From: a virus
IMG/VR virus record: IMGVR_UViG_3300017971_000275
Span: 1-64,000 of that record
DNA: 64,000 nucleotides
Strand: one strand, 5' to 3'
Program-made: the position numbers and the translations under genes
In this document: in pieces, positions 1-64,000 of the stretch
Layout of the letters: each line of letters starts with the position of its first letter
Numbering within the stretch: the first letter of the stretch is position 1
Notes under the pieces: generated by a model
Seen by the model: the letters and a program-made list of their open reading frames with translations, nothing else
Databases searched by the model: none
What the model was told of the DNA's origin: nothing

Positions 1-111
1 GTTCCAGCAAAGCGCTATCGTCTGCAGGTCCTGGGCCATGCTTTAGTCTTCGAGCAAAAGGGAGAAGGGAAACTCCTAGAGGAAAAAGATGCCCTCCCAG
101 AAGAAATATAA
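1..111 (+). CDS. C-terminal end of an upstream gene (partial)
   Basis: An open frame runs in from the left edge and stops at TAA 109-111, giving 36 residues rich in Lys and Glu. It overlaps the next gene start by 23 nt, as is common in this compact region. No family is recognisable from the tail alone. Confidence 0.5.
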   Translation, partial: VPAKRYRLQVLGHALVFEQKGEGKLLEEKDALPEEI

Positions 112-622
112 AAGCTTTTTTGACATACCGTCTTTTACGCCATGGAGCGGTTACCTGGTTGATGTTTCGTGGGGGCATTTCCTGAAACACCTGGACCGTT
201 ACATTACCGAACACGAGGCGCAGCTGGATCCGGACTTTCAGAGAGCGCATGTTTGGACAGAGAAGCAGCAGATCGCTTACGTGGAATTCTGCCTGCGCGC
301 GGGACAGTCTGGCAATATTCTTCACTGGAATTGCCCAGGATGGATGGGAGACTTTCGCGGCCCAATGGTGCTGGTCGATGGGAAGCAGCGGGTGCAAGCC
401 ATCACCAGGTTTCTGACCGATGAGATCCCTGCATTTGGCCAGCTACGCTCAGAATACAAGGGGAACTTGATACACATTGCCACCAAGTTCCACGTCAACA
501 AGCTGGCCACCAGAGTGCAGGTTCTTCAGTGGTACCTGGAACTCAACGATGGGGGTGTCGTGCACACCAAGGATGAGCTCAATAAGGTGCGCAAACTGCT
601 AGAGCAGGAGAAAGGGAAGTAG
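89..622 (+). CDS. DUF262-like (GmrS/ParB-type N-terminal fold) phage protein
   Basis: 177 residues. The segment at about 46-56 (LDPDFQRAHVW) followed by VLVDGKQRVQAI at about 95-106 matches the DUF262 pattern of a P-x-F-Q-R motif and a D-G-x-Q-R motif, which in this family form a nucleotide-binding site related to ParB/Srx. Full DUF262 restriction proteins are much longer and carry an HNH partner domain; this one is only the N-terminal module, as often seen in phages. An AGAGGA Shine-Dalgarno lies just before the ATG. The biological role in phages is not known. Confidence 0.65.
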   Translation: MPSQKKYKSFFDIPSFTPWSGYLVDVSWGHFLKHLDRYITEHEAQLDPDFQRAHVWTEKQQIAYVEFCLRAGQSGNILHWNCPGWMGDFRGPMVLVDGKQRVQAITRFLTDEIPAFGQLRSEYKGNLIHIATKFHVNKLATRVQVLQWYLELNDGGVVHTKDELNKVRKLLEQEKGK

Positions 623-624
623 GC

Positions 625-1239
625 ATGGAGTACCACCAGTTCAAGTGTCCCTACTGCGGCAGGGAATTTAGCTGGGGAACTCTCCAAGAAGTTCTCCATT
701 CCTCCGTTACCCGAAGCAATGGGTATGGGCATTACTGCCTGCTGTGTGGTTACGACGACAGAAAACGAAAACACAGTAAAGGCCCCATCGAAAATCGTTG
801 GAGTGAGGATGAGCAGAGACGTGTAGAGAATGAAGGCGCCTACGCGCTATTCCGTAACGACCTCAAAGTCATGGATCTGTGGATACAAAAGCACAAGGCG
901 TACAAAGCCACCAATGCAAACACCCTACGTCGCCTAGACTACGAAGGGTGGTCGTTCCCAGATGCCGATCCTGTCTGCGATGGGACAGGACACTTTACGC
1001 CGCTACTTGTCACCAAGGATCAGGCTCTACGGGAAGCCGTGCGTCGTAATTCATTGGTTGCCGACAAGCTTATGGGCGCGGCAAAAGAGCTCCTTCAAGC
1101 GGCAGAGACTGTGGCGCCTGTGTTGTCCGATCATGTACAAGAATGGATCAAGATCCGGCAGATAGCAAAATGGGCAAACGAAACCAGCCATGGAGAGGCC
1201 GCTGCTGAAGTGCTTAAGATTCTGGATAAGAAAGTATGA
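625..1239 (+). CDS. Zinc-ribbon protein of unknown function
   Basis: 204 residues. Cys pairs CPYCG (residues about 8-12) and CLLCG (about 38-42) form a treble-clef or ribbon-type zinc site. The remaining two thirds is charged and mostly helical, ending in KILDKKV. It starts 3 nt after the previous stop and overlaps the next ATG in an ATGA, so translation is probably coupled. No enzyme motif is seen. Confidence 0.6.
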   Translation: MEYHQFKCPYCGREFSWGTLQEVLHSSVTRSNGYGHYCLLCGYDDRKRKHSKGPIENRWSEDEQRRVENEGAYALFRNDLKVMDLWIQKHKAYKATNANTLRRLDYEGWSFPDADPVCDGTGHFTPLLVTKDQALREAVRRNSLVADKLMGAAKELLQAAETVAPVLSDHVQEWIKIRQIAKWANETSHGEAAAEVLKILDKKV

Positions 1240-1514
1240 GGGAGCTGCTACGCATAGCGAAAAGTTGGGATGCACTCTCCAATAAAATGGAGAAGTGCCC
1301 AACATGTGGCCTGCAGTTTCTTCTGGTTAAGGACCACGAACTTGATCTGGAAGTCGTCCCTTCCAATGAGAAACGCGTCTTCTTGATTTTTAGGGATCCT
1401 ACTGGAGCTCTGCATGCGCATTATGTGCCCTACTCGCAAGGAGAGCGCGAAGAGATTCCAGACAGCTATGGTTTTGTTGGACACGATTGCTTTTTTGAAA
1501 GAGAACACACATGA
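1236..1514 (+). CDS. Small protein with one CxxC pair
   Basis: 92 residues starting in an ATGA overlap. A CPTC pair sits at about residue 21 and a lone Cys near the C-terminus; a second pair is missing, so a complete zinc site is uncertain. The body is mixed sheet and loop. Function unknown. Confidence 0.55.
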   Translation: MRELLRIAKSWDALSNKMEKCPTCGLQFLLVKDHELDLEVVPSNEKRVFLIFRDPTGALHAHYVPYSQGEREEIPDSYGFVGHDCFFEREHT

Positions 1515-1702
1515 AATACGGAATCAAAACACTCGGACACACAGCCGAACTTCATCTCGGGAAGAGAGAGTTGGTACCGGTCGCCTGCCCCAAGTGTGGA
1601 AAAGTAGTCAAAGTCTACAAACCTGTTATTGAGCTGCCACTTGTCTGTGTTGAGTGCAAGCACTTCTACACTAGAAAGCCCGAAGAGTCAGAAGATACCT
1701 AG
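1511..1702 (+). CDS. Zinc-ribbon miniprotein
   Basis: 63 residues with CPKCG at about 27-31 and CVEC at about 49-52, separated by a beta-hairpin-like stretch, a complete two-knuckle zinc ribbon. The segment from the first pair through CKHFY is clearly similar to the C-terminal end of the gene at 2037-2465 (CPNCK...CGNCKHFF), so the two are probable duplicates. Starts in an ATGA overlap. Confidence 0.6.
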   Translation: MKYGIKTLGHTAELHLGKRELVPVACPKCGKVVKVYKPVIELPLVCVECKHFYTRKPEESEDT

Positions 1703-1714
1703 GGGGTTGGATTC

Positions 1715-2191
1715 ATGTCGACTAAGCCACTCAAGATGCGCCTGGTGATCAACGAGCGTGACTCTGGGCTGCTCGCTTACCTGACGGAGTACGGCATCGA
1801 GCACCTCCGAGATAAAGAGATCGGTGTTGAGGTAACTATTCCACCCGAGCTCCAAAAACACATCTCACCCAACGAGCTGATGCTTCACGTGGAGCAGATG
1901 ATACGGCGCCACATGGTAAATGCCATGCAGATGGAGGCCAACAAGCACATGACCTACACACACACATCGCTGCCATCTACGATCCCTGGCCCTTATCTTG
2001 GAAGCCTGGGGAGTGGCCAGAAGATAAGGAGGAAGAATGAAAATCTGGATCGGGCTACCATTGCCCACAGTATATGGGGATGCCGCCAGTCCTGGTATCA
2101 GTGCACAAGTCACCAAGCCTACAGGAGAGCTCACCGAAAGCCCTACAGGGCTAATAGACGTAGCTCGGGGGAAATGCTGGGCCCAGGTTGA
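1715..2191 (+). CDS. Hypothetical protein, possibly frameshifted at its 3' end
   Basis: 158-residue frame with a good RBS. The first 105 residues look like a normal soluble protein (acidic/hydrophobic alternation, helix around HISPNELMLHVEQMI). The last 50 residues are Arg/Ser/Trp-rich and lie wholly inside the next gene, which has its own strong AAGGAGG site at about 2025. The natural stop was probably near 2035 and has been lost by an indel, or the overlap is genuine. Function unknown. Confidence 0.45.
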   Translation: MSTKPLKMRLVINERDSGLLAYLTEYGIEHLRDKEIGVEVTIPPELQKHISPNELMLHVEQMIRRHMVNAMQMEANKHMTYTHTSLPSTIPGPYLGSLGSGQKIRRKNENLDRATIAHSIWGCRQSWYQCTSHQAYRRAHRKPYRANRRSSGEMLGPG

Positions 2192-2465
2192 GCTCGAAGG
2201 AATCGACGAGCGTCTGGGCAAAGGGGCTGCGTACGAGGACCGCCGCAAGTTCACCAAGGGCCACACCGCAAGCCGGCCCCCTCTTTCTAGGGGTCTTAGT
2301 GCACGGCGCTCTGCTTCTTCTGTATGGGAGAGTACTATTTGGGTCTGCTGCCCGAATTGCAAACGCGGAGTGGAGGTCGTGAAGGAGGTTATGGACAAGA
2401 AGCTTGTGTGCGGAAACTGCAAGCATTTCTTCTCAGTAGATGAGAACTGCTGGGTAAAAAAGTAA
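2037..2465 (+). CDS. Protein with C-terminal zinc ribbon
   Basis: 142 residues starting after a strong AAGGAGG RBS inside the previous frame. The N-terminal half is Ser/Thr/Pro/Gly-rich and probably disordered. The C-terminal 50 residues hold CCPNC and CGNC pairs, with the same CKHF ending as the 1511-1702 protein. Function unknown. Confidence 0.55.
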   Translation: MKIWIGLPLPTVYGDAASPGISAQVTKPTGELTESPTGLIDVARGKCWAQVELEGIDERLGKGAAYEDRRKFTKGHTASRPPLSRGLSARRSASSVWESTIWVCCPNCKRGVEVVKEVMDKKLVCGNCKHFFSVDENCWVKK

Positions 2466-2474
2466 GGTACATCA

Positions 2475-2506
2475 TATAAAAATAGGAAGAAGTGAACCTC
2501 GTTCAC
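2475..2506 (+). promoter_or_regulatory. Putative promoter -10 and perfect palindrome before the MBL gene
   Basis: TATAAA at 2475-2480 is followed by the inverted repeat GTGAAC (2492-2497), CTC, GTTCAC (2501-2506). It sits about 45 nt upstream of the ATG at 2548. The arrangement fits an operator or leader hairpin; no good -35 is visible. Confidence 0.35.
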
Positions 2507-2547
2507 GTATTACCGCATGCCCTGATATTCCAGCAAGGAGGCACCCC

Positions 2548-3339
2548 ATGAAATTGACATTCCTCGGCACAGGACATGCCACCACCATCAAAAATTTCCA
2601 CACCAACATGCTGATGGAGTTTGCCGATGGCTATCGGATGCTCATCGACTGTGGTGGCGATATGCGCCGCGCACTACACGCAGCCGATTTCACACACCTC
2701 GACATCAACGCGGTGTACATCAGCCATCTACATGCTGACCATGTTGGTGGTATGGAGGACCTAGCCTTCCAAACGTACTTCGACCCTCGCTACCACGGTA
2801 AACCCGTGCTGTATGTCAGTGAGGCGCTCCAAGATGACATGTGGGGCCGCTCCCTAAGCGCGGGCTTGGGGTCACTCCAAGGGCAGCGCTGTACCCTAGA
2901 CACGTACTTCGACGTGCGGCCCATCACGAAGAATGAGAGCTTCATCGTACACGGCATTAAATTCCGCCCAGTCCAGACTATCCACTACGTCGACGGCTAC
3001 ACCTTCGCCCTCTCCTTCGGGCTGTTTTTTGAGGTGGGTGGTGAGCGCGTGTTCCTGACCACTGATACACAGTTCGCACCAAACCAAATCCAAGAGTTTT
3101 ACAGCCAGGCTACGATGATCGTACATGATGCCGAGTGCCTCCCATTCAAGAGTGGGGTACACGCCCACTTCGACGAGCTCACCACACTAGATCCAGAAAC
3201 CAAAGCGAAGATGTACCTGGCGCACTACCAGGATTTCGTGATCGATGATCCAGAGTGGAAAGCCAAAGCTGAGGCGGCCGGCTTCCGGGGGTTCATTCCG
3301 CAGGGAACAGTCTTCGAGTTTAATGAGGAGGATGTATGA
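2548..3339 (+). CDS. MBL-fold metallohydrolase
   Basis: 263 residues. The metallo-beta-lactamase motif HLHADH is at residues 60-65 after the opening strand MKLTFLGTG. Further ligand candidates are D (FLTTDTQ) near 175 and late His residues (VHAHFDE, YLAHYQD). Length and opening resemble RNase Z/PhnP-like hydrolases that act on phosphodiesters. Substrate unknown; a cyclic nucleotide or RNA phosphodiester is possible. RBS AAGGAGG. Overlaps the next gene by ATGA. Confidence 0.75.
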   Translation: MKLTFLGTGHATTIKNFHTNMLMEFADGYRMLIDCGGDMRRALHAADFTHLDINAVYISHLHADHVGGMEDLAFQTYFDPRYHGKPVLYVSEALQDDMWGRSLSAGLGSLQGQRCTLDTYFDVRPITKNESFIVHGIKFRPVQTIHYVDGYTFALSFGLFFEVGGERVFLTTDTQFAPNQIQEFYSQATMIVHDAECLPFKSGVHAHFDELTTLDPETKAKMYLAHYQDFVIDDPEWKAKAEAAGFRGFIPQGTVFEFNEEDV

Positions 3340-3956
3340 GGTACATGGTTTTTGATGTGGAGTCCATTGGGCTGTATGGCCCCCCGTTTGCTTTCGGGTA
3401 TGTTGTGGTAGATGGCAATGGAAAAGAACTGTCAAAGGGGTTTGAGTGCGTTTCCTCTCTGGACGCTCTGCTCTTAGCGCACGAGGAATGGGAAAAGCTC
3501 GGATTTCGTGTTGCGCTACAAGACCTCAAATGGGTGCGACGCCACGTGCTCCCAGCGTTACAAAAGGTGGATTTTCGGTCCTCCGACGCATTCGTGACAT
3601 CAGTGCGTTATAAATCTCAGTTAGAGAAGATTGTGCGCATGTTCGTGCTGTGCCAGAAAACTGAGTTCCGTAAGTTCGGGCACATGACGCTGGCAGCAGA
3701 TTGCCAGTACCCAGTGGAAGCGAACTTCCTGCGCACAGTGATGGCAGTAGAGCATAGCTACAACATGGACCGTAGCCCGTACCCAGTACATGAAGTGGCA
3801 ACCGCTCTTCATGCAGCCGGCATGGATCCCTTCAAAACCTACTCTCGCCTGAAAAACGAAAAGCCAGAGCACCACCCATTGATGGATGCTCGCCAAAGCG
3901 CACGGCTCTTCATCAAAGCTCTACGCAGCTGCCGAGCTAAAAGGTCACGGAAGTAA
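3336..3956 (+). CDS. DEDDh 3'-5' exonuclease (DnaQ-like)
   Basis: 206 residues. Exo I motif FDVES places D7 and E9; a central Asp lies in TLAADCQYP; the Exo III region EHHPLMDAR near 178-186 gives the His and final Asp of the DEDDh type. It stands alone, not fused to a polymerase, so proofreading in trans or nucleic-acid trimming are the likely roles. Tight ATGA coupling with the MBL hydrolase suggests the two act together on nucleic acid. Confidence 0.65.
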   Translation: MRYMVFDVESIGLYGPPFAFGYVVVDGNGKELSKGFECVSSLDALLLAHEEWEKLGFRVALQDLKWVRRHVLPALQKVDFRSSDAFVTSVRYKSQLEKIVRMFVLCQKTEFRKFGHMTLAADCQYPVEANFLRTVMAVEHSYNMDRSPYPVHEVATALHAAGMDPFKTYSRLKNEKPEHHPLMDARQSARLFIKALRSCRAKRSRK

Positions 3957-4225
3957 TGCGGACGCTGATCATAGTGGATGACATTCAACGAACCCTGAAG
4001 GTGCTGGAGACGCCTAGTGGAACCTTCATCCACATCATCTGCCCGAAGTGTAACGATCACAACCACGTCGAGTATTTTCATGTCGGGGAGGAATCCTGGA
4101 AAATCTTCTGCCGGCAATGCTGCCTTGAATCTCTGTTGGCGTTCGATCACCATTCTGCGAAGTACGTTTGGAGGCCATACCGAGAGTACGATGCAGAGGG
4201 TAAGCTAGTCCACCATCATCGATAG
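3956..4225 (+). CDS. Zinc-finger miniprotein
   Basis: 89 residues, start overlapping the previous stop (TAATG). CPKC at about 24-27 and CRQC at about 48-51 make one zinc knuckle pair. The N-terminal third is a short beta meander. Function unknown. Confidence 0.55.
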   Translation: MRTLIIVDDIQRTLKVLETPSGTFIHIICPKCNDHNHVEYFHVGEESWKIFCRQCCLESLLAFDHHSAKYVWRPYREYDAEGKLVHHHR

Positions 4226-4254
4226 CGCTTCTCCTTCAGATCCACAATTAAAAC

Positions 4255-4263
4255 TGTAAAATA
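4255..4263 (+). promoter_or_regulatory. TGTAAAATA leader motif
   Basis: TGTAAAATA about 45 nt before the endolysin gene; the same string recurs before other genes (see findings). Possibly a phage promoter element. Confidence 0.35.
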
Positions 4264-4305
4264 GGGGAGATGGATCAACCCACACAAGACAGGAGTGCAT
4301 AGATC

Positions 4306-5220
4306 ATGGAGACCTTATGGTACAGAGCAGGCAATCTGATGACTGGGCTGGCGGTGCAGCGCTTTCAAGAGCACGCTGAGGTAGTCATCGATGATCCCCA
4401 ATGGCTGGAAACGCATGGCACAAAAGCGGGGAATGACGGGTATTTCGGAAAGGATTCCGATAAGTTAGCCCGCTTGGTGCAAGATAAGCTGGGGCTGTAC
4501 GTTGATGGCGTGGTGGGGGAGAACACCTGGAAAGCTATTTACAAGCACCTCGACCTATCGGATCCCACAGAGCCAAAGGTCTACACCGCCGACAACGGTG
4601 TAAAAGTTATCGACGGCCGGGAGATCTGGACTCCCGTCAAGAAGTTTGGCGGAACCTACCGTCCCTGGACAGGCGACGACAAAAACAGGATCCGCGGAGT
4701 GATGCTCCACCAAACAGGCTGCTGGATGCCGGAAAAGGTTTCCACGTGGAAAACCATTAACGCGCACTGTGGTATTACCCGCGAGGGCACACTCATCCTG
4801 ATGTTCGATTTCTCGATGCTCATTTGGCACGGGAATGACCTCACGAGACCCACCATTGGGATCGAGGTCGGAGGTCTATTCGAGGGCCTAGAGGGGCACA
4901 GTAACACCGTGTGGCCAAAGGGCGCCAAGACCTACGAGTTCAATGAGGCGCAGCTCAAAGCTACTGATACCCTTTTCGACGTCATCAAAGCGGAATTCGA
5001 GAAGCACGGTGGAACGTGGGAAGTGGTCTATGCGCACCGGCAGAGCCATGACTGGCGTATGAGCGATCCAGGTGAAACCATCTGGAAGCAGGTAGGCATC
5101 CCGTGGATCAAAAAACTCGGTGCCACTGATGGTGGCAAGGACTTCTGTGTAGGATCCGGGCATCCCATTCCCGAGGAGTGGAATCCAGAGTACGTGGGAA
5201 ATAAATTCTGGGCTGGTTGA
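4306..5220 (+). CDS. Endolysin: peptidoglycan-binding domain plus N-acetylmuramoyl-L-alanine amidase
   Basis: 304 residues. Residues about 15-85 form a PG_binding_1-like module (FGKDSDKLARLVQ, then GVVGENTWKAIYKHL). Residues about 125-265 are an Amidase_2 domain: zinc ligands H135 (GVMLHQTG), H244 (VYAHRQS) and D254 (MSDPG) are all present, with the conserved GIEVGG strand between. It would cleave the lactyl-amide bond between MurNAc and the stem peptide. No signal peptide, so release needs a holin or similar. It is preceded by an unlinked leader carrying TGTAAAATA and a CAGGAG-like RBS. Confidence 0.85.
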   Translation: METLWYRAGNLMTGLAVQRFQEHAEVVIDDPQWLETHGTKAGNDGYFGKDSDKLARLVQDKLGLYVDGVVGENTWKAIYKHLDLSDPTEPKVYTADNGVKVIDGREIWTPVKKFGGTYRPWTGDDKNRIRGVMLHQTGCWMPEKVSTWKTINAHCGITREGTLILMFDFSMLIWHGNDLTRPTIGIEVGGLFEGLEGHSNTVWPKGAKTYEFNEAQLKATDTLFDVIKAEFEKHGGTWEVVYAHRQSHDWRMSDPGETIWKQVGIPWIKKLGATDGGKDFCVGSGHPIPEEWNPEYVGNKFWAG

Positions 5221-5251
5221 TCTGCGCATTGATCGCAGGAGACGCACTAAT

Positions 5252-5518
5252 ATGGGAACGAACGGGAAGGTGCGCTACCGTGTTAGGATCAAACGACGTA
5301 AAGGTGCACCCCGCTTTGCGGAAACCACCGTGCCTATGACCAGCAAGCTCTCCTGCGATCGATGCGGAGGCGACCATAAAATCTGGGCTCTTGTAGTCAC
5401 GGAGACTGTAGAGGGAAAAGAAAAACGGTCCGCCACCGTCTGCCGGGCTTGTATAGCAAAGATGATCCGACAGGAACTTCTGATCCAGGATACCAAACCT
5501 TCTCCCGACGCTAACTAA
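5252..5518 (+). CDS. Basic zinc-finger miniprotein
   Basis: 88 residues. Lys/Arg-rich N-terminus, then CDRCG (about 35-39) and CRAC (about 64-67), a single zinc site. It follows the endolysin by 31 nt. The positive charge suggests nucleic-acid binding but no family is recognised. Confidence 0.55.
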   Translation: MGTNGKVRYRVRIKRRKGAPRFAETTVPMTSKLSCDRCGGDHKIWALVVTETVEGKEKRSATVCRACIAKMIRQELLIQDTKPSPDAN

Positions 5519-5520
5519 AC

Positions 5521-5550
5521 TTGACATAGTAGTAAGATGCAGATTATAGT
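5521..5550 (+). promoter_or_regulatory. Sigma70-like promoter
   Basis: TTGACA at 5521-5526, an 18-nt spacer, then TATAGT at 5545-5550. It lies across the start of the 37-residue peptide gene, so it would serve the ATPase gene at 5653 rather than the peptide. Confidence 0.45.
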
Positions 5551-5650
5551 AGTGTTGTTGACCTTGCTGGTCATTCTTATTGTGATTGCTCCCATCGTAC
5601 TCGTGATGGTGAGTTACGACGGAAGCGAAGAAGACCACGACGAGCTCTAA
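5537..5650 (+). CDS. 37-residue single-pass membrane peptide
   Basis: A short frame from ATG 5537 to TAA 5648-5650. It starts with about 24 hydrophobic residues (Ile/Val/Leu-rich) followed by an acidic tail ending in EEDHDEL. The shape is that of a small phage inner-membrane peptide next to the endolysin, so a holin-like or regulatory role is conceivable. Its RBS is weak and a promoter overlaps the start, so expression would rely on upstream transcripts. Confidence 0.4.
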   Translation: MQIIVVLLTLLVILIVIAPIVLVMVSYDGSEEDHDEL

Positions 5651-5652
5651 TC

Positions 5653-6489
5653 ATGATTACTAAACTGCAAGTGACTGGGCCCAAACACACGCCGGTGGAA
5701 TGGTGGGACAAAGTCTTCCCCAAGAAAAAGACCTGGACATTTAAAGAGGGCGTCAACATTTTATGGGGACCCAACGGTTCAGGTAAAACGACTATCCTCA
5801 AACTCCTTGCCAGGATGATGCACTGCGACCAAGGCGGCATTTCTACGGTCACACATACATCAGTGGGCGTACTGGCTGGGAAACATAAATGGTCGGATGC
5901 AAAACCTAAACTTGGGGTAAAAGTGGAGCATGACGGAAAACCAGTAGTCTTCTACGATCCTCACGCACAAGTAGGGTTGGATTGCGGAGGCAGCGCGTTT
6001 GACTGGGACTTCGGTATGGAAGGCATCCAGAATGCGATGATGAAGGGATCCTCCGGCGAGCTTGCTATGGCTCGGTTCAACTCAGTCATGCAGAGGATCG
6101 GGGAAGAAATAGAAGTAAAGGTCCCTACAAAGAATCCGGATGACTGGACCAAGCTTGCGCTGGGTGCGCTCCAGCCTGCTATCGAGGAAGGGCAACGCAC
6201 CATTTTAATGGATGAGCCCGACGCCAATTTGGATTGGCGGATAAAATTGATGATGTGGGACTGGATTAGCGGTCTGCGCAGAAAAGAAGGGGCTGCTCCT
6301 GTCCAATTCATTATTGCGACGCACTCTCCGATGGCACTAAGGGTGAAGAACGCGCACTACATCGAAATGAAAAAGGGCTACAAAAGTATGGCTATCGGGG
6401 TGCTGAAGATAGCGGGACTGTGGACTGATGAACACGAGAATTCCGAAGTCAAAAAAGAAAAAGAAGAAAGCAAGTCAACGCAAAAGTAA
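5653..6489 (+). CDS. ABC-type/AAA ATPase (RecF/OLD-like)
   Basis: 278 residues. Walker A GPNGSGKT at 39-46, an ABC-signature-like SSGELAMA at about 133-140, Walker B ILMDEPD at 184-190 and switch ATHSPMA at 222-228. There is no membrane segment and no coiled-coil arm long enough for SMC. It resembles stand-alone AAA_15/AAA_21 ATPases used in DNA repair or defence. The C-terminal 20 residues are Lys/Glu/Ser repeats. Partner unknown. Confidence 0.7.
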   Translation: MITKLQVTGPKHTPVEWWDKVFPKKKTWTFKEGVNILWGPNGSGKTTILKLLARMMHCDQGGISTVTHTSVGVLAGKHKWSDAKPKLGVKVEHDGKPVVFYDPHAQVGLDCGGSAFDWDFGMEGIQNAMMKGSSGELAMARFNSVMQRIGEEIEVKVPTKNPDDWTKLALGALQPAIEEGQRTILMDEPDANLDWRIKLMMWDWISGLRRKEGAAPVQFIIATHSPMALRVKNAHYIEMKKGYKSMAIGVLKIAGLWTDEHENSEVKKEKEESKSTQK

Positions 6490-6496
6490 GGAGGTC

Positions 6497-6586
6497 ATGT
6501 GCCCTAGTTGCATGGTGGTCCTTGACTTTCCTGAAACAGTGGTGGTGGTAGAATGCCCCAGTTGTGGCACAGTGTTCCACTGCTAG
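6497..6586 (+). CDS. 29-residue zinc-ribbon micropeptide
   Basis: ATG 6497 to TAG 6584-6586, preceded by a very strong AAGGAGG RBS that overlaps the end of the ATPase gene. The peptide begins MCPSC and repeats CPSCG near its C-terminus, making a complete four-Cys zinc site on a hairpin and little else. The strong RBS and the two perfect CxxC pairs argue that it is real. Confidence 0.5.
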   Translation: MCPSCMVVLDFPETVVVVECPSCGTVFHC

Positions 6587-6593
6587 GCAAAAC

Positions 6594-6601
6594 TGTAAAT
6601 A
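6594..6601 (+). promoter_or_regulatory. TGTAAATA leader motif
   Basis: A variant of the TGTAAAATA motif, 54 nt before the lipoprotein gene and embedded in an AT-rich stretch. Confidence 0.25.
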
Positions 6602-6654
6602 TATTACTGTATGGCGGAGAAAGCTCACCCATAAAAACCGATAAGGAGAAAATC

Positions 6655-6888
6655 ATGAAGGCGCTATTGGCAACCCTGGCGGCTGTAGGCATGTTGGCCG
6701 CGTGCAATCCCTGCAAGCCTGGGGAATCTCGTTGCAATGGATCGGTGGTGGAAATCTGCCGTCCAGACAAAAAATGGAGTAAGGTCCAGGACTGCTCCAA
6801 GCTCAAGCGCACCGGCGGCAAAGAATTCAAGTGTTGCTGTCGCGAAAAGTCCGACAAAACCAAGTGCTCCTGCAGCGCTGTGAAGTAA
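6655..6888 (+). CDS. Cys-rich lipoprotein
   Basis: 77 residues from the ATG at 6655 (AAGGAG RBS at 6642). A short signal peptide MKALLATLAAVGMLAAC ends in a lipobox with Cys17 as the lipidation site. The mature part holds about ten more Cys, including a CCC run, and is Lys-rich. Phage lipoproteins of this size often block superinfection or assist lysis; nothing in the sequence decides between these. A longer in-frame start upstream lacks an RBS. Confidence 0.65.
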   Translation: MKALLATLAAVGMLAACNPCKPGESRCNGSVVEICRPDKKWSKVQDCSKLKRTGGKEFKCCCREKSDKTKCSCSAVK

Positions 6889-6901
6889 AGGGGGTTACAC
6901 A

Positions 6902-7504
6902 ATGTCGACGCAAATCACCCCTGAGCTCGTCAAGGAATTCTGGAAAGACGCTCTGAAAGAATTCGGTGCCAAGTCCGTGGACAAAAACGATAGCGGTTTC
7001 ATGAAAAGCATTGGCTGGTTCTTGGACGCTATCAACGTGCTGGACAAGGACGATTTCCTCGAAAACTTCACGACCACCATTTTCACCACCATCTACCGTC
7101 CGTTCGAGATCGGAAACGAAGACGACGGTTGGGATCTGTGGCACCAGATCACTATCTGCGTTCACGAGCTAGTACACGTGATGCAGTACAAAGATGACCC
7201 CATTGGATTCACGTTTTCTTACGTGGCCAGCAAAAGCTCCAGGTCTGATTACGAAGCCAAGGCGTACGCTGCCGACATGGAGATGCACCACTGGCGCTAC
7301 GGTACCATCTACAACATCGAACGCCGGATGCAGTCGCTCAAGAGCTATGGCGTAGACCAAGAGCATATCGACTTCGCCATTCAAGTGCTGGAGAGCATTA
7401 GTGAGACTGTGCTGGAAGGCGCCACTATTAATGATGTAGCCGCGTGGGCCATGGACTGGCTCGAAGCGAAGGGGGTAGAAGGGGTAGGATCGGTTAACCA
7501 ATGA
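6902..7504 (+). CDS. HExxH (zincin-like) putative metallopeptidase
   Basis: 200 residues. HELVH at 88-92 is a zincin motif inside a helix (TICVHELVHVMQYKDD), and an acidic residue in SDYEAKAYAAD about 20 residues later could be the third zinc ligand. No signal peptide, so it would act in the cytoplasm or be packaged. Similar small proteins with HExxH helices are annotated as DUF domains; the substrate is unknown. Confidence 0.55.
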   Translation: MSTQITPELVKEFWKDALKEFGAKSVDKNDSGFMKSIGWFLDAINVLDKDDFLENFTTTIFTTIYRPFEIGNEDDGWDLWHQITICVHELVHVMQYKDDPIGFTFSYVASKSSRSDYEAKAYAADMEMHHWRYGTIYNIERRMQSLKSYGVDQEHIDFAIQVLESISETVLEGATINDVAAWAMDWLEAKGVEGVGSVNQ

Positions 7505-7830
7505 GCACGATATCCAGAGACCAGCCATTCTTTTGCCCGCACTGCTGCTTCTCAAAAGGGAGATTACGTGCGCTCGTTACGCTATTAGATTCCTACTACA
7601 AAAAGCCGGAGGACGGCAAGAGCTTAGAGCTTGCCAAAGGGCCTATTTGCCCCGATTGCGAGCAGGAGTGGAGAGGAGATGGTGCCATCGCACTCGAAGA
7701 ATTACTGGAAGCGCGGCTAAACATAGACGCCTGTGCCGACGCGTATAAAAATAGAGAAAGGCTTCGAGCGGATATAGAGCGCGTGCGCGACCGACGTCGG
7801 CTTCGGGAAAAACGTGAACGCAAAAAATGA
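7501..7830 (+). CDS. Zinc-ribbon protein with basic helical tail
   Basis: 109 residues, ATGA overlap with the previous gene. CPHCC at about 12-16 and CPDC at about 50-53 form a zinc site. The C-terminal 35 residues are Arg/Lys/Glu helix ending in KRERKK. Possible nucleic-acid binding; function unknown. Confidence 0.55.
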   Translation: MSTISRDQPFFCPHCCFSKGRLRALVTLLDSYYKKPEDGKSLELAKGPICPDCEQEWRGDGAIALEELLEARLNIDACADAYKNRERLRADIERVRDRRRLREKRERKK

Positions 7831-7849
7831 CCACGGATACCTCCCAACC

Positions 7850-7879
7850 TTGACAACGCAACAGGGCCGGTATTATACT
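7850..7879 (+). promoter_or_regulatory. Strong sigma70-type promoter
   Basis: TTGACA 7850-7855, 18-nt spacer, TATACT 7874-7879, about 40 nt before the ATG at 7919. It is one of the clearest host-type promoters in the window and fixes the start of the next gene. Confidence 0.7.
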
Positions 7880-7918
7880 AGCGGGGACAAAAAGAACAGA
7901 AACAGGAGATCTAAATCC

Positions 7919-9073
7919 ATGACTACTGAAGACAGCAAAACCATCAATTGGTTCGACCTCAGAACTCTCGCCGACCGCAAAACTGATGTTCGTGCGATCT
8001 GTGGGCGCCTCCTCCGCGTGTGGGGATACAACCTGGAAAAACGGAAGCCGGGGGTAGCATACGTCGATGCCGACGGCCACCCAGTCACAGACATGGACTT
8101 GGCTGTGTTCCTCTCTGGTCTCGTCGAGAATCGCATCGTCGGCAACCTTCCAGAGTATCAGGGTATGCGGGCCGCACAAAAACGCGAGGGCGAGTGGATC
8201 ACTTCCAAAAGCAATCGGCATGGTAGGCTTTGCGGCTTGTGGTCCAATGCTGCAGTCTCTTCGATGGGTGTCCGAGTCGAGGACTTGAACGTCATCCAAG
8301 CAAAAGAGAATGGGGAGACCGACGTCGGCGCACATCGTAACTTTGCGCTGCAAGACATCGATGGTAGCTGGCATGATGGATGGAACGCTGGGCTGGAGAT
8401 TCTTCCAACGGGGCTTCCGAACGAGGTATTCCAGAGCCTCAGCAAGGCCAGCCGTACCCTCAAGTTCCAATACTTCGTGCATCCTTCGCGGTGGCCGTCT
8501 CTCTACGGCAAGTACTACGTGGTGGCGAAGGCGGCTATCTTGCGGCTGCAGGATGAGATCCGGGAGACGAAGAAGTACAACAAGATGCTTCGCGATCAAC
8601 TGGGCATCCCCCCGAAGGTATGGCCGAAGACTGCTAAGGTGGGCGCCGAGGAGAAGCGCAAGGTGTGGGCCTACGAGGTCCTGCTCGACGGCTTCGAGCT
8701 CCATGGGGGGTATGCCTTCCTGGAGCTAGAAAAGGCCACAGACGCGCACTACAAGGCCATGACGGCCTACCAGAGGCGCCTCAACGAGTTCCTGGAGCAG
8801 CTACGGTTCCTGACGCGGGCTACCGAGTACGCCTTCAGGATGCATGCTGTGAAGCCGAACATCTCAGATGGCGAGGCGCTTGATTGGCTCAAGGGTGATC
8901 TCAACAAGCAGCCGCGGCTCCCTGTGTGGATCACCAAAGAGGGCAAGCGCTGGCACACTGGCTACGTCGAGCCAGGAAAGCGTACATCTTGGGCTCGCAT
9001 GGAGATGAAGGAAGGTACAGCTCTTCGTTTCCGCATGTGGCTTAAGTCTGAGCGCGTAGCCTCCAACTTCTAA
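7919..9073 (+). CDS. Hypothetical protein, promoter-proximal
   Basis: 384 residues from ATG 7919, chosen because an AGGAG RBS and a strong promoter lie just upstream and an earlier in-frame ATG (7814) lies before the promoter. Aromatic and charged throughout, with a central helix (about 215-290) and a C-terminal domain rich in Trp and Arg. No domain recognised. Its private promoter and following hairpin suggest a single-gene transcript, perhaps early. Confidence 0.6.
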   Translation: MTTEDSKTINWFDLRTLADRKTDVRAICGRLLRVWGYNLEKRKPGVAYVDADGHPVTDMDLAVFLSGLVENRIVGNLPEYQGMRAAQKREGEWITSKSNRHGRLCGLWSNAAVSSMGVRVEDLNVIQAKENGETDVGAHRNFALQDIDGSWHDGWNAGLEILPTGLPNEVFQSLSKASRTLKFQYFVHPSRWPSLYGKYYVVAKAAILRLQDEIRETKKYNKMLRDQLGIPPKVWPKTAKVGAEEKRKVWAYEVLLDGFELHGGYAFLELEKATDAHYKAMTAYQRRLNEFLEQLRFLTRATEYAFRMHAVKPNISDGEALDWLKGDLNKQPRLPVWITKEGKRWHTGYVEPGKRTSWARMEMKEGTALRFRMWLKSERVASNF

Positions 9074-9297
9074 TGACAGTGGTCATTGCAGACACACAAA
9101 CTGCAATGACTACTTGTCTACACTTCTTGTATATACGAATGATAATCGTAGATCAAAAGTCTAGATAACTTTAACAAATAGTTTGTGGCCACAACTGTAG
9201 CCACACTATAAACCAAGTGAATTCAAGCACATTCGTTTTTCTATCATTGAACATACTTAGATGTAACGTAATCATTACATGAACGAACTATGATCAT
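9074..9297 (+). other. AT-rich intergenic region with several inverted repeats
   Basis: No gene is seen in these 224 bases. A 14-bp imperfect hairpin (9078-9091 with 9101-9114, one G-T pair, 9-nt loop) follows the upstream stop. TGTGGC/GCCACA (9184-9205) and ATGTAA/TTACAT (9261-9280) are further inverted repeats. The region precedes a ribbon-helix-helix protein, so autoregulatory operators or a nicking/replication site are both possible. Confidence 0.5.
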
Positions 9298-9633
9298 ATG
9301 GACAGACAAAAAGCCATAAAACGCTTAGCGCAGCTCAGAGAGCTCGTTGAACATCCAGCAACGGGCGAGGATGAGCGTGATACAGCACTCCGGCGAATTC
9401 AAGAGCTGAAGAAACTACACAAGCTTGGTAGCTATGAGCTAGGAGAGGATTGCTCTTTCATCAGAAGGCGCAAGCCACGAGAGCTACGTAGAGATCGAAC
9501 TGTTAAGTTTCGGCTGACTGTAGGCGAAAGCAAACGACTAGATGAATTGGCGTCTAGGCATAACATGAGTGTGTCAGAATACATACGCAGTAGGATTTTC
9601 GGACCTACCAACACGGAACTGATGGAAGGATAG
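9298..9633 (+). CDS. Ribbon-helix-helix DNA-binding protein (MobC-like C-terminus)
   Basis: 111 residues. The C-terminal 45 residues (RTVKFRLTVGESKRLDELA then MSVSEYIRSRIFG) read as a ribbon-helix-helix fold like plasmid MobC/relaxosome proteins or phage Arc-type repressors. The N-terminal 55 residues form two charged helices. The palindromes directly upstream are natural targets. No relaxase is visible nearby, so regulation is more likely than mobilisation. Confidence 0.55.
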   Translation: MDRQKAIKRLAQLRELVEHPATGEDERDTALRRIQELKKLHKLGSYELGEDCSFIRRRKPRELRRDRTVKFRLTVGESKRLDELASRHNMSVSEYIRSRIFGPTNTELMEG

Positions 9634-9701
9634 AAATGGGGCATCGCAGGGCCAGCCAATCCTCCCTCTTTACGCAGACAGGTGAACCACAGGAGATCAA
9701 G

Positions 9702-10868
9702 ATGTCGAGTGACTTACCGCCGCCCCCTTCGCAGGTGTGGCTTGTTTCAAGGCTTGCGAAAGCAACGCTTGAGGGACGCATCCGTGTCATCGCCGCTTCC
9801 AGCATCACACCAGATGAGCTGGAGGCTATAGATGGGATGGAGTATGCGCTGCGTGAGGTAGAGGGAACCCCTTCCACATCCTCCACACCGAAAGAGTCCC
9901 AGCCGGCCTTTAGGGCGCCCACAGAGGAAGATCTTCTGCCACTCAAGGAGATCCTCTTCCGTATGCCTGAGGCGCAGGACGTACCTGGTGTAGGCATCGT
10001 GAACCGTACGGTACAGCTCATCCGACGTCTGAAAGAACGGGCAGACCAGGACAGTGTAACGGAGAAGAACCTGCACGAAGCCATCGAGCGTAGCGAGCAG
10101 GAGAACGTTAAGTTGCGCACAGAAAATGCTGACCTGCGGAAGAAGCTCGATGGGATTACTACCAACGAGGCGCCGCAAGACGGTGACGGCGGTGTCCTCT
10201 CAAACGAGGAGGCACAGCATGTGTGCGCACTGTGCCGTTGTGAGGCACCTCCTTATAGAGTAGATCGTGTGCCTAACAATGCTGTGGCGTGTTCAAACCA
10301 CGATTGCTCTCTTAGCCACATCGCTATCTCCATGGATGGCTGGATCGAGCTTCAATCTACATTATCTGAAACTTTCAGTCGCTTCGAGAAGCTGTTGGAT
10401 GAGCGTTTCATGGGAGAAGACAGGAAACAGAAGGAGGTCATCGAGCTAAAAGGAGAGCTAACAGATACGCAGAAGAGGCTGACTATTTGGAAGGAAGCTG
10501 CTACTGGACAAGTAGCCAGCGATGATCTTGCTAAGGTGGTTAGCGAGCTCTCCAGGCTTAGCAACAAAGTCGACTCCTTCGGGGAGCAGCTGCAGGTGGT
10601 GGCGCACTTCTCCACACAAGCGTCAGAGGGGGCTCCAGAGCTCACCATTCGGGAGCGGCTCAACTTGCGCTTACGTGCGGTGAGCGAGATCGACTACAGC
10701 GAGCATTCCTCTGAGCACGCCGCTTTCCTCCAGACGCAGAATGCCATGCGGATGCAGGAGCTGGAGATGCTCGTTGAGCTTGCTGAGTATTTCGAGGGAG
10801 GTGGAGATTCGCCAGAGTTGCAGAATATCCGACACCAAATGGAAAAGCTCCTCTTGCAGCCTTTTTGA
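9702..10868 (+). CDS. Coiled-coil protein with Lar-like zinc finger
   Basis: 388 residues; the start with ACAGGAG is preferred over an ATG 66 nt upstream. Residues about 130-165 and 235-330 are heptad-like coiled coil. Between them lies a Cys cluster (CALCRC, then CSNHDC) spaced as in Lar-type restriction-alleviation zinc fingers. Oligomeric and probably nucleic-acid associated; function unknown. Confidence 0.55.
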   Translation: MSSDLPPPPSQVWLVSRLAKATLEGRIRVIAASSITPDELEAIDGMEYALREVEGTPSTSSTPKESQPAFRAPTEEDLLPLKEILFRMPEAQDVPGVGIVNRTVQLIRRLKERADQDSVTEKNLHEAIERSEQENVKLRTENADLRKKLDGITTNEAPQDGDGGVLSNEEAQHVCALCRCEAPPYRVDRVPNNAVACSNHDCSLSHIAISMDGWIELQSTLSETFSRFEKLLDERFMGEDRKQKEVIELKGELTDTQKRLTIWKEAATGQVASDDLAKVVSELSRLSNKVDSFGEQLQVVAHFSTQASEGAPELTIRERLNLRLRAVSEIDYSEHSSEHAAFLQTQNAMRMQELEMLVELAEYFEGGGDSPELQNIRHQMEKLLLQPF

Positions 10869-10877
10869 CTCCCATCT

Positions 10878-10886
10878 TGTAAAATA
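10878..10886 (+). promoter_or_regulatory. TGTAAAATA leader motif
   Basis: Exact copy of the motif, 34 nt before the ATG at 10920, in a 51-nt gap. Confidence 0.35.
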
Positions 10887-10919
10887 ATGCAAAGGCCAAA
10901 ACGTTGGTCATGGTGAAGT

Positions 10920-11249
10920 ATGTCCAGAAAAGCGAAGCCAAAGAAACCACTTAAGAAGAGTAAAACTTCGTCGGTGCAGATGGAGCGCACCAAGGCACAG
11001 CTGGCGGCTGTTTCCTCCGGCCTTGTGGACATGAATGTCGCATACCAAATCCTCGCTCGGGAGTTGGGCAACAACCTCGATCTGCTTCTAGGACATGCGG
11101 CCAATTTCGAAGAGTTCCGCACGCTGACCCTGGACTTCATGAACCTAATGAAGACACAAATAGCGGATATGCTCGATCGGGTAAATGCGTTGGAGGAGCG
11201 AGTAGGCGTAACGGAAAACACTGATCCATCAGTAGCATCGGATGAATGA
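10920..11249 (+). CDS. Hypothetical helical protein with basic N-terminus
   Basis: 109 residues. A Lys-rich N-terminal tail (first 17 residues) is followed by helices with heptad character near the C-terminus (LMKTQIADMLDRVNALEERV). First gene after a TGTAAAATA motif; the next gene overlaps its stop. Function unknown. Confidence 0.5.
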   Translation: MSRKAKPKKPLKKSKTSSVQMERTKAQLAAVSSGLVDMNVAYQILARELGNNLDLLLGHAANFEEFRTLTLDFMNLMKTQIADMLDRVNALEERVGVTENTDPSVASDE

Positions 11250-11485
11250 GGCTGATCTCCATCATTGTGATGTCGATCCTCGGAGGACTTGTCCTAGGAA
11301 TGTCCTTGTTCATCTATGCCGCGCACAGGCTTAGGATTAGTCCCTGGTTCTATCCCCCTCGATGGTTTTTCCTGGCGCTGGTCTTTCTTGTGGTGGGTGT
11401 GGCTTTGGAGATATGGCTAGCATGCCGGGCACGTCGAATCCGTAAAGATGAGGATACAGGAGATGACAGACGAGCAGCAACCTGA
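11246..11485 (+). CDS. Small membrane protein with two transmembrane helices
   Basis: 79 residues. Hydrophobic segments at about 4-26 and 39-61 with a short loop and a basic/acidic cytoplasmic tail (CRARRIRKDED). Length and topology would suit a class II holin, but it is far from the endolysin, so this is only a possibility. Confidence 0.5.
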   Translation: MRLISIIVMSILGGLVLGMSLFIYAAHRLRISPWFYPPRWFFLALVFLVVGVALEIWLACRARRIRKDEDTGDDRRAAT

Positions 11486-12167
11486 CAGCGATCAACAAGA
11501 GGCTCTCTTGGGTGAGCTCTCTTTGGGCGCGCTAAGCTTTTATTTCCCCAACTGGAAAGAGGCCCCAGTAACCGCGCTCTATCTTCTTATGGAAGAATCT
11601 TTCGATGAGGCGTTGGCGTGGGCTTACAAGTGCTACAACGAGCGTGAAATCCATTTATGGGAACGGCAAGTAGAGCGCAATAAAAAGCTGATGGCTGCCA
11701 TGGCACGTGGTGCTCAGGAGCAAGAAGAGCAAACATCAACTATATATGAGGAGATGGGAAAATCCATTTATCTCCTGACTGGGATCGCTCTTGGTATAGG
11801 AGCACTTGTACGCGAAGTTCAGAAGCTACCTGATAAGGAAATCGTTAGTGCGGTGGAGAACTCCATTTCAGAGGCGGACCTAGCGGCCGAGATGGGCCCA
11901 CATGCACCAGATTGGGCCGACCTTTCGTTTACGTGGGGGCTTATTACTGTCCGCACATATATCCGTGGACTAGAGGAACTTCTTCTGACTTGGGAGGGTG
12001 GCTGTTGCTTTAGTGTGGACGATGAGCTCGTACACGAGATTGTGGTAAGGTGCATGTTGATCAGCAACTTACTGATGTATATTCAACTTAATGTAGTGTT
12101 GGCGGAAAACCCTGAAATGGAAAAAGAGTTGCAGCATTTAGTGGACTCTGCATCTGGAGAATCCTAG
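11463..12167 (+). CDS. Hypothetical acidic helical protein
   Basis: 234 residues from ATG 11463 (ACAGGAG RBS inside the previous gene). Acidic N-terminus rich in Gln/Asp, then long amphipathic helices. It opens a block of five similar-looking acidic helical proteins (11463-14128) that share size, composition and tight spacing, possibly diverged duplicates. No domain recognised. Confidence 0.5.
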   Translation: MTDEQQPDSDQQEALLGELSLGALSFYFPNWKEAPVTALYLLMEESFDEALAWAYKCYNEREIHLWERQVERNKKLMAAMARGAQEQEEQTSTIYEEMGKSIYLLTGIALGIGALVREVQKLPDKEIVSAVENSISEADLAAEMGPHAPDWADLSFTWGLITVRTYIRGLEELLLTWEGGCCFSVDDELVHEIVVRCMLISNLLMYIQLNVVLAENPEMEKELQHLVDSASGES

Positions 12168-12186
12168 TTCTTCTATAGAAGAAACA

Positions 12187-12444
12187 ATGTCAAAAGAACA
12201 GGAAAGTCAGATGGGCAAGAAAAATTTGTCTCAAGAAGCAGCGTCCTTACCTTCTACAGTTGGGCAGCTCGTCGAGCGGAACGTTGAGGAAGTGCTGGCC
12301 CAGTTTCAGAAAAACCCAAACACCATTTTGGTTTCGGTCCAAATCGAAGACGAACAAGAAGCACACCTGCGTAGCGGCCTAAATAAACGGTCGCGGCGAT
12401 TGATACCCATTACTGTGCTAGCTAAGATGTTGACGGACCTTTGA
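12187..12444 (+). CDS. Hypothetical protein
   Basis: 85 residues. N-terminal Lys/Gln-rich segment, then a predicted strand (NTILVSVQIEDEQEAHL) and a basic patch (NKRSRRLIP). Function unknown. Confidence 0.45.
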   Translation: MSKEQESQMGKKNLSQEAASLPSTVGQLVERNVEEVLAQFQKNPNTILVSVQIEDEQEAHLRSGLNKRSRRLIPITVLAKMLTDL

Positions 12445-12456
12445 ACAAGATAGCGA

Positions 12457-12750
12457 ATGCGCTTTCCCACTAAGATCCGTGCTGTCTACATACTGGCCGC
12501 GCTCACCTGTGGATCGGTTAACGGGATTATTGCGTACCAAGAAAGGCACCCTGCTGAAAGTGGGGAGCCTCTTCAAATGAGGCCGGAGGAGCCTCCTGTT
12601 TACACCGTAAAGGGGACCGAGAAGAAAACGGATTTTTTGACGTACCTACGCAAGAACTTTAAAAAGATAAGGCGTAAGTACAACACGTTCATCACGAAGC
12701 TTGAATTGTATCAGCAGCTGCGCAAGCTAGAGGAAACCCAAAATGAGTAA
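12457..12750 (+). CDS. Small protein with N-terminal hydrophobic anchor
   Basis: 97 residues. Residues about 8-26 (AVYILAALTCGSVNGIIAY) are a signal anchor or uncleaved membrane helix after a basic start. The C-terminal half is Lys/Arg/Glu helix. Likely membrane-tethered with a cytoplasmic or periplasmic coil; role unknown. Confidence 0.45.
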   Translation: MRFPTKIRAVYILAALTCGSVNGIIAYQERHPAESGEPLQMRPEEPPVYTVKGTEKKTDFLTYLRKNFKKIRRKYNTFITKLELYQQLRKLEETQNE

Positions 12751-13102
12751 AATACCCCAAGCTGCCAATTCCCTTGGACAGGATTACATGCGCCGAGTTG
12801 CGGAAGACTGGCCAAAGCTTCCTCACGCCCAGGAAATTATCGAGCACTTGCCTGAGGAAGTGGACCTCATGCTGCGTAAACAATCAGATGAGTTTCTTCG
12901 TGGGTTTGCGAATGCTATTACCTTAACACACGACTTGGGCATCAAAGCTCTTCTCCACGAGATGATTGCTCGAACCGGGGGTGTCGCCGCAGACCCACGT
13001 GACGTGCTGCTTACTAAAGTAGGGAGCATTGTAGAAGGATGCTGCTACCTTGCCTGCAAAGAGTTTATGGGAAGGAAGGATCAAGAAAAGGGGCAGTCAT
13101 GA
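12743..13102 (+). CDS. Hypothetical helical protein
   Basis: 119 residues, overlapping the previous stop by 8 nt. Contains the helix LMLRKQSDEFLRGFANAI, comparable in layout to PKPLLNMLDEETDAVLYGVAT in the next gene, which hints at duplication. Function unknown. Confidence 0.45.
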   Translation: MSKIPQAANSLGQDYMRRVAEDWPKLPHAQEIIEHLPEEVDLMLRKQSDEFLRGFANAITLTHDLGIKALLHEMIARTGGVAADPRDVLLTKVGSIVEGCCYLACKEFMGRKDQEKGQS

Positions 13103-13560
13103 ACTACAGCCACATATTTGATAGGCATCCACTAGATTCAGCGGAAGAGGAGGAAGAGGATGCCTTACTGGAACCATTGGACATTACATACGCTCAAGCT
13201 ATAGTGGCCAACGCGAAAGAGCTTGAGCGGGTGCAGCTAAGCTTGGAGCTTCTGCCCAAACCATTGCTCAATATGTTGGACGAGGAGACAGACGCAGTTC
13301 TTTATGGAGTTGCCACCGCGGTGGAAGCTCTTCACGAGCTGGCGGGTAATGCCGTTCGAATAGAAGCTAGCAACGTCATTGCCGACGAAGAACTGGCGAA
13401 GAATATGCCGGCGCAGATCATGGCTAGAGAAAGCGGCCAATTTGTGGCTTTGATGGAAGCACTTGGGTACTACGCCTGTAATATCCTCGTGGAGAGGCAC
13501 AAAGCAGATTTACTAGCTAAGGAGTTGGCATCAGATGACGAGTTCTCAGAAATCGTTTGA
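13099..13560 (+). CDS. Hypothetical acidic protein
   Basis: 153 residues from the ATG that overlaps the upstream stop; an earlier in-frame ATG would overlap more and lacks an RBS. A run of seven Glu/Asp lies near residue 12-22. The remainder is helical, with a layout like its two neighbours. Function unknown. Confidence 0.45.
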   Translation: MNYSHIFDRHPLDSAEEEEEDALLEPLDITYAQAIVANAKELERVQLSLELLPKPLLNMLDEETDAVLYGVATAVEALHELAGNAVRIEASNVIADEELAKNMPAQIMARESGQFVALMEALGYYACNILVERHKADLLAKELASDDEFSEIV

Positions 13561-14128
13561 TTTGGAAGCGCGCTTCATTAAAAGATACTCTCCGGCCAAA
13601 TTCACGGCACTCCTTAGTGTATCAGTTCCCCTCCAAAGAATGGTCACGGCTGCCCTACGTAAAAACGTTCAACAACTTCTCGAAGAGGTATCCGCAAAAG
13701 AGGGCTCGGTGGAGGCAACCATCTCACTCCACACAAAAGCTATTGAACGGTTTTTATTAACCGGTCCCACTGATAGAGCGTTGCATCGTGCTTTATATCA
13801 GCAAAGCCAGTTCTTTGGCCGAGAATGGTATGCCCTCACGTACAAGGAAGAAGATGGTAGGAGCCGCTTTAAACTTGCACAAGCAGAAGGAGCTGCTCGG
13901 GCCGTGCGTCTGGTGAGCAATAAAACTCTTACGCCTATCGACGAGTATGTACTATTGCATATGATGCCGTACATTCTCTTGCGCTGGCGTGAGGAATCTG
14001 CACAAAACGAGGTGTCTGGTATTATGGAGGCACTCGGCGCAATAGTGTCCAGCAAGGTGGCAGGGATCGAGAAAACTATGCAAACAGATGAGCTAGAGAA
14101 GCTACAGGAAACGGTCTTCGACTCATGA
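13535..14128 (+). CDS. Hypothetical helical protein
   Basis: 197 residues, overlapping the previous gene by 26 nt and the next by ATGA. All-helical appearance with an invariant-looking core (FLLTGPTDRALHRALYQQ). No domain recognised. Confidence 0.45.
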   Translation: MTSSQKSFDLEARFIKRYSPAKFTALLSVSVPLQRMVTAALRKNVQQLLEEVSAKEGSVEATISLHTKAIERFLLTGPTDRALHRALYQQSQFFGREWYALTYKEEDGRSRFKLAQAEGAARAVRLVSNKTLTPIDEYVLLHMMPYILLRWREESAQNEVSGIMEALGAIVSSKVAGIEKTMQTDELEKLQETVFDS

Positions 14129-14784
14129 CAAAATCAGATGATTCCGCCAGCAAGATTATTCGGCGTGACTGGGAGAACCGCCTGGCCTTCTTGAATGGTG
14201 AGCTTCCAGAAGAAGATTCAGAGGAATACGATGACCTCGAAGAAGCCGCCCAGGATGCGGTAACGAGACTGCGGATGGGTGGAGCTCGTATCCTCGATGC
14301 TGGCGGCCGTCCCGCGCGAAGGCAGCGTAAGAAAAAAGCCAAGAAACCCAAGAATGATTTAGACCCCAGCAACTCCTTCGCTAAACGATCAGCCACCGCA
14401 CGGGCAAATAGGTACCTGGAAAAAGAACTAAGTGCAGCTAAGAGGCGGATTGCTATTCGATTGAGCAATGACGCTAGTCGAGTGATGAGGAGGCGCAAAA
14501 GCGAAGTTGCACCTGATGACCTTGCGTTGGTAGAAGCGCTTCTGTGCAAAAGCACTCTGCTCATGCTGGAAGCTGGATTCAAAAAAGACGCAGCATCACA
14601 GAGACTGCTCATTGCTAGCTGGTTGAATGATTACGCAGAACCAGGTCAACTGCCCCGGGCGCTCCGTTTAGTAGAAAGTGCACAGGAGATACTTGGTGCA
14701 CAAGAACGAATCAAAGATCTGAAGCGTGACATAAGGCTTCGCATTAGTGTGGAGCGTGAGAAGAGCTCAGAAAAGGACGTCTAG
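14125..14784 (+). CDS. Hypothetical basic protein
   Basis: 219 residues. Acidic start, then a strongly basic linker (ARRQRKKKAKKPK at about 64-76) and a helical C-terminal domain with Arg/Leu heptads. Likely nucleic-acid binding from charge alone. Confidence 0.45.
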   Translation: MTKSDDSASKIIRRDWENRLAFLNGELPEEDSEEYDDLEEAAQDAVTRLRMGGARILDAGGRPARRQRKKKAKKPKNDLDPSNSFAKRSATARANRYLEKELSAAKRRIAIRLSNDASRVMRRRKSEVAPDDLALVEALLCKSTLLMLEAGFKKDAASQRLLIASWLNDYAEPGQLPRALRLVESAQEILGAQERIKDLKRDIRLRISVEREKSSEKDV

Positions 14785-14803
14785 TTTTACGCTGTCCCGG
14801 GAA

Positions 14804-14817
14804 TTGTAAAAAATAGG
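14804..14817 (+). promoter_or_regulatory. TTGTAAAAAATAGG leader motif
   Basis: A variant of TGTAAAATA with two extra A, 17 nt before the next ATG and next to its GGAGG RBS. Confidence 0.25.
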
Positions 14818-14833
14818 TAGGAGGAAATCCTTT

Positions 14834-15274
14834 ATGCAAAGACACCGTGGAATTGATCATCGTACCATGTCTCCTAACTCCTCTCCTAAGAAAAGAGGAG
14901 CTGGATCCCCTATTAAACGGGGGGAGTCACGTCTACCAAAAATGGATTTGAGCGCACTCAACCTAAAAAAATGGAAAGCGATAATCACTGAATCCACTAA
15001 GGAATCGGTGTTGACCGCGACGCGTGAGCGTGTGCTGCCTGTGGTAGAGATATCCAATCAGCTGATGGCCCACACAAATGTACAGGTGGCAGCCATCACT
15101 GCTATGATGCGCGCCGATAATCCACCAGACAGTGTTGGGGAGCTTACAAAAAGACTCGGACCTGTTATCGCGCTCAAGGAAGTCCTTGACATCCACATCT
15201 CTCAACAGTGTGAGAACATCCTGGACGAGCTGGAGCAGAGCATAGAACCCGGTCAAAAGGAAGAAGATGCTTGA
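14834..15274 (+). CDS. Hypothetical protein next to tmk
   Basis: 146 residues with a strong AGGAGG RBS. Basic, Ser/Pro-rich first 40 residues, then helices (KKWKAIITESTKESVL and following). Overlaps tmk by 8 nt. Function unknown. Confidence 0.45.
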   Translation: MQRHRGIDHRTMSPNSSPKKRGAGSPIKRGESRLPKMDLSALNLKKWKAIITESTKESVLTATRERVLPVVEISNQLMAHTNVQVAAITAMMRADNPPDSVGELTKRLGPVIALKEVLDIHISQQCENILDELEQSIEPGQKEEDA

Positions 15275-15902
15275 TAGGGGCTACTTAATAGCCTTGGAAG
15301 GCATCGACGGCTCTGGTACTACTACCCAAGTAAGTCGTGTAGGAAGGAGGCTATCTCAGGAAGGCTACCGCGTCCTTGCTACCGCAGAGCCATCTACTTA
15401 CCCAATAGGTAGGTTATTACGGGAGTACTTGGGGGAGGAGCATGCGCTCCCAGGATCGGAGCTAACTCCCATAATGATGTCTCTGCTTTTCACTGCGGAT
15501 CGAGTGGAACACTACGCACACGAGCTTCTGCCTGCCATGCGCGCGAACAAAATCGTTTTGTGTGACAGGTACATGTTATCCACATCCGCATACCAAACGA
15601 ATAACCTGGACCGCTATCAATGGATTTGCGAGCTCAGCAGATATGTGCAGGAACCAGACCTCTCCATTTTGCTACAGATCGATCCGCGTGTGGCGGCTGA
15701 ACGGCTGCAATACAGAAAAAGACAGAAGGAATTCTACGAAGAATTCCACATACAACAATCAGTGGCGATGAATTATGAACGTCTGCTGAATTTATTACCA
15801 GAGAAAAGCATGGTTGCGGTGAACGCGGATCGAGACGAAGCGCTTATTACCGACGACGTCTGTGCTATAATTAAGAAATTGGTGAATGGTCAACATGTTT
15901 AA
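15267..15902 (+). CDS. tmk: Thymidylate kinase
   Basis: 211 residues, normal length for the family. Catalyses dTMP + ATP to dTDP + ADP. P-loop EGIDGSGTTTQ (residues 11-21), the dTMP-binding EPSTYPIG segment, and the CDRY motif near residue 97 with the following SAYQ are all present. The usual P-loop Lys is Thr (GSGTTT instead of GSGKST), a variant known in some bacterial thymidylate kinases. Together with thyX in this window it supplies dTTP during infection. Confidence 0.88.
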   Translation: MLDRGYLIALEGIDGSGTTTQVSRVGRRLSQEGYRVLATAEPSTYPIGRLLREYLGEEHALPGSELTPIMMSLLFTADRVEHYAHELLPAMRANKIVLCDRYMLSTSAYQTNNLDRYQWICELSRYVQEPDLSILLQIDPRVAAERLQYRKRQKEFYEEFHIQQSVAMNYERLLNLLPEKSMVAVNADRDEALITDDVCAIIKKLVNGQHV

Positions 15903-16536
15903 GAAACTACTCAGATTACTGTCTGCGGCGGAGGAAATCCTCTTTGGAGAGGAAGAGGAGAACAACCGATCAGAAGGCAAGGAACCAGAAAGCGCAGGCG
16001 CCGCGCCTAAGCAAGACAATGTTTTAATGCATCCGCGGTATTGGGTTGTATCCAATTACGACAGAGTAGATTTTCAGAAAAACCCGACCATGAAAACCAT
16101 GGCGCAACGCGGTCTCAAAAATGGAGAGATCGCCAACATCGATGAAAAGATATATAAGCTATCAGTGAGCGCCCTTTTCGATACTTTGGTAAAGCACTTC
16201 AAACAGGAGCTGCCACGGGACCACGGAAAATGGACCATTCAAATAGAAGACAATCACATCCTCATTAATGTGCAGCTGGAGCGTATGGACGCTTGGACAG
16301 ATATGACTAGAGCTTGGTCTACAGCCAAAGAAAACGTGGGGATTCAGGGTGTGATAATGCCAGATTCACAGGAGTCGTGGGATCGTGTTGAGCTGCAAGC
16401 CAACATAAAGATACCTATTGCAAACATTCAACTAAACGGAGAGTCCCCACTCATCTGGAATTTATTGCAAAGCAACAGAGAAAGACCTATAGTGTGGGAC
16501 GGGGCCTTGTGGATACCCAAACTGAAATCCGAGTAA
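15895..16536 (+). CDS. Hypothetical protein with basic amphipathic N-terminus
   Basis: 213 residues from ATG 15895; ATG 15886 is 3 codons earlier and equally possible. N-terminal helix MFKKLLRLLSAAEEILFG could bind membrane. After an acidic linker, a soluble domain follows with a repeated W-x-V and strand pattern. Function unknown. Confidence 0.5.
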   Translation: MFKKLLRLLSAAEEILFGEEEENNRSEGKEPESAGAAPKQDNVLMHPRYWVVSNYDRVDFQKNPTMKTMAQRGLKNGEIANIDEKIYKLSVSALFDTLVKHFKQELPRDHGKWTIQIEDNHILINVQLERMDAWTDMTRAWSTAKENVGIQGVIMPDSQESWDRVELQANIKIPIANIQLNGESPLIWNLLQSNRERPIVWDGALWIPKLKSE

Positions 16537-16555
16537 TTTCTCGCGAGGAGTTACT

Positions 16556-17908
16556 TTGAGGAGCTGCAATTTGATTAAGGCATCTTTCGAACGCATTCGC
16601 GAAAACGCGGAGTGCGACCCCCAACGTGCGTTCTACGCAGAAATCGCCGTTCAGTGCATAGACGCTTTTGACGGTGCCTGCCAAGCGAGCAATTGGGACG
16701 TAGGAGTAGAGAAGCTTCTAGCCATGGCGACCGATCCTCCCAGCGGACTACCAGAAGCCGAGGAGGAAGGCTACGCTATGTTTGTGCACCAAACCATGAA
16801 AATAGGCGACTGCCATGGGATGGCGCACGAAGATCCTATAGGAGCTAATGCGGTCATTGGGGGTGCCCTCGGGCTGTACAGAAAACTGATTGTGGAGCGC
16901 AGACGCCAGGAGCTCCTGCCACACGCGCTTGATCTTATGTTGCTGCAAGGCGTAGCGTATATGGTAGCGGGCGTCCGCGACATCGCACGCATGCAGTTTT
17001 TGTCCATCATCGACCTGACTGCCTCAGAAGCCAGCGCACAAGATAGGCCAACAGACATGAGCCTGCCTGCTGACGTGGTGAACTCTCTGCAAGATGAGGT
17101 TGTGCTACGCGCGGCCCCGTCCGCATTTATGCTGGCGGAGATCTTCAGGGAGGAGGACGATAATGAACGCGCTGAGTCTTCTATGGAGCTAGCGCACATG
17201 TTCTTCGCCGCAGCTTTGGCAAAAGGAGATGAAGGCTTCATAGGCAGCAAGGTGGACTTGATTACCGCAAAGCTAGCCCAGTCGGAGCTGCTTACGCAAA
17301 AAGACGGCTACTGGACTGGGGCAGATGCTCTAGACGACGTCATAGCACTGGTCGAGGCAGACCTAGACGAGAACGATCCATACCCAGCCTACTGCTTTCT
17401 GATTTCTGTGGTGATGCAACGGAGAGCACAGCTATTCGCCATGGATGGAACGTGGGACCCAGCAACGTATTTCTACGAAAGGGCATGTCGTTACGCAGTT
17501 GACGCCATTAGGGACAATCCCACCAACACGCATTACCTGGATCACTATACGGATCTGCTGAACGAACTTGGGATTTTTTACGGCGTGCGCGAAAATCCCA
17601 TTAAAGCGCAAGGTGTATTTCTGACCGCGATAGAGAAGAAGCGCGAGCTCGTGGAGAGGTCCAAAAAGTATGAGATGGGCCTCGCAACCTGCATCAATAA
17701 TTTGAGCACACTGATGCGAACCTTTGGAAAACCAGAAGTCGCCCTTCCTTATCTGGAGGAAGCGGCTTCCATGCTGGATGCCTCAGAGGAAGTAGAAACG
17801 GAGGGCATCAGAACGTTCAAAGCGGCGGTAACCAAAGACCTTGAGCACCTGCGTGCGCAAGTAGCGCGGAAGAACAAACGCGTTTCGAGAAGCAGCCAGT
17901 CAAATTAA
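16556..17908 (+). CDS. TPR-like repeat protein
   Basis: 450 residues starting at TTG 16556 with a GAGGAG RBS eight bases before. Helical throughout; the last 200 residues show TPR-type spacing (YFYERACRYAVDAI, LLNELGIFYGV, KAQGVFLTAIEKK, INNLSTLMRTFG, ALPYLEEAASML). TPR proteins mediate protein-protein contacts. Partner unknown. The non-ATG start may keep expression low. Confidence 0.5.
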   Translation: MRSCNLIKASFERIRENAECDPQRAFYAEIAVQCIDAFDGACQASNWDVGVEKLLAMATDPPSGLPEAEEEGYAMFVHQTMKIGDCHGMAHEDPIGANAVIGGALGLYRKLIVERRRQELLPHALDLMLLQGVAYMVAGVRDIARMQFLSIIDLTASEASAQDRPTDMSLPADVVNSLQDEVVLRAAPSAFMLAEIFREEDDNERAESSMELAHMFFAAALAKGDEGFIGSKVDLITAKLAQSELLTQKDGYWTGADALDDVIALVEADLDENDPYPAYCFLISVVMQRRAQLFAMDGTWDPATYFYERACRYAVDAIRDNPTNTHYLDHYTDLLNELGIFYGVRENPIKAQGVFLTAIEKKRELVERSKKYEMGLATCINNLSTLMRTFGKPEVALPYLEEAASMLDASEEVETEGIRTFKAAVTKDLEHLRAQVARKNKRVSRSSQSN

Positions 17909-17923
17909 AAGTCAGTCTCGATA

Positions 17924-17961
17924 TTGACAACGCAGCTTGGCCTGCTTAACCTTGAAGCAGG
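17924..17961 (+). promoter_or_regulatory. TTGACA box and RBS-adjacent hairpin
   Basis: TTGACA at 17924-17929 is followed by a perfect 7-bp hairpin CCTGCTT/AAGCAGG (17941-17961) whose 3' arm abuts and partly covers the AGGAGG Shine-Dalgarno of the gene starting at 17971. It could throttle translation. The -10 is poor (TAACCT at 17 nt spacing). Confidence 0.4.
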
Positions 17962-17970
17962 AGGTTTGCT

Positions 17971-18492
17971 ATGTGCAAACAAGCCAAAAAAGTTGCGGTA
18001 GGTCGATGCCGAGTCTGCGGGCTCCGCAAAGAACTCAGCCCCTACAGCGAATCTATCTGCGCGGACTGCCAAAGATGCCCCGACTGTGGGTCAGGGGAGC
18101 TCAAAGCTTTCTCTTACATTTGTGTGGTGGAGAGCCGTCGCAAGTTTGGAGTGCGCTGCAGCGACTGCCGCTCCGAGTGGCTGTCAGCAGAAGATCTCGA
18201 CAAAAAGGTTGCTACACAAGCACGTAGGGGGCCGGCGACCATCTGCAAGATCTGTGGCGGGGATGCCACCAAAAGAGATGATGACGAGTGGCAAGCATTC
18301 AATCACGTGAACCCACACCTGTGCAAAAGCTGTACGATATGCCCTGTCTGCGGAGGGGCGTCCTTCGGCGAAAACTTCGACAACGGAAATATCGAGTGTG
18401 TGGTTTGCGGAGAGGAATTCGCAGACTCACAGAACCTTGAACGCAGGCTTCTGATCAAGAAACGTCGGCTGGATCGTTTTTCCCGGCAGTAG
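17971..18492 (+). CDS. Triple zinc-ribbon protein
   Basis: 173 residues with about eight CxxC pairs (CRVC, CADC, CPDC, CSDC, CKIC, CKSC, CPVC, CVVC) arranged as three or four consecutive ribbons, and a basic tail (KKRRLDRFSRQ). Sits at the end of the plus-strand block; its last 38 bases overlap the 3' end of thyX on the other strand. A nucleic-acid or RNA-polymerase binding role is plausible. Confidence 0.6.
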   Translation: MCKQAKKVAVGRCRVCGLRKELSPYSESICADCQRCPDCGSGELKAFSYICVVESRRKFGVRCSDCRSEWLSAEDLDKKVATQARRGPATICKICGGDATKRDDDEWQAFNHVNPHLCKSCTICPVCGGASFGENFDNGNIECVVCGEEFADSQNLERRLLIKKRRLDRFSRQ

Positions 18493-19516
18493 GTAAATCA
18501 GCTAGCTCTTGCATAGTCTCCACGATGTCTTCTGGTTTTGCCACCCCAGTGACCCCAGTCTCCGCATGCGCCACGGCATCCTGCTCAAAGTCAAATCCAA
18601 GCAACCGAAGCTTCTCGATGATCTCTCTGCGTTCACCAGGACTGACCGAGGCTAGCTCCGCTATAGAAAACGTTGGAGACTCGTGTGCCGTGCTGACGTT
18701 GCTGTGAGCGGCTAGCAGCTTTTGGATCACAACCCGGTCCTGCCGCGTGAGATGTAGCCCCTCCACTACATAATCGTTGAACGCTTCGTAGGTAACCGGA
18801 CACCAAGCCTTCACTATCTCTGCCATCACTTGTGCGTACTTCCTGATCTCCAGCTGCGCTCGCTCCGAATTCCTCAAGCTCAGAAAGTTGAGCAGGTTGC
18901 GTAGGTCTATCTTCCAGTACCACTGTGTGTAAGTGCTGAGTGGGAGATTAATGCGGCCCACCTCTCGCGCTAGACCTGCATTTATGTAGCTCTCGTAGCT
19001 CTGAAATACGTCGAGCGCTTCTGTCTTCATGGCTGCAAGCACACGCCCCATCTCCCCAGGAGACAGCGTCTCTGAGCTTCTACCCTGCTGGTTGGTTGTG
19101 CTCTGCAGATTCAAGTCCTGCTCCGCGGGTAGATAGAACTCATGCTCCATAATAGAATAGCGACCGCTCATTTCGTTGACAGATGCAGTACGGTGCCGGA
19201 TGAAATGCCGGGCTACGAAAATAGGTAGCTTGACATGAAATTTGATCTCGCACATCTCCAACGGAGACAGGTGTTGGTGCCTCACAAGGTAGCGAACCAA
19301 GTTTGCATCTGACTGCGCTTTTTTCGTCCCGGCTCCGTACGACACCCGAGCTGCTTGAACGATGGCTTCGTCTCCGCCCATGTAATCGACAACACGAACG
19401 AAGCCGCGGTCGAGCACGGAAAACTGCAATCCCAGAACTTCATCGAGCTCGGCGCTTCGGAATTTATCTAGCCGCTGCCCCGTTGGGTTCAGTTTGTCCA
19501 AGGTACTAGGAGCCAT
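18455..19516 (-). CDS. thyX: Flavin-dependent thymidylate synthase ThyX
   Basis: 353 residues. The ThyX signature RHRTASVNEMSGR spans 107-119, with YSIMEHEFY after it and FARHFIRH-like lead-in before it. Makes dTMP from dUMP using methylene-tetrahydrofolate, FAD and NADPH. The C-terminal 80 residues extend beyond a typical ThyX (about 220-250) and are of unknown use. It closes the minus-strand block and is convergent with the 17971 gene. Confidence 0.92.
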   Translation of the reverse strand: MAPSTLDKLNPTGQRLDKFRSAELDEVLGLQFSVLDRGFVRVVDYMGGDEAIVQAARVSYGAGTKKAQSDANLVRYLVRHQHLSPLEMCEIKFHVKLPIFVARHFIRHRTASVNEMSGRYSIMEHEFYLPAEQDLNLQSTTNQQGRSSETLSPGEMGRVLAAMKTEALDVFQSYESYINAGLAREVGRINLPLSTYTQWYWKIDLRNLLNFLSLRNSERAQLEIRKYAQVMAEIVKAWCPVTYEAFNDYVVEGLHLTRQDRVVIQKLLAAHSNVSTAHESPTFSIAELASVSPGERREIIEKLRLLGFDFEQDAVAHAETGVTGVAKPEDIVETMQELADLPTAGKNDPADVS

Positions 19517-19784
19517 CTACAACCTCCTGTTTTCTTCTTGGTAGCACCCACCTGCCCACGGAAGCAGTGCCATCCTCATGAAAACTGATTTTGCGTTTAC
19601 GCTCGCACCTGACGCATTGCATACGTGTACGGCTGTCAGTGAACTTGAATATGGAGTGGTCGCAGGCCGCTTTCCGCTGGCTGCGCTTCCTACGGGTCTT
19701 TGGCTTCGTGGGCGATTCGTTCTCCGTGCTGCGTGTAGCCGGGGCAGGCGTAGCTTTCTTACTTGGATTTCTTCTTGTCGGCAT
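19506..19784 (-). CDS. Basic protein with zinc knuckle
   Basis: 92 residues. Very basic, Pro/Thr-rich first 40 residues, then one Cys, CVRC and basic residues; overlaps thyX at its 3' end and the exonuclease-like gene at its 5' end. Reads as a small DNA/RNA-binding adaptor. Confidence is limited by heavy overlaps. Confidence 0.5.
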   Translation of the reverse strand: MPTRRNPSKKATPAPATRSTENESPTKPKTRRKRSQRKAACDHSIFKFTDSRTRMQCVRCERKRKISFHEDGTASVGRWVLPRRKQEVVDGS

Positions 19785-20523
19785 CTTTACCTACCCGTTT
19801 CCGCACCTTGAGGTACGCTTTCACGTTTGATTTCTTAAGGTAATTCTTCGCCAACGCAGACCTATCAAAGTAAGCATGCAGGACTTTCTTAGCTACGAGC
19901 TCAAAGGCTTCTGGTTCCAGTCGGCCTTGAGAAAAAAGTAGTCGTATATAAATCGCCGCGATAATCATCACGTCGATTTCCAGGCGCTCCTTTATCAACT
20001 TGATGTCGCCGGCCTCGAAAGCTTTGGGAACGTCAACCCATACACGCTTAGCGAAGCCTATGATACGGGCGTAGTCAGACAGCGTAGCATTCTGAGGAAC
20101 AGCACCGTACCCGGATAAGAAGTCTGCCAGGTCGATGTGATTGTGGGAGTAGCGGGCGGTGAACGCCCGCTCGTCTTTGAGATAATCAGACGCGTCTACT
20201 CCATGCCGCAGGGCGGCGTAGACCATTACAGGAAGGGCAAAAGGACGCCCCATGTAGGAGACCACGAAGCCGGAACCACCAGGCATCTTCTGGAAGAATT
20301 GTTCTACCAGCGTACCTTCATCTTTTTCGATATCGGTGATGCCCTTGGTCATCACTTGAACGATCGGGTCGAGAGAGTCTTTCTCGCGTGTGATACGCAG
20401 CAGACTAACCGCAACCGGACGGTGGTACAGTGGATGTGGAAACTCATCTTCATCGCGGTTGGGAGGATCAGGGACGTGGGTAGCGATGTGAAAAATGGTA
20501 TGGTTGAAAGGAACCAATGACAT
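19759..20523 (-). CDS. PolB-type 3'-5' exonuclease-like protein, catalytic residues degenerate
   Basis: 254 residues. The order of motifs matches the PolB-exonuclease family (DNA_pol_B_exo2): an N-terminal strand, a Y-x-G-R-x-F-x-L-P motif (YMGRPFALP), H-I-D-L-A-D, a short Asn/Tyr-rich segment, and a final L-x-x-D-V. In active members the first motif is FDIET and the second YNGxxFDLP. Here they read FHIATHVPD and YMGRPFALP, so three of the metal ligands appear to be missing. A structural or regulatory role is inferred. RBS GGGGG, ATG 20523. Confidence 0.5.
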   Translation of the reverse strand: MSLVPFNHTIFHIATHVPDPPNRDEDEFPHPLYHRPVAVSLLRITREKDSLDPIVQVMTKGITDIEKDEGTLVEQFFQKMPGGSGFVVSYMGRPFALPVMVYAALRHGVDASDYLKDERAFTARYSHNHIDLADFLSGYGAVPQNATLSDYARIIGFAKRVWVDVPKAFEAGDIKLIKERLEIDVMIIAAIYIRLLFSQGRLEPEAFELVAKKVLHAYFDRSALAKNYLKKSNVKAYLKVRKRVGKDADKKKSK

Positions 20524-20651
20524 GAGGGTATCCCCCTTATGTGCACCGAAAGGGACGAAGGTAAACTACACCTCCTCTCCCGCAGTCATGGCGCACACCT
20601 GCGTAATCTTGGTACTGCTCGTTGCAGAAGCTGCAATGGTGTGTGTAAATT

Positions 20652-21995
20652 CTATCGGTGGACACTGCTTATACCTCGCAAAATCCGCGCCCGCTGGCCA
20701 GCGTCCCACAGGGAAGCTGGGCTGCTTGCAAGGTCTACTTTAAGCTGTGCTTTAGAAATTTTCAAGTACTTGCAGGCCAAGCGACCAAGCTGGGCGTTGT
20801 TACACATGCCAGTATTATATCCGTGAGCCTCGCACCAGGCGTCAAACATCGTGTCTACTTCCGAGGAGAACACGAGCTCGGCGAACTCCCGGGACCTACG
20901 CGGCAGGCCGTGTAGGATCTGCCGCATACGTTTGATGTCTTCGCCAATCTCCAGGCGATTCGCTGCCGGTAGATACTCGTGGAAGTTGGTCTCGCTGTCT
21001 CCGGAATCCATGGAGACAGCGCTGGGCTTGAAGTCTACCACTCCTTGTGGGGAGGGGTCGAGGTAGGAATCGCGCTTGCTGCGCTCCCCGCGTAAGCGTT
21101 TCTGGAGAGCTTCCTGAGCCTCCAGTTTAGTAGCGTACAGACGCTTATGGTGAACCGCGATCCATTCGTCATCCTCTACTTGCTGCACTATAATGCAAAC
21201 GTTTTTCCCGACCCTGCGGCGCAGGCTGGGCTCTGGGAAAGTGCGCATTCTACAAATTGTGTTGGATGAGATATCGAGGTACCACGCGAGGCGGTAGGGA
21301 TCGCGCTCCGTGACTTTCATCACAGGCTGGCGCTTGTCGCGGCCGTACATCTCCGCTAAATTTGTGGCTTTGTTCTGCACACCACGAATCACCCGGTTCA
21401 GCATGTGTTCGTAGGTAATGGGCTGGATCTCATACTCGCGTATGACCTTGACTGCGTTGATCCTCAACGGGCTGAGTAGATCTTCTGCGCTCTCCACCAT
21501 CGGATCATTAGCGAGTACAAACAACAAACGTCTATGCACCAAACTGCGCAGTAGGTACTCGATTTGTTTGAGGATCCGTAATACGTCGTCTTCCTCGTAC
21601 TCACGAGGAGATAGCGTATATTTGGCAATGCGGCGCAGGTCTGTAGCGGTTAATGCTTGGTACAAAAACGCGACGTCTTCATAATCAACACGAAACCCAC
21701 GGGCTGTTGAAATCACAAAGCTTCTTGTGATTCTGCGCTTCGTGATTAGCCTATGAATTGACCGAAGAAGTTTGTTTTTTACCGTCGAGTAATCGAGATT
21801 ATCTTTGAGACTGATAACCTCCGCGTAAGCTGTTGGGTAATTCTGCAGCTGGAGTTTCACACCCTTCCGAAACTCCCTAGACCCGATGAGGCGACAGACA
21901 TATCTTGCGGTTAACTTGGCGATATTATTGAGTTTTGTGTCTGCCTCACCGCGCTCCAGTGCCGACGTCAAACGAACCTTCACGCTGTCCCGCAT
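20652..21995 (-). CDS. Putative sigma-factor-like regulator
   Basis: 447 residues from ATG 21995 (AGGAGGG RBS); an upstream in-frame Met lies inside the promoter. Residues near 155-235 (RRLLFVLANDP, EDLLSPLRINAVKVI, YEHMLNRVIRGVQNKA) follow the spacing of sigma70 region 2, and the last 100 residues (GLPRRSREFAELVF, then CKYLKISKAQLK) could be a region-4-like helix-turn-helix. This is weak pattern evidence. It has its own sigma70 promoter and could be the factor that reads the virion promoters. Confidence 0.35.
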   Translation of the reverse strand: MRDSVKVRLTSALERGEADTKLNNIAKLTARYVCRLIGSREFRKGVKLQLQNYPTAYAEVISLKDNLDYSTVKNKLLRSIHRLITKRRITRSFVISTARGFRVDYEDVAFLYQALTATDLRRIAKYTLSPREYEEDDVLRILKQIEYLLRSLVHRRLLFVLANDPMVESAEDLLSPLRINAVKVIREYEIQPITYEHMLNRVIRGVQNKATNLAEMYGRDKRQPVMKVTERDPYRLAWYLDISSNTICRMRTFPEPSLRRRVGKNVCIIVQQVEDDEWIAVHHKRLYATKLEAQEALQKRLRGERSKRDSYLDPSPQGVVDFKPSAVSMDSGDSETNFHEYLPAANRLEIGEDIKRMRQILHGLPRRSREFAELVFSSEVDTMFDAWCEAHGYNTGMCNNAQLGRLACKYLKISKAQLKVDLASSPASLWDAGQRARILRGISSVHR

Positions 21996-22024
21996 GTACT
22001 GAAAACCCTCCTGGATAAGAAGCC

Positions 22025-22052
22025 AGTATACCAGGCATCTAATGCGTGTCAA
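22025..22052 (-). promoter_or_regulatory. Sigma70-type promoter for the 20652-21995 gene
   Basis: On the minus strand TTGACA (22047-22052), 16-nt spacer, TATACT (22025-22030), about 30 nt before the start codon. Confidence 0.65.
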
Positions 22053-22190
22053 GAAAAATGCTGTCGGAAGGTTATGGGAGTATCACGAAGGATATCGATG
22101 AGTTAGAAAACAGGTGAGATGGTAGGTAGGAAGAAAAATTTGTGGGGACGTAGTGAACGGATCTGCAGTGTCAAACTTGACGTTGTATTG

Positions 22191-23699
22191 CTACTTAGGA
22201 AAGACCTCTTCGTCTCCTACCGGCTTTTCCTTTGGAGGCTCTTCCGCACTTGGAGCTTCTTCCTGCTCCTTTTTTGCACGCTCCTTCTTTTGCTCCTTGA
22301 GAACTTTGCGAACAAGCGCCTGCTCTTCGCTTAGTTCTTCGCGTTCTTTACTAAGACCTTCATCAACACTATTTTGGGCTGCTTCGGTCAAATCAAGAAC
22401 AACAGTAAGAAGCTCCCGGACCTTGTCCACATCCTCACGCACAGTCCAGGTATAATTGCAGATCTGCGTAGAAGCTTCTTCGAATGTGGGCGTGCCGCCG
22501 GCTCTTTTGGAGAAAATATACACGATGGGATAGGGAGAGTCTATGCGAGCTATTATCTTACCAGTCTCGCTATCGGTACCAACATGCACCTTCCCTTTGT
22601 AACCCTCGTGTTTGGTGAACGTTAGCACCGCGTCCACGACGGCCTGCTTGTTGGCAGCTGGAGTATTTTTCTTTTCGGCGGAAGGATTAAAGGCTTCTTG
22701 TACGAGTTTTTGATAACCACTATCACCAAGCTTATCCACAAGGTCATGGATGGTATCCTGCTGCTGTTTGGTAAGCACGCGTTGGTTTGTCAGCGCATCT
22801 ACCAGCTGCAGAAAGAGGGAGGAATCTTTCCACCCTTTCCACTCTCCTCCTTTTTCCTTGTGGACGCGCTCTTTAAGGAAGCGCATGTACTCGCCTTCGT
22901 TAAGACGATTAATAAATGCCTTCAGCCACTCTAGCTTGTCTTCTTCAGTAGCCTCTTCTTTCGGAACAGAGGCTAGCTCCCCAGGTCGAGCCTCAGTGTC
23001 GTTTTGAAGGAATGCTATCGATGCAAGGAGTTCTTCCGCATCGTCAGCGGGAGCCACAAACGGCCGGTTACAGAAGTAGAAAATAATTTCTTTGAGCTCT
23101 TGGGTTCCCTTGATTGCCTCGTTTATGTGGTATACCATTCTGCCGTACAGACGTTCAAAGAATCCACCCTCAAACTCCACCGTCTTTTCTACTTCTTCTC
23201 CTTCAGGTAACGGTAGGTTGATCTCGAAATCAAATTGAAGCTCTGTTCTAGGAAGCCCAGAGAAATTTCCGGTATCCAATGGAGCAAGCAGATCAAGTCC
23301 ATCATACTCCATCGCAACCGGCCGTATCTCACCTGAGATTTGTATACCAACTGCCTGCAGGTAAGTCTGGATCTCCTTGGTTAAACTATCCATCAAGGGC
23401 TTCAAGTACTCTGCTATCTGCTCTTCACGAAGAGGTTCAATGGGGGCTTTTCTGCTTTCAAATCCTGCACCTGGATCTGCCTTCTCTTTTGTGGGCGCTT
23501 CTTCTCTTCCTAGTTCCTTAGCAATTTCTTCTGCAGCCTCCGGGTCTATCTCCACAGGAGGCAAGTCGAGCTTGGGTTCTTGGGGTTTGAGGGGATCCTG
23601 CGCAATCACGTAGGTAGTATCACCAACACGAATCCTAATAGGAACCGCATCATACACATCCCCCAGGTAGCGCAGGGTTTTGATTGTACGCGAGCTCAT
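22191..23699 (-). CDS. Virion-module protein, N-terminal IRV-tag variant
   Basis: 502 residues. N-terminus carries a variant of the shared tag (PIRIRVGDTTYVIA) at about 20-33. The body is acidic with a central globular region rich in aromatic residues and a Lys/Glu-rich, probably disordered C-terminus (last 90 residues). Probably a head-associated or ejected protein. Function unknown. Confidence 0.5.
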   Translation of the reverse strand: MSSRTIKTLRYLGDVYDAVPIRIRVGDTTYVIAQDPLKPQEPKLDLPPVEIDPEAAEEIAKELGREEAPTKEKADPGAGFESRKAPIEPLREEQIAEYLKPLMDSLTKEIQTYLQAVGIQISGEIRPVAMEYDGLDLLAPLDTGNFSGLPRTELQFDFEINLPLPEGEEVEKTVEFEGGFFERLYGRMVYHINEAIKGTQELKEIIFYFCNRPFVAPADDAEELLASIAFLQNDTEARPGELASVPKEEATEEDKLEWLKAFINRLNEGEYMRFLKERVHKEKGGEWKGWKDSSLFLQLVDALTNQRVLTKQQQDTIHDLVDKLGDSGYQKLVQEAFNPSAEKKNTPAANKQAVVDAVLTFTKHEGYKGKVHVGTDSETGKIIARIDSPYPIVYIFSKRAGGTPTFEEASTQICNYTWTVREDVDKVRELLTVVLDLTEAAQNSVDEGLSKEREELSEEQALVRKVLKEQKKERAKKEQEEAPSAEEPPKEKPVGDEEVFPK

Positions 23700-23701
23700 G
23701 G

Positions 23702-25048
23702 CTAGTAATGCGTGCGGATGTTTTTCCAGGTATACTTGTCGTTCTGATGGTTGATGTAGATCTTCATCATCGACGGCTGGAACATGCCAATCTGCACCAT
23801 GTAATTGAACAGGTGTAGCATCTGCTCGTTGTCGAGCTCTTTGCGACCCTGGAAAATATCGGCGTAGTCTAGGATATCGAAGTCCAATGTAGATCCGTGA
23901 CCAGGCAGCTTCTGCTCACGCTGTTGTTGGTACCCAGTCCAGAATTCCATCGCGAGCGCTTCCATCTTTTCATCTTCCAGCGGGGGAACGTCTAGGGGCT
24001 GCTCAGCAGGATCGTACGCTTGCTGTCCACGTTTACGTGGTTTGGTCTCATCAGGTGGATTCACCGTGTCTGGCGTGGGATAGTTAACGTGGTTCACTGG
24101 CGGCCACGATCTATAATCTGGGCGCCGTTCGAAGCCACCGGCTTCCCGGGTCTTGTAGTAACGTATCGGCGTCTGCCGTACTGTCGGACGCCACACTGTA
24201 TCTGTGATCGAAGAGGGGTAGTTGGGATTCTTCGGCAAATACGAATCTGGGAGCACACGGATCGGATGGAGCTCGGGGCTGTCCAGTCTTACTGGATCGT
24301 AAACAGTTGGCGTAAAGCCTGTGGCTTCCCCACCATCGTGGCCCATGAATTTTGCGTCCTCGGGGATAGTGAGCCGGCGCATCAGATCCTTATCTGGAGA
24401 GTAAAGAACTAGGAACACTCGACCGTCCGCATCTTCTTGCCCCTCCAACTGAAGCGATTGCAGAACTACAGCGGCGCCATCGTTTAGGTCCGATCCCTCA
24501 AGCCCAGTTACCACAGTACCGGGGGATAGGTTGGAAGCTTCATCGATGACTGGTTCCGCTAAATGCAGCGCCAGGTCGACGTAGTCGGAGTATAGACGCC
24601 GCTGGCGTCGGTAACGAAGAGCAACAGAGGCTACGCGGTGTGCATTGCTGCTCAGCTTCTCGAAGCGAGACCGAACTTCCTCGGTTTCCTTCTTGTTCAG
24701 ATCGACCAGCATATGCGTGTCCTCCGGAATTTCATCAGTGATAGGGGGCCACAGTCGGCCAAACTCCTTACGGAGAATGGCCTCATGCTTCGAGTCTTCC
24801 AGGCCCAGCTTGCACATACAGACAACCACTTCGTCTGGCTCGCCGGGATCAGGATCGTCAAGTTTGACGGTGATTGCTGGTGGCTCAAGTTCTATCTTGT
24901 CACCATACCGACTAGCTTGGACAGCGATGTCCGCAATAATGCCAGGACCCAGGGGGGTTTCCACCCTCTGGCCAATGCGCAGTACATCAAACGTTTCCTC
25001 TCCGGAGACGTCTACTGCGTGGTCCGCCTGTTTCTGATCGGTAGGCAT
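23702..25048 (-). CDS. Virion-module hypothetical protein
   Basis: 448 residues. N-terminal 70 residues look like a small SH3-like barrel (DVLRIGQRVETPLGPGIIADI). The middle is Pro-rich with several WxP/YxxP motifs (RSWPPVNHVNYPTP), typical of extended linkers in head or tail proteins. Next to the 502-residue gene in one operon. No enzyme motif. Confidence 0.5.
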   Translation of the reverse strand: MPTDQKQADHAVDVSGEETFDVLRIGQRVETPLGPGIIADIAVQASRYGDKIELEPPAITVKLDDPDPGEPDEVVVCMCKLGLEDSKHEAILRKEFGRLWPPITDEIPEDTHMLVDLNKKETEEVRSRFEKLSSNAHRVASVALRYRRQRRLYSDYVDLALHLAEPVIDEASNLSPGTVVTGLEGSDLNDGAAVVLQSLQLEGQEDADGRVFLVLYSPDKDLMRRLTIPEDAKFMGHDGGEATGFTPTVYDPVRLDSPELHPIRVLPDSYLPKNPNYPSSITDTVWRPTVRQTPIRYYKTREAGGFERRPDYRSWPPVNHVNYPTPDTVNPPDETKPRKRGQQAYDPAEQPLDVPPLEDEKMEALAMEFWTGYQQQREQKLPGHGSTLDFDILDYADIFQGRKELDNEQMLHLFNYMVQIGMFQPSMMKIYINHQNDKYTWKNIRTHY

Positions 25049-25059
25049 GGCAGAATGCT

Positions 25060-25392
25060 CTACTTGCGCTTTTTCTTCTGATGCTTCTTGGTGTACCGAG
25101 TGTACGTCGGTTGGACCTGTTCCATGAACTTCTGCATCACCTGGCAGTGGTTCTTCAAACGGCTTATCACTTTCTGTGTGCCGTTTTTGTTGTCCAGGTC
25201 GGTAAGCATTTGCTCGGCGATCTCCTGCACGTGCCCAGCATGTGCCTTGAGATTATCGGCGATGTTTACCAATGCAGCACGATCTGCTGCTCGGGCGATG
25301 TTCTCTTTGACATCGTCCACAGAAATCTCTTTGGATGCCAATCGGTATACACGGCCCTTAACTTTGATAACTTTAGGAGGCTGCTTCGACAT
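25060..25392 (-). CDS. Small tagged virion-module protein
   Basis: 110 residues. N-terminal tag PKVIKVKGRVYRLA at about 6-19, then a helical domain (residues 25-95) and a basic tail. The tag is the window-wide motif described in the findings. Function unknown. Confidence 0.55.
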   Translation of the reverse strand: MSKQPPKVIKVKGRVYRLASKEISVDDVKENIARAADRAALVNIADNLKAHAGHVQEIAEQMLTDLDNKNGTQKVISRLKNHCQVMQKFMEQVQPTYTRYTKKHQKKKRK

Positions 25393-25401
25393 CGGTCACT
25401 C

Positions 25402-25638
25402 CTATACCTTTTCCAGGTACCCTTTCGCAGCGTCGAGCATTTTCAATAGCTCTTCCTTCTTGGCTTCAGCGTCTTCATCGCGTTTCTTTTTCCGAAGCGC
25501 ACGTAGCACAGGTACACCTTGAGCTAGCTCTTTGAGCATTGCTGCGGCCATGCCGCTGGCATCTGTCATTAGGAGCTTGCCTGGAGAATACGCGACGACG
25601 TAGATTCTCCCTTTATATCGGATGCGTTTTGGTACCAT
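25402..25638 (-). CDS. Small tagged virion-module protein
   Basis: 78 residues with the tag PKRIRYKGRIYVVA at about 3-16 and a Lys/Glu helical C-terminus. Nearly the whole protein is tag plus one helix, which makes it useful for defining the tag. Confidence 0.55.
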   Translation of the reverse strand: MVPKRIRYKGRIYVVAYSPGKLLMTDASGMAAAMLKELAQGVPVLRALRKKKRDEDAEAKKEELLKMLDAAKGYLEKV

Positions 25639-25642
25639 CTAT

Positions 25643-25981
25643 CTACTCCTGCAAGAGAAGAGCGCTGATCTCAGTCGCCGCAGCGCCCAAGTATTTATCT
25701 GGGCCTACCCGAAGAAGGTGTCTACCTTCCTCAGAAATAGCTCTGTAGGCTTTGCGCGAAGCGGCCAATACTTGAGGAACGATGGCGCGCAGCAACCTGG
25801 AGTACGTAAGTTGCACGCCAGAGAGCGCCTGGAATTCCTCTTTGCGCAACTGCAAAGCTATAGCGCTCATGATAGCTTTACTCATGAGCACAGGAACATC
25901 AGGATCTGATGCTACCCGCTTCTTCGCATCCTGCAAAAGAACGGTGAGTGGGGTAGCCGCTATCCTAGCGCGCAGCGGCAT
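25643..25981 (-). CDS. Hypothetical small helical protein
   Basis: 112 residues, helical and Ala/Leu-rich. It lacks the tag although both neighbours carry it. Function unknown. Confidence 0.5.
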   Translation of the reverse strand: MPLRARIAATPLTVLLQDAKKRVASDPDVPVLMSKAIMSAIALQLRKEEFQALSGVQLTYSRLLRAIVPQVLAASRKAYRAISEEGRHLLRVGPDKYLGAAATEISALLLQE

Positions 25982-25985
25982 ACGG

Positions 25986-26519
25986 TCACTCTGCCTCGTC
26001 TTCGGGAAGCTCCTCTTCGAGCGGCGCCTCGTCCTCGTTGGGCATGTCTTCGAGGATCTTGATCACGTCCTCGATGCCGTTGAGAGCCGCCTCGAAGTCC
26101 TCGTCCACTTCGAGATCTTCAGGAAGTTTGTCGAGGATGGTCTGCCAGTATTCCTTGAGAGCGTCGACGAGCTCGACTTCGTCTTGCTCTTCTTCGAGAT
26201 GCTCCTCATCCTCCATCTCGGGCTCGTCCGGAAGCTCGTCTTCATCAGCACGGATGTATAAATGTCCGGCGTAGCGGACCATCTCTGGAGTAGTTTCTTG
26301 GGAGCTCATTGATGTTGCCTTCTTGTTTTGTTTATCTAGAGCGCCGTGTTTGCGCCATTGTATTGCGCGTTCCTGCTTCTCAGCAGATTCCTTATTGGGA
26401 TGCCTACCGAGGAGCTCTTTGCCATCGTGTGTATATAAACACACTTCCTGCTCGGACTTTGGCCGCTTAGGATCGTAATCCTCTTTGCGACAATCTTTTA
26501 TGACCGCAGTGCGCCGCAT
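25986..26519 (-). CDS. Acidic tagged protein with N-terminal CxK domain
   Basis: 177 residues. The first 60 residues form a small domain (KDCRKEDYDPKRPKSEQE, then LGRHPNKESAEKQERAI) that has a counterpart near the C-terminus of the 32249-33298 protein. A tag (MVRYAGHLYIRA) follows at about 79-90 behind an internal Met, then a very acidic tail (over 40 percent Glu/Asp). One fused protein or a second internal start are both possible. Confidence 0.5.
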   Translation of the reverse strand: MRRTAVIKDCRKEDYDPKRPKSEQEVCLYTHDGKELLGRHPNKESAEKQERAIQWRKHGALDKQNKKATSMSSQETTPEMVRYAGHLYIRADEDELPDEPEMEDEEHLEEEQDEVELVDALKEYWQTILDKLPEDLEVDEDFEAALNGIEDVIKILEDMPNEDEAPLEEELPEDEAE

Positions 26520-26522
26520 GTG

Positions 26523-27569
26523 TTAGCCATCCCACTCCGTCTCGCGACCGCCTAGATGACGCTGCAGAAAAGATCGTAGGTCTTCTGCAGCTGTACGTTC
26601 TGCGTCTGAAGCAGAGCTTTCATCGATGAACCACGTAAGCACATCTACAGCAGCTTCCAGCTCTTCCCAAGAGGCCATCGTCTGCTGACCGCGTACCGTG
26701 CGACTCACCAGCGCGTAGAGTGGATCTCCCTGCCCACGATGCAAATCTGCTAGAAGCTGGTGGTCCGACCTTCCAAACTTAACCGGAATGTCATACACAG
26801 GCTTCTCTTCGTACGGATCTGGTTGGCGCTCTTCCGGCCATGGGTAATCGATGGCTGCCTTTTTCTTCTTGCCTTTGGACTTCTTTTTCTTCTTGCGTGG
26901 AGCTTTGCGCCAGTCTGGGCCCTCGATGCGATCGGCTAGTGAAGCGCAGAATGCACCAGGATCGTCGATCTCCTTGGCGCTCTTAAGCTCCTTGACGCAC
27001 TTGGTGACTTTATGTTTGGGCATAGATTCCTTACCATCATCGGTAAGGAGGGTTTTCCAAAACGCCTCTGCGGATTTTTTCGTCCAGCCCTTAGGTAGTT
27101 TTCCCCAGGGCTTGTCTTTCTTACCCTTCTTCTTGGCCGCGTGGACAACAACACCTTGATCCTCTTCAACCAAGCGGTACACGACACCCGCCACCCTGAT
27201 GGCTTTCGGTGGTTTGCGGTCGATGTGCTTATACACATGACCTCTTACACGGATGAATTCAGGTGCATCGGACATTGGATCCATCTCCCGCATTGGTTCC
27301 TCACGAGCATCCCCATGCTCCACGAGCTCCAACCTCTCGTAGTAGTCTGGGCGCTCCATGAGATGAGCCCACGCGATCTTTCCGGTTAACTGAGGATCAT
27401 CGTTGGTAACGTTCGCTTCCGGAAAACGCTTACCGTGCTCCAGCTCGACGTCCATTCCTTTACGCAGCTGCTCCACGGTAAACAGAACATCGTTCCAATC
27501 GATACCAATATCGGTGGCGGTTCTAGCAGCTTCCTCTAGAGTGAAGCCTTTTTTAGCTGCGGTGCGCAT
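26523..27569 (-). CDS. DUF5661-like protein with two tandem tags
   Basis: 348 residues. Residues 1-85 resemble DUF5661 (LRKGMDVELEHG, DDPQLTGKIAWAHLMERPDYYERLE). Two tags in tandem follow (FIRVRGHVYK and AIRVAGVVYRLVEED, about 101-133). A third segment (WTKKSAEAFWKTLL, KHKVTKCV, PGAFCASLADRIEG) is a small domain seen in other phage proteins, and a Lys-rich linker leads to the acidic end. A modular head or ejection protein is the best guess. Confidence 0.5.
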   Translation of the reverse strand: MRTAAKKGFTLEEAARTATDIGIDWNDVLFTVEQLRKGMDVELEHGKRFPEANVTNDDPQLTGKIAWAHLMERPDYYERLELVEHGDAREEPMREMDPMSDAPEFIRVRGHVYKHIDRKPPKAIRVAGVVYRLVEEDQGVVVHAAKKKGKKDKPWGKLPKGWTKKSAEAFWKTLLTDDGKESMPKHKVTKCVKELKSAKEIDDPGAFCASLADRIEGPDWRKAPRKKKKKSKGKKKKAAIDYPWPEERQPDPYEEKPVYDIPVKFGRSDHQLLADLHRGQGDPLYALVSRTVRGQQTMASWEELEAAVDVLTWFIDESSASDAERTAAEDLRSFLQRHLGGRETEWDG

Positions 27570-27578
27570 AGGTGGTTC

Positions 27579-27995
27579 CTACACAGCGTCGGTAGAGTCT
27601 TCGAGGACAACAGTTTTGCCGTCCAGCACGTCTTGGAGAATTGCCCCAGCATCGTTGAAATTCTCGTGAAGATACTTCCGCGCTTCCTCTAGGGGAAGAC
27701 GGTCCAGCCTTTTATCGATGTTCACGTTCCATTGATACCTGAAGGTACCACGCATACGTGAAGTGATTTCGCCTGCAACCGCCTCGCGGTTCAGCCCCAT
27801 AACTTCAAGCAGAAGCGCTTCAGGTCCCTCTTCTTCCACCACATCACCGTAATCAGGGCTATGGTGAGAATGGGTTTCGCTCACGTACACACGACCGGCC
27901 CACACATCCTGTGGAGCTCCTTCAGCGGTTACAGGCTCGCGGCGTTCGTAGCGTTGCCCGTTGACACGAATATATCTGGGAGGAATACTGGACAT
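27579..27995 (-). CDS. Small tagged virion-module protein
   Basis: 138 residues from the internal ATG 27995, which places the tag (PRYIRVNGQRYER at about 5-17) at the N-terminus, as in its neighbours; a longer frame reads into the upstream gene. The rest is acidic and mixed helix/sheet. Function unknown. Confidence 0.5.
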   Translation of the reverse strand: MSSIPPRYIRVNGQRYERREPVTAEGAPQDVWAGRVYVSETHSHHSPDYGDVVEEEGPEALLLEVMGLNREAVAGEITSRMRGTFRYQWNVNIDKRLDRLPLEEARKYLHENFNDAGAILQDVLDGKTVVLEDSTDAV

Positions 27996-28005
27996 CGTTG
28001 ATTCC

Positions 28006-29538
28006 TTACGCGCGCTTTTGTACTTTGCCAAGAGCTGGCCTGCGGCTTCTTTTCTTGGGACGCTTACCGCGAGCTGGGGTACCACTTGGTGGCTTTGCTG
28101 AGGGCTTGTCGATCTTTGGACGCTGCTTGGGATCGTACTGAGCGATCTCGTTCTTGACTTTTTTCAGCATCCCCTTGAACTCTTTGAATTGACGTTCAGT
28201 AAGGATCCCACGCCCTGTAACCTGGTTGGTTAAAGATCTACCAACCTCCAACGCGTTTTCTAACGCCCCTACCAATTCCGGTGTTCCGACGATCAGCGTG
28301 GCCAACGCTCGGTATACCTTGGCCGCTGTTTGTGGATCTTGAAGGTTAGCGTACACCTCTTCCATGGAAGGATTGAGGTATTGATCTTTTAGTTTTATGG
28401 TGAGATCTCGCGAAATGTTATTGATGTACCCCACCATATTATTGAGTGTATCGAGGGTAGCAGATAGTGTTGGAGCGTTGTGGTACGCGTCGTGGAGCGC
28501 GTTTACTGTTACGGCACCGTCCGGAATATCGTTGATGAGCTTTTCATAAGCTTCTGGATCGCTATCACGCAGCCCCTCAAACCACTTTCCGAGCTCCCTG
28601 GTAACTTTTTTCTGCTCTGGTACGTCTTCGGTACGCGGGAGATCATGGCTCGGTCCTGGACGAGAAAGCGGGCCCATCTCTGATTCTTGGTGAATGTCCT
28701 TGCGTGGCATTCTGAGCTCACGCGGGAGATCGTCTGCCACGATCTCGTACGTTGCCCCCTTGTAATTGAACGTGAGCATCTTTGGGCGCGGCGGCGCTTC
28801 GTACGAAGGCATTTCGCGTTTCGGTCGACGCCTGGATTTTGCTGGGTAGTCGCGCTCGTACCTCGAAAGTAGATCAGAGGCATGCGCAGCATCAGCATCA
28901 GAAGGATCGCTGTAGTCCAGGTAATTGCTCAACGCTTCCTTAAGCGCGGCTATCTCCTCATCCGACACCCAAATCTCGCTGCGGCTCTCCAGCTTCTTAC
29001 CGCGGGCTTGATTCAGCATTTCACGGAGGAGGCCGTACTTTGCATCAGGTAGCTTAGAGAGGAGGGAGTAGTCCTCCTTGGACAACCGAAAAGCAATGTC
29101 CTGCTCGTCGGAAAATCCCATCTCACGTTCTTGCTGCGAAAGCGGAACTTCTTCCTCGCCGAAATTGATTTCTTCGATGTCTTCTTGCCGCACTTCTTTG
29201 ACAAGCTGCTCTTGGGTTTTACGGGGCTTCTTTGCTTCAAGCTCCGTCATACGACGCTGTACTTCCTCGTAGGCTTGCTGCTCTTCGTCGGAACGCATGC
29301 GCTGTTTGGTGGGATCATAACGTTTGCTGCGATGAGGAGTAACGTGCTCGATATCTCCGAGCATTTCTTCCAAAGCTTTTTCACGCAACAGTTTTACAAG
29401 ATGGCTTGGGTCACGCTCAGCCACGATCTCGTAGACAGCTCCCTTAAAGGAAATGCGTTTGGGGGCAGCAGGAGCAGCCACAAGCTGATACAAAACTCCC
29501 TTGTGCCGCACAAAGGTTGCTTTCTTTTTAGAAGCCAT
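28006..29538 (-). CDS. Multi-tag virion-module protein
   Basis: 510 residues. Two tags stand at the N-terminus (FVRHKGVLYQLVA and RISFKGAVYEIVA) and a third (MLTFNYKGATYEIVA) near residue 245, between two predicted helical/disordered regions. Acidic and Lys/Glu-rich overall, with a basic Pro-rich tail. Three tags in one chain suggest the tag acts as a docking element. Confidence 0.5.
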   Translation of the reverse strand: MASKKKATFVRHKGVLYQLVAAPAAPKRISFKGAVYEIVAERDPSHLVKLLREKALEEMLGDIEHVTPHRSKRYDPTKQRMRSDEEQQAYEEVQRRMTELEAKKPRKTQEQLVKEVRQEDIEEINFGEEEVPLSQQEREMGFSDEQDIAFRLSKEDYSLLSKLPDAKYGLLREMLNQARGKKLESRSEIWVSDEEIAALKEALSNYLDYSDPSDADAAHASDLLSRYERDYPAKSRRRPKREMPSYEAPPRPKMLTFNYKGATYEIVADDLPRELRMPRKDIHQESEMGPLSRPGPSHDLPRTEDVPEQKKVTRELGKWFEGLRDSDPEAYEKLINDIPDGAVTVNALHDAYHNAPTLSATLDTLNNMVGYINNISRDLTIKLKDQYLNPSMEEVYANLQDPQTAAKVYRALATLIVGTPELVGALENALEVGRSLTNQVTGRGILTERQFKEFKGMLKKVKNEIAQYDPKQRPKIDKPSAKPPSGTPARGKRPKKRSRRPALGKVQKRA

Positions 29539-29575
29539 GATCAATCCACCACTTGTAGCAAAGAAAGAGAATTAT

Positions 29576-29815
29576 CTAGGAAACAGCGTCAAGCAGATTT
29601 TTTGCGGCTTCCGCGAGCTCTGCCTTAGCTTGCGCCACCTCTTCTGCTTCGCTGGCACTGTCGAATTTGTTTTTCGCTGCGGACAGTAGAGAAAGCGCGC
29701 TAGACACACCTGGGTCCTTCATGGCCGTTTTGGTATCGGCTGCGTTATCTTTCCGTCTGTACAGGACTCCGCCGACGCGGATAAAGGGAGGATGCTTTAC
29801 AGTTTTCTTAGCCAT
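29576..29815 (-). CDS. Small tagged protein
   Basis: 79 residues from ATG 29815. Tag FIRVGGVLYRRK at about 11-22, then one Ala/Lys/Glu helix. First gene downstream of the capsid terminator. Function unknown. Confidence 0.5.
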   Translation of the reverse strand: MAKKTVKHPPFIRVGGVLYRRKDNAADTKTAMKDPGVSSALSLLSAAKNKFDSASEAEEVAQAKAELAEAAKNLLDAVS

Positions 29816-29893
29816 TTTCCTGAGCTCCACGTTTTGGATGGTCGGATCAACTACCTATTAGAACAACAGGTAGTTGGTCGAACAACCCAAAGG

Positions 29894-29926
29894 CAAGAAA
29901 AACCCGGGGGGCCGAAACCCCCCGGG
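29894..29926 (-). terminator. Intrinsic terminator after the capsid gene
   Basis: A perfect 9-bp GC stem CCCGGGGGG/CCCCCCGGG (29903-29911 and 29918-29926) with a 6-nt loop, followed on the minus strand by TTTTTCTT (29902-29894). Very strong rho-independent terminator; it would separate the capsid transcript from the small-protein genes downstream. Confidence 0.9.
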
Positions 29927-29943
29927 AGGTGTCTCATGCTACA

Positions 29944-31095
29944 CTAGCCGAGACGGACGCCCTTGGACACGCCACGGGAGTTCGCAATCACCGTCGCTTG
30001 ACGGAGGAAAATGAACCAACCGCGAGCCGCACGACCCAGCATACGCTGGTCGACGACCGAGCTGTTGAGCGCGATCATGTTGGCTTTGACGCCTAGGGTT
30101 GTCGGCGAGCTCAGGAAGTACACCTCGCCTGGTTGCAGAACCTGCAAGGTGTCGTAGCGGAATCCGTCGGTGATGAGCTCAACATCACCCAGACGGCCGA
30201 GGCGGCCTTCGACAGCCAGCTCGTGCTTCTCGATCGGGGAGTACCACCTGGCCCAGTCCGCGTCTGCGAAGAGGTCGTCCCACAGGTCGACCGCCATCAG
30301 CATGTGCGGAACGGCGAGGCTCCACTGCCAGATCTGGTTGCGCAGCGTAACGAAGACTTGCGGCGTGAACGCGTTGAACGCGATGACGTCGTTGTCCGCC
30401 GGAGCTGCTTGATCCAGGAGGAACTTCGTGATGTTGTCATCACGGACCATCGTGGCTTCCAGAGCATCGTTGTACTTCTCTTCGATGATCTGTGCACCGG
30501 CCTCGTGGATCTCGGCCTCTTCCATCATCACGAGGGTCTCGATGTTGTAGCCCCTCGGATAGATGTACTTCTGCCGGATCAGAGACTCGATGGTATGGCC
30601 ATCGGACAGCATCAGCCAGGAGGTAACGTCCTTCTGACGGATGCGTACGCGGGCCGTTCCACCCTCAGCGACATCCTGCTGAGCCAGGATCTTGTTCGAG
30701 AAGCCCATGCGGCCCATCGTCTCGGAGATGCTGTCGGTGAAGACTTCGCCGAGAACTTGGAATGGACCGTCGTCACGCGGAGCGCTCTCATTGAGCGCCG
30801 CAGTGACCAGGCTGGAGTCGGCCTCGGCACCCGGATCCATGAAGGAAGCCTGGGTCTCGATGCCTGGATCCTGGTGGATTTCGCCAGCGCGTGCCTGCTG
30901 CACTAGAGCATTGATCTGCTCAAGCAGCCCGGCTGCGCTGTCTTGGTTGTACTCGCCATTGGCGCCCACCATCCGTGTGGATGCAGATGCCATGACGCTG
31001 CCTGTGCGCGGATGGACCTTGAATGCTGGTCCTTGCGCGATGTCAGCTCCCCGCTTATCCCGAAGAGCCGCTTTTCCTGAAAACACTTTAGACAT
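29944..31095 (-). CDS. Major capsid protein candidate (HK97-type)
   Basis: 383 residues. Candidate by position (directly before a strong terminator, downstream of protease, scaffold and a structural gene) and by sequence: an N-terminal 130 residues rich in Gln/Ala/Gly that fits a scaffolding/propeptide arm, an E-loop-like charged region, and a C-terminal domain (GRLGRLGDVELITDGF, then GEVYFLSSPTTLGV) of the type seen in phage capsid P- and A-domains. The start follows a GGAGAA RBS. Confidence 0.65.
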   Translation of the reverse strand: MSKVFSGKAALRDKRGADIAQGPAFKVHPRTGSVMASASTRMVGANGEYNQDSAAGLLEQINALVQQARAGEIHQDPGIETQASFMDPGAEADSSLVTAALNESAPRDDGPFQVLGEVFTDSISETMGRMGFSNKILAQQDVAEGGTARVRIRQKDVTSWLMLSDGHTIESLIRQKYIYPRGYNIETLVMMEEAEIHEAGAQIIEEKYNDALEATMVRDDNITKFLLDQAAPADNDVIAFNAFTPQVFVTLRNQIWQWSLAVPHMLMAVDLWDDLFADADWARWYSPIEKHELAVEGRLGRLGDVELITDGFRYDTLQVLQPGEVYFLSSPTTLGVKANMIALNSSVVDQRMLGRAARGWFIFLRQATVIANSRGVSKGVRLG

Positions 31096-31119
31096 GGTTT
31101 TCTCCTCTTCAGGTTCGGG

Positions 31120-31920
31120 TTAGGCCGGGGTGATGTACTCGAATCCGAGATAGGGATCGCCCGGTGCAGGCACCGAAACCACCGTCCCGAACGCGAGACT
31201 TGTTCCACCAGCGTTTGTGACCGACATCAGACCATTGTCGTTCAGGTAGAGCTGAGCGCCAACGGTGTAGGCGTCGCTTGCCAGGTACATGGTGGTGTAA
31301 ACCAGGCAATCGCCAGAGCCCACAGTCATCAGACCAAATTGGTCCTCTGCACCGCGGTTGACGTGCGACTGACGCAGGATCAGGTCACGCTCCACAGCGG
31401 AGAGATTCCAGCGATAGGTCACCAGAAGGTCGTGCTCTGCTTCGGCGTTGTTGAAGGTCATCAGACCCGTGACGGGATCGATGTCTACCTGCGTTGCGGC
31501 AGGTGCTGGCGGTGCGACGTGAGCGACGACCGTCAGCGCTGCGGCTGCGGTGACATCGTACACGTAAGCTTCGGCGGTGGCCGGAGCAGTGATCGCCAGG
31601 TTTCCGTGCGGGAGCTGGATCTGCAATGGTACGGGCGGTACCGAAATTGCAGGAACCGTGACTGCGCGCACGTCGGTGAAGGTGTAGGCGGAGATGCGCG
31701 AAATGAGCGCAACGCCTGCGGGACGCTCACCCGCTGCCATGGCGCCGGAATGGCCCAGTTGGACCACTTCGTTTCCGGCGGGCCCCGGCAGACGCGTCAG
31801 CATCGAAGCCTCCTCCACGATGTTCGTGGTCGGAGATACCTCGAATTGACGCTTCCACTCGAAGCGGCATCGGGTCATGTCCCATTTGCTTTTGACTGAT
31901 GCATCTGGGAGAAGCGGCAT
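31120..31920 (-). CDS. Structural protein adjacent to capsid (decoration or head-stabilising candidate)
   Basis: 266 residues from ATG 31920 (GGAGG RBS nine bases before). Starts MPLLPDASVKSKWDM; the rest is beta-rich, Ala/Val/Thr/Pro-rich and ends in a barrel-like segment (DPYLGFEYITPA). The long structured leader and a late-type promoter motif predict high expression. Either a capsid decoration protein or a head-tail component. Confidence 0.5.
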   Translation of the reverse strand: MPLLPDASVKSKWDMTRCRFEWKRQFEVSPTTNIVEEASMLTRLPGPAGNEVVQLGHSGAMAAGERPAGVALISRISAYTFTDVRAVTVPAISVPPVPLQIQLPHGNLAITAPATAEAYVYDVTAAAALTVVAHVAPPAPAATQVDIDPVTGLMTFNNAEAEHDLLVTYRWNLSAVERDLILRQSHVNRGAEDQFGLMTVGSGDCLVYTTMYLASDAYTVGAQLYLNDNGLMSVTNAGGTSLAFGTVVSVPAPGDPYLGFEYITPA

Positions 31921-32248
31921 TGTTTCTGTCCTCCATAAAAAGGGTTTACCGCTGGTTACTGTTTGCAGCGTTCGCTTTACCGCGCTGCGGGCCGCGAGCC
32001 CGAGCACTGGGGAAAAGGTTCACGGGACTAGTAATGTTGCCGCTTCGTCCGTTGAGATCCGAGAGTTAATGTTGCTTGCGGTAATCTTGGAGGAATCTCT
32101 GACAAAAGCACCCGAGCCCGCGTTTGCGATGCGAAACGCTGCGACTACAATAATGTTGCTGAAAACGTGACGAGAGTATTCGTCAAGGTAATGTTGCTAT
32201 CACACTATAAACTAAGTTGGTTTCCCGTATTCATGCGGGTATGTCAAC
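31921..32248 (-). promoter_or_regulatory. 328-nt leader with four GCAACATTA repeats
   Basis: No gene is seen here. On the minus strand GCAACATTA occurs four times (32189-32197, 32151-32159, 32067-32075, 32032-32040) between a promoter-like motif at 32203-32220 and the RBS of the structural gene at 31920. The start-to-start spacings are 38, 84 and 35 nt. A long 5' leader with repeated sites suggests an RNA- or protein-binding control element. Confidence 0.5.
32203..32220 (-). promoter_or_regulatory. Late-type promoter motif
   Basis: Minus strand CCAACTTAGTTTATAGTG, matching the CTTAG-TTATTCT family upstream of other virion genes. Confidence 0.4.
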
Positions 32249-33298
32249 CTACTTTTTCGAGGTCTTTTCTTTCTTGTTTCTCGACGACTTGGGGTTACGT
32301 CGAATCATCATGACTTTGTACTGACGAGCTTTTTTGTTGCTCTTGTAACGAGCACGCAAATTGCCTTTGTAATCAAAGACACACCATACTTGCTCTTCTT
32401 TCGGCTTCTCGTCAGTCTGGTCTTGTGGGCGACAAGGCTTTACACCCTTCATCTTCTTCGGCAGGTTGTATGCCGTTCTAGTAGAAGACGCTTCATCCAC
32501 ACGCACGTAGGTGGCACCCCTAAACTTAATGAACTGAGGTTTATCTGACATCGTGGTTCCCGTCCTAGAGGCGTACACAGGCGACTGAACAAGATGAATT
32601 AAATCATTCAGCACACCCTCGTTGGTGCCGTGTTTAGATGGCCCATGTATTAGATCGCGAGCATCCTCTCGTCTGGTCATAAAACGTCGAATGGCCAGCT
32701 TGAGCTCGTTATTAGATACCCCACAGGATTCGAGCAGGTCGTCTGCCTGCTCCAAGAATAAAATGCCGGCGTCCCCTGTGTACCCGAAGTCTGTATCTTT
32801 AATCAACTGGATGGCCCGATGCAGACACCATGTACCACCCTGCGCGGTTTTTACCATGGCCTCATGAGAGCCACGAGGGAACTTTTTGCGTAAGGCTTCC
32901 AGGTCATCGGTGGACGCATGAAACGTTAGCCCAAACCGAAGTCCGTCCCTACCGGCTGCGTACTCTGGACCACCAGATTTCGCGACTTTGCTTTTATCGT
33001 TGAGGGACTGGATTACCGTACTATTGAGCACGTCCTCGATATCATAAAAAGCGTCGTCGACGTGCTCGTAACGTTCCGATAACGTTTCTGGGTCTCCTAG
33101 CTCCTCCAAGTCAAAATCCTCTACGAGCTTCTGCGCATCCTCCATAGTAAGACCGTCTGCCCACTCGTCTAAAAAAACGAGCATCCCATCATAATCATCC
33201 ATATCCCAATCATCATGGATGCGAGCTATGACAGCGGAGTCTAGAGCGTCCACCGCGAAGTCGCGGGTTGCCCCGGTATATGACTGTGGGGAATGCAT
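32249..33298 (-). CDS. Two-part protein with internal tag
   Basis: 349 residues. N-terminal 250 are acidic and helical. After SRTGTTMSDK comes the tag FIKFRGATYVRV (about 255-266) and then a small domain (KPCRPQDQTDEKPKEEQ, WCVFDYKGNLRARY) related to the one in the 25986-26519 protein. A second gene could start at the internal Met; the frame is continuous, so a fusion is listed. Confidence 0.45.
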   Translation of the reverse strand: MHSPQSYTGATRDFAVDALDSAVIARIHDDWDMDDYDGMLVFLDEWADGLTMEDAQKLVEDFDLEELGDPETLSERYEHVDDAFYDIEDVLNSTVIQSLNDKSKVAKSGGPEYAAGRDGLRFGLTFHASTDDLEALRKKFPRGSHEAMVKTAQGGTWCLHRAIQLIKDTDFGYTGDAGILFLEQADDLLESCGVSNNELKLAIRRFMTRREDARDLIHGPSKHGTNEGVLNDLIHLVQSPVYASRTGTTMSDKPQFIKFRGATYVRVDEASSTRTAYNLPKKMKGVKPCRPQDQTDEKPKEEQVWCVFDYKGNLRARYKSNKKARQYKVMMIRRNPKSSRNKKEKTSKK

Positions 33299-33303
33299 TA
33301 TAA

Positions 33304-33882
33304 TTAAATCAGGCCGCCGCTGCCGCCGTTGCGGAGCAATCGATTGTTGCAGTAGGAGTAGATAATCGATTTGCGCCCACGCAAATATTCCAGAAGCTTC
33401 TGGATTTCTTCTACGTCGCGATGGCCGTTTTTTCTATCCCAGTACCAACCCCCTAATGCGGAAGCGTAATAGAGGGGAGGATTTGGGCGAATGGTCAATA
33501 GTTTCTCTATACGTGCTATAGTAGCATCTCCGCCTTCGTGGCTCTCAATTTCCTTGAGCACTTCGGCAGGGATTTGCGTGATTTTTTTGATGCGCCTTAC
33601 TTTGAAGGACCGGCGCCGCACATTCTGACCAGCATCCTGAAGCAGTGGTACACCAGCGCCGTCGTAGCTATGAATAAGAATTTGAATCTCAAACTCCATC
33701 CCTGTACCCTTGCATTCATCAACCCGAACGCGAGCAGATGCAGTGCTTGGTTTTTTCTTGGGCTTTTCTTCCTGCTCCTCCTCTGGCGCTCCTTCATCAG
33801 CAGCCAGAACGTAGCGGTATCCCTGGTAGCGCACCGACGCGGGCTGGTTTGTGTAAATGGATTTCGCTTTGCGTGTCATCAT
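33304..33882 (-). CDS. Tagged protein of unknown function
   Basis: 192 residues. Tag SVRYQGYRYVLAADE at about 16-30, an acidic-basic linker, then a globular region. C-terminal stretch Gly/Asn-rich. The start overlaps the upstream stop region. Function unknown. Confidence 0.5.
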   Translation of the reverse strand: MMTRKAKSIYTNQPASVRYQGYRYVLAADEGAPEEEQEEKPKKKPSTASARVRVDECKGTGMEFEIQILIHSYDGAGVPLLQDAGQNVRRRSFKVRRIKKITQIPAEVLKEIESHEGGDATIARIEKLLTIRPNPPLYYASALGGWYWDRKNGHRDVEEIQKLLEYLRGRKSIIYSYCNNRLLRNGGSGGLI

Positions 33883-33893
33883 CTACCTCGAAC

Positions 33894-34430
33894 CTAACAA
33901 GGTGGAAGCGGTGCACCGCAGGATCGGCAACTGGTTTCATCGCCCACAGGCGTTGTGCCACAAAACTCACAGGTGCATAGCGTCTCGCGCTCCAGGATGA
34001 TAGGAATATACTTGGTATCGATGGTCATGTCCGCACGGATGAAATGCGGTTTACCACCAATTTTCAGGCGCCGTACTGTGTTCACCGTGGCAGTAGTATC
34101 TGCTCCGTTCAGCGCAATAGGAATCTTCGCGTGCGGGCGCAGTTTCAGTGCTTTGCGTGGGCTTGGTCTACCCTTCTCAAAGAACTTCTGATATTTCCAC
34201 GGTACAGAATACTGCACGGCATAGCGCTCACCTACTGTTCGCAGCTGTTCAAAATCGATGCAGGTGTCTACTTTTACAAGCGGCTCCTCGGCGGACGATG
34301 CCTCCCGTCGACCAGTAAGGCTGGCAGCCCGGCGCAGACGCTCCTTGGACCATTTACCCTTTTTAGGCCAAAGCTCCAGAAGGTGCGGGAGTGCTTTGGC
34401 GAACTGCTTTTTGGTGAAGGCTAAGAGCAT
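33894..34430 (-). CDS. Protein with C-terminal zinc ribbon
   Basis: 178 residues from ATG 34430, the first Met after the upstream stop; a longer frame reads into that gene. The C-terminal 30 residues carry CEFCG and CRSCG pairs, a complete zinc ribbon. The middle is a beta-rich domain with conserved-looking KPHFIRADMTID. Function unknown. Confidence 0.5.
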   Translation of the reverse strand: MLLAFTKKQFAKALPHLLELWPKKGKWSKERLRRAASLTGRREASSAEEPLVKVDTCIDFEQLRTVGERYAVQYSVPWKYQKFFEKGRPSPRKALKLRPHAKIPIALNGADTTATVNTVRRLKIGGKPHFIRADMTIDTKYIPIILERETLCTCEFCGTTPVGDETSCRSCGAPLPPC

Positions 34431-34437
34431 CGAGCTG

Positions 34438-35118
34438 CTATTTAAGGCCGAGAAGTTTGAGTGACTTCTGTGCTTCTTGTAGGAGAGCATCCTTAGGGGA
34501 TGGATCGGCAACTACGCGACGGCTTTTCTGTTCACGCCGGAACCTGCGCTTAAAGTCGCCCACGGTCTTGGCAGCTGCAGCCGGCTTTTCTTCCTCTTCG
34601 GGTGCACCGGGGAGACCCTCCCCAGCCAAAAGAGCTTCCACGTCTTCCTCAGATACTTCTGGCACTTCTTCTGCTTCTGGTGTAGCTGGTACTGCTTCTG
34701 GAGGCTCTTCTCCCTCAGGGGCGTCTACCTCTAGAAGATCATCACCACCCTCAGAGTACTGCACAGAAAACTCGCTGGCGATGCCATCTAGAGACCGAAT
34801 CACTTCCTGCATTCCGCTGGTGCGCAGGTCGCTAACGATCCCCTCAAGCCACGGGCGAAAATGCTTGACGGATTCATCGTACCCTAGCTCGCCAAGCTTC
34901 TTTTTGATCTGGCCTCCCAGCCTGGAAACGCCCTCGCGGAAGATGCGCTCTACATCTTCATTGATCGCAGCTACCGCTTCATCGTAGAGCTGCTCTCCAA
35001 CTTTGGAGAACTCATCTGCTAGGAGATCAGACATGCGGCGACGCAGCGCTTCATTGGTTGAACCTGGGCGTCGATCTGTGTTTCTGCGAGCTGCAGTGCG
35101 AATCTTAACTTTGGGCAT
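34438..35118 (-). CDS. Basic-acidic structural protein
   Basis: 226 residues from ATG 35118 (AAGGAGA RBS). Basic first 20 residues, a helical middle with Arg/Glu pairs, an acidic Pro-Glu-rich linker, and a basic Arg-rich end (FKRRFRREQKSRR). Possible internal head protein. Function unknown. Confidence 0.5.
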   Translation of the reverse strand: MPKVKIRTAARRNTDRRPGSTNEALRRRMSDLLADEFSKVGEQLYDEAVAAINEDVERIFREGVSRLGGQIKKKLGELGYDESVKHFRPWLEGIVSDLRTSGMQEVIRSLDGIASEFSVQYSEGGDDLLEVDAPEGEEPPEAVPATPEAEEVPEVSEEDVEALLAGEGLPGAPEEEEKPAAAAKTVGDFKRRFRREQKSRRVVADPSPKDALLQEAQKSLKLLGLK

Positions 35119-35131
35119 GAACTGAATCTCC

Positions 35132-35911
35132 TTACCGCTGGTGGTAAATACCACGCCACAGCTGGAACGCCAACTGCGTGAGCTCTTTCATGTGTGTCCG
35201 GATTTCTGTGCCCTGTGCATTGCGCACGATAGGATAGCCGCAGTGGGCATCATCGGTAATCGAAGTGTCGATCCTGGCAGCTGGGAATTTTCGTGTGAGC
35301 TCGATGTGCAGTGCGTGTGACAGCTCCTCCACCTCTTGGGGAGTAGCGTCGGAAATGTCGTAGCCGCCCAACGAGAATCCCGATCCAGCTGGGCACACGT
35401 TAAAGGTAACGGTGGCCACTTCCTCATCTGGTGGCACTCGTAGCATTTGTTCGCCCTCCCAACTACGGAGGAGAGCAACAACCTTTTTAGGGTAGGCAGC
35501 ACTGCCTGTTGCTTGCTGTGGCTCAGGAAGGGCACGAGGTTCACCGGTATCAACCATTTCCAAGAAACGGGGAGGCAGTGCGCCAGCTTTCCAAGCTCCT
35601 GGAAACTCGCGACCAACTTTACCGCCGTCATCGACCATGGCCCTGAAAAGGGCTGCTGCTTCCTCTTCGTCAATGAATAAGGTAACAGGGTACTGATAAG
35701 GTCCCTTACTCGGGAACTTCAACCCTACCGTAAAAACAAATTGCCCGTCTTCAAACCGGAGCTCCCGAACATCGCTTGGGTAGTCTTTTTCGATGAGCGT
35801 GAAGTTACGATGCTCTCTAGTAGTTCCCAGACCGCCAGCTTCGTGTAACTGATAGAGCACACCTTGATAGCGGATGTAGGTAGCAGCTTTTGCGGTTTTA
35901 TTGGTCGTCAT
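35132..35911 (-). CDS. Tagged protein with two domains
   Basis: 259 residues from ATG 35911. Tag TYIRYQGVLYQLHEA at about 10-24. A beta-rich domain (30-110) and a C-terminal region with conserved aromatic-charged pattern (QLAFQLWRGIYH). Role unknown; located right next to the protease. Confidence 0.5.
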   Translation of the reverse strand: MTTNKTAKAATYIRYQGVLYQLHEAGGLGTTREHRNFTLIEKDYPSDVRELRFEDGQFVFTVGLKFPSKGPYQYPVTLFIDEEEAAALFRAMVDDGGKVGREFPGAWKAGALPPRFLEMVDTGEPRALPEPQQATGSAAYPKKVVALLRSWEGEQMLRVPPDEEVATVTFNVCPAGSGFSLGGYDISDATPQEVEELSHALHIELTRKFPAARIDTSITDDAHCGYPIVRNAQGTEIRTHMKELTQLAFQLWRGIYHQR

Positions 35912-35916
35912 GGAAT

Positions 35917-36729
35917 CTATCCCCAAATCTTGTCAGAAAGCGCCACAACGTAAGCTGGATCTTCAACGCTGCTGCTTTCCACGAAGTAGAAGTCCTTCAT
36001 GTTCTCGTAGACCAAGTGATTCCTGATCACATCATTTTTGCCTGCTCCATTGCGAATGTGGTCGCAGGTAATACGACCGTCACTATGGAACTTGCACCAA
36101 GGCAGTGAACATTCGGTGCGCTCCACTAAAGCGCCCATGCTGTGCCCGATGCGGTTGGCTTGTTGGACCAAACCAGCAAGACGGCGGTCCTTACTGCGGT
36201 CAAACGCTTTCAAGATCTTGGTGTGCCACACCCCACGGAAGCGTACCAAACTGGCGTCGAGGATCACCCCTTTTGCCTTGGTATCGTCCATGTTATCGTG
36301 ATCTTGGTGGACCGGTTTCCCAATGAACGTCTGGTACGCCACCCGACCGATCGGGGTGCGCCAATCAGTCAACTCTTTATAAGAAAAACTGTCCATATTG
36401 CGGTTGGGGTAATCAGCCACAACAATAGGAACGTCGACGATCACGTAGTCTTGGATCTTTGGGCTGATGTGATATTTGGCTGCTACAAAAGGAAGCCAGC
36501 TAATATCAAGGAAGCCGCAAGCACAGTTGCCAGTAGCTGTTAGCTCGGCTCCTGCGATACGGATTTGAGACCCAGATCGGTGCTCTTCGAGCTTGCGCCC
36601 CTCAAATACGCAGGGCTCATCGATGAACTTTTCTCCATCGAAGCGGCGAGATAAAAAGGATTCGCCAACGTGAAGCCCTGGACCGAAAGGCACTGCCGGA
36701 GATGTAATAGGTGGTGGAGCAAAATCCAT
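35917..36729 (-). CDS. Prohead maturation protease (U35/S78-like)
   Basis: 270 residues. HQDHDN at 141-146 provides the catalytic His and GHSMGA at 195-200 the catalytic Ser, in the order and spacing typical of U35-type capsid proteases. A Cys/His cluster (CSLPWCKFH, CDH, about 209-225) follows, as in related jumbo-phage proteins. It would cleave scaffold and the capsid N-terminal arm during maturation. Flanked by a terminator hairpin upstream and tagged structural genes downstream. Confidence 0.7.
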   Translation of the reverse strand: MDFAPPPITSPAVPFGPGLHVGESFLSRRFDGEKFIDEPCVFEGRKLEEHRSGSQIRIAGAELTATGNCACGFLDISWLPFVAAKYHISPKIQDYVIVDVPIVVADYPNRNMDSFSYKELTDWRTPIGRVAYQTFIGKPVHQDHDNMDDTKAKGVILDASLVRFRGVWHTKILKAFDRSKDRRLAGLVQQANRIGHSMGALVERTECSLPWCKFHSDGRITCDHIRNGAGKNDVIRNHLVYENMKDFYFVESSSVEDPAYVVALSDKIWG

Positions 36730-36763
36730 GGTTTCTCTGCGGCGTTAAGGCGTCGCATCCTCC

Positions 36764-36797
36764 AAAAGCTACGCGAGCTGGTAAAGGCTCACGTAGC
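36764..36797 (-). terminator. Hairpin with short U-tract before the protease gene
   Basis: An 11-bp stem GCTACGTGAGC/GCTCGCGTAGC (with one G-U pair) and an 8-nt loop, then TTTT on the minus strand, right after the scaffold-like gene. The U-run is only four, so partial termination or a processing site is likely. The protease RBS lies just beyond it. Confidence 0.45.
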
Positions 36798-36821
36798 TGC
36801 GTGCAGAACACGACTACAGGG

Positions 36822-38699
36822 TTACCACTTCTTGGGGGTGCGGAAATTGGACATAGCAGCCTCAGCCATACGACCGCCGAGATTCAGCTGTCTCTGCCAC
36901 ACTGCCTTCTGAGCGCGCCAGTTGGTGGTATCCCCCTGCGTTGCCGCCTGGCGAGTTGCCGCCTCTTGTGCTTTCGAAGTAGGAGAGGATACAGTGCGCA
37001 GCGGTACGTTGGCGGGGATTTCGACAGGCTCGCTCGGAGGAGCTGTTTGGGCCACAGCGATCTCGTCATCGTGGCGGACATACCCTGGATGCCGATAAGG
37101 CATCGCAGTGATTTCCTTGATGTGGTGGTCCAGAACACCTTCGGGAGCTCCCAACCATTCCTCAGCTTTCGCGAGGACGTTGGCGAAGTACTGCTGACCT
37201 ACCTCACGGAAGGCCTCCTCGATGATGTCGATGGCATAGTTCTCGTCCACACCCGCCGAACGGAACCCACTTACGAGAGCATCACGAAGAGGATTGTCGA
37301 GGATGTAGTTTTTGAGCGACCCTTGTAGAACGATGTTGGCTGTATTCAGCAGCGCATCCTTGGTGTCGGCCATGCGCTTGCGGTAGTCGGCTTCCATCTC
37401 TACTGTGGCAGCCTGCTTCATTTGAGCGGCCACTTCACCGCTGGATGCCTTTGCGCTGTATGGACGTGCGTTGAGCGTGTTCAGCATGTCGTCCAGGCCG
37501 AACTGACCGATCCCCTTGATGACGTAGTTGGGATACTCGTCCATCATGAACAGATCGCGGATCTGCGGGTTGTCTGGCTGGTCGGCAAACGCAACCTTCG
37601 CAACCGGATCGCCGTCAATCATGACGACGTAATGCGGATTGTCTGTCTCCTCATTGGTGAGGAATAGGTCCACCCGCTCCGGGTTCACATTGGCGTAGCT
37701 CTCGATGTCGCCAATCGTCTCGTAAACGACGTCGGTAGACTCAGGTGCGGCATCTGCCTCGACAGCGGCCTCCTTCTTGTCTTTGTCCTCTTCCTCTTCC
37801 TCTTCCGCGCTCACGACCGCTTCTTTTTTGTCTTCCTCATCATCGACGATTTCTACATCACCTTCATCGACTTCGAGGATACCTTCCTCAGGCTCCTCTT
37901 CCTCCGTCAAAGGTTCACAACCTGGAGGGCACGGACCTGCGGGCTGATCTGGCGCTTCCATCATCTCTTCGCCGAGATCCATGGTCAGCTCCTCCTCAGG
38001 CTCCATGGCCTTGCGCAGGAGGTCCGCAAAAGTCATTTTCGCGGCGGTCTTGGTAGCGGCCTCTTTGTCCTCGCCTTTTTTGAGGGTCATGCAGGCTTCT
38101 TTCTCGTCATCAGCAGCGGCCTCTTCTGGCGCTTCCGCCTCGTCAAGCACTTCCACTTCGTCCATGGCTACCTCGGGGGCATCCATGTACTCGCGCATTG
38201 CTTTCTCATCCATGGCCACTTCCGGCTCTTTGTTCTCCTTGGGCATCGCTTCTTCCTCCATTGTGGCCACTTCGGGCTCCTCTTCTGCAGTTTTTTCTGG
38301 TTCGCCTTCCTTGTCACGAACGTTTCCAGCTTCGACTTCTTCAGCAGAGGCACCGTTGCCTCCACCGTCTCCACCACCATCACCGTCGCCTGCCATTTCC
38401 GGGAAATCAGCGAGCATCTCTTCCTCGCTGGTGTACTCCACCACGTCTGGTTCATCGTGGTAGATGTCACGCGGCCCCGGTTTGTGGGGAGGTTTTGGAG
38501 CCAACTGCTCCACGACGTCTACCTCTTCCACTGGAACGTCGACGATCTCTTCTTCTGACGGCACATCGAATTCGTCTAGAGCTTTCTCAGGATCAAACTG
38601 ATCCCCTGGAATTCGATCGGAACGACGCTGTCGGTACTTACGCGTGGTCCGACCTTTCAGATCGCGATACGCTCGCTTTCCTCTCTCTTCTGTTGGCAT
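36822..38699 (-). CDS. Acidic scaffold/prohead-core-like protein
   Basis: 625 residues. Residues 40-320 are strongly acidic with many Glu/Asp runs (for example VEEVDVVEQLAPK and EEPEEGILEVDEGDVEI), then a more normal C-terminal region rich in Ala/Gln and a basic end (FRTPKKW). Position between portal and protease and capsid matches the order of scaffold or core proteins in related phages. Identity inferred from composition and context only. Confidence 0.5.
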   Translation of the reverse strand: MPTEERGKRAYRDLKGRTTRKYRQRRSDRIPGDQFDPEKALDEFDVPSEEEIVDVPVEEVDVVEQLAPKPPHKPGPRDIYHDEPDVVEYTSEEEMLADFPEMAGDGDGGGDGGGNGASAEEVEAGNVRDKEGEPEKTAEEEPEVATMEEEAMPKENKEPEVAMDEKAMREYMDAPEVAMDEVEVLDEAEAPEEAAADDEKEACMTLKKGEDKEAATKTAAKMTFADLLRKAMEPEEELTMDLGEEMMEAPDQPAGPCPPGCEPLTEEEEPEEGILEVDEGDVEIVDDEEDKKEAVVSAEEEEEEDKDKKEAAVEADAAPESTDVVYETIGDIESYANVNPERVDLFLTNEETDNPHYVVMIDGDPVAKVAFADQPDNPQIRDLFMMDEYPNYVIKGIGQFGLDDMLNTLNARPYSAKASSGEVAAQMKQAATVEMEADYRKRMADTKDALLNTANIVLQGSLKNYILDNPLRDALVSGFRSAGVDENYAIDIIEEAFREVGQQYFANVLAKAEEWLGAPEGVLDHHIKEITAMPYRHPGYVRHDDEIAVAQTAPPSEPVEIPANVPLRTVSSPTSKAQEAATRQAATQGDTTNWRAQKAVWQRQLNLGGRMAEAAMSNFRTPKKW

Positions 38700-38779
38700 G
38701 ACAACAGTCTCCTTGATGTTGCTGGCAAATACCTGCCGTGGTTGGAAAGGGTAATGTTGACAGGCGTAATAAAAAACTG

Positions 38780-39001
38780 CTAGAGCCCTAACAGTTTGAG
38801 ATACTCACGAAGTTCCTGCAAATCTCTTGCAGCCCGCGCTTTCTTTTCCTCTGCAGCTAATTTATCGTCTATGGCTGACTCGTGAAGTCTTTTAAGCAAC
38901 GGTGCTGCTTTACCCCAGAGTCGATCTGCTTCGGTTTTTGCACGAACGTAAGTTGATCCTTTATACAGTAACTTCTTTGGAGGAGTCTTTGCATGAACCA
39001 T
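38780..39001 (-). CDS. Small tagged protein
   Basis: 73 residues: tag KLLYKGSTYVRAKTE at about 9-23, then an Ala/Glu/Arg helix. Function unknown. Confidence 0.5.
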   Translation of the reverse strand: MVHAKTPPKKLLYKGSTYVRAKTEADRLWGKAAPLLKRLHESAIDDKLAAEEKKARAARDLQELREYLKLLGL

Positions 39002-39003
39002 AT

Positions 39004-39267
39004 CTATTTTCTCACGATTTTGGAGTGCAGCTCCTCAGGCAACACGCGCTTAAGCATGTCCACATCTTCTTCACTTTCAGCCAAAAAGTGAAAACTCCCC
39101 ACTACCACGTCCTTAAGCACTGAGTGGTCGCCTTGCAGCAAGTACTGTTTGGCTGTGTTTGTGTCGGTATCGAGGTAAACCAACCTATCGATCGAAACGC
39201 CTCGCGGGTCGGAAGCACGCAGACAAAGAATTACTTCCACGGGGACATTTCGGGCTTCTATGCGCAT
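39004..39267 (-). CDS. Small hypothetical protein
   Basis: 87 residues, mixed sheet and helix. The ATG overlaps no neighbour and it ends 3 nt before the next start, so it is part of the operon. No domain recognised. Confidence 0.45.
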   Translation of the reverse strand: MRIEARNVPVEVILCLRASDPRGVSIDRLVYLDTDTNTAKQYLLQGDHSVLKDVVVGSFHFLAESEEDVDMLKRVLPEELHSKIVRK

Positions 39268-39283
39268 AGCAATGCTACCAGAC

Positions 39284-39694
39284 TTACCTAAGCACGGCGG
39301 CCAGGTAATCGACCACTTGACCTAACTCATCGAATTGAGCCGACCCACTCTTCTTCTGATACGTGTACGAACACGTTACAGGAAAGTCGCAGTTCGTGTT
39401 GGCCAGTTTTAAGGTTACAACAGCGTGGTCGGAGCCACGCACACCAAGTTTGATGTTGAAGGTGTAGACGGTCGTGCTGGTAGCAGATACTATTACATTC
39501 TGCGCGCAAAGGCGATCCTTGATAGCTTGGCCCAATTCTCCCATGGCTTCCCCACAAGTCTGCACAGTAAGGGGAAACCCATCTAGGACGTTTCCGTTCC
39601 TAGAGTCACCACAACCAATTGTGAAATTGTAGCAAGATGGGGGGCAACACTGCTCGGAAGACCTCCCCCATACTTTGCTCCATCGTACCGCCAT
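39284..39694 (-). CDS. Beta-rich structural protein
   Basis: 136 residues with six Cys in the first 50 and last 40 residues and a Thr/Val-rich core, suggesting a disulphide-poor beta sandwich such as a head-tail connector or minor capsid protein. A promoter-like motif lies 40-50 nt upstream of its start. Function unknown. Confidence 0.45.
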   Translation of the reverse strand: MAVRWSKVWGRSSEQCCPPSCYNFTIGCGDSRNGNVLDGFPLTVQTCGEAMGELGQAIKDRLCAQNVIVSATSTTVYTFNIKLGVRGSDHAVVTLKLANTNCDFPVTCSYTYQKKSGSAQFDELGQVVDYLAAVLR

Positions 39695-39730
39695 GATAGA
39701 CCTGTAATGGTGGTTATTTACGGGCTTTCA

Positions 39731-39745
39731 ATTATATACTAACTT
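39731..39745 (-). promoter_or_regulatory. Late-type promoter motif
   Basis: Minus strand AAGTTAGTATATAAT, about 40 nt before the start at 39694; a member of the motif family in the findings. Confidence 0.35.
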
Positions 39746-40254
39746 CAGATTGAATACTGGTTGGGATTACTACGGAAGGTGGGTTCTTGGGGCATCTCGT
39801 AGGGATCGTCGGTGTGGTACAGCAAATCTATCTGATCGGCCAGGGCACCGTCCGGAGAGATATATGCCTTATACCTCAAGGGACGGCCGGCTAGCACTTC
39901 TTCTAGGGAAGGTGGGATTTCTTCCGTAAATTGCACCACACCAGTAATATGGAACCCCAAGGATGGGTCGCCCTGCTCAGATATCGTAAAGCTGTTGCGT
40001 AGCTCTACAGGCACACGCAGCATCAACTTGATTTCTCGTATAATCGGCTGCAAGTATTTTTGCCACTCTGCAGCTGGGCTATCCTCCACCGCCTCTACCA
40101 TCTCTTTTTCAGTTGGCCCTTCAACTCCCTCGGGAGCGTCAGGAGCAGGATCTTGTGCTTCTCTGCGAAAGTTACACGGCAGCCGAAGCGAGTCCGCAGA
40201 CCGACGTAGCGGAATACCATCCGCGGGAAGAGGGCTTTTCTCATCAGTTGTCAT
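39745..40254 (-). CDS. Acidic hypothetical protein
   Basis: 169 residues. N-terminal 55 acidic and Pro-rich; the middle (PIIREIKLMLRVPVELRNSF) is strand/helix. Between portal and the smaller head genes, so a head-completion role is possible. Confidence 0.45.
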   Translation of the reverse strand: MTTDEKSPLPADGIPLRRSADSLRLPCNFRREAQDPAPDAPEGVEGPTEKEMVEAVEDSPAAEWQKYLQPIIREIKLMLRVPVELRNSFTISEQGDPSLGFHITGVVQFTEEIPPSLEEVLAGRPLRYKAYISPDGALADQIDLLYHTDDPYEMPQEPTFRSNPNQYSI

Positions 40255-40266
40255 AGAAGATATTCC

Positions 40267-42585
40267 TTACCCTTTGGTGAATGGATTATTCATCACACCG
40301 GCGAGGATTTGCGACTGCTTCAGACTGTTCTCGGCTCGTGGCATTACGCCGTCAAGGTTGACGACCTCAGATATGTTAGCGTTCACCCTGCGACCGCTAC
40401 ACTTCGCGATCTCAGACAGCATCACAATTTCGTTTGTGATTGCTTTTGTAAGCCCATTACCGTTCATTCTGCCGACGATATACTTACGTAGAAAATCGAA
40501 GGCTTCTTCAGAGAACGGAACAGGAGGAACGTAACCAAGGCGCATAGCTATATAGTGCACTACATTCGCTTGCATACGATCGAGCCCCTCACGGCGGCGC
40601 AGCTTACGCTGCAGCTTAGAGGACAAGTCTAATCGCTTCCGCGGGCTTGGATCTGTTCTATCAAGACGGTCGAGTATTTTCGCTACCTGCCTCCGAGACA
40701 TTCCGAAAAGAGATCCATCCCCATCCCAAAGAGGGATCCGCTCTAAGTCTCTTACTATATTGCTTGCGCTAACATTCCGGGCTTGGACCAAGCGGGAATT
40801 GGTAGGCTGTACTGGGAAACGCGGATCCTCTGTAGAAGCACCTGCACCTCCTGGGCCAGCCTCTTCAGCCGGCGCAGCTTCGGGGGGAGGAGCGGCTTCT
40901 TCGCCGCCACCAATAGGCGTCTCTTCTCCAAGCCCCAACCCTTCGAGCTCTCCCCCTGGCGCCTCTGTTTCCAGCCCCTCGAACTCTCCGAAGCCTTCTC
41001 CTTCGAGTCCAGGAATGCCTCCCTCTGCTCCGCCCACGGCCCCTTCAGGACCTATACCGTAAGAAGCCGCCAGTTTTGATGACGCAAGCTTGTGCTGATA
41101 TATCTGTTTTTGCGTTTCAAGATCTGAGGGGAAAGACTCCAGCGCTTTGTCTAGATCGAACCCAGCCACCTGTGCGCGCATGCGAATAGGGATAGGAATC
41201 CCTTTTTCCTCCAACCCATCTAATATGTCCATGTACTCACGGTCTGCTACCGGGCTGAGCGGCTTATCCCACTCAACTGTTGGGATCTGATATTCAGGCT
41301 CAGAGCCTCCCCTACTCCGTGGGCCACCTGTGCGTACTCGGTGGGAGAGCTCGGCCTCAGATCGCTTCTTGAAACCATGGATCTGTGCGAGCTGCAGGAA
41401 CATCTTCTCTAACAGAATCTTCTGGGTGAAGTAAGTACGTACCGCACGGACCTTCTCCAGGAAAGTACTAAGAATCATCTCCATGGAGTTCCAGTTCGCC
41501 TCGCCAGACATAAAGGTATCTGATATGCCTAGGGCGCGCATTTTAGCTTCGGTCAAAAAAGTCCACTCGTCAGAGAGTTTCCAGAAATCAGCAGATCCTC
41601 CTCCAACAGGATTAACAGTGACACCTTCACGTGTGATGACTTTTCCGCCAATCGGATCTTCCTCCGCAGCGAAAAACAGATCAAGCACTTCTGCCATCTC
41701 AGAGTCTTCGGCGTCGGGCCAAACAGTGATGTGCCATAGCGGACCAGCGCGCCGTCGTGCCCCTGCAATGGATGCATCCAAGAGAGCTTTCTCGTAAATC
41801 TTGAATGGCATGATGCGCGTCAAGTATGACGTGCCGTAATGATCCGTCGAGAAAACGCGCCGCGGCAGGAACATGGTATTCTCAGGCGCTAGCGGGATCG
41901 GCGATCCTGCCGCCATCAAACTAACAAGCACTGGGTCGATTTGTTGCCGCTGCATCACTGCGCGTGGATCTGAAGATACAGCCCACTCACGCATCTCTTG
42001 GTTAGGCTGAACATCAATAAGCGGGTCTAACCGAGGTACAGGCGGAACCTTGATGGAGACGTAGTCTAGGTCATGCGGAATAGTGTCTGTCCAGTATCCC
42101 AGGCGGTCGTCGAACAGCATATGGAAAACAAATTTGCCGAAGGTCAGGTAATCTGACAGAAGCATCGGCATGATAGGAATAATGCCGCTAGCATCCACTG
42201 CATCCCGGAAAAACTTTTCTAGCTTAGGGTCGTTCAAACCTCCCAAGACTATGTTGGAGGAAAAGGCCAGATCGCGCCAGTATTCTGTCGCAGGCCCTGC
42301 AATCGGATCGAACATTATGAGGTTTCTGAAGATCTTGTTTTGCGTTTGGGGATCCGCTGGCATGAAGTCTTCAGCCAGTGTTGGATCCTCAGCGCGCTCA
42401 AATACAGGAGAGTATCGTTGGTGCATTCCCCCGCCAGGCATCATTGGCGAGGTGATGTTGGTGGCTGCGGTTCCGTAGCGACGCTGGGCGAGCGGAGACG
42501 AGCTATGTCTGCGCATCAACGCAGCCGTACGGGTGTTGACTCGCCGCAGTCTCCCCTCCGTCATGTCGAATTTGACTTTAAACAT
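40267..42585 (-). CDS. Portal protein
   Basis: 772 residues. Assigned from sequence features of the phage portal family: N-terminal Arg/Ser-rich arm, a central wing with long helices (MFLPRRVFSTDHYGTSYL), the RxGxG-type segment, and a long Gly/Glu/Pro-rich tail after residue 470, plus location between terminase and scaffold. RBS AGAGG. Forms the dodecameric vertex for DNA entry and attachment of neck proteins. Confidence 0.75.
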   Translation of the reverse strand: MFKVKFDMTEGRLRRVNTRTAALMRRHSSSPLAQRRYGTAATNITSPMMPGGGMHQRYSPVFERAEDPTLAEDFMPADPQTQNKIFRNLIMFDPIAGPATEYWRDLAFSSNIVLGGLNDPKLEKFFRDAVDASGIIPIMPMLLSDYLTFGKFVFHMLFDDRLGYWTDTIPHDLDYVSIKVPPVPRLDPLIDVQPNQEMREWAVSSDPRAVMQRQQIDPVLVSLMAAGSPIPLAPENTMFLPRRVFSTDHYGTSYLTRIMPFKIYEKALLDASIAGARRRAGPLWHITVWPDAEDSEMAEVLDLFFAAEEDPIGGKVITREGVTVNPVGGGSADFWKLSDEWTFLTEAKMRALGISDTFMSGEANWNSMEMILSTFLEKVRAVRTYFTQKILLEKMFLQLAQIHGFKKRSEAELSHRVRTGGPRSRGGSEPEYQIPTVEWDKPLSPVADREYMDILDGLEEKGIPIPIRMRAQVAGFDLDKALESFPSDLETQKQIYQHKLASSKLAASYGIGPEGAVGGAEGGIPGLEGEGFGEFEGLETEAPGGELEGLGLGEETPIGGGEEAAPPPEAAPAEEAGPGGAGASTEDPRFPVQPTNSRLVQARNVSASNIVRDLERIPLWDGDGSLFGMSRRQVAKILDRLDRTDPSPRKRLDLSSKLQRKLRRREGLDRMQANVVHYIAMRLGYVPPVPFSEEAFDFLRKYIVGRMNGNGLTKAITNEIVMLSEIAKCSGRRVNANISEVVNLDGVMPRAENSLKQSQILAGVMNNPFTKG

Positions 42586-42624
42586 CCCAACCTCTATAAC
42601 TACGGATGTTTGCGCGCCCTGCTA

Positions 42625-42999
42625 CTAGTCTTTCCAAAGGGCCACCTTACAGCTCTTACAATGCTTAGCTTTCCGGTAGTCGGAAAGCTTCACGTCACTC
42701 ATCTCTCTTTTACAGCGTGGACAGAGATTTTTGCCGCGGAGCGATTCGATTTCATCGAATTTGGCAGTTGGGCTGAGAGGCTCGTCTGGCTCTACCTCCC
42801 CTACTTCGGTGCCTGCTGTCACGATCCTGCTGGGAGCGATCCGCTCCAAGACGATCTGTGTAGCGGTCGCGATGTGTGCTCCAGCTATTTCATTTGGAAA
42901 ACCGGCGCTACGCAACGTCCCTACTAAACGATGCACCGTTTGTGTATCTTCGATCTGTGCTTTTGCGCAGGCTTCGGCAACCAGTTGGTAGATGTTCAT
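42625..42999 (-). CDS. Zinc-ribbon protein between portal and terminase
   Basis: 124 residues. N-terminal helix, then a zinc ribbon (CPRC, CKSC) near the C-terminus (residues 96-121). Position between terL and portal is usual for small packaging or neck accessory proteins. Function unknown. Confidence 0.5.
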   Translation of the reverse strand: MNIYQLVAEACAKAQIEDTQTVHRLVGTLRSAGFPNEIAGAHIATATQIVLERIAPSRIVTAGTEVGEVEPDEPLSPTAKFDEIESLRGKNLCPRCKREMSDVKLSDYRKAKHCKSCKVALWKD

Positions 43000-43023
43000 G
43001 GGCTTCCTCTTAGTACGTCGACT

Positions 43024-45300
43024 TTATTGGTTGTAGTACAAACCACTAGATCGGCCTGCACCCAAGCCGCGCGGTCCTGCGGAACTGCCGCGACCTAAAC
43101 CACCCCGCTCACTGGCACCTCGGAATATTCCGACAGACTGAGAACCAGGAGCTCTTCGGCGACGTCCAGCTACATGCTTAAGATAGTCGTCTCGGTGTAG
43201 ACGGACGTAAGCGTGCATCAGGGCCGCTGTACGGAAAAGGTCATCGGTGCCCTTATTTGGCTTCACCGGAGGCTTATTCCCAAACTGCTCCACAGTAGTA
43301 AGCTGTAAGATGAAATGTGCCCTCGGATGTCTGGAACGCATCTCCTGCACACGTTCCATGAAAAGATCGTCAATGTCTACTTCTGGGACAGGGAAACGCG
43401 CGTTGGCAGCAAGTAGATCATTCTTGAACTCGCGATAGTCTGACGGCTTTAGAGTATACCTATCAGCGTTCACATCATGGTTCGTGCGCAAGTCAATTAC
43501 TTGATGAGCAGAATTCCAGCGGTCGAAAACCACATGCAGGGGACGGAACGCTTCCACCAAGGGCAAGATGACTTCATCGTAGCACCAGGCAAGGTCTACA
43601 TGAAACCCGCGATAGGGAGCTACCTCCAAGAATTCCTCGTATGCCACTCCAGGTATATCGGGATCAAAGCGTCCCAGCCCTAAAGCGAAGCTGTTGCTCA
43701 CCTCTCCATTGTCCACCGCCATGATGCGCGCACCGTAAATATCATGGCGGATGTCACTGATAATTGGGCGCAGCAAAGGCATCTGCATGGCACCGCCCAT
43801 CACCTCAGTAACCTTATAGGTGAAGAGAGGCTCGCGAGCCTCTTGCTCCACGAGCTCTATGGCCACGTTTTGATCGGGGAAATAGGGGCTGAGCGCTCGG
43901 GATGGAATGGCACAGAAGTCACGCTTGTATGACTCCGGATCTCCAGCTTTTTGCTCGCGGATCGTGTCCTCGTCTTCATCTGGATTCACGTCCCAAGTAG
44001 CGAAATGTGTAGCGTACATCCGCGGGTTTTCGGTTGCTACTGCATGCCGCTGCATGATTGGATCGTGCGCCGTACATGGACTGGAAATATTAAACATGTA
44101 CGCATCGAGAGCATTGTAGTCTTGTAGACGCTTGCGGCGCTTGTTGGCCTGCGTCCTAATAGTCACCAGGCTGTTGCTCAAGCTGTTGAATACCTCGGTG
44201 CCATCCTTCACATTAGACCGGCGTTTTCCATCCTCAGTGTGGTTAAACCAACCAAGCTCATCCAGTGTAGCGAAGATGCGCGTGGCGCCGCGAAGGTTGG
44301 TAGTATTGGCAGCCAAAGGTCGTAGAGAAATACGCTTCCCAGGAAAAAGGATGAACGTCTGGGCAGCGTGGTATAGAGGAACGCCTACACGCTTCCCTTC
44401 CTCAATGATATGCCTCTTCACCTCCCTGAACCAGGGAGCGGATTCATACGCTTCTCTAAACGGCATCCAGATGTTATCGTTAATCTGTCTCACCGTCGGT
44501 GCCACAAAGGCCGCCTCCAGGATGATATTCTTTGGGCGATTGAAATACCTCGGAGGGTTTGGAAGCGCAAGATACCGATGCAGGATGTAAGGGAAAGCAA
44601 AAGTAGCTATCGTAAAAGACTTTCCTGCACGCTGCCCCCACACACCAGTGAATTCATTGGGCGCCACAGGGCGCATCCGGACCGATCCCTCAAAATCATT
44701 GTACTGCGCAAAACGTGGATCCTTGATCCAGTCATCCAGCATTTCGGTACGGTTGCGTTTACATTTCGGGCAAATCCCGTGCTGCAAAAGCACGAAGCGG
44801 TCGAGCACATGGTTGATGTGATCCTCAACCGGGACGTCATGCACGTACTCAGCGTCGGAACAAAAGTAGCATACGTCCGCGAAAAACCGGGCTAGTATCT
44901 GCACCTGGCGCGGCCAGAGCTCTCCACTAAAGCCTAGGTACTCTGTCCCCCTACAAAACTCAATAACGTTGGGAGCAACTGGAAAGCTTTCTTCTGTAAA
45001 GACAGACGGATCCAGGTCGGCGCTGATCGCCAGGTCCATCAAGGCTGTTGGATCTTCGATGCCGTCGGCTGAGGTAGACTCAGCCATTGCTGACAAGGCA
45101 GCATAAATATCCCGAGGAGGCTTACGGGGCTCGGGAGACCCCGCTACCGCTTCGATGGTCGGTGAAGGAGGCGGTTCAGGTGCAGGCTTCTTTTTGGATT
45201 TGGCAGCTTTCTTTTTCTTAGGCCTACCAGGCTTGCGCTTCTCAAAGCCGAACGCGTCCGCGCTTACCTTCTTGGGTTTGAATGTCTTGGCCAGTTTCAT
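43024..45300 (-). CDS. terL: Terminase large subunit
   Basis: 758 residues. ATPase: Walker A WGQRAGKS (221-228), Walker B FATLDE (343-348) with coupling motif SSP further on. RuvC-like nuclease: MAVDNGEVSNSFA near residue 530 and further acidic residues (FDRWN, DDLF). An unusual Cys4 zinc site (C144, C147, C177, C180) lies in front of the ATPase. A basic N-terminal tail of 45 residues precedes it. Together with portal it powers DNA packaging. Confidence 0.85.
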   Translation of the reverse strand: MKLAKTFKPKKVSADAFGFEKRKPGRPKKKKAAKSKKKPAPEPPPSPTIEAVAGSPEPRKPPRDIYAALSAMAESTSADGIEDPTALMDLAISADLDPSVFTEESFPVAPNVIEFCRGTEYLGFSGELWPRQVQILARFFADVCYFCSDAEYVHDVPVEDHINHVLDRFVLLQHGICPKCKRNRTEMLDDWIKDPRFAQYNDFEGSVRMRPVAPNEFTGVWGQRAGKSFTIATFAFPYILHRYLALPNPPRYFNRPKNIILEAAFVAPTVRQINDNIWMPFREAYESAPWFREVKRHIIEEGKRVGVPLYHAAQTFILFPGKRISLRPLAANTTNLRGATRIFATLDELGWFNHTEDGKRRSNVKDGTEVFNSLSNSLVTIRTQANKRRKRLQDYNALDAYMFNISSPCTAHDPIMQRHAVATENPRMYATHFATWDVNPDEDEDTIREQKAGDPESYKRDFCAIPSRALSPYFPDQNVAIELVEQEAREPLFTYKVTEVMGGAMQMPLLRPIISDIRHDIYGARIMAVDNGEVSNSFALGLGRFDPDIPGVAYEEFLEVAPYRGFHVDLAWCYDEVILPLVEAFRPLHVVFDRWNSAHQVIDLRTNHDVNADRYTLKPSDYREFKNDLLAANARFPVPEVDIDDLFMERVQEMRSRHPRAHFILQLTTVEQFGNKPPVKPNKGTDDLFRTAALMHAYVRLHRDDYLKHVAGRRRRAPGSQSVGIFRGASERGGLGRGSSAGPRGLGAGRSSGLYYNQ

Positions 45301-45357
45301 GCTGCCTGATGTTTCCGTAATAGCGTATATGAACTACAAGAGCCCACATCAACGTAG

Positions 45358-45705
45358 CTACCTGCTTTGTTTGTTGGAGGCTTTCTTCACTTGCGGATAA
45401 TGACCGGTGCGGTGCTTGTGCAAACGCTGCAAACTTTGAATTAACCGCTCGGCCTCCTTTTTTGTGTCCTTAAGTTCCTCCATGAACTCTGCTGCTCGAT
45501 CTCTCCCATTTGACCGCATGATCCGTATCACTCCGGTAATAGTTCGTGGATAGTTTTCAGGATCTTTCGCATTGTCCGCAACAGGCTTCTGCTCATCTTC
45601 CGATTCAGGTGCGGCAGTCTTTTTTGCAGTCTCGGAGTCCTCTATAGTGGCTACTTCTGCCTCAAGCATTTCCCCACTTCCTCCATTCTCCGTGTCCTTT
45701 CCCAT
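45358..45705 (-). CDS. Hypothetical acidic-basic protein near terminase
   Basis: 115 residues. Acidic first half, then an Arg/Lys/Glu helix; located directly upstream of terL in transcription order. A small-terminase role is possible from position only. Confidence 0.4.
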   Translation of the reverse strand: MGKDTENGGSGEMLEAEVATIEDSETAKKTAAPESEDEQKPVADNAKDPENYPRTITGVIRIMRSNGRDRAAEFMEELKDTKKEAERLIQSLQRLHKHRTGHYPQVKKASNKQSR

Positions 45706-45730
45706 TGAAGCCCTTCCTTCTTAGGGACTT

Positions 45731-46192
45731 CTAAAACAATTTCACTAGCCGATCAACCGCTTCTGCCTGTTGTTTAATGAGATCCTTAAGAGTAGCCAGG
45801 TGATCTTTCTGCGCTTGGAGGTCATTGTTGTAAGTGTTGCGGTCGACGTATTTTCCTGCGCACGCTGTTTGGTGCGTTAGTACTTCCCTCTGTGCCTCTG
45901 CGAGTCCCTTTTGCGCTTCATCTAGTTCTTTCTGCAGTCGAGTCAGGATCTCTTTTTGCTGCTGGTGCTCACGAGAAAATTGCTGCTTAAGATCATCCAG
46001 CTTACTATCCTGTAGCTCTTTTTCCGCCTGTATCCTTTTACGGATCAGATAGATGATGATCGCAAAGATTATAGGGGCCACGATGCCTGCTACTGCTAGC
46101 ACATCGCGCCAAGTAATTCCCTTCTCTGCCTCCGCCGCCGTGAACACCAACCCTAGAATAGGCATCAGGGCAATCAGACGGTATCTCTTCAT
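45731..46192 (-). CDS. Membrane-anchored coiled-coil protein
   Basis: 153 residues. Signal-like segment at 4-20 and a second hydrophobic helix at about 33-50, then about 90 residues of Lys/Glu/Gln coiled coil and one Cys (residue about 117). The layout resembles an inner-membrane spanin, which together with an outer-membrane lipoprotein would fuse membranes at lysis, but there is no adjacent o-spanin partner. Confidence 0.45.
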   Translation of the reverse strand: MKRYRLIALMPILGLVFTAAEAEKGITWRDVLAVAGIVAPIIFAIIIYLIRKRIQAEKELQDSKLDDLKQQFSREHQQQKEILTRLQKELDEAQKGLAEAQREVLTHQTACAGKYVDRNTYNNDLQAQKDHLATLKDLIKQQAEAVDRLVKLF

Positions 46193-46217
46193 TGGAAAGT
46201 GACCTGACCAACATAGC

Positions 46218-46883
46218 TTATGAGCGGAAGTCCCTGTTGGTGGAGACTTCCACTACCTCTACGAGCTTGGCTCGCATAGCATCGTCCGGAATAATGGAGC
46301 TCTCGGAAATGAATTTGGCAACCGAAAATAGAAAATCTCGGTCCACAGATTGATCTGGATCAGGAGTCCCCTTAGACGCCTCCATTTCTGATAGCGCAAG
46401 CAATACTGATTTCATGGCACCTCCCAGCGCCGCGGCAGCACTGGGGTAGGAACCATCAAGCTCCTCACCGTTTCTTAGAACAGTGAAGTCCACGCCGTCA
46501 TAATTGACGATGCTGTACTCATCCTCCCCCACAGAAATAGAAATAGGCATGTTGGGATCGGGAGGAACAGGCTCACTCTCGTGCGAAGGATTGGCTACCG
46601 CGGTAATAATGCTAGAGCGTGCGCCATTGCCCCCTTTACTAGATTGTAGAGTGAACGTAAAGCGGGGATGAGTAGTCTCGAAATCTTCCAGGATGTCCGC
46701 AGCAACAGCGTTTACAGAAGCTTCGGAGTTAGCAGTCCATTCCAACTGTAGCTGTGCTCTTTCTGCGTCTACTGCTTTCGCAACAACATGCCGTTCGGAC
46801 AAGTAGCGAACAGGCACGCGTAATAGAATAGCGTCGTACAACTCTGAAAGCAGTTGAATAGGTGTCGGACTTTTGTTTTCCAT
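46218..46883 (-). CDS. Hypothetical acidic virion-module protein
   Basis: 221 residues from ATG 46883, the first Met after a leader with a late-type promoter motif. Central Ser/Thr/Gly-rich sheet region; acidic. No domain recognised. Confidence 0.45.
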   Translation of the reverse strand: MENKSPTPIQLLSELYDAILLRVPVRYLSERHVVAKAVDAERAQLQLEWTANSEASVNAVAADILEDFETTHPRFTFTLQSSKGGNGARSSIITAVANPSHESEPVPPDPNMPISISVGEDEYSIVNYDGVDFTVLRNGEELDGSYPSAAAALGGAMKSVLLALSEMEASKGTPDPDQSVDRDFLFSVAKFISESSIIPDDAMRAKLVEVVEVSTNRDFRS

Positions 46884-46942
46884 TGGGGTATCCTGGACTA
46901 CGTGGCACAATCCCACCCTAGGGGATCCACTGCCCTTATAAG

Positions 46943-46957
46943 AGAATAACTAAATTT
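46943..46957 (-). promoter_or_regulatory. Late-type promoter motif
   Basis: Minus strand AAATTTAGTTATTCT, 60 nt before the start at 46883; the clearest copy of the motif family. Confidence 0.5.
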
Positions 46958-46984
46958 GGGGGATATGCGTCGGAAAGGCTAGGA

Positions 46985-47929
46985 TTACGGCCGAGTGGGC
47001 TTCAAGCGCGGGGTAGGCTTGACCGCTACAACAGCTCTACGTGGAGGGGGTGTCGTGGGGAGTGGTGGATAAAAGCGTGTTTTGATTTGCGTCAGATACC
47101 GACACTGCCGACAACGCCGCTTGGATTTGATCTGGTTCCGCGCCCCATACTCGAAGCAGGACAAGATCTTCCAGTACGCCGCGTGCCCGTAGCACTTGTA
47201 CAAACTACGGCGGCAGCTCATGTACCTACGGTGGTACTCATCCTTCGTCTCCCTCGCAAGATCACGGCGCATGAGGTGGCACTTATAACGCTTCTTACAC
47301 TTGTAAGCTGTCTTATAGTATGGACCCTGGTTATAGCGGTTGAGCACGCAGCGACGCAGTGGCTTGCTGAAGCTCTTGTACTTCTGGCACCATTTGACGT
47401 GGTGAGCTATTTCCTCGGCACTTTTGTAGAATGAGTACTTCAGATTACGCCGCAGCTTGTAGCACTGAGTTTTCACGTAGGCGCGAGATCCGCGTACGTG
47501 ATGCTGCGTCATGCCGCAGTCGGCAAAGCATCCGGTAGTACGTAGATTGAGCTTGCAGGGAGCGTTGATGAGGATCAAGCTCCGGAAGTCGGATTCCATG
47601 CGAGCCAGTGCGATCATGAAGGTTGCATTCACACCGGTCTTCTCTTGCGCATGGAGAGCTGCCTCAGCGATCTTCTGTACTTTTTGTGGAGGCATAGGCA
47701 CGCCGGGATCCTTGATCGCCATGATAGACTTTTTGAGGCTCTCAAGCTTCTTTACTCTAGCTGGTCCTGGCGCTGGCACCGTCGTGTTCAACGTGAACAG
47801 TGGATCGGTAGCGAAGACCAGGAAGGAGGGCAGCTTGTTTCCAGATCCTCCTCTTGCGCTAAGGCCCGCATCGGTGGCAGGTAGTATCATGACTATCAGT
47901 CCCACCATGATCAAAATAATACGTCTCAT
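46985..47929 (-). CDS. Secreted lytic transglycosylase-like lysin
   Basis: 314 residues. Signal peptide (MRRIILIMVGLIVMILPATDA), then a lysozyme-like domain with catalytic E112 in ALARMESDF and the later RYNQGPYYKTAYK segment typical of SLT-type transglycosylases. The C-terminal 100 residues are extremely Cys/Arg/Lys/Tyr-rich and probably disulphide-bonded. A virion-associated or lysis-time murein hydrolase; the signal peptide suggests secretion into the periplasm. RBS AAAGGAGAG. Confidence 0.6.
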   Translation of the reverse strand: MRRIILIMVGLIVMILPATDAGLSARGGSGNKLPSFLVFATDPLFTLNTTVPAPGPARVKKLESLKKSIMAIKDPGVPMPPQKVQKIAEAALHAQEKTGVNATFMIALARMESDFRSLILINAPCKLNLRTTGCFADCGMTQHHVRGSRAYVKTQCYKLRRNLKYSFYKSAEEIAHHVKWCQKYKSFSKPLRRCVLNRYNQGPYYKTAYKCKKRYKCHLMRRDLARETKDEYHRRYMSCRRSLYKCYGHAAYWKILSCFEYGARNQIKSKRRCRQCRYLTQIKTRFYPPLPTTPPPRRAVVAVKPTPRLKPTRP

Positions 47930-48090
47930 ACCTTCTCTCCTTTGTTTAGAGCTGCGACGTCCCCTGCGACCAGAGGCAAATCAGCCGTGGTCTAACTTAC
48001 GCGCTGGACGTGAGTGGCGAAGGGAGGTCGCGCCCAATTACATGCTACCAAGCAAGCTGCTTAGCGGCTAGTATTCAGACTATTACATAG

Positions 48091-48744
48091 CTAGTGGATA
48101 GGTTCCGATGAATCGGAAGAGGATTCCAAGGAGGGGGGTAGGGATTTGTTTTTGGACTTTTTATTACCGCCAGAAGCTAATATCTCTGGTAGCTTCTCGA
48201 TGACCTCTTCTGCTTCTCCTTTCAAGCGAGACGCAAACCGGCGTAAGTTCCGCTTAACGGCTTCGTCAATCGACTCGAAGTTTTCTTGACCCAAAGAGGC
48301 AATGAGCTCGTCGCGTAAACGGTTGCCTTCTTCTACACTAGCGACCACGCATAGACGGATTATGGGGTTGACCACTTTCCGTACTATTTCTTGGGCGAGC
48401 TCGTCTGAAGGACGAATGCGGTCCATGGCCATGATAATCTCACGCGCCTCGCGCACGAGATTAACGTAGTGGCTCATGGCATGCTGGTTGGCTTCCGGAT
48501 CGTCATCGTAATCTTTCTTCCGATCGTCCGCGGCCTCTCTTATATCGCGCAGCAGCGTATTGAGTAGCTCATGACCAGTAGTTGGAAATGCGGCACCGCA
48601 CCTCTTTATGTGCTCCTCTAGCAGCGCAGAGCTGATGAAATGCTTGGACGCTATCTCCTCAACAGACAAAGACCCCTCGGCGATCTCCTCGTCGATTTCC
48701 CGCATAGTGCGGATCGGAAACTCTCTACACAGATCACATGACAT
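48091..48744 (-). CDS. HTH-containing protein
   Basis: 217 residues. An N-terminal helix-turn-helix-like segment (EEIASKHFISSALLEEHIKRCG at about 28-49) follows two Cys (CDLC). The rest is helical and ends in Ser/Glu. Position in the virion module and HTH make a small terminase or a regulator equally possible. Confidence 0.45.
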   Translation of the reverse strand: MSCDLCREFPIRTMREIDEEIAEGSLSVEEIASKHFISSALLEEHIKRCGAAFPTTGHELLNTLLRDIREAADDRKKDYDDDPEANQHAMSHYVNLVREAREIIMAMDRIRPSDELAQEIVRKVVNPIIRLCVVASVEEGNRLRDELIASLGQENFESIDEAVKRNLRRFASRLKGEAEEVIEKLPEILASGGNKKSKNKSLPPSLESSSDSSEPIH

Positions 48745-48756
48745 GGGAATAGTATA

Positions 48757-49410
48757 CTACGAACGGTGCATCATTTCCATAGAACTTGGTTGCACGTGAA
48801 CAGGGGGCGTTTCTACGGGGAGGCCGTGTGCATCCGGAATACCATGCCCACCGGGTTGCACAGGAAGCACGAGCTCCTCGGTAGTAGGCGTAATCATGTC
48901 AACCTGCTCGAAGTCCTCTTCTGTAGCGGGACGCAAACCATACTTGGCGGCCTCTCGTGACGAGACGGTCTGCCTGATGGGCATGACATGATTAGGGCCG
49001 TAGAACTCCAGATCAAGTACTTGATCCTCATCCCCATTGTTCCCTGTCTTCTCGATGCTCACGTCGCGTACCAGGACGAACGGAAAGCTCTCTTCGATGT
49101 TATCTGCGAAATACCATCGGCCGGCGCGTAGGTTGAGCTTGAATGCTTTACGTACACGCTTCTTCTCGGGCTTGACGAACCGCATGTCGCCGCTAGCGTT
49201 CGCCACCCGAAGCCCGTATTTATCAAGCACGACCGCTAAGTTTCGCAGCTGCGTCTGCGGTACGTGGCGCAGCAGAATGGAATTCTTCCCAACAGCCTCC
49301 ACCAGGAAGCCAGCTACCTGCAGGGTTCCTTGTGCTTCTTGTAGGGTGTCGGATGGACCTTCCAGACTGATGGCGTCGTATCCGGGGATCTCTTGCTGTT
49401 GTTGAGTCAT
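48757..49410 (-). CDS. Hypothetical virion-module protein
   Basis: 217 residues. Beta-rich with a conserved-looking RFVKPEKKRVRKAFKL and an acidic/Pro-rich tail. Function unknown. Confidence 0.45.
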   Translation of the reverse strand: MTQQQQEIPGYDAISLEGPSDTLQEAQGTLQVAGFLVEAVGKNSILLRHVPQTQLRNLAVVLDKYGLRVANASGDMRFVKPEKKRVRKAFKLNLRAGRWYFADNIEESFPFVLVRDVSIEKTGNNGDEDQVLDLEFYGPNHVMPIRQTVSSREAAKYGLRPATEEDFEQVDMITPTTEELVLPVQPGGHGIPDAHGLPVETPPVHVQPSSMEMMHRS

Positions 49411-49433
49411 GGAATTTAGTCTCCTAACCGACG

Positions 49434-50504
49434 CTAGTCAACGTCCATGTGGCGGTAGTATTTTTTGTACAACTTCAAGACCACTTTTCTGCGCCGCGGC
49501 CCAGTGTTCATATAACGGCTACCTGATAGAATTTTATCGAAGAGCTTGTAGATCACGTCGACAGCATTACCGTAGCCACCATTGTTGACCACAACCAAGT
49601 TGACCAAGGCATTGACGCGGTCCCACAAGAAGGTGGATTTCCCTTTGGCACTCGTGATCATTTGAATCTGAGGACCGGTATCCTCTTCCTGCTGAGCCTT
49701 TTCTTGTCGAAGCCTCTCATCATCCTCCGCCAGGATTTCCATGATGTCTTGGTAGCGGTATTTATTATAGAGGGCGGTCAGAACAGGAGGAGGAACTTTT
49801 TGTTGCTCTACATAATCAAGGATATCGTCTTCGTCAACATCTTCGGTGAGCATAGTATTTAGCTCGGAAGCAGCAGTCCAAACGTCCGCACGGTTGTATG
49901 TTTTTACAACGTTCGTGATGTTGCCATGCAACCGAGAAACGATCCGACGCAGATCATCTACTATATGAGTACGCGGATCCTCATCAAGCCGCGCAAACGC
50001 CTCGCGCACGACATCCCAACGATATGGGTAGGGTTCATCCGAACCCTTGGTCTTGTACAAATTCCACCGAATACGCTGCATGACAGCTTCTGGCCTAGCG
50101 AGCTCGGAAAGGTCTGCTACCTTTTTTCCTACCCAATGCCCTGCGCCCACGTCGTACACGGTGCCAAAACGATCGGCCAGAATCTCTGGTTTGATGGAAT
50201 CATCAAAGAAGTAAAAGTTGACGGGGTGGTCACTCCCTCGAAGCTTGTACCCTGAAACGAATTGTGCTTCTTTTTTGTACTGAGGCAAAAGCTGCTTAGG
50301 GACAAGCAGCACAACATCCAAGGAGGACTCGGGATCGTAATAGTGTCCCACGAGCTCGCCCACAAAAAGCACCTTGGATGCGTCTGGGAACCGGCGATCT
50401 ACTTGATCGTGTAGCTGGGCCTTAACACGGTTTGTCAGAGACATTTCGTCCGTGCGCCAGATATCTGGGCTCAACGTACGACGATGGTAGTCAAAAAGGC
50501 TCAT
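49434..50504 (-). CDS. Nucleotidyltransferase-fold-like protein
   Basis: 356 residues. VLFVGELVGHYYDPESSLDVVLLVP (in two pieces: FVGELVGHYYDP and SSLDVVLLVP, about 46-68) has the beta-turn-S-x-L-D strand of the nucleotidyltransferase fold, but the usual G-S-x-G and second Asp are weak, so activity is uncertain. C-terminal half helical and basic. Function unknown; it may be a degenerate NTase in the head. Confidence 0.4.
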   Translation of the reverse strand: MSLFDYHRRTLSPDIWRTDEMSLTNRVKAQLHDQVDRRFPDASKVLFVGELVGHYYDPESSLDVVLLVPKQLLPQYKKEAQFVSGYKLRGSDHPVNFYFFDDSIKPEILADRFGTVYDVGAGHWVGKKVADLSELARPEAVMQRIRWNLYKTKGSDEPYPYRWDVVREAFARLDEDPRTHIVDDLRRIVSRLHGNITNVVKTYNRADVWTAASELNTMLTEDVDEDDILDYVEQQKVPPPVLTALYNKYRYQDIMEILAEDDERLRQEKAQQEEDTGPQIQMITSAKGKSTFLWDRVNALVNLVVVNNGGYGNAVDVIYKLFDKILSGSRYMNTGPRRRKVVLKLYKKYYRHMDVD

Positions 50505-50518
50505 GGGTCGTCCCTACT

Positions 50519-51619
50519 CTAGTACAGCCAAGGGGACGTCTCTTCTACCCACTCACCAGGCTGCCGCTTTTTAGGGGGCGCTTTCTTTGGAGCGGGCTTT
50601 TGTCCCCTCGATGGCTGCTCCATGACCTCTGTAGGCACCTCGACCTTGGTGGGCATTTCTGTAGTAGTTGGTTCCTTTGCTGGTGGGGAAACTTTCCTTC
50701 CTGGTTTAGTGGGAGCATCCTCTCTTCCACCAAGCCCTACAACCTTCTCGCTCCAATCTATATCTTTGCCTACGCGTTTCCACCAATCAAGGGCATTCTC
50801 CGCAATAGCGCTGTCGATGATCGCGTTGACCAACATCAACACATTGTGATTGGGAGATAAGTGCTGTAGAAAAGGATCCACCACTACATCTGGAAGTCGA
50901 TGTGACTTTGCGAGAATCTTGACAACGGCTTCCTTACCCAGTGCACCAGACTTCGGTGGGTTATCTTTTACAAACTGCGGGAAGGCACTCTTGTCGATAT
51001 TGGTTTGCTCGGCCCAAGCCTCCAGCGCGGCTTCAAGGTACTGAAAGGTGTACGGACTCAGTTCTGGTAGCGGAAGCGGTTTGGCGCCAAACTCTACTGG
51101 TGATAGAATTTGATCCGCGTAGCCAGCCGGACCCAACCATGGATCCTCTGGCACAGCAGCGGCCTTTTGCTGCTCCCGTTTTTTCAGCTCTTCTACTGAC
51201 AAGCCCTTGATGGAGTCCACCAACACATTCTTGCCAATCGACTGCACAACGTACACTAGAAATTGGTACAGAGGCGTACGCGGACGAACATCCTTGGAGA
51301 TGGATTTTAATGGAAGGGTTAGAATGAATGGATTTTCGGCGACGAATGCCATGATCCCTTCTGGCCATGCGGCATCTCCTACCATTAAATCCTGCTCAGA
51401 ATCGATCATGTCCTCAAGATCATTGAGAGAGGCAGCCTTCAGAGCCTCTGCCCCGTTAACCCTTAATACACGGTCCATCAACTTATTTACGTACTTCTCC
51501 AATCCAGGGTTGCGGGTGGCCGCCTCCCTGTAAAAAGCACGCTGAGCCAACACATTTGGTTGGCTATATTGCCGGACCGGGGACAAGTCGATAAGCTTTC
51601 TACGTCTGCGCGGATTCAT
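50519..51619 (-). CDS. Hypothetical virion-module protein
   Basis: 366 residues from ATG 51619, overlapping the upstream stop (ATGA). Basic N-terminus, helical body, Pro/Lys-rich C-terminal 90 residues. Function unknown. Confidence 0.45.
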   Translation of the reverse strand: MNPRRRRKLIDLSPVRQYSQPNVLAQRAFYREAATRNPGLEKYVNKLMDRVLRVNGAEALKAASLNDLEDMIDSEQDLMVGDAAWPEGIMAFVAENPFILTLPLKSISKDVRPRTPLYQFLVYVVQSIGKNVLVDSIKGLSVEELKKREQQKAAAVPEDPWLGPAGYADQILSPVEFGAKPLPLPELSPYTFQYLEAALEAWAEQTNIDKSAFPQFVKDNPPKSGALGKEAVVKILAKSHRLPDVVVDPFLQHLSPNHNVLMLVNAIIDSAIAENALDWWKRVGKDIDWSEKVVGLGGREDAPTKPGRKVSPPAKEPTTTEMPTKVEVPTEVMEQPSRGQKPAPKKAPPKKRQPGEWVEETSPWLY

Positions 51620-52059
51620 GCTTCGTAAGCTCCACGGATATCTCTGGACCATTCCCACCGAGTGCCATCCCACTCGCCTCGAATTACGTCGTCATAGCTC
51701 AAAACACGAGCTTGGTCATCAAACTCCAGGCCGTCGAGAGCCAACGTGCCCAGCGCGGTAATTTTGAGCACATCGCTTTCGTTTTGAGCGGTGACATCCC
51801 CTACCCATTCGATGGTAGCGTAAGGAAATGCTTCAGACATGTCGGTAGCTGGTGTGAGTTTCGCAACAACTACTGACACCCCTACCTTCCAAGGACGCTC
51901 TGCTTCCGCCAAGTCCTCGGCATTCCCATCCGCTGTACCAGTGCGCTTTCCGCCTACAGCCGTGATAGCACGGTCCATTTCGGCCTGGGCGTCCTCAGAG
52001 GTCAAGGCCTGGCGGTATACTGCGCCCCGATAGCGGATAATTGTAGGTAATCTCGGCAT
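51616..52059 (-). CDS. Small tagged protein
   Basis: 147 residues: tag TIIRYRGAVYRQA at about 6-18, then helices and an all-beta C-terminal part. Function unknown. Confidence 0.5.
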   Translation of the reverse strand: MPRLPTIIRYRGAVYRQALTSEDAQAEMDRAITAVGGKRTGTADGNAEDLAEAERPWKVGVSVVVAKLTPATDMSEAFPYATIEWVGDVTAQNESDVLKITALGTLALDGLEFDDQARVLSYDDVIRGEWDGTRWEWSRDIRGAYEA

Positions 52060-52085
52060 TGTTCTGCTGGAAGGTTAGCTAGCTG

Positions 52086-52469
52086 CTAAACCCAAGCAGA
52101 ACCATCGTTGGTGACCAGCGCGCCCAACGTGGTGTCGAAGACCACGTGGCCAATCGGCACCGAGGTGGGTGCCGGCAGCGAAGCAGTTGGCATGGATGGA
52201 GCGAGCACCACTGGGGTAGCGATGGCCGATTCCAGACCACGCACGGCGTTGGCTGTGATGGGGTAACCATTCAAGGTCACGGCTGCACGGCCAGCGGCGA
52301 TCAGGTTGGCGAGCTCCTCACTGCGGAACTTGTCTTGCGAGAAGATCCACGCTGGAACGTCTTTGGCTTTGCCGGGAGCAATGCTGGCACCAGACAGGCT
52401 GAGTGCATATCCGCTGGTGTTCTTGACGTTCAGCATCTTTGTGGCCGACAGAATAGTTCGGTAACCCAT
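52086..52469 (-). CDS. Beta-rich structural protein (fibre or decoration candidate)
   Basis: 127 residues from ATG 52469, the best-placed start after a late-type promoter motif. Small and Ala/Ser/Thr/Pro-rich with a C-terminal GHVVFDTTLGALVTNDGS pattern reminiscent of tail-fibre and decoration repeats. A virion surface protein is plausible but unproven. Confidence 0.5.
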   Translation of the reverse strand: MGYRTILSATKMLNVKNTSGYALSLSGASIAPGKAKDVPAWIFSQDKFRSEELANLIAAGRAAVTLNGYPITANAVRGLESAIATPVVLAPSMPTASLPAPTSVPIGHVVFDTTLGALVTNDGSAWV

Positions 52470-52539
52470 TTCAGTCACTCCTGAAGTGATGTGGTGAGAA
52501 TAGATACACAAGTGCACGACTAGTCGTACACAACCAATA

Positions 52540-52554
52540 TAGAATAACCTAAAT
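52540..52554 (-). promoter_or_regulatory. Late-type promoter motif
   Basis: Minus strand AATTTAGGTTATTCT, about 70 nt before the structural gene at 52469. Confidence 0.5.
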
Positions 52555-52570
52555 TGATTTGTCGCGGAGG

Positions 52571-52924
52571 TTACTCATGCTTGCGTAAAGAATTGAGGAC
52601 CCAGGATTCACCGGCTCGCTCCCAGTAAATGGCAGCGCAAGCCTTGCAGGCTTTGAACAAAGCCTTACCGGTGATCTCTATATCCAAGTCCTTTGCCATC
52701 CCCCAAGTATTATCGGGATCGCCACAAAGTGGGGCACCTTTTCCACCACTGAACTGTGGTCCGTCTGGACCAACCTCCCGCAGATGAAATGGTTCCAAAG
52801 GCGATGCATCGATCTTCATGCAGAAAGCGTACTTGGAGTCTTTTGCAAGAGGAGACATTTGTGCACTCCACAATAAGTGCCCATCAAAATAATTATGGGT
52901 CGAGGGTGTAGTAAAGGTGCTCAT
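52571..52924 (-). CDS. Hypothetical protein with CxxC
   Basis: 117 residues; one CKAC pair near 90, and aromatic/Gly-rich first half. A late-type motif abuts its start codon. Function unknown. Confidence 0.45.
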   Translation of the reverse strand: MSTFTTPSTHNYFDGHLLWSAQMSPLAKDSKYAFCMKIDASPLEPFHLREVGPDGPQFSGGKGAPLCGDPDNTWGMAKDLDIEITGKALFKACKACAAIYWERAGESWVLNSLRKHE

Positions 52925-52932
52925 GGCCTCAA

Positions 52933-52946
52933 AGAATAACTAGGTT
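52933..52946 (-). promoter_or_regulatory. Late-type promoter motif at start codon
   Basis: Minus strand AACCTAGTTATTCT, only 8 nt upstream of ATG 52924; if a promoter, the transcript would be nearly leaderless. Confidence 0.3.
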
Positions 52947-52961
52947 GGAGGAAGAGGGAGA

Positions 52962-53528
52962 TTAGGCTGCGCGGGACTGAGGCCACAGCCAGCTGATGTA
53001 GTCGGTCCACTGCTGAGGAATAGACTTCTCCGACAAACTCTTCACCAGAATGGCTGGTAGCCATCTAGGCGCCTTGGGTTGACGGAGTAGCTTCATGTCC
53101 GCTTCCTGGGGAGTACGATCCCCTTTACCCTGGTTGCAGGGACCGCAAGCTGTCACGATGTTGGTCCAGATCGTGCGGCCTCCACGTGAACGTGGCACCA
53201 CGTGGTCAAACGTCAAATCCGACGCCTTGAACCGATCACCGCAGTACTGGCAAGTCCAGCCATCTCGCGCGTACAAGTAGAACCGCGTGAACTTCACATC
53301 GGGCGGTGGACGCTTCGAGCGCTTCCCGAGCCACATCACGTTCCGACGAAGCCAGATCACCGCAGGCACGTCAAAGGTCTCGCGCGCCGAATGCACCTGA
53401 TCGGGGTAGGTGTTTAGTACAGCGGCTTTTTCTAGGTACACCATGGTTATGGCGCGCTGCCAGTTAACCACCCTGACTGGTTCATATCCTTGGTTTAGTA
53501 CGAGAGTTCTGAGGCTGGGCGTAGTCAT
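52962..53528 (-). CDS. HNH endonuclease
   Basis: 188 residues. C-terminal HNH fold: CQYC, then DHVVPRSRGG with catalytic DH, N in the TNIVTACGPCN stretch, and two zinc-knuckle Cys pairs. N-terminal half is a DNA-binding-like domain. Homologous HNH proteins are common stand-alone endonucleases in phages and bacteria. It has its own sigma70 promoter and no interrupted gene next to it, so homing is not indicated. Confidence 0.7.
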   Translation of the reverse strand: MTTPSLRTLVLNQGYEPVRVVNWQRAITMVYLEKAAVLNTYPDQVHSARETFDVPAVIWLRRNVMWLGKRSKRPPPDVKFTRFYLYARDGWTCQYCGDRFKASDLTFDHVVPRSRGGRTIWTNIVTACGPCNQGKGDRTPQEADMKLLRQPKAPRWLPAILVKSLSEKSIPQQWTDYISWLWPQSRAA

Positions 53529-53623
53529 GATGAGCTCCTTGCAGAATGAGTTACCGTAAGAAGAACTGCCGGATCAAAAAGCGTTCAAACGTGCGTAAAG
53601 ACATGTTGATCTCCTGTGCCTAT

Positions 53624-53652
53624 GTTATAAGCGGTGGGGCGGTCAGTGTCAA
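53624..53652 (-). promoter_or_regulatory. Sigma70-type promoter for the HNH gene
   Basis: Minus strand TTGACA (53647-53652), 17-nt spacer, TATAAC (53624-53629). The tRNA-Leu gene lies just upstream. Confidence 0.65.
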
Positions 53653-53659
53653 GTCTGAT

Positions 53660-53745
53660 TGCTCGCACCGGGAGTCGAACCCGGATAGGGACTAAGCCCC
53701 GGGGGATTTTAAGTCCCCTGTGTCTACCTACTTCACCATGCGAGC
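53660..53745 (-). tRNA. tRNA-Leu (TAA)
   Basis: 86 nt, class II with long variable arm. Acceptor GCTCGCA-type, anticodon loop ACTTAAAAT with anticodon TAA, TTCGACT T-loop. No encoded CCA. Confidence 0.85.
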
Positions 53746-53752
53746 ATAGTAG

Positions 53753-53950
53753 CTACTCATCAAGTATATGACGGTCCAAACGTTCTTTGGCAACCTCTTC
53801 TACCGATTCTCTGGTGACGTTGGGGTTCTCTATGTTGGCGTTGCCGAACGCGAAGCTGATCCTCTGCTCCTGCCGCTCCTCGTTGGTCATCGGCCGTTTG
53901 GAGAGCTCCTCAGCTTTTTTATACAGCTCCTCTTCAGAACGACGTGTCAT
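53753..53950 (-). CDS. Small acidic helical protein
   Basis: 65 residues, acidic and helical. ATG 53950 overlaps the stop of the upstream gene (ATGA). Function unknown. Confidence 0.45.
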   Translation of the reverse strand: MTRRSEEELYKKAEELSKRPMTNEERQEQRISFAFGNANIENPNVTRESVEEVAKERLDRHILDE

Positions 53951-54105
53951 TCCTCTTCCTCCCAGGTGCCTTCGTCAACCTGCTTGACTACAAAATCCAC
54001 AAACCAATTGGGGACCTCGCAGGCGCCCGAGCTTGTGGTGTAAGGTATGAGCTCATTGGACATGACTCCGTAAAGCTCCAGAATAGAATCAGCTGCGCTG
54101 CTCAA
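53947..54105 (-). CDS. Small acidic protein with TTG start (missed ORF)
   Basis: 52 residues from TTG 54105, with an AGGAG RBS and the TTG overlapping the upstream TGA (TTGA); an internal ATG 54063 gives 38 residues. Ends in Glu-rich tail, then ATGA to the next gene. The three genes 53753-54350 form a translationally coupled chain. Confidence 0.4.
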   Translation of the reverse strand: MSSAADSILELYGVMSNELIPYTTSSGACEVPNWFVDFVVKQVDEGTWEEEE

Positions 54106-54350
54106 GCTTCGCTCCTAGTATTATGCGTCTCCTGCTTCCACGACCACTCTCCGGTGCGAGGGTCCCATTCACTTTTGCATTTTCGGCAACGCAAAAATCC
54201 ACTGAGCACCTGCAGCTTCTCATGACATCTATTGCACACTGTTGGCGCATCACCATCCAGGAATCTGTTTATCACCTCAGTAAGGAGTTCTACCTCTAAA
54301 TGAAGATGTATCACAACGGTTTCGTTGTCGTGCCTACCGACCAAGCTCAT
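54102..54350 (-). CDS. Zinc-ribbon protein
   Basis: 82 residues. CNRC and CRKC pairs (about residues 39-57) make a zinc ribbon. RBS AAGGGG. Function unknown. Confidence 0.5.
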   Translation of the reverse strand: MSLVGRHDNETVVIHLHLEVELLTEVINRFLDGDAPTVCNRCHEKLQVLSGFLRCRKCKSEWDPRTGEWSWKQETHNTRSEA

Positions 54351-54362
54351 TATACACCCCTT

Positions 54363-54907
54363 CTACCCCAATCCAGGTCTGAAGTATCGGTTGCCGTCGT
54401 GGTCCACGGATACCGTGGCGACGCCTATGACCTTGTTTTCTTCGTTGATACTTTGCAGCGTTACCGCCTGCCCGTAATGGAGATCTGTGTGGCCTATGCT
54501 CTTTTCAACAAGCTCGGGGTCAAACACGTACTCGCCCCACTTGGATTTTTCTCTTCATCCACAAAAACCACAGGCCGGTACTTTGGGTTGAAGCGACCCG
54601 CTACCTCACGAAGCAAAACCTGCACGACCCCGTCAAGCCGTTGTATTTCCTCTGCCATGGCAGTAAGAGTTTCAGATACCTTTGTTGGGAAGTCTTGCAT
54701 GGGGACGTAATCGAGGTCCGCCCTGTAGTTGGCTATATGCGGTCCGACACCATCCCAGCTGTAACTCCTACCACCATCACTATCGTCCAGGTACGAGCCA
54801 CAGCCCAAGCAAACGTAACCATGCCTCAGGCGAAACCACTCCGCATCCCGCGTATTGTTGGAACAGTGCCAACAAGGCTCAGGCTCTTTTTTGTTCTGTT
54901 CGCTCAT
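54363..54907 (-). CDS. Zinc-ribbon protein split by a -1 frameshift
   Basis: A first frame from ATG 54907 with CWHC and CLGC pairs (about residues 12-36) ends at 54494. A second frame, -1 relative, starting near a five-A run (54546-54550 on the complementary strand) continues the same protein with a well-formed sequence through to TAG 54363-54365, placing the next gene's RBS right after it. The joined protein is about 170 residues. Either programmed frameshift, mutation or sequencing error. Confidence 0.5.
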
Positions 54908-55131
54908 GGGTTTTTCCTGGGAAATTTTCTTATGAGATCAAACCAGCTGTGCGTAAGGACAGGAGAGCCACAAACTGGGCAGAGTGGCCTGGACTCACCA
55001 GCTTCGTAGTCCTCGTCTGAGGCGAGAGTATGGTCGTAGCAGACACAGCAGAAATACACACTGACATCAGTCGCGTTTGCTGTGTTCGTGACGTCAACGT
55101 CGTCTGAGCATAGCATTTTAGGTTCACTCAT
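54904..55131 (-). CDS. Zinc-ribbon miniprotein
   Basis: 75 residues with CCVC (about 28-31) and CPVCG (about 51-55), a complete zinc ribbon, and a basic end. ATGA overlap with the next gene. Function unknown. Confidence 0.5.
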   Translation of the reverse strand: MSEPKMLCSDDVDVTNTANATDVSVYFCCVCYDHTLASDEDYEAGESRPLCPVCGSPVLTHSWFDLIRKFPRKNP

Positions 55132-55146
55132 GCAGAAACTCCTTTA

Positions 55147-55220
55147 TGCTGCTGGTGAGAGTCGAACTCACAACATCTCGATTTTGAGTCGAGCGCCTCT
55201 GCCGATTGGGCCACAGCAGC
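55147..55220 (-). tRNA. tRNA-like, Leu (CAA) anticodon, class I variable loop
   Basis: 74 nt. Acceptor GCTGCTG/CAGCAGC, D-stem GCC/GGC, anticodon loop CTCAAAA (anticodon CAA), 5-nt variable loop, T-arm GTGAG/CTCAC. Leucine tRNAs should have a long variable arm, so recognition is doubtful. Confidence 0.75.
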
Positions 55221-55224
55221 TTAT

Positions 55225-55308
55225 TGCTGGCGGAGGGACTCGAACCCCCACGGGATTTCTCCCACTGGATCCTAAATCCAGGGTGGCTACCAATTACACC
55301 ACGCCAGC
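55225..55308 (-). tRNA. tRNA-Leu (TAG)
   Basis: 84 nt, class II. Anticodon loop TTTAGGA with anticodon TAG, variable arm GGGAGAAATCCC, T-arm GGGGG-type. Located 4 nt from the previous tRNA. Confidence 0.85.
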
Positions 55309-55317
55309 TCATAAGTG

Positions 55318-55326
55318 TATTTTACA
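55318..55326 (-). promoter_or_regulatory. TGTAAAATA motif upstream of the tRNA pair
   Basis: Reverse-complement copy of the motif, 10 nt upstream of the tRNA-Leu (TAG) 5' end on the same strand. Confidence 0.35.
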
Positions 55327-55359
55327 AGACCGCCTTCCACTGCCAACAACTGCCAAAAC

Positions 55360-55394
55360 AAAAAGGGGGAGGAGCCCCGAAGAACTCCTCCCCC
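55360..55394 (-). terminator. Intrinsic terminator after the ARPP-1-like gene
   Basis: A perfect 10-bp GC stem GGGGGAGGAG/CTCCTCCCCC (55365-55374 and 55385-55394) with a 10-nt loop; minus-strand transcripts run into TTTTTGTTTTGG after it. Very strong. Confidence 0.88.
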
Positions 55395-55423
55395 GAAAGG
55401 GCTTGGGTGGGACTATTCCCAAG

Positions 55424-56455
55424 CTAAATCTGGAACGCTCTGGTGAGCTTCCAGCCTTTGCGAGGATCCCATCCCTCAGACATTACCATCGACGCGTACA
55501 GGATGCTATCCGTGTTCGTGTCCGAGGCGATCTGCCCGAAGAACTGGTCGTTGCGGATCGTGGTCAGTCTGGCGACAGTGCTCCGTCCCTGCTCTGTCTC
55601 CTTGTGGAAAGGAGTATCCAACAGATCGCGCACCTGCTTCCTGACTAGCTCATCCTGCTGCTGGTCGGCGCTCTCCAACGCGTCACACAAGGCGTCCATG
55701 TTGGTGAGGTCATCTACCTGCAGAGGCGTTCTGGTCTTGAGAACCTTGTCCGCATCCTGCTTCTGGCGCGAAGCCATGATGGCAGCAGAACCGTAGCAAA
55801 CACGGACCAGTGGTTCCCATACAGATTTCCAGTACGCAGCTGAAGGAGCTCGCTCGACGCCAACCACGTTACCGCTGATCAGGATGATGGCACCAACCTG
55901 GTTGTCTACGATCTCGAACTCTGCGATGAACTGATCCAGCTCCTCGGCGAACTGCTGCATGTACTGCACCAGGTTCTGTGTGGAGCTCATACCAGATTGC
56001 GCAGAAAAGGAGCCGATGGACTGCCATAGCTTGTTGTACCGTCGATCCTTTCTCTTCTCCAACGCTGGACGACGCAAAGCCAGCGGCAGAATCAGCATCT
56101 TGTGCTGGTCCTCGCGAATGTAGCCACCCTGCGTAGCCTGGATGCACATGGCGTTGTCCCAGACCTCCCGTCCCTTCGGAGGAACGATACCAGCGGTTGC
56201 CATCGCATGGTCCTGCGCTGCCTGCTTGACAACGTAACCAACATGTGTTGGCAGCAGAACTGGCTTGCCCGAAGGGTTCGAGAAGACCATTTCTCCGTAG
56301 TTGCGCGTCCCGACGCGGACCACGTCTGGATTCTCGAAGCGGTCATCCTGTAGATCTTCATCGAGGATCAACGGAATCACCTGCATCACACCGACCGTCT
56401 GGATGCGCCCGACTTCGCAACCGCGAAGGATTTCTTTGATCGTTAGAGGCTGCAT
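55424..56455 (-). CDS. ARPP-1-like protein
   Basis: 343 residues. The first third (IRPLTIKEIL-like start, then PVLLPTHVGYVVKQ, GIVPPKG, VWDNAMCIQATQG) resembles ARPP-1 (ADP-ribosylglycohydrolase- and phosphatase-associated) domains, which sit in RNA/NAD-linked conflict systems in bacteria. It lies 1 nt downstream of the Ro60-like gene in one operon. Function inferred only as part of an RNA-handling pair; the C-terminal two thirds is unassigned. Confidence 0.4.
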   Translation of the reverse strand: MQPLTIKEILRGCEVGRIQTVGVMQVIPLILDEDLQDDRFENPDVVRVGTRNYGEMVFSNPSGKPVLLPTHVGYVVKQAAQDHAMATAGIVPPKGREVWDNAMCIQATQGGYIREDQHKMLILPLALRRPALEKRKDRRYNKLWQSIGSFSAQSGMSSTQNLVQYMQQFAEELDQFIAEFEIVDNQVGAIILISGNVVGVERAPSAAYWKSVWEPLVRVCYGSAAIMASRQKQDADKVLKTRTPLQVDDLTNMDALCDALESADQQQDELVRKQVRDLLDTPFHKETEQGRSTVARLTTIRNDQFFGQIASDTNTDSILYASMVMSEGWDPRKGWKLTRAFQI

Positions 56456-56456
56456 A

Positions 56457-58577
56457 TTACACCTCCTGCTGCAGCTCGTCCATCGGACGTTGTAGTACAG
56501 CCGCAGCCTGCTGACCGAGTTTCGTGTACAGGACGTAGTCTGTGCTTCGACCTGCTTTCTTGACTAGCCTACGGCGCCTTAGCGCTTCGACTGTCTGTGG
56601 CCTCACGCCAGCACCGCGGTAGTTGATTTTCCCGTCGACCTGGACTCTGTCCATATCAACGAGAGCATCGCGCATCGTCGGAGAGAGCTCACCGACAACG
56701 TCAAGTAGACGCTGCGTTACTGCCACCGAACGTCGCCGTCGTGGCTTGGGCAGCTCCACCTTAGGCGCCTGGAGCGCCTTCTGGCCCTGCCGCAGCAGCG
56801 CACGCAGACCGTTGAGCGGATCCTGCTCCAACGCTTCACGTAGAAGCGCAGTCCCGAAAGACTTGGGATCCTGCACAGGCATCGTCGGGATCACCCCTGA
56901 AGCCAATGAGCGCACCGAAGCAGTCTCCGCAGCAGACACAGGGTTCAGGTGGTAGATGGGCGTCGAAACCCCCATCTGCCTGATGGCCCGGACAGTCTCA
57001 GCGAAACGTCCAGCTGGGGTGTTGTCGTAACCATCGCTGATCACGTACACCGCAGACGGACGGTGATCGCGCATCGCTTTGGCCAGCGGCAACGCCAACG
57101 AGGTGTCCCCCGATGGACGTACCAGCCTACCACTGCGCTTACCACCAACCAGAACCCGACGGGCTCCTGCAGCTTGTAGCATGTCGCTCAGCGCCAAAGC
57201 AGATGCCATTGGACGAAGCTTCTGCGTCTCATCTCCAGACATCGAGCCTGAGGCGTCGACGATGACCACTGCATCAGAGCAGTCGAACGGCAGCAACGTG
57301 GCTGCCTGCTCAGCTTTCTCATCCAGCACATCGCGAATCTCCGCCGTCATCCCACGCTCGTAAGCGTAGACGTACAGCTTGATCGCGTCGTAGCGCTTCG
57401 GATCAAAGTCAGCCTTCGCCCCAGCTCGCTGCAGGCGCCGCTGGTGCTTGATCTTCTGCCCGTCAGTGAGCGCCTTCGTCTTCGACGTCAGACGCAATAC
57501 GTCGTCATGTGAGCGATCCTTGTGGAACACAGACCGGATACCTTCCAGAACTTCTGGGGGCAGGTTGCGTCCATCACGCAGGTCGTCACGCGCGTTGACG
57601 TAAGCCTTCAGGAGCGGAACCGTCCACGACTCTTCTGTGCTACCCAGCACAAACGCGACACACTGGCTGACGTGCCCTCGGTCGTTGTCGGTGTAGGCCC
57701 ACACGTGATCGTTGAGGATCCCGCGCTCTTTTTGCGTCCAGTGACGCTTACGGCAAATGCTGGCCACCATTGAAGCGGCGCGCTTACCCCACGCGTGCTG
57801 GAGCGCCCGACGCATCTTCCGGCGGTACTTGACAGCCCACCAGTCGAGCTTATCGGACCCCAAGATTGAGGTCAGGATCACCCGGCGCGTACGCTTATTG
57901 TTGCAGCCCGACTGATGCAGCATCTCGAAGAGCTGGAACATACGCGGAGCGGTAACCGCATTGACCAGGGCGGTGATGAGCTCGCGCTCACGCTGCAGGT
58001 CATACTGCGTAGGACGTCCCACTCCTGGCCACTCCAACAGCATCCACGCGGCCAGCTTACGTGCGTTGTCCGTCAAACCTGACAGGCACGACAGCAATCC
58101 GTAGGCGCCGCGGTCGATACTGAACATCGCGGCGTGCGCCAGCTTCTCGGCGCGCTGCTGGTCTTCCTTGGTGTTGTAGTGCGTTGCCCGGTTCATACCA
58201 GTCGTCGCCTGATCCAAGTAAGACGCCACTACGCGTCCAACGATCCGCTGCTCGCGCGGGTTGAGGTTTACTCTATCACCGCGCAATAGTTTCTTGGCGA
58301 GGCCAGGAACCTCTGGGATCGCGTAGCGCTCGCAGAAAATGCGGTTGCTGGTGCACTTATTGTACACCTTGTCCGCATCGGCTTGGTCTGGAACGATGTA
58401 ACCGTCCAGTAGCCTACCGTTGGGACCAGGAACTGCTTTGAGTCCCGGCTCCACGGACAAGCCGAGCTTGAGCCCGAACTTGCGCCCGCGCTCGCTGCCG
58501 TCGATGAACAACACGTGAGAGGTGGACTTCGCCCCCAGCTCACGGCGCAACTTGGTCGTTTGTAGTCCCTTACGCAT
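56457..58577 (-). CDS. Ro60/TROVE-like vWA protein with C-terminal winged helix
   Basis: 706 residues from ATG 58577. N-terminal 430 residues are a helical repeat domain (motifs NKRTRRVILTSILGSDKL and WWAVKYRRKMRRALQHAWG). The vWA domain has an intact MIDAS: DASGSMSG at 441-448, T492 in GDTSLALPL, D515 in ISDGYDN. The last 100 residues are a winged-helix-like fold. Ro60 proteins bind misfolded and Y RNAs; the Y-RNA-like cluster 2 kb away supports this reading. Its own sigma70 promoter lies upstream. Confidence 0.6.
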   Translation of the reverse strand: MRKGLQTTKLRRELGAKSTSHVLFIDGSERGRKFGLKLGLSVEPGLKAVPGPNGRLLDGYIVPDQADADKVYNKCTSNRIFCERYAIPEVPGLAKKLLRGDRVNLNPREQRIVGRVVASYLDQATTGMNRATHYNTKEDQQRAEKLAHAAMFSIDRGAYGLLSCLSGLTDNARKLAAWMLLEWPGVGRPTQYDLQRERELITALVNAVTAPRMFQLFEMLHQSGCNNKRTRRVILTSILGSDKLDWWAVKYRRKMRRALQHAWGKRAASMVASICRKRHWTQKERGILNDHVWAYTDNDRGHVSQCVAFVLGSTEESWTVPLLKAYVNARDDLRDGRNLPPEVLEGIRSVFHKDRSHDDVLRLTSKTKALTDGQKIKHQRRLQRAGAKADFDPKRYDAIKLYVYAYERGMTAEIRDVLDEKAEQAATLLPFDCSDAVVIVDASGSMSGDETQKLRPMASALALSDMLQAAGARRVLVGGKRSGRLVRPSGDTSLALPLAKAMRDHRPSAVYVISDGYDNTPAGRFAETVRAIRQMGVSTPIYHLNPVSAAETASVRSLASGVIPTMPVQDPKSFGTALLREALEQDPLNGLRALLRQGQKALQAPKVELPKPRRRRSVAVTQRLLDVVGELSPTMRDALVDMDRVQVDGKINYRGAGVRPQTVEALRRRRLVKKAGRSTDYVLYTKLGQQAAAVLQRPMDELQQEV

Positions 58578-58651
58578 GGCGGGTGTCCCTTTCTGCACTG
58601 GTGAGAGTGCAAGTAATAATGTGTGGCCTTAATAAAAGCGGCCAGCAGATA

Positions 58652-58680
58652 CTTTATAAACAGTCGGTATGTCGTTGTCA
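58652..58680 (-). promoter_or_regulatory. Sigma70-type promoter for the Ro60-like operon
   Basis: Minus strand TTGACA (58675-58680), 17-nt spacer, TATAAA (58652-58657), 75 nt before the start codon; the leader contains a GGCC-stem hairpin and CACATTA. Confidence 0.75.
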
Positions 58681-58690
58681 AGTGTCAAGC

Positions 58691-59090
58691 GTACCACTAA
58701 CACGTGCGTGTGGAGCGCTTGCCGTGCCAGCAGGAGGCAGACAACACCGATTCGTACCACCCACACGTACGTTGGAAGCATATAGCATGGCAGCGACGTC
58801 CTTGCTGGACATGAACGTACCATCCACACATAGGTGGGAAGCACGAAGAGCTGGGCCGGCAGGTCTTCCAGAGGCAGCGTACCATCCACACATACGTGGG
58901 AAGCATCTATAGCCAGGAGGGCCAGTCCGTCGATCGCGGCGTACCACCCACACGTGCGTAGGGAGCACGTACTGTCTGCTTACCCCTAGGCAATGCCTGC
59001 AAGTACCACCCACACGTACATGGGAAGCGCTCAGCGCGTGGGCAGGGCCACAAGCCGGGGCTACGTACCACCCACATGCGTGTTGCCGAG
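58691..59090 (-). CRISPR. CRISPR-like array of seven repeats, overlapping the 3' end of tnpB
   Basis: Seven copies of a 26-nt repeat start at 58691, 58754, 58817, 58879, 58941, 59003 and 59065, separated by six unique 36-37-nt spacers. On the plus strand the repeat begins GTACCACCCACAC and ends GTGGGAAGC, with a CCCAC/GTGGG stem. The copy at 59065-59090 is degenerate in its second half and contains the last codons of tnpB; its stop TAG (59061-59063) lies at the repeat-spacer border. Spacers do not resemble one another. No cas1, cas2 or other cas gene is seen. Confidence 0.8.
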
Positions 59091-60437
59091 CTTCGCAACT
59101 CGGCTTTCCTGCTTCTTAGGCTCCGCTACCGGAGGTCCTCCACAGGCTGCTTTACCGCATGATCTGCGGCTGTTGAAATTTTTGATGTTCTTCGCAGCGT
59201 TGATGTCAGCGTTTTCTGTGTGGCCGCACTCAACGCACAAGAACACGTCTCTGGTTTTTCGGTTTTCCTTGGAAACATGCCCACACACGGAACACGCCTG
59301 CGACGTGTAGTGCGGTGGAACAAGGATCAGCTTGCCTCCTCGTTCTTTGAGCTTGTACTCCAGCATGGTCTCGAACATGCCCCAGCCTCTTTCCAAAATG
59401 GAGCGGTTCAGACCGGACTTTTGTTTGACGTTTTTGCCGGGCTCTTCTTTCGTGCCCTTAGCGCTTTTCGTCATGTTTGCTATCTGTAGATCTTCCAGCA
59501 CCACCACACCGTAACGCTCCGCGTAGTAGTTCGATTCTTTGTGGAGGAGATCTCGCAGCATCCGACTTTTACGCTTCCTGAGGCGAGACAAGTTGGCTAC
59601 AGCTTTACGATGGTTAGCCGAGTGTCTTGTCTTCAAACACTTCTTCTTGCGCTTCTTCTTAACCTTTTTTGTGTCGGTATCTATTTGGCGCACTGCCCGC
59701 TTGATGCGCTTTTCAATGGCAAAGTAGGCTTGCGGGAGCTCAACCAAACGACCGTCGCTGTCTGCGATCAAGTATTTGACGCCGCGGTCGATTCCCACGA
59801 TGGGAATATCTTTTTCCGCTGGTGTTGGAATCTCCAGTACGTAAGAGCACGACGCGTACCACTTACCAGCCTCAAGACAGATCGTACATCGACGCAAGGA
59901 TTTAAATTCCGGCATACGATGAGTTTTTGTGCGGATGTACCCTAAGCTTCTCCCGTAAACATAGATCATGCCATCAAGGAGCTTCCACGCAGAAGCTCCG
60001 AAAATGCCGATACCGACCGGTCTATTACGCCCTCGGAATTTTGGCTTACCTCCTCTACCTTCGTACCACGCGGTGAAAGCGCGGTTTACTGCTTCGACGA
60101 TCAAGATCATCGCGGCGCGCGGAACTCCTTTAAAGAAGTCCATTTTGCGGATCTCGGTGAGCTGCGCTGACATGCCCCGGCTAGCGTGCTGGAAGAATTC
60201 CTTCCAGCCCCGCTTCTTGGGATCCATCTCGATGCCCACCTGACGGTAAGCGTTGGTTAGCAGTCCTTCGTCATCGTAGCGCGTAGCCCGACGATGCGCA
60301 TACATAAACCGGTGCTCCAGCACTACGTTGTAAAGTACGCGTAGGCGCCATTCCCAGTCGCGCAGGATTTCTTCCTGTTGGGGTGTTGGATAAATGCGGT
60401 AACGAGTAGCGCGTTCCAGTTTGAGCTTCTCGCTCAT
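59061..60437 (-). CDS. tnpB: TnpB-like RNA-guided nuclease (IS605 OrfB family)
   Basis: 458 residues. RuvC-type catalytic residues all present: D217 (IVGIDRGV), E315 (VVLEDLQ), D411 (ENADINAAKN). Zinc ribbon CxxC pairs at C382/C385 and C401/C404. The C-terminal KKQES motif is the usual TnpB tail whose DNA also encodes the 3' scaffold of the guide RNA. No TnpA or terminal repeats are nearby, so it seems a domesticated or stand-alone effector. Its 3' end enters the CRISPR-like array. RBS GGGGA and ATG 60437. Confidence 0.85.
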   Translation of the reverse strand: MSEKLKLERATRYRIYPTPQQEEILRDWEWRLRVLYNVVLEHRFMYAHRRATRYDDEGLLTNAYRQVGIEMDPKKRGWKEFFQHASRGMSAQLTEIRKMDFFKGVPRAAMILIVEAVNRAFTAWYEGRGGKPKFRGRNRPVGIGIFGASAWKLLDGMIYVYGRSLGYIRTKTHRMPEFKSLRRCTICLEAGKWYASCSYVLEIPTPAEKDIPIVGIDRGVKYLIADSDGRLVELPQAYFAIEKRIKRAVRQIDTDTKKVKKKRKKKCLKTRHSANHRKAVANLSRLRKRKSRMLRDLLHKESNYYAERYGVVVLEDLQIANMTKSAKGTKEEPGKNVKQKSGLNRSILERGWGMFETMLEYKLKERGGKLILVPPHYTSQACSVCGHVSKENRKTRDVFLCVECGHTENADINAAKNIKNFNSRRSCGKAACGGPPVAEPKKQESRVAKLGNTHVGGT

Positions 60438-60460
60438 GCGTAATGGTCCCCGGTAATGTG

Positions 60461-60477
60461 GTCCGCTTTTAGCGGAC
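60461..60477 (-). promoter_or_regulatory. Hairpin in the tnpB leader
   Basis: Perfect 6-bp stem GTCCGC/GCGGAC with loop TAAAA, then CACATTACC, 24 nt before the start of tnpB; a comparable hairpin-CACATTA arrangement precedes the Ro60-like gene. Confidence 0.35.
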
Positions 60478-60486
60478 GGTAATAAA

Positions 60487-60565
60487 TCGAGGAAGTTTGA
60501 AGGTCGCGTGGTGAATGGTTTTCAAATGAGCGAAAAACTTCTGTAGCAACCTAAGCAGTCCTCGA
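60487..60565 (-). ncRNA. Y-RNA-like module A
   Basis: Lower stem TCGAGGA/TCCTCGA, internal loop, second stem AGGTTGC/GCGACCT, TACAG motif, and an enclosed 40-nt payload with no tRNA. Last of six modules on the minus strand. Confidence 0.6.
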
Positions 60566-60579
60566 TACTCGTAAATAGC

Positions 60580-60699
60580 TGGTGGAAATGTGAACGTCAA
60601 GTTTTGGTGAATTGCAGGACTCGAACCTGCGACCCTCTCGTTGATAGCGAGATGCTCATCCAACTGAGCTAAATTCTGTATTGACGTTGCCGTCCACCA
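60580..60699 (-). ncRNA. Y-RNA-like module B
   Basis: Lower stem TGGTGGA/TCCACCA, second stem AACGTCAA/TTGACGTT, TACAG, enclosing a tRNA domain in normal order. Both stems differ in sequence from the other modules but keep pairing, giving strong covariation. Confidence 0.75.
60605..60678 (-). tRNA. tRNA domain with ATC anticodon (Asp-like), weak acceptor
   Basis: D-stem GCTC/GAGC, anticodon stem TCTCG/CGAGA, loop CTATCAA (anticodon ATC, codon GAU), T-arm GCAGG/CCTGC. Only five acceptor base pairs (GAATT/AATTC) and a CCA-like end follow, so it may be a tRNA mimic rather than a functional tRNA. Confidence 0.55.
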
Positions 60700-60702
60700 A
60701 AA

Positions 60703-60748
60703 TGGAGCGCTTGGGAATCGAACCCTATCGAGCCACCAGGGTGCTCCA
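60703..60748 (-). tRNA. 46-nt tRNA-like remnant
   Basis: TGGAGC/GCTCCA acceptor-like ends and a TTCGATT T-loop remain but no D- or anticodon arm. It fills the whole gap between modules B and C. Possibly a deleted tRNA gene or a truncated module. Confidence 0.4.
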
Positions 60749-60750
60749 GA

Positions 60751-60887
60751 AGAGGAAATGTGAAAGCAAAGAGAATGAGTTTTGAACTTCTCGGGCATAG
60801 AGAGCCCGAGCCTGGATTCGAACCAGGAACCTTTCGTTTTACGGACGAATGTTCTTCCAATTTTCTGTACTTGCTTTGCAGTCCTCT
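60751..60887 (-). ncRNA. Y-RNA-like module C with a circularly permuted tRNA
   Basis: Lower stem AGAGGA/TCCTCT, second stem AAGCAA/TTGCTT, TACAG. Enclosed tRNA domain is permuted in the D-loop. A conserved hairpin (60904-60919) and the string GAACAGATA lie just upstream, as in module D. Confidence 0.75.
60781..60864 (-). tRNA. Circularly permuted tRNA domain, GTA anticodon (Tyr)
   Basis: Order on the transcript: D-stem 3' strand GAAC, anticodon arm TTCGT/ACGAA with loop CCGTAAA (anticodon GTA), T-arm CCTGG/CCAGG, acceptor CTCGGGC, linker TCTCTAT, acceptor GCCCGAG, D-stem 5' strand GTTC. The ends sit in the D-loop. Position 33 is C instead of the universal T, and there is no long variable arm, so decoding is doubtful. 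Confidence 0.65.
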
Positions 60888-60930
60888 ACATCGAATATCT
60901 GTTCACCGCATGAGCAGTGGTTGTTTTAGA

Positions 60931-61055
60931 TAGAGGAAATGTGACAGCAGCAATTCCCAATGAACTTCTCCCCGTTAAAAGCCGGGGAGCTTGGATTCGA
61001 ACCAAGACCTATCACTTTGGAGGTGATTGTTCTGTACTTGCTGTGCAGTCCTCTA
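60931..61055 (-). ncRNA. Y-RNA-like module D with a circularly permuted tRNA
   Basis: Lower stem TAGAGGA/TCCTCTA, second stem CAGCA/TGCTG, TACAG whose G is also the first base of the D-stem. Encloses a permuted tRNA. A related hairpin at 61071-61086 precedes it. Confidence 0.75.
60953..61032 (-). tRNA. Circularly permuted tRNA domain, CCA anticodon (Trp)
   Basis: Order: D-stem GAAC, anticodon arm ATCAC/GTGAT with loop CTCCAAA (anticodon CCA), T-arm CTTGG/CCAAG, acceptor CTCCCCG, linker GCTTTTAA, acceptor CGGGGAG, D-stem GTTC. Discriminator G as in bacterial tRNA-Trp. This is the most tRNA-like of the three permuted domains. Confidence 0.7.
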
Positions 61056-61097
61056 CACCGTTTATCTGTTCGCCGCTTGCGCGACGGGTATTTTAAA

Positions 61098-61243
61098 TCG
61101 AGGAAGGGTATCGGTAGAAGATGGATTGTTTATCCACCGCATCAATAAGCGGTTGCCTTTACCAATTTGGCCACATCCCCCTAGTTGGGGATGCCAGGAC
61201 TTGAACCTGGAAAATTTTCCTGTACCTACCGATTAGTCCTCGA
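61098..61243 (-). ncRNA. Y-RNA-like module E with a permuted tRNA-like domain
   Basis: Lower stem TCGAGGA/TCCTCGA, second stem ATCGGTAG/CTACCGAT (8 bp, perfect), TACAG. The start of the module overlaps the end of the small CDS at 61226-61405. Confidence 0.75.
61123..61216 (-). tRNA. Circularly permuted tRNA-like domain with 8-nt anticodon loop
   Basis: Order: T-arm CCAGG/CCTGG, acceptor CATCCCC, discriminator A, linker ACTAG, acceptor GGGGATG, D-stem GCC/GGC, anticodon stem ACCGC/GCGGT, 8-nt loop TTATTGAT, then a GGAT/ATCC variable-arm hairpin. The loop length and ambiguous anticodon argue for mimicry rather than decoding. Confidence 0.55.
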
Positions 61244-61405
61244 AAAATGATTTCTCCTCACGTTATCGTAGGCTTTAGCAGCCTGCGCTCTTGTTGTCTT
61301 GATGCCCTCTCGGGCTTGCGTCGCGATGATCGTCCGGATCATCAGCTCTCTACGTTGCGCCTCATTACTGAGGATCGAGCGGATGTCAAGGCGTCTTCGC
61401 GGCAT
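61226..61405 (-). CDS. 59-residue basic helical protein (missed small gene)
   Basis: ATG 61405 with an AGGTAG-like RBS, TAG at 61226-61228. Highly basic N-terminus (MPRRRLDIR) and a long Arg/Ala/Gln helix. Its last codons run through the lower stem and second stem of module E. No family recognised. Confidence 0.45.
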   Translation of the reverse strand: MPRRRLDIRSILSNEAQRRELMIRTIIATQAREGIKTTRAQAAKAYDNVRRNHFSRTNR

Positions 61406-61420
61406 CTACCTAAAAATTAG

Positions 61421-61552
61421 TCGAGGAAATTCGAGAGTAAGAGGCGAAAGTAACAAGGAGCGGGATTTGAACCCGCGACCTTCGGTTTATAAGACCGACG
61501 CTCAACCAACTGAGCTATCATTGTTGTTCTGTACTTACTCTGCCGTCCTCGA
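61421..61552 (-). ncRNA. Y-RNA-like module F
   Basis: Lower stem TCGAGGA/TCCTCGA, second stem AGAGTAAG/CTTACTCT (8 bp, perfect), TACAG, enclosing tRNA-Ile in normal order. Its 5' strand overlaps the last codons of the gene at 61535-61780. Confidence 0.8.
61452..61524 (-). tRNA. tRNA-Ile (TAT)
   Basis: Acceptor ACAATGA/TCCTTGT with one mismatch, D-stem GCTC/GAGC, anticodon stem TCGGT/ACCGA, loop CTTATAA (anticodon TAT, reads AUA), T-arm GCGGG/CCCGC. A TAT anticodon is uncommon in bacteria, which normally modify a CAT tRNA. Confidence 0.8.
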
Positions 61553-61780
61553 AATCGTAAAGCTTGCTCCGTGGAGTTTTCCACCCACCCAGCCTAGCTC
61601 ACCTTTTAAAGAGAGGGTGACCTTTGCTGTGTCTTCCTTGAGTGGCGGTAGCTCCTCAAGTGTTTCCATGATTATAGGCAGCAGGATTTCCCTGTCAAGC
61701 TTTTTGTCAACCACGGAGGCAAATTCTTCGAGAAAAATCTGCTCCGCTTGAGCAGCGAGCTTTTGCTGCTTACTTGACAT
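61535..61780 (-). CDS. Hypothetical helical protein
   Basis: 81 residues from ATG 61780, internal Met after the upstream stop; other Mets lie 12 and 63 nt earlier. Its stop falls in the lower stem of Y-RNA-like module F. Contains MSSKQQKLAAQAEQIF and an acidic middle. Function unknown. Confidence 0.45.
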   Translation of the reverse strand: MSSKQQKLAAQAEQIFLEEFASVVDKKLDREILLPIIMETLEELPPLKEDTAKVTLSLKGELGWVGGKLHGASFTISRTAE

Positions 61781-62009
61781 TGTCACACTCATTTCTCCTA
61801 TGCTGCCAGTAGAACACAAATAAGTCCTTGACACCAACAGCAATACCTGCAGCTATGGCCGCCCACAGACCTGTGGAAGTATCCTCTCCCGGCCATAACG
61901 TTGGGCGGAGCAGCAGGAAAAAGACGAAGCCACTGCAGACCCCGAGGAGCGCGGTGAACACGATCGTCAGTAAGCGCAGCTGCCATTTATACTGAGCTGT
62001 TGTTCCCAT
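61770..62009 (-). CDS. Two-helix membrane protein
   Basis: 79 residues with hydrophobic segments at about 10-33 and 47-66, paralogous to the next gene (shared G-F-x-x-x-L-L-x-R-P-x-x-W-P segment). Function unknown. Confidence 0.5.
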   Translation of the reverse strand: MGTTAQYKWQLRLLTIVFTALLGVCSGFVFFLLLRPTLWPGEDTSTGLWAAIAAGIAVGVKDLFVFYWQHRRNECDNVK

Positions 62010-62214
62010 TTTTCCGCTGCTCCCAGTAGTCCCACCAAGTCGTCACAGAAAAGAAGAGCACTCCAAGACCTACCCAAAGCCAGAAAATCAAGAATGTAGA
62101 ACGAGTAGGCCAAACAAAAGGGCGCACCAATAAAAAGATGAGGAAGCCGCTTACGGAGGCGACGGTAGCTCGAATGAGGTTGCAGAACACCGCTTTCCGG
62201 AAGCTATCCGACAT
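61987..62214 (-). CDS. Two-helix membrane protein, paralogue of previous
   Basis: 75 residues with helices at about 13-32 and 39-58; aromatic-rich second half. Tandem duplicate of the neighbour with diverged sequence. Confidence 0.5.
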   Translation of the reverse strand: MSDSFRKAVFCNLIRATVASVSGFLIFLLVRPFVWPTRSTFLIFWLWVGLGVLFFSVTTWWDYWEQRKNGNNSSV

Positions 62215-62220
62215 GGTTGC

Positions 62221-62487
62221 TTACTCCAGTGAAGGAGGAGTAGCGAGCCTCTGCAATCGCTCGTCACCTTCATTACCTTGCAGCCACTCTTGGTAGTAGA
62301 TGTGTTGAGGTATCTCCTCCCAATTGACTGCGCTGTCCTCATCGGTGCCCACTGGCTGGAAGTTGACGTTGCTTGGAGACTCACCCACCAAGCACGGGTT
62401 GAAGAACCCGGTGGTCTCTACCTGCGCCAAGATGTGCATAACCTGCCCACCACTATGGCGATAGAACTTGCCGACCTCGAATTGCAT
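62221..62487 (-). CDS. Hypothetical small protein
   Basis: 88 residues, beta-rich with acidic C-terminus. No domain recognised. Confidence 0.45.
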   Translation of the reverse strand: MQFEVGKFYRHSGGQVMHILAQVETTGFFNPCLVGESPSNVNFQPVGTDEDSAVNWEEIPQHIYYQEWLQGNEGDERLQRLATPPSLE

Positions 62488-62540
62488 GGACGCCTCCGTG
62501 TATGCATGGTAGTTATCTTTCCCTAGGAGGATTTCTATCC

Positions 62541-63068
62541 ATGCGAAAAATTATCAAGTTCCGCGGCAAAAAGTACCACGCGGCTACGCTTGCCGATATT
62601 CAGGATCGCGACGATTTCATCGGTTTACATTGTCAAGCTCGACCACGCGCTAGCATTGACCAAGAGGATACCATCGGTAGCGGGCAAGGCCAAGGAAAAT
62701 ACGGCTACGGTAGCTACGTACCTGAAATCCTCGACTCGCTTTCCTTTGATCTCCGCGACATCGCCCTCGAAAAAGGTTGGATGGAAAATCCTCCCGGTGA
62801 GTACGACGACGGCTACGAGGACTGGCTCGACGAAGTCTACGATTTCCTCGATGACCATGGCATCAAGTGGATCTTCGTCAGCGAGAACAAACCTCTCACC
62901 GATTACGGAGATTACTGCTACGGCATCCTCCTTCCCGATAAAGCGGTGCTCACGGTCATCCCCGACATCGGAGTGGACGACGCAGCCAATGCGTACGTGT
63001 ACAACGCCAACGTCGCTATTCCTTCAGTGGTGGAGATTGATGAGGAGGAGCTGGAGCAGTACTACTAG
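62541..63068 (+). CDS. Tagged acidic protein on the opposite strand
   Basis: 175 residues from ATG 62541 after an AGGAGG RBS; an earlier in-frame ATG lacks an RBS. Starts MRKIIKFRGKKYHAAT, a plus-strand copy of the shared tag, then an acidic Asp/Tyr-rich domain. Function unknown. Confidence 0.5.
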   Translation: MRKIIKFRGKKYHAATLADIQDRDDFIGLHCQARPRASIDQEDTIGSGQGQGKYGYGSYVPEILDSLSFDLRDIALEKGWMENPPGEYDDGYEDWLDEVYDFLDDHGIKWIFVSENKPLTDYGDYCYGILLPDKAVLTVIPDIGVDDAANAYVYNANVAIPSVVEIDEEELEQYY

Positions 63069-63306
63069 CTTCTTCCTCGTCGAGCTCTAGCCTCCAGCCC
63101 CCAAGCGCGATCACCTCTCCGTACTCATTGGTAGCCAGCTTCTGCACCGACCCGCAGTTTAAGCAGACAGCTTCCAATCCGCGCTTGCGGTACCGGAATC
63201 GTAGATGTTTGCAGTCTGCAGCTCTAGCACGCTTCTCCAATGAAGTAAGGCGACGCCCTTTCATCGAGCGCGTCTTTCTCCGCGTACCACGAAACGACTG
63301 CCCCAT
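63016..63306 (-). CDS. Basic zinc-ribbon protein
   Basis: 96 residues. Basic N-terminus, single Cys and CLNCG (about 31-52) form a probable zinc site, acidic tail. 3' end overlaps the convergent gene at 62541-63068 by 53 nt. Function unknown. Confidence 0.45.
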   Translation of the reverse strand: MGQSFRGTRRKTRSMKGRRLTSLEKRARAADCKHLRFRYRKRGLEAVCLNCGSVQKLATNEYGEVIALGGWRLELDEEEASSTAPAPPHQSPPLKE

Positions 63307-63644
63307 TACTCTACCATCCGATCGTACGCCAGCATAGCTCCGCTACGCTCCGTATCGAACACTACGAAGTCTAGCCCCTCGCAGTTGGCAGCGGCGCTCT
63401 TATGGTGATCCAATACCACAAGCTTGTTGGCGAGTTCGTTGATCTTCAACAGCTCTTCACGCGGATAGCTAAAATCCACGATCCACACATCACGGTCTTT
63501 TACGAGCTCAGGAGCTGGCGGATCATCGCCATACTGAGCATCTAGGAGCTCTCCACCACTCAACCCGGTGTGTAGAATAAGAGCTCCGCAAATCCCGTCG
63601 CTACAGCCTTGATGATGAATGATTAATGGCTCTCTTGTATCCAT
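63306..63644 (-). CDS. Truncated DHH-family phosphoesterase-like protein
   Basis: 112 residues from ATG 63644. HHQGCSDGICGALI, VWIVDFSYP and LVVLDHHKSA match motifs I, III and DHH-like of DHH phosphoesterases (about 250-350 residues), but the protein ends at the AMLAYD segment, lacking the C-terminal DHHA1 half. A short inactive or adaptor version. RBS GGAGG. Confidence 0.5.
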   Translation of the reverse strand: MDTREPLIIHHQGCSDGICGALILHTGLSGGELLDAQYGDDPPAPELVKDRDVWIVDFSYPREELLKINELANKLVVLDHHKSAAANCEGLDFVVFDTERSGAMLAYDRMVE

Positions 63645-63669
63645 AAGTGTACACCTCCATCTGTACACC

Positions 63670-63678
63670 TATTTTACA
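63670..63678 (-). promoter_or_regulatory. TGTAAAATA motif before the DHH gene
   Basis: Minus-strand copy about 30 nt before the ATG at 63644 and downstream of a tRNA. Confidence 0.35.
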
Positions 63679-63686
63679 AGATGGTT

Positions 63687-63759
63687 TGGGCACGCCGGGA
63701 TTCGAACCCGGAAATCTGCGGACTGAGCGCAGCGCCTTTGCCTGTTAGGCCACGTGCCC
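63687..63759 (-). tRNA. tRNA-like, Leu (CAG) anticodon, class I variable loop
   Basis: 73 nt. Acceptor GGGCACG/CGTGCCC, D-stem GCC/GGC, anticodon stem CTGCG/CGCAG, loop CTCAGTC (anticodon CAG), 5-nt variable region. Position 37 is T, unusual, and no leucine-type variable arm; same pattern as the tRNA at 55147-55220. Confidence 0.75.
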
Positions 63760-64000
63760 GTCTCCTCCTACATAAGAACGGTCAACAAAACTTGAGGACT
63801 TCCCTAGCTTCTCCACAAGCACCTCATACATAGCCCGGTAGGGCATCGACCGCAATACACTTATCCTTATTATCCCGTATACGAGTATATTCCTTCTATT
63901 AGAGGTTTTCTTCGGCGCGGCAATGGTGGGTTTCGTGAATTGTGTCCTTGGAATACCAGTCACTTCGGACCAGTAGTACTCTACCTCCGAGTAGCTTTTT
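63745..64000 (-). CDS. C-terminal part of a larger gene, possible LAGLIDADG/HTH-like protein
   Basis: The frame is open from the right edge of the window to TAA 63745-63747. The visible C-terminal part shows EYYWSEVTGIPRTQFTKP, a pattern seen at the ends of some LAGLIDADG-type or helix-turn-helix proteins. Its last 15 nt overlap the 5' end of the tRNA-Leu-like gene. Confidence 0.4.
   Translation of the reverse strand, partial: KSYSEVEYYWSEVTGIPRTQFTKPTIAAPKKTSNRRNILVYGIIRISVLRSMPYRAMYEVLVEKLGKSSSFVDRSYVGGDGHVA

What the first reader, a model, noticed from the sequence alone, without database searches (positions are those of the whole stretch)
60487..61552. Six covarying Y-RNA-like modules, several with circularly permuted tRNA domains
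Six units share a lower stem (5' GAGGA-type with TCCTC), an internal loop (C[T/G]GC opposite CACATT-like), a second stem of 5-8 bp and the string TACAG. Both stems change sequence in every unit but keep pairing. Units B and F enclose tRNA domains in normal order; C (Tyr GTA), D (Trp CCA) and E hold them permuted with the new ends in the D-loop or next to the variable arm and the acceptor closed by a 5-8-nt loop. Bacterial Y RNAs (YrlA type) have exactly this plan, a Ro60-binding stem joined to a tRNA-like domain, and a Ro60-like gene is 2 kb away. The number of modules and the completeness of the tRNA parts are unusual.
Basis: partly seen in the sequence, partly recalled or inferred. Interest (0 to 1): 0.95.

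Follow-up and report, generated by a model that had tools for sequence, protein, structure and literature searches.

The report
Phage Y-RNA array with permuted tRNAs
A bacterial virus carries six small structured RNA genes in a row; each has a conserved protein-docking stem and five carry a near-complete imitation transfer RNA, attached at different points and with a fast-changing anticodon, next to a gene for a Ro60-like protein, which suggests an RNA-protein machine that baits or tethers tRNA-recognising enzymes rather than one that makes protein.

Summary
Six minus-strand units (60486-61553) share a rigid docking stem: S1, a 5/7-nt internal loop (ACNGC / CACATTT-like), S2, then TACAG. B and F hold tRNAs in normal order; C and D hold tRNAs permuted in the D-loop; E holds one permuted at the variable-arm/T-arm junction; A holds none.

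Related modules lie upstream of homologues of the neighbouring helical-solenoid + vWA gene in other phages, with an ARPP-1 gene directly downstream wherever tested. The stem covaries strongly (15 of 16 pairs with two-sided changes).

The plan matches the Rfam YrlA model, which is itself a permuted tRNA (T arm, closed acceptor, D arm), so permutation alone is not new. New are complete tRNAs with anticodon arms, several attachment points, arrays, and anticodons that are near random between F orthologues (30% identity against 96% for most of the domain), which argues against decoding.

The units fail the YrlA model and the protein fails Pfam TROVE and Ro60-vWA: they work like Y RNAs but are not shown to be YrlA or TROVE members. 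Most likely a Ro60-like RNP presents tRNA mimics as bait or tether. No expression or binding data exist.

The parts
61671..61698 (-). perfect sigma-70-type promoter TTGACA-16-TATAAT, 118 nt upstream of unit F
   Evidence: 12/12 consensus match; like elements precede the arrays of L004 (12/12) and L002 (11/12) and are visible in L001 and L003
61420..61553 (-). unit F: docking stem enclosing an unpermuted tRNA domain, anticodon TAT
   Evidence: CM R1 47.8 bits (a training sequence)
61450..61525 (-). tRNA domain of unit F
   Evidence: ARAGORN tRNA-Ile(tat); RF00005 69.5 bits
61097..61244 (-). unit E: docking stem enclosing a permuted tRNA domain (order T arm, closed acceptor CATCCCC-AACTAG-GGGGATG, D arm, anticodon arm, variable arm)
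   Evidence: orthologues in L001-L004
60930..61056 (-). unit D: docking stem enclosing a tRNA permuted in the D-loop, anticodon CCA, acceptor closed by GCTTTTAA
   Evidence: partial RF00005 26.0 bits, below its cut-off of 29
60749..60889 (-). unit C: docking stem enclosing a tRNA permuted in the D-loop, anticodon GTA, acceptor closed by TCTCTAT
   Evidence: partial RF00005 26.6 bits, below its cut-off of 29
60704..60747 (-). tRNA minihelix (acceptor plus T arm, no anticodon arm) between C and B, no docking stem
   Evidence: sequence; weak, non-significant mascRNA hit 16.7 bits
60579..60700 (-). unit B: docking stem (GGTGG/CCACC) enclosing an unpermuted tRNA domain, anticodon ATC
   Evidence: CM R1 44.7 bits (a training sequence)
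60606..60678 (-). tRNA domain of unit B (5-bp acceptor that uses the G of TACAG)
   Evidence: ARAGORN tRNA-Asp(atc); RF00005 52.1 bits
60486..60566 (-). unit A: docking stem with a short hairpin, no tRNA domain
   Evidence: found by CM R1 although left out of its training set (36 bits, E 2e-6)
56457..58598 (-). 713-aa Ro60-like protein gene (helical solenoid plus vWA with a DxSxS MIDAS motif)
   Evidence: homologues with upstream modules; AF2 core pLDDT 86, pTM 0.82; VWA_CoxE weak
55424..56455 (-). 343-aa ARPP-1 protein gene directly downstream
   Evidence: PF20208 123.9 bits; same position at every homologous locus tested

Best explanation
The region is an array of six phage Y-RNA-like noncoding RNAs that partner the neighbouring Ro60-like protein. 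Shown by sequence: each unit has a rigid, covarying two-helix docking module; five of the six present a tRNA-like domain attached at its acceptor (B, F), its D-loop (C, D) or its variable-arm/T-arm junction (E); a consensus promoter precedes the array; arrays of the same kind are linked to the Ro60-like and ARPP-1 genes in other phages. Inferred: one transcript is made and cut into units; each docking stem binds the ring protein; the tRNA domain recruits or occupies an enzyme that recognises tRNAs. Because the tRNA body is kept while the anticodon triplet turns over and U33 is sometimes lost, the domains do not serve decoding. The most likely role is bait for, or competitive inhibitor of, host tRNA/anticodon nucleases; a tether that brings a ribonuclease to the ring is the main alternative. 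The confidence given is for the Y-RNA-like RNP reading; within it I put about 0.4 on the nuclease-bait step.
For: Docking stem: rigid spacing and covariation over 24 modules. A CM built from those finds modules left out of training (window A, L142, L143, L145, L168) and nothing significant by canonical Ro60 phages. Linkage: 71 hits upstream of the gene against 18 downstream and 19 antisense at the same score. ARPP-1 downstream. Junction-crossing (permuted) tRNAs with a short acceptor loop in units of the window and of L001-L004, L146, L147, L149, L158 and L168; 0/123 shuffles. Not decoding: F orthologues are 96% identical in most of the domain but 30% at the anticodon, with 0 of 10 identical triplets; B shares 6 of 30 anticodon positions against 22.5 expected at the rate of the whole domain; unpermuted domains of the distant group carry TTA (which would read a stop codon), ACA and ACG anticodons, and some have A or C at position 33. 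Geometry as in YrlA. The tRNA-like domain of Salmonella YrlA has been proposed as a competitive inhibitor of an anticodon nuclease (PMC7790460).
Against: No expression, processing or binding data. The protein is not matched by TROVE or Ro60-vWA models, and Foldseek finds no Ro60 structure in the PDB. The bait step rests on anticodon turnover alone; complete loss of constraint on the anticodon would look the same. ARAGORN accepts B and F as tRNAs, so excision by RNase P and RNase Z cannot be excluded. Several distant modules were found with the descriptor that defines them.
Confidence: 0.7

Rival explanations
1. RYPER-type tether: the tRNA mimics recruit host PNPase (or another RNase) to the Ro60-like ring so that it degrades structured RNA, as Y RNA does with Rsr in Deinococcus. 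This shares the Y-RNA-like RNP reading and differs in the last step.
For: Same two-part plan as YrlA. In known bacterial Y RNAs the basal stem binds Rsr and the tRNA-like domain binds PNPase (PMC8394870).
Against: The known effector domain consists of D, T and acceptor arms only (PMC8394870). It does not explain why whole anticodon arms are kept while the triplet turns over, nor three attachment points in one array. PNPase binding was not testable.
Confidence: 0.3
2. Permuted tRNA genes: the units are precursors from which functional tRNAs are matured by cleavage and religation, the docking stem being a processing device, as with permuted tRNA genes of algae and archaea.
For: Near-complete tRNAs in permuted order. 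In L149 and L147 the closed acceptor still encodes discriminator plus CCA before an AU-rich leader, as in pre-tRNAs and permuted tmRNA.
Against: Anticodons are not conserved between orthologues; U33 is lost in several; the anticodon loop of window E has 8 nt. Acceptor loops in the close group lack CCA. Unit A has the same stem but no tRNA. No RtcB in the window's record, which is a fragment.
Confidence: 0.08
3. Ordinary phage tRNA cluster with coincidental flanking hairpins.
For: B and F are called as tRNAs by ARAGORN and Rfam.
Against: Covarying docking stem with fixed geometry in 24 modules; permuted tRNA domains; conserved position upstream of one gene; anticodons not conserved.
Confidence: 0.02

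Closest known systems
Bacterial Y RNA YrlA (Rfam RF02553)
   Same: Basal stem S1, asymmetric internal loop (5 nt opposite 7-8), S2 of 7-8 bp, UA-containing link, then a tRNA-like domain with a closed acceptor; known YrlA genes lie by a ring-protein gene. Unit E has the same order T arm, acceptor, D arm.
   Different: RF02553 does not match the window units at E <= 10. YrlA lacks an anticodon arm; here the arm is complete. Here tRNA domains are attached at several points, are partly unpermuted, and come in arrays of 3-6.
Y RNAs of actinobacteriophages with TROVE Ro60 (Alice, Beuffert, Forza, Sparky, FuzzBuster)
   Same: Phage-encoded, within a few kb of a Ro60 gene; YrlA hits of 33-52 bits, below the Rfam cut-off of 69.
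   Different: T-acceptor-D domain without anticodon arm; canonical TROVE protein (two tested); no ARPP-1 in the three phage records checked (Beuffert, Forza, Phosso); no significant match to the present docking-stem model.
Permuted tmRNA (RF04321) and permuted tRNA genes
   Same: Circular permutation with the acceptor ends joined by a short loop; L149 and L147 still encode CCA there.
   Different: No tag ORF, no sign of religation, and the docking stem is shared by units with unpermuted or no tRNA.
Ro60/Rsr and DUF2828 proteins (helical solenoid + vWA)
   Same: Same domain order; profile-profile match to phage TROVE proteins in the vWA region (prob 84, E 7e-6); Foldseek to viral VWA/DUF2828 proteins over about 550 columns (E 1e-5 to 1e-3).
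   Different: No TROVE or vWA_Ro60 Pfam match; TM-scores only about 0.4; extra N- and C-terminal parts in the close group.

Membership tests
YrlA (RF02553) | match to the family covariance model | tested here: not met
   no YrlA match in 60440-61620 at E <= 10; best in the relatives' records 37.5 bits, below the gathering score of 69
YrlA (RF02553) | basal S1 - asymmetric internal loop - S2 geometry | tested here: met
   5/7 loop and 7-8 bp S2 against 5/8 and 7 bp in the Rfam alignment
YrlA (RF02553) | tRNA-like domain of T arm, closed acceptor, D arm without anticodon arm | tested here: not met
   E has the order but with anticodon and variable arms; B, C, D, F have other orders; A has none
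Y RNA (general) | gene next to a Ro60 orthologue | tested here: inconclusive
   adjacent gene is Ro60-like in architecture, not a TROVE family member by sequence
Y RNA (general) | binds Ro60 through the basal stem | not testable with these tools
   needs pull-down or gel shift
TROVE / Ro60 protein | TROVE (PF05731) and vWA_Ro60 (PF25045) domains | tested here: not met
   no match; two known phage Ro60 proteins score 143-220 bits
TROVE / Ro60 protein | helical solenoid ring followed by vWA with MIDAS motif | tested here: inconclusive
   AF2 core: about 20 helices then an alpha/beta vWA; DASGSM, GDTS and SDGY motifs in the alignment; that the helices close to a ring was not shown, and no Ro60 entry is found by Foldseek in the PDB
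tRNA (decoding) | anticodon conserved between orthologues | tested here: not met
   F: 30% identity at 34-36 against 96% in most of the domain
tRNA (decoding) | matured and aminoacylated | not testable with these tools
   needs northern blot, tRNA-seq and charging assay

The most novel reading that the evidence does not exclude
A new class of phage ribonucleoprotein: a divergent Ro60-like protein plus ARPP-1 that displays a repertoire of tRNA mimics, presented in several circular permutations and with hypervariable anticodons, as baits that neutralise host anticodon nucleases.
Probability: 0.3. Interest if true: 0.93.

Novelty: new variant of a known kind. Interest (0 to 1): 0.85.

Why it matters
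It extends Y RNAs from a single stem with a partial tRNA mimic to arrays in which one docking stem carries whole tRNAs in several circular permutations, conserved across divergent phages. It gives a natural comparison set for how a tRNA mimic may be attached to such an RNP, makes the open question of what bacterial and phage Y RNAs do directly testable, and points to the anticodon as the fast-changing, hence possibly contested, part. If the bait reading holds, it is an RNA-based counter-defence against tRNA-cleaving immunity.

Tried and rejected
Pfam, PHROG and PDB sequence searches to identify the protein as Ro60: no significant hit. AF2 with 5 sequences gave a poor model (pLDDT 49); 21 sequences gave a good one. 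Foldseek against the PDB: best hits are unrelated B12-binding and MIDAS domains at TM about 0.2, not Ro60. The nucleotide search of phage records hit only tRNA-like stretches. CM R1 was trained with a four-base stand-in for the inner domain, so it misses many long-insert units, training sequences included, and was used only as a held-out test. A first descriptor missed modules with UUCAG; the widened one also raises the background, so the count (71 against 18-19) is the evidence, not each hit. The primary papers on bacterial Y RNAs (Chen 2014, Wang 2018, Sim 2020) were not held; statements about YrlA rest on Rfam and on two open papers. That Chen 2014 reported Y RNAs near Ro60 in phages is from memory.

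Full report
Setting. The window lies in a 73,299-base IMG/VR virus record. The units are on the minus strand, upstream of a 713-aa gene (56457-58598) and a 343-aa gene (55424-56455), both also on the minus strand. A TnpB-like gene (59061-60437) and a repeat array (58690-59085) lie between the units and the 713-aa gene.

The observation. The six units are real. Each has S1 ending in GG, then A, a loop such as CTGC or CGGC, S2, and TACAG; the 3' side has S2', about seven unpaired bases (CACATTT, CGAATTT, TACCCTT), and S1'. The distance from that A to TACAG is 12 nt in five of the six units and 13 in A. The pattern does not arise in shuffles, and in the whole record it occurs only here. Folding energies are 3.4-4.4 standard deviations below dinucleotide shuffles.

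Relatives. The 713-aa protein found four close relatives (L001-L004, 55-65% identity), a relative in the 462-kb phage LR756500 (L006, 37%) and further distant relatives (34-45%). L148 is a near-duplicate of L142, and several loci come from the same metagenome projects, so the number of independent phages is smaller than the number of contigs. In L001-L004 arrays of four, five, three and three units lie upstream on the same strand, in the same order (F, E, [D/C], B, [A]). In distant loci, units with UACAG or UUCAG lie within about 2.7 kb upstream. With one score threshold there are 71 hits upstream of the gene, against 18 downstream and 19 on the antisense strand; the background means that single weak hits should not be trusted.

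Covariation. For 24 units with identical spacing, the 5' and 3' arms were joined by a four-base stand-in and aligned. Of 16 pairs, 15 show changes on both sides; 90.1% of cells pair; the covariation score is 0.707 against 0.207 in shuffles and at most 0.192 in slid registers. The registers were set by hand with pairing in mind, which favours the percentage paired, and orthologous units are related, so cell counts overstate the number of events. A covariance model from these sequences recovered units left out of training (window A, L168 4538, L145 9822, L143 9821, L142 9828; E from 1e-6 to 3e-4) and nothing significant near canonical Ro60 genes.

tRNA domains. ARAGORN was run on the inner part of each unit, as a line and as a circle with trimmed ends. 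Linear tRNAs are found in B and F and most of their orthologues. tRNAs that cross the junction, with only a short acceptor loop left over, are found in C, D, E, the E orthologues of L001-L004, the D orthologues of L001 and L002, and in units of L146, L147, L149, L158 and L168. (Linear tRNAs also give junction-crossing calls when their own acceptor is trimmed; these are not counted as permuted.) None of 123 shuffled inner segments gave a junction-crossing tRNA. By reading the sequence, C and D open in the D-loop, E opens between the variable arm and the T arm, and two L149 units open between the D stem and the anticodon stem. In L149 and L147 the acceptor loop still holds a discriminator base and CCA followed by an AU-rich stretch (for example CCTGGCC-ACCA-CATTTAT-GGCCAGG), which suggests that these began as tRNA genes. 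In the close group the loops are shorter and lack CCA.

Anticodons. Between the five F orthologues most of the domain is 96% identical, the acceptor 86%, the flanks of the anticodon loop 65% and the anticodon 30%, which is about the random level; no two of the five share a triplet. B behaves alike (6 of 30 positions identical, 22.5 expected at the rate of the whole domain, 0 of 10 triplets shared); E and D/C less sharply (13 of 30 and 9 of 18). In the distant group unpermuted domains carry TTA, ACA, ACG, CAT and TGA, and U33 is missing in some. The anticodon arm itself is kept. Decoding is therefore unlikely; whether the triplet is diversifying or merely free cannot be told from these data.

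The protein. It has no TROVE, vWA_Ro60 or PDB sequence match. With 21 homologues AlphaFold2 gives a confident core (pLDDT 86, pTM 0.82): about 20 helices followed by a vWA fold, the domain order of Ro60. Profile comparison with phage TROVE proteins matches the vWA region and the segment before it (prob 84, E 7e-6). Foldseek finds no Ro60 in the PDB but matches viral VWA/DUF2828 proteins over most of the length with E 1e-5 to 1e-3 and TM about 0.4; a TROVE protein of an uncultured phage follows at E 0.017. I call it Ro60-like by architecture only.

The operon. At all loci examined an ORF of 325-367 aa lies directly downstream; every one scanned is ARPP-1 (PF20208), and it is the only copy in the records searched. 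ARPP has been predicted to act on ribose moieties in ADP-ribose-linked conflict systems (PMC9503650). A perfect sigma-70 consensus lies 118 nt upstream of unit F, with similar elements at the same place in relatives; in L004 a terminator-like hairpin follows the last unit. These are consensus matches, not proof of transcription.

Comparison with the known. The Rfam YrlA alignment shows S1, a 5-nt loop opposite 8 nt, S2 of 7 bp, CUA, then T arm, closed acceptor, D arm. The docking geometry is thus nearly the same as here, and a permuted tRNA with a closed acceptor is the known state of YrlA. YrlA binds Rsr by the basal stem and PNPase by the tRNA-like domain (PMC8394870). Canonical Ro60 phages have sub-cut-off YrlA matches within a few kb of their Ro60 genes, and TROVE proteins in jumbo phages have been noted (PMC7824862). 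The present units fail the YrlA model, include anticodon arms, use several attachment points and form arrays. They work like Y RNAs; membership in YrlA is not met.

Mechanism. Shown: conserved, covarying docking stem; tRNA-like cargo in several registers; promoter-like element; linkage to one protein pair; non-conserved anticodons. Inferred: transcription as a unit and cutting between units; binding to the 713-aa protein; recruitment or blocking of tRNA-recognising enzymes. Host anticodon nucleases are a known pressure on phages, and phage tRNAs escape them by changes in the anticodon stem-loop (PMC11455837); [quoted passage not shown] That makes bait the leading reading for domains that keep the arm and change the triplet, with a PNPase-type tether the main rival.

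Limits. No expression or binding data; host unknown; contigs are fragments; descriptors were refined on the same sequences; registers of the most distant units were set by hand.

Noticed in passing
window 58690-59085: Seven degenerate 22-nt repeats (CGTACCACCCACACGTACGTGG-like) spaced 62-63 nt with unique sequence between, at the 3' end of a 458-aa TnpB/IS605 OrfB gene (59061-60437 -, Cas12f1-like_TNB domain); looks like a CRISPR-like or multi-guide array beside TnpB in a phage.
   Followed up: partly
window 53659-63759; L001-L004: The free-standing phage tRNAs are almost all tRNA-Leu isoacceptors (window taa, caa, tag, cag; similar sets plus Met in L001 and L002), which may mean that tRNA-Leu is what host defence or codon demand targets.
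   Followed up: no
L149 8225-8950; L147 8237-8774: Permuted tRNA domains whose closed acceptor still encodes discriminator plus CCA and an AU-rich leader, good candidates for RNase P cleavage.
   Followed up: partly
window 60704-60747 (-): tRNA minihelix with acceptor and T arm but no anticodon arm between units C and B, mascRNA-like in outline.
   Followed up: no
linkers between units, e.g. window 61057-61096 and 60890-60929 (-): Several linkers have a small hairpin followed by GAACAGATA-like sequence, with like forms in relatives (for example GCTGAAGAGATAC in L002); possibly a processing site.
   Followed up: no
L001 about 9050-9680: Possible IS605/OrfB-like remnant on the opposite strand inside the unit array between D and B (by eye only); TnpB elements may insert at these arrays repeatedly.
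   Followed up: no
G001 (contig of L001) 215752-215863 and 218913-218970: Sub-threshold YrlA matches (37.5 and 27.6 bits) more than 30 kb from the Ro60-like gene, near tRNA genes.
   Followed up: partly
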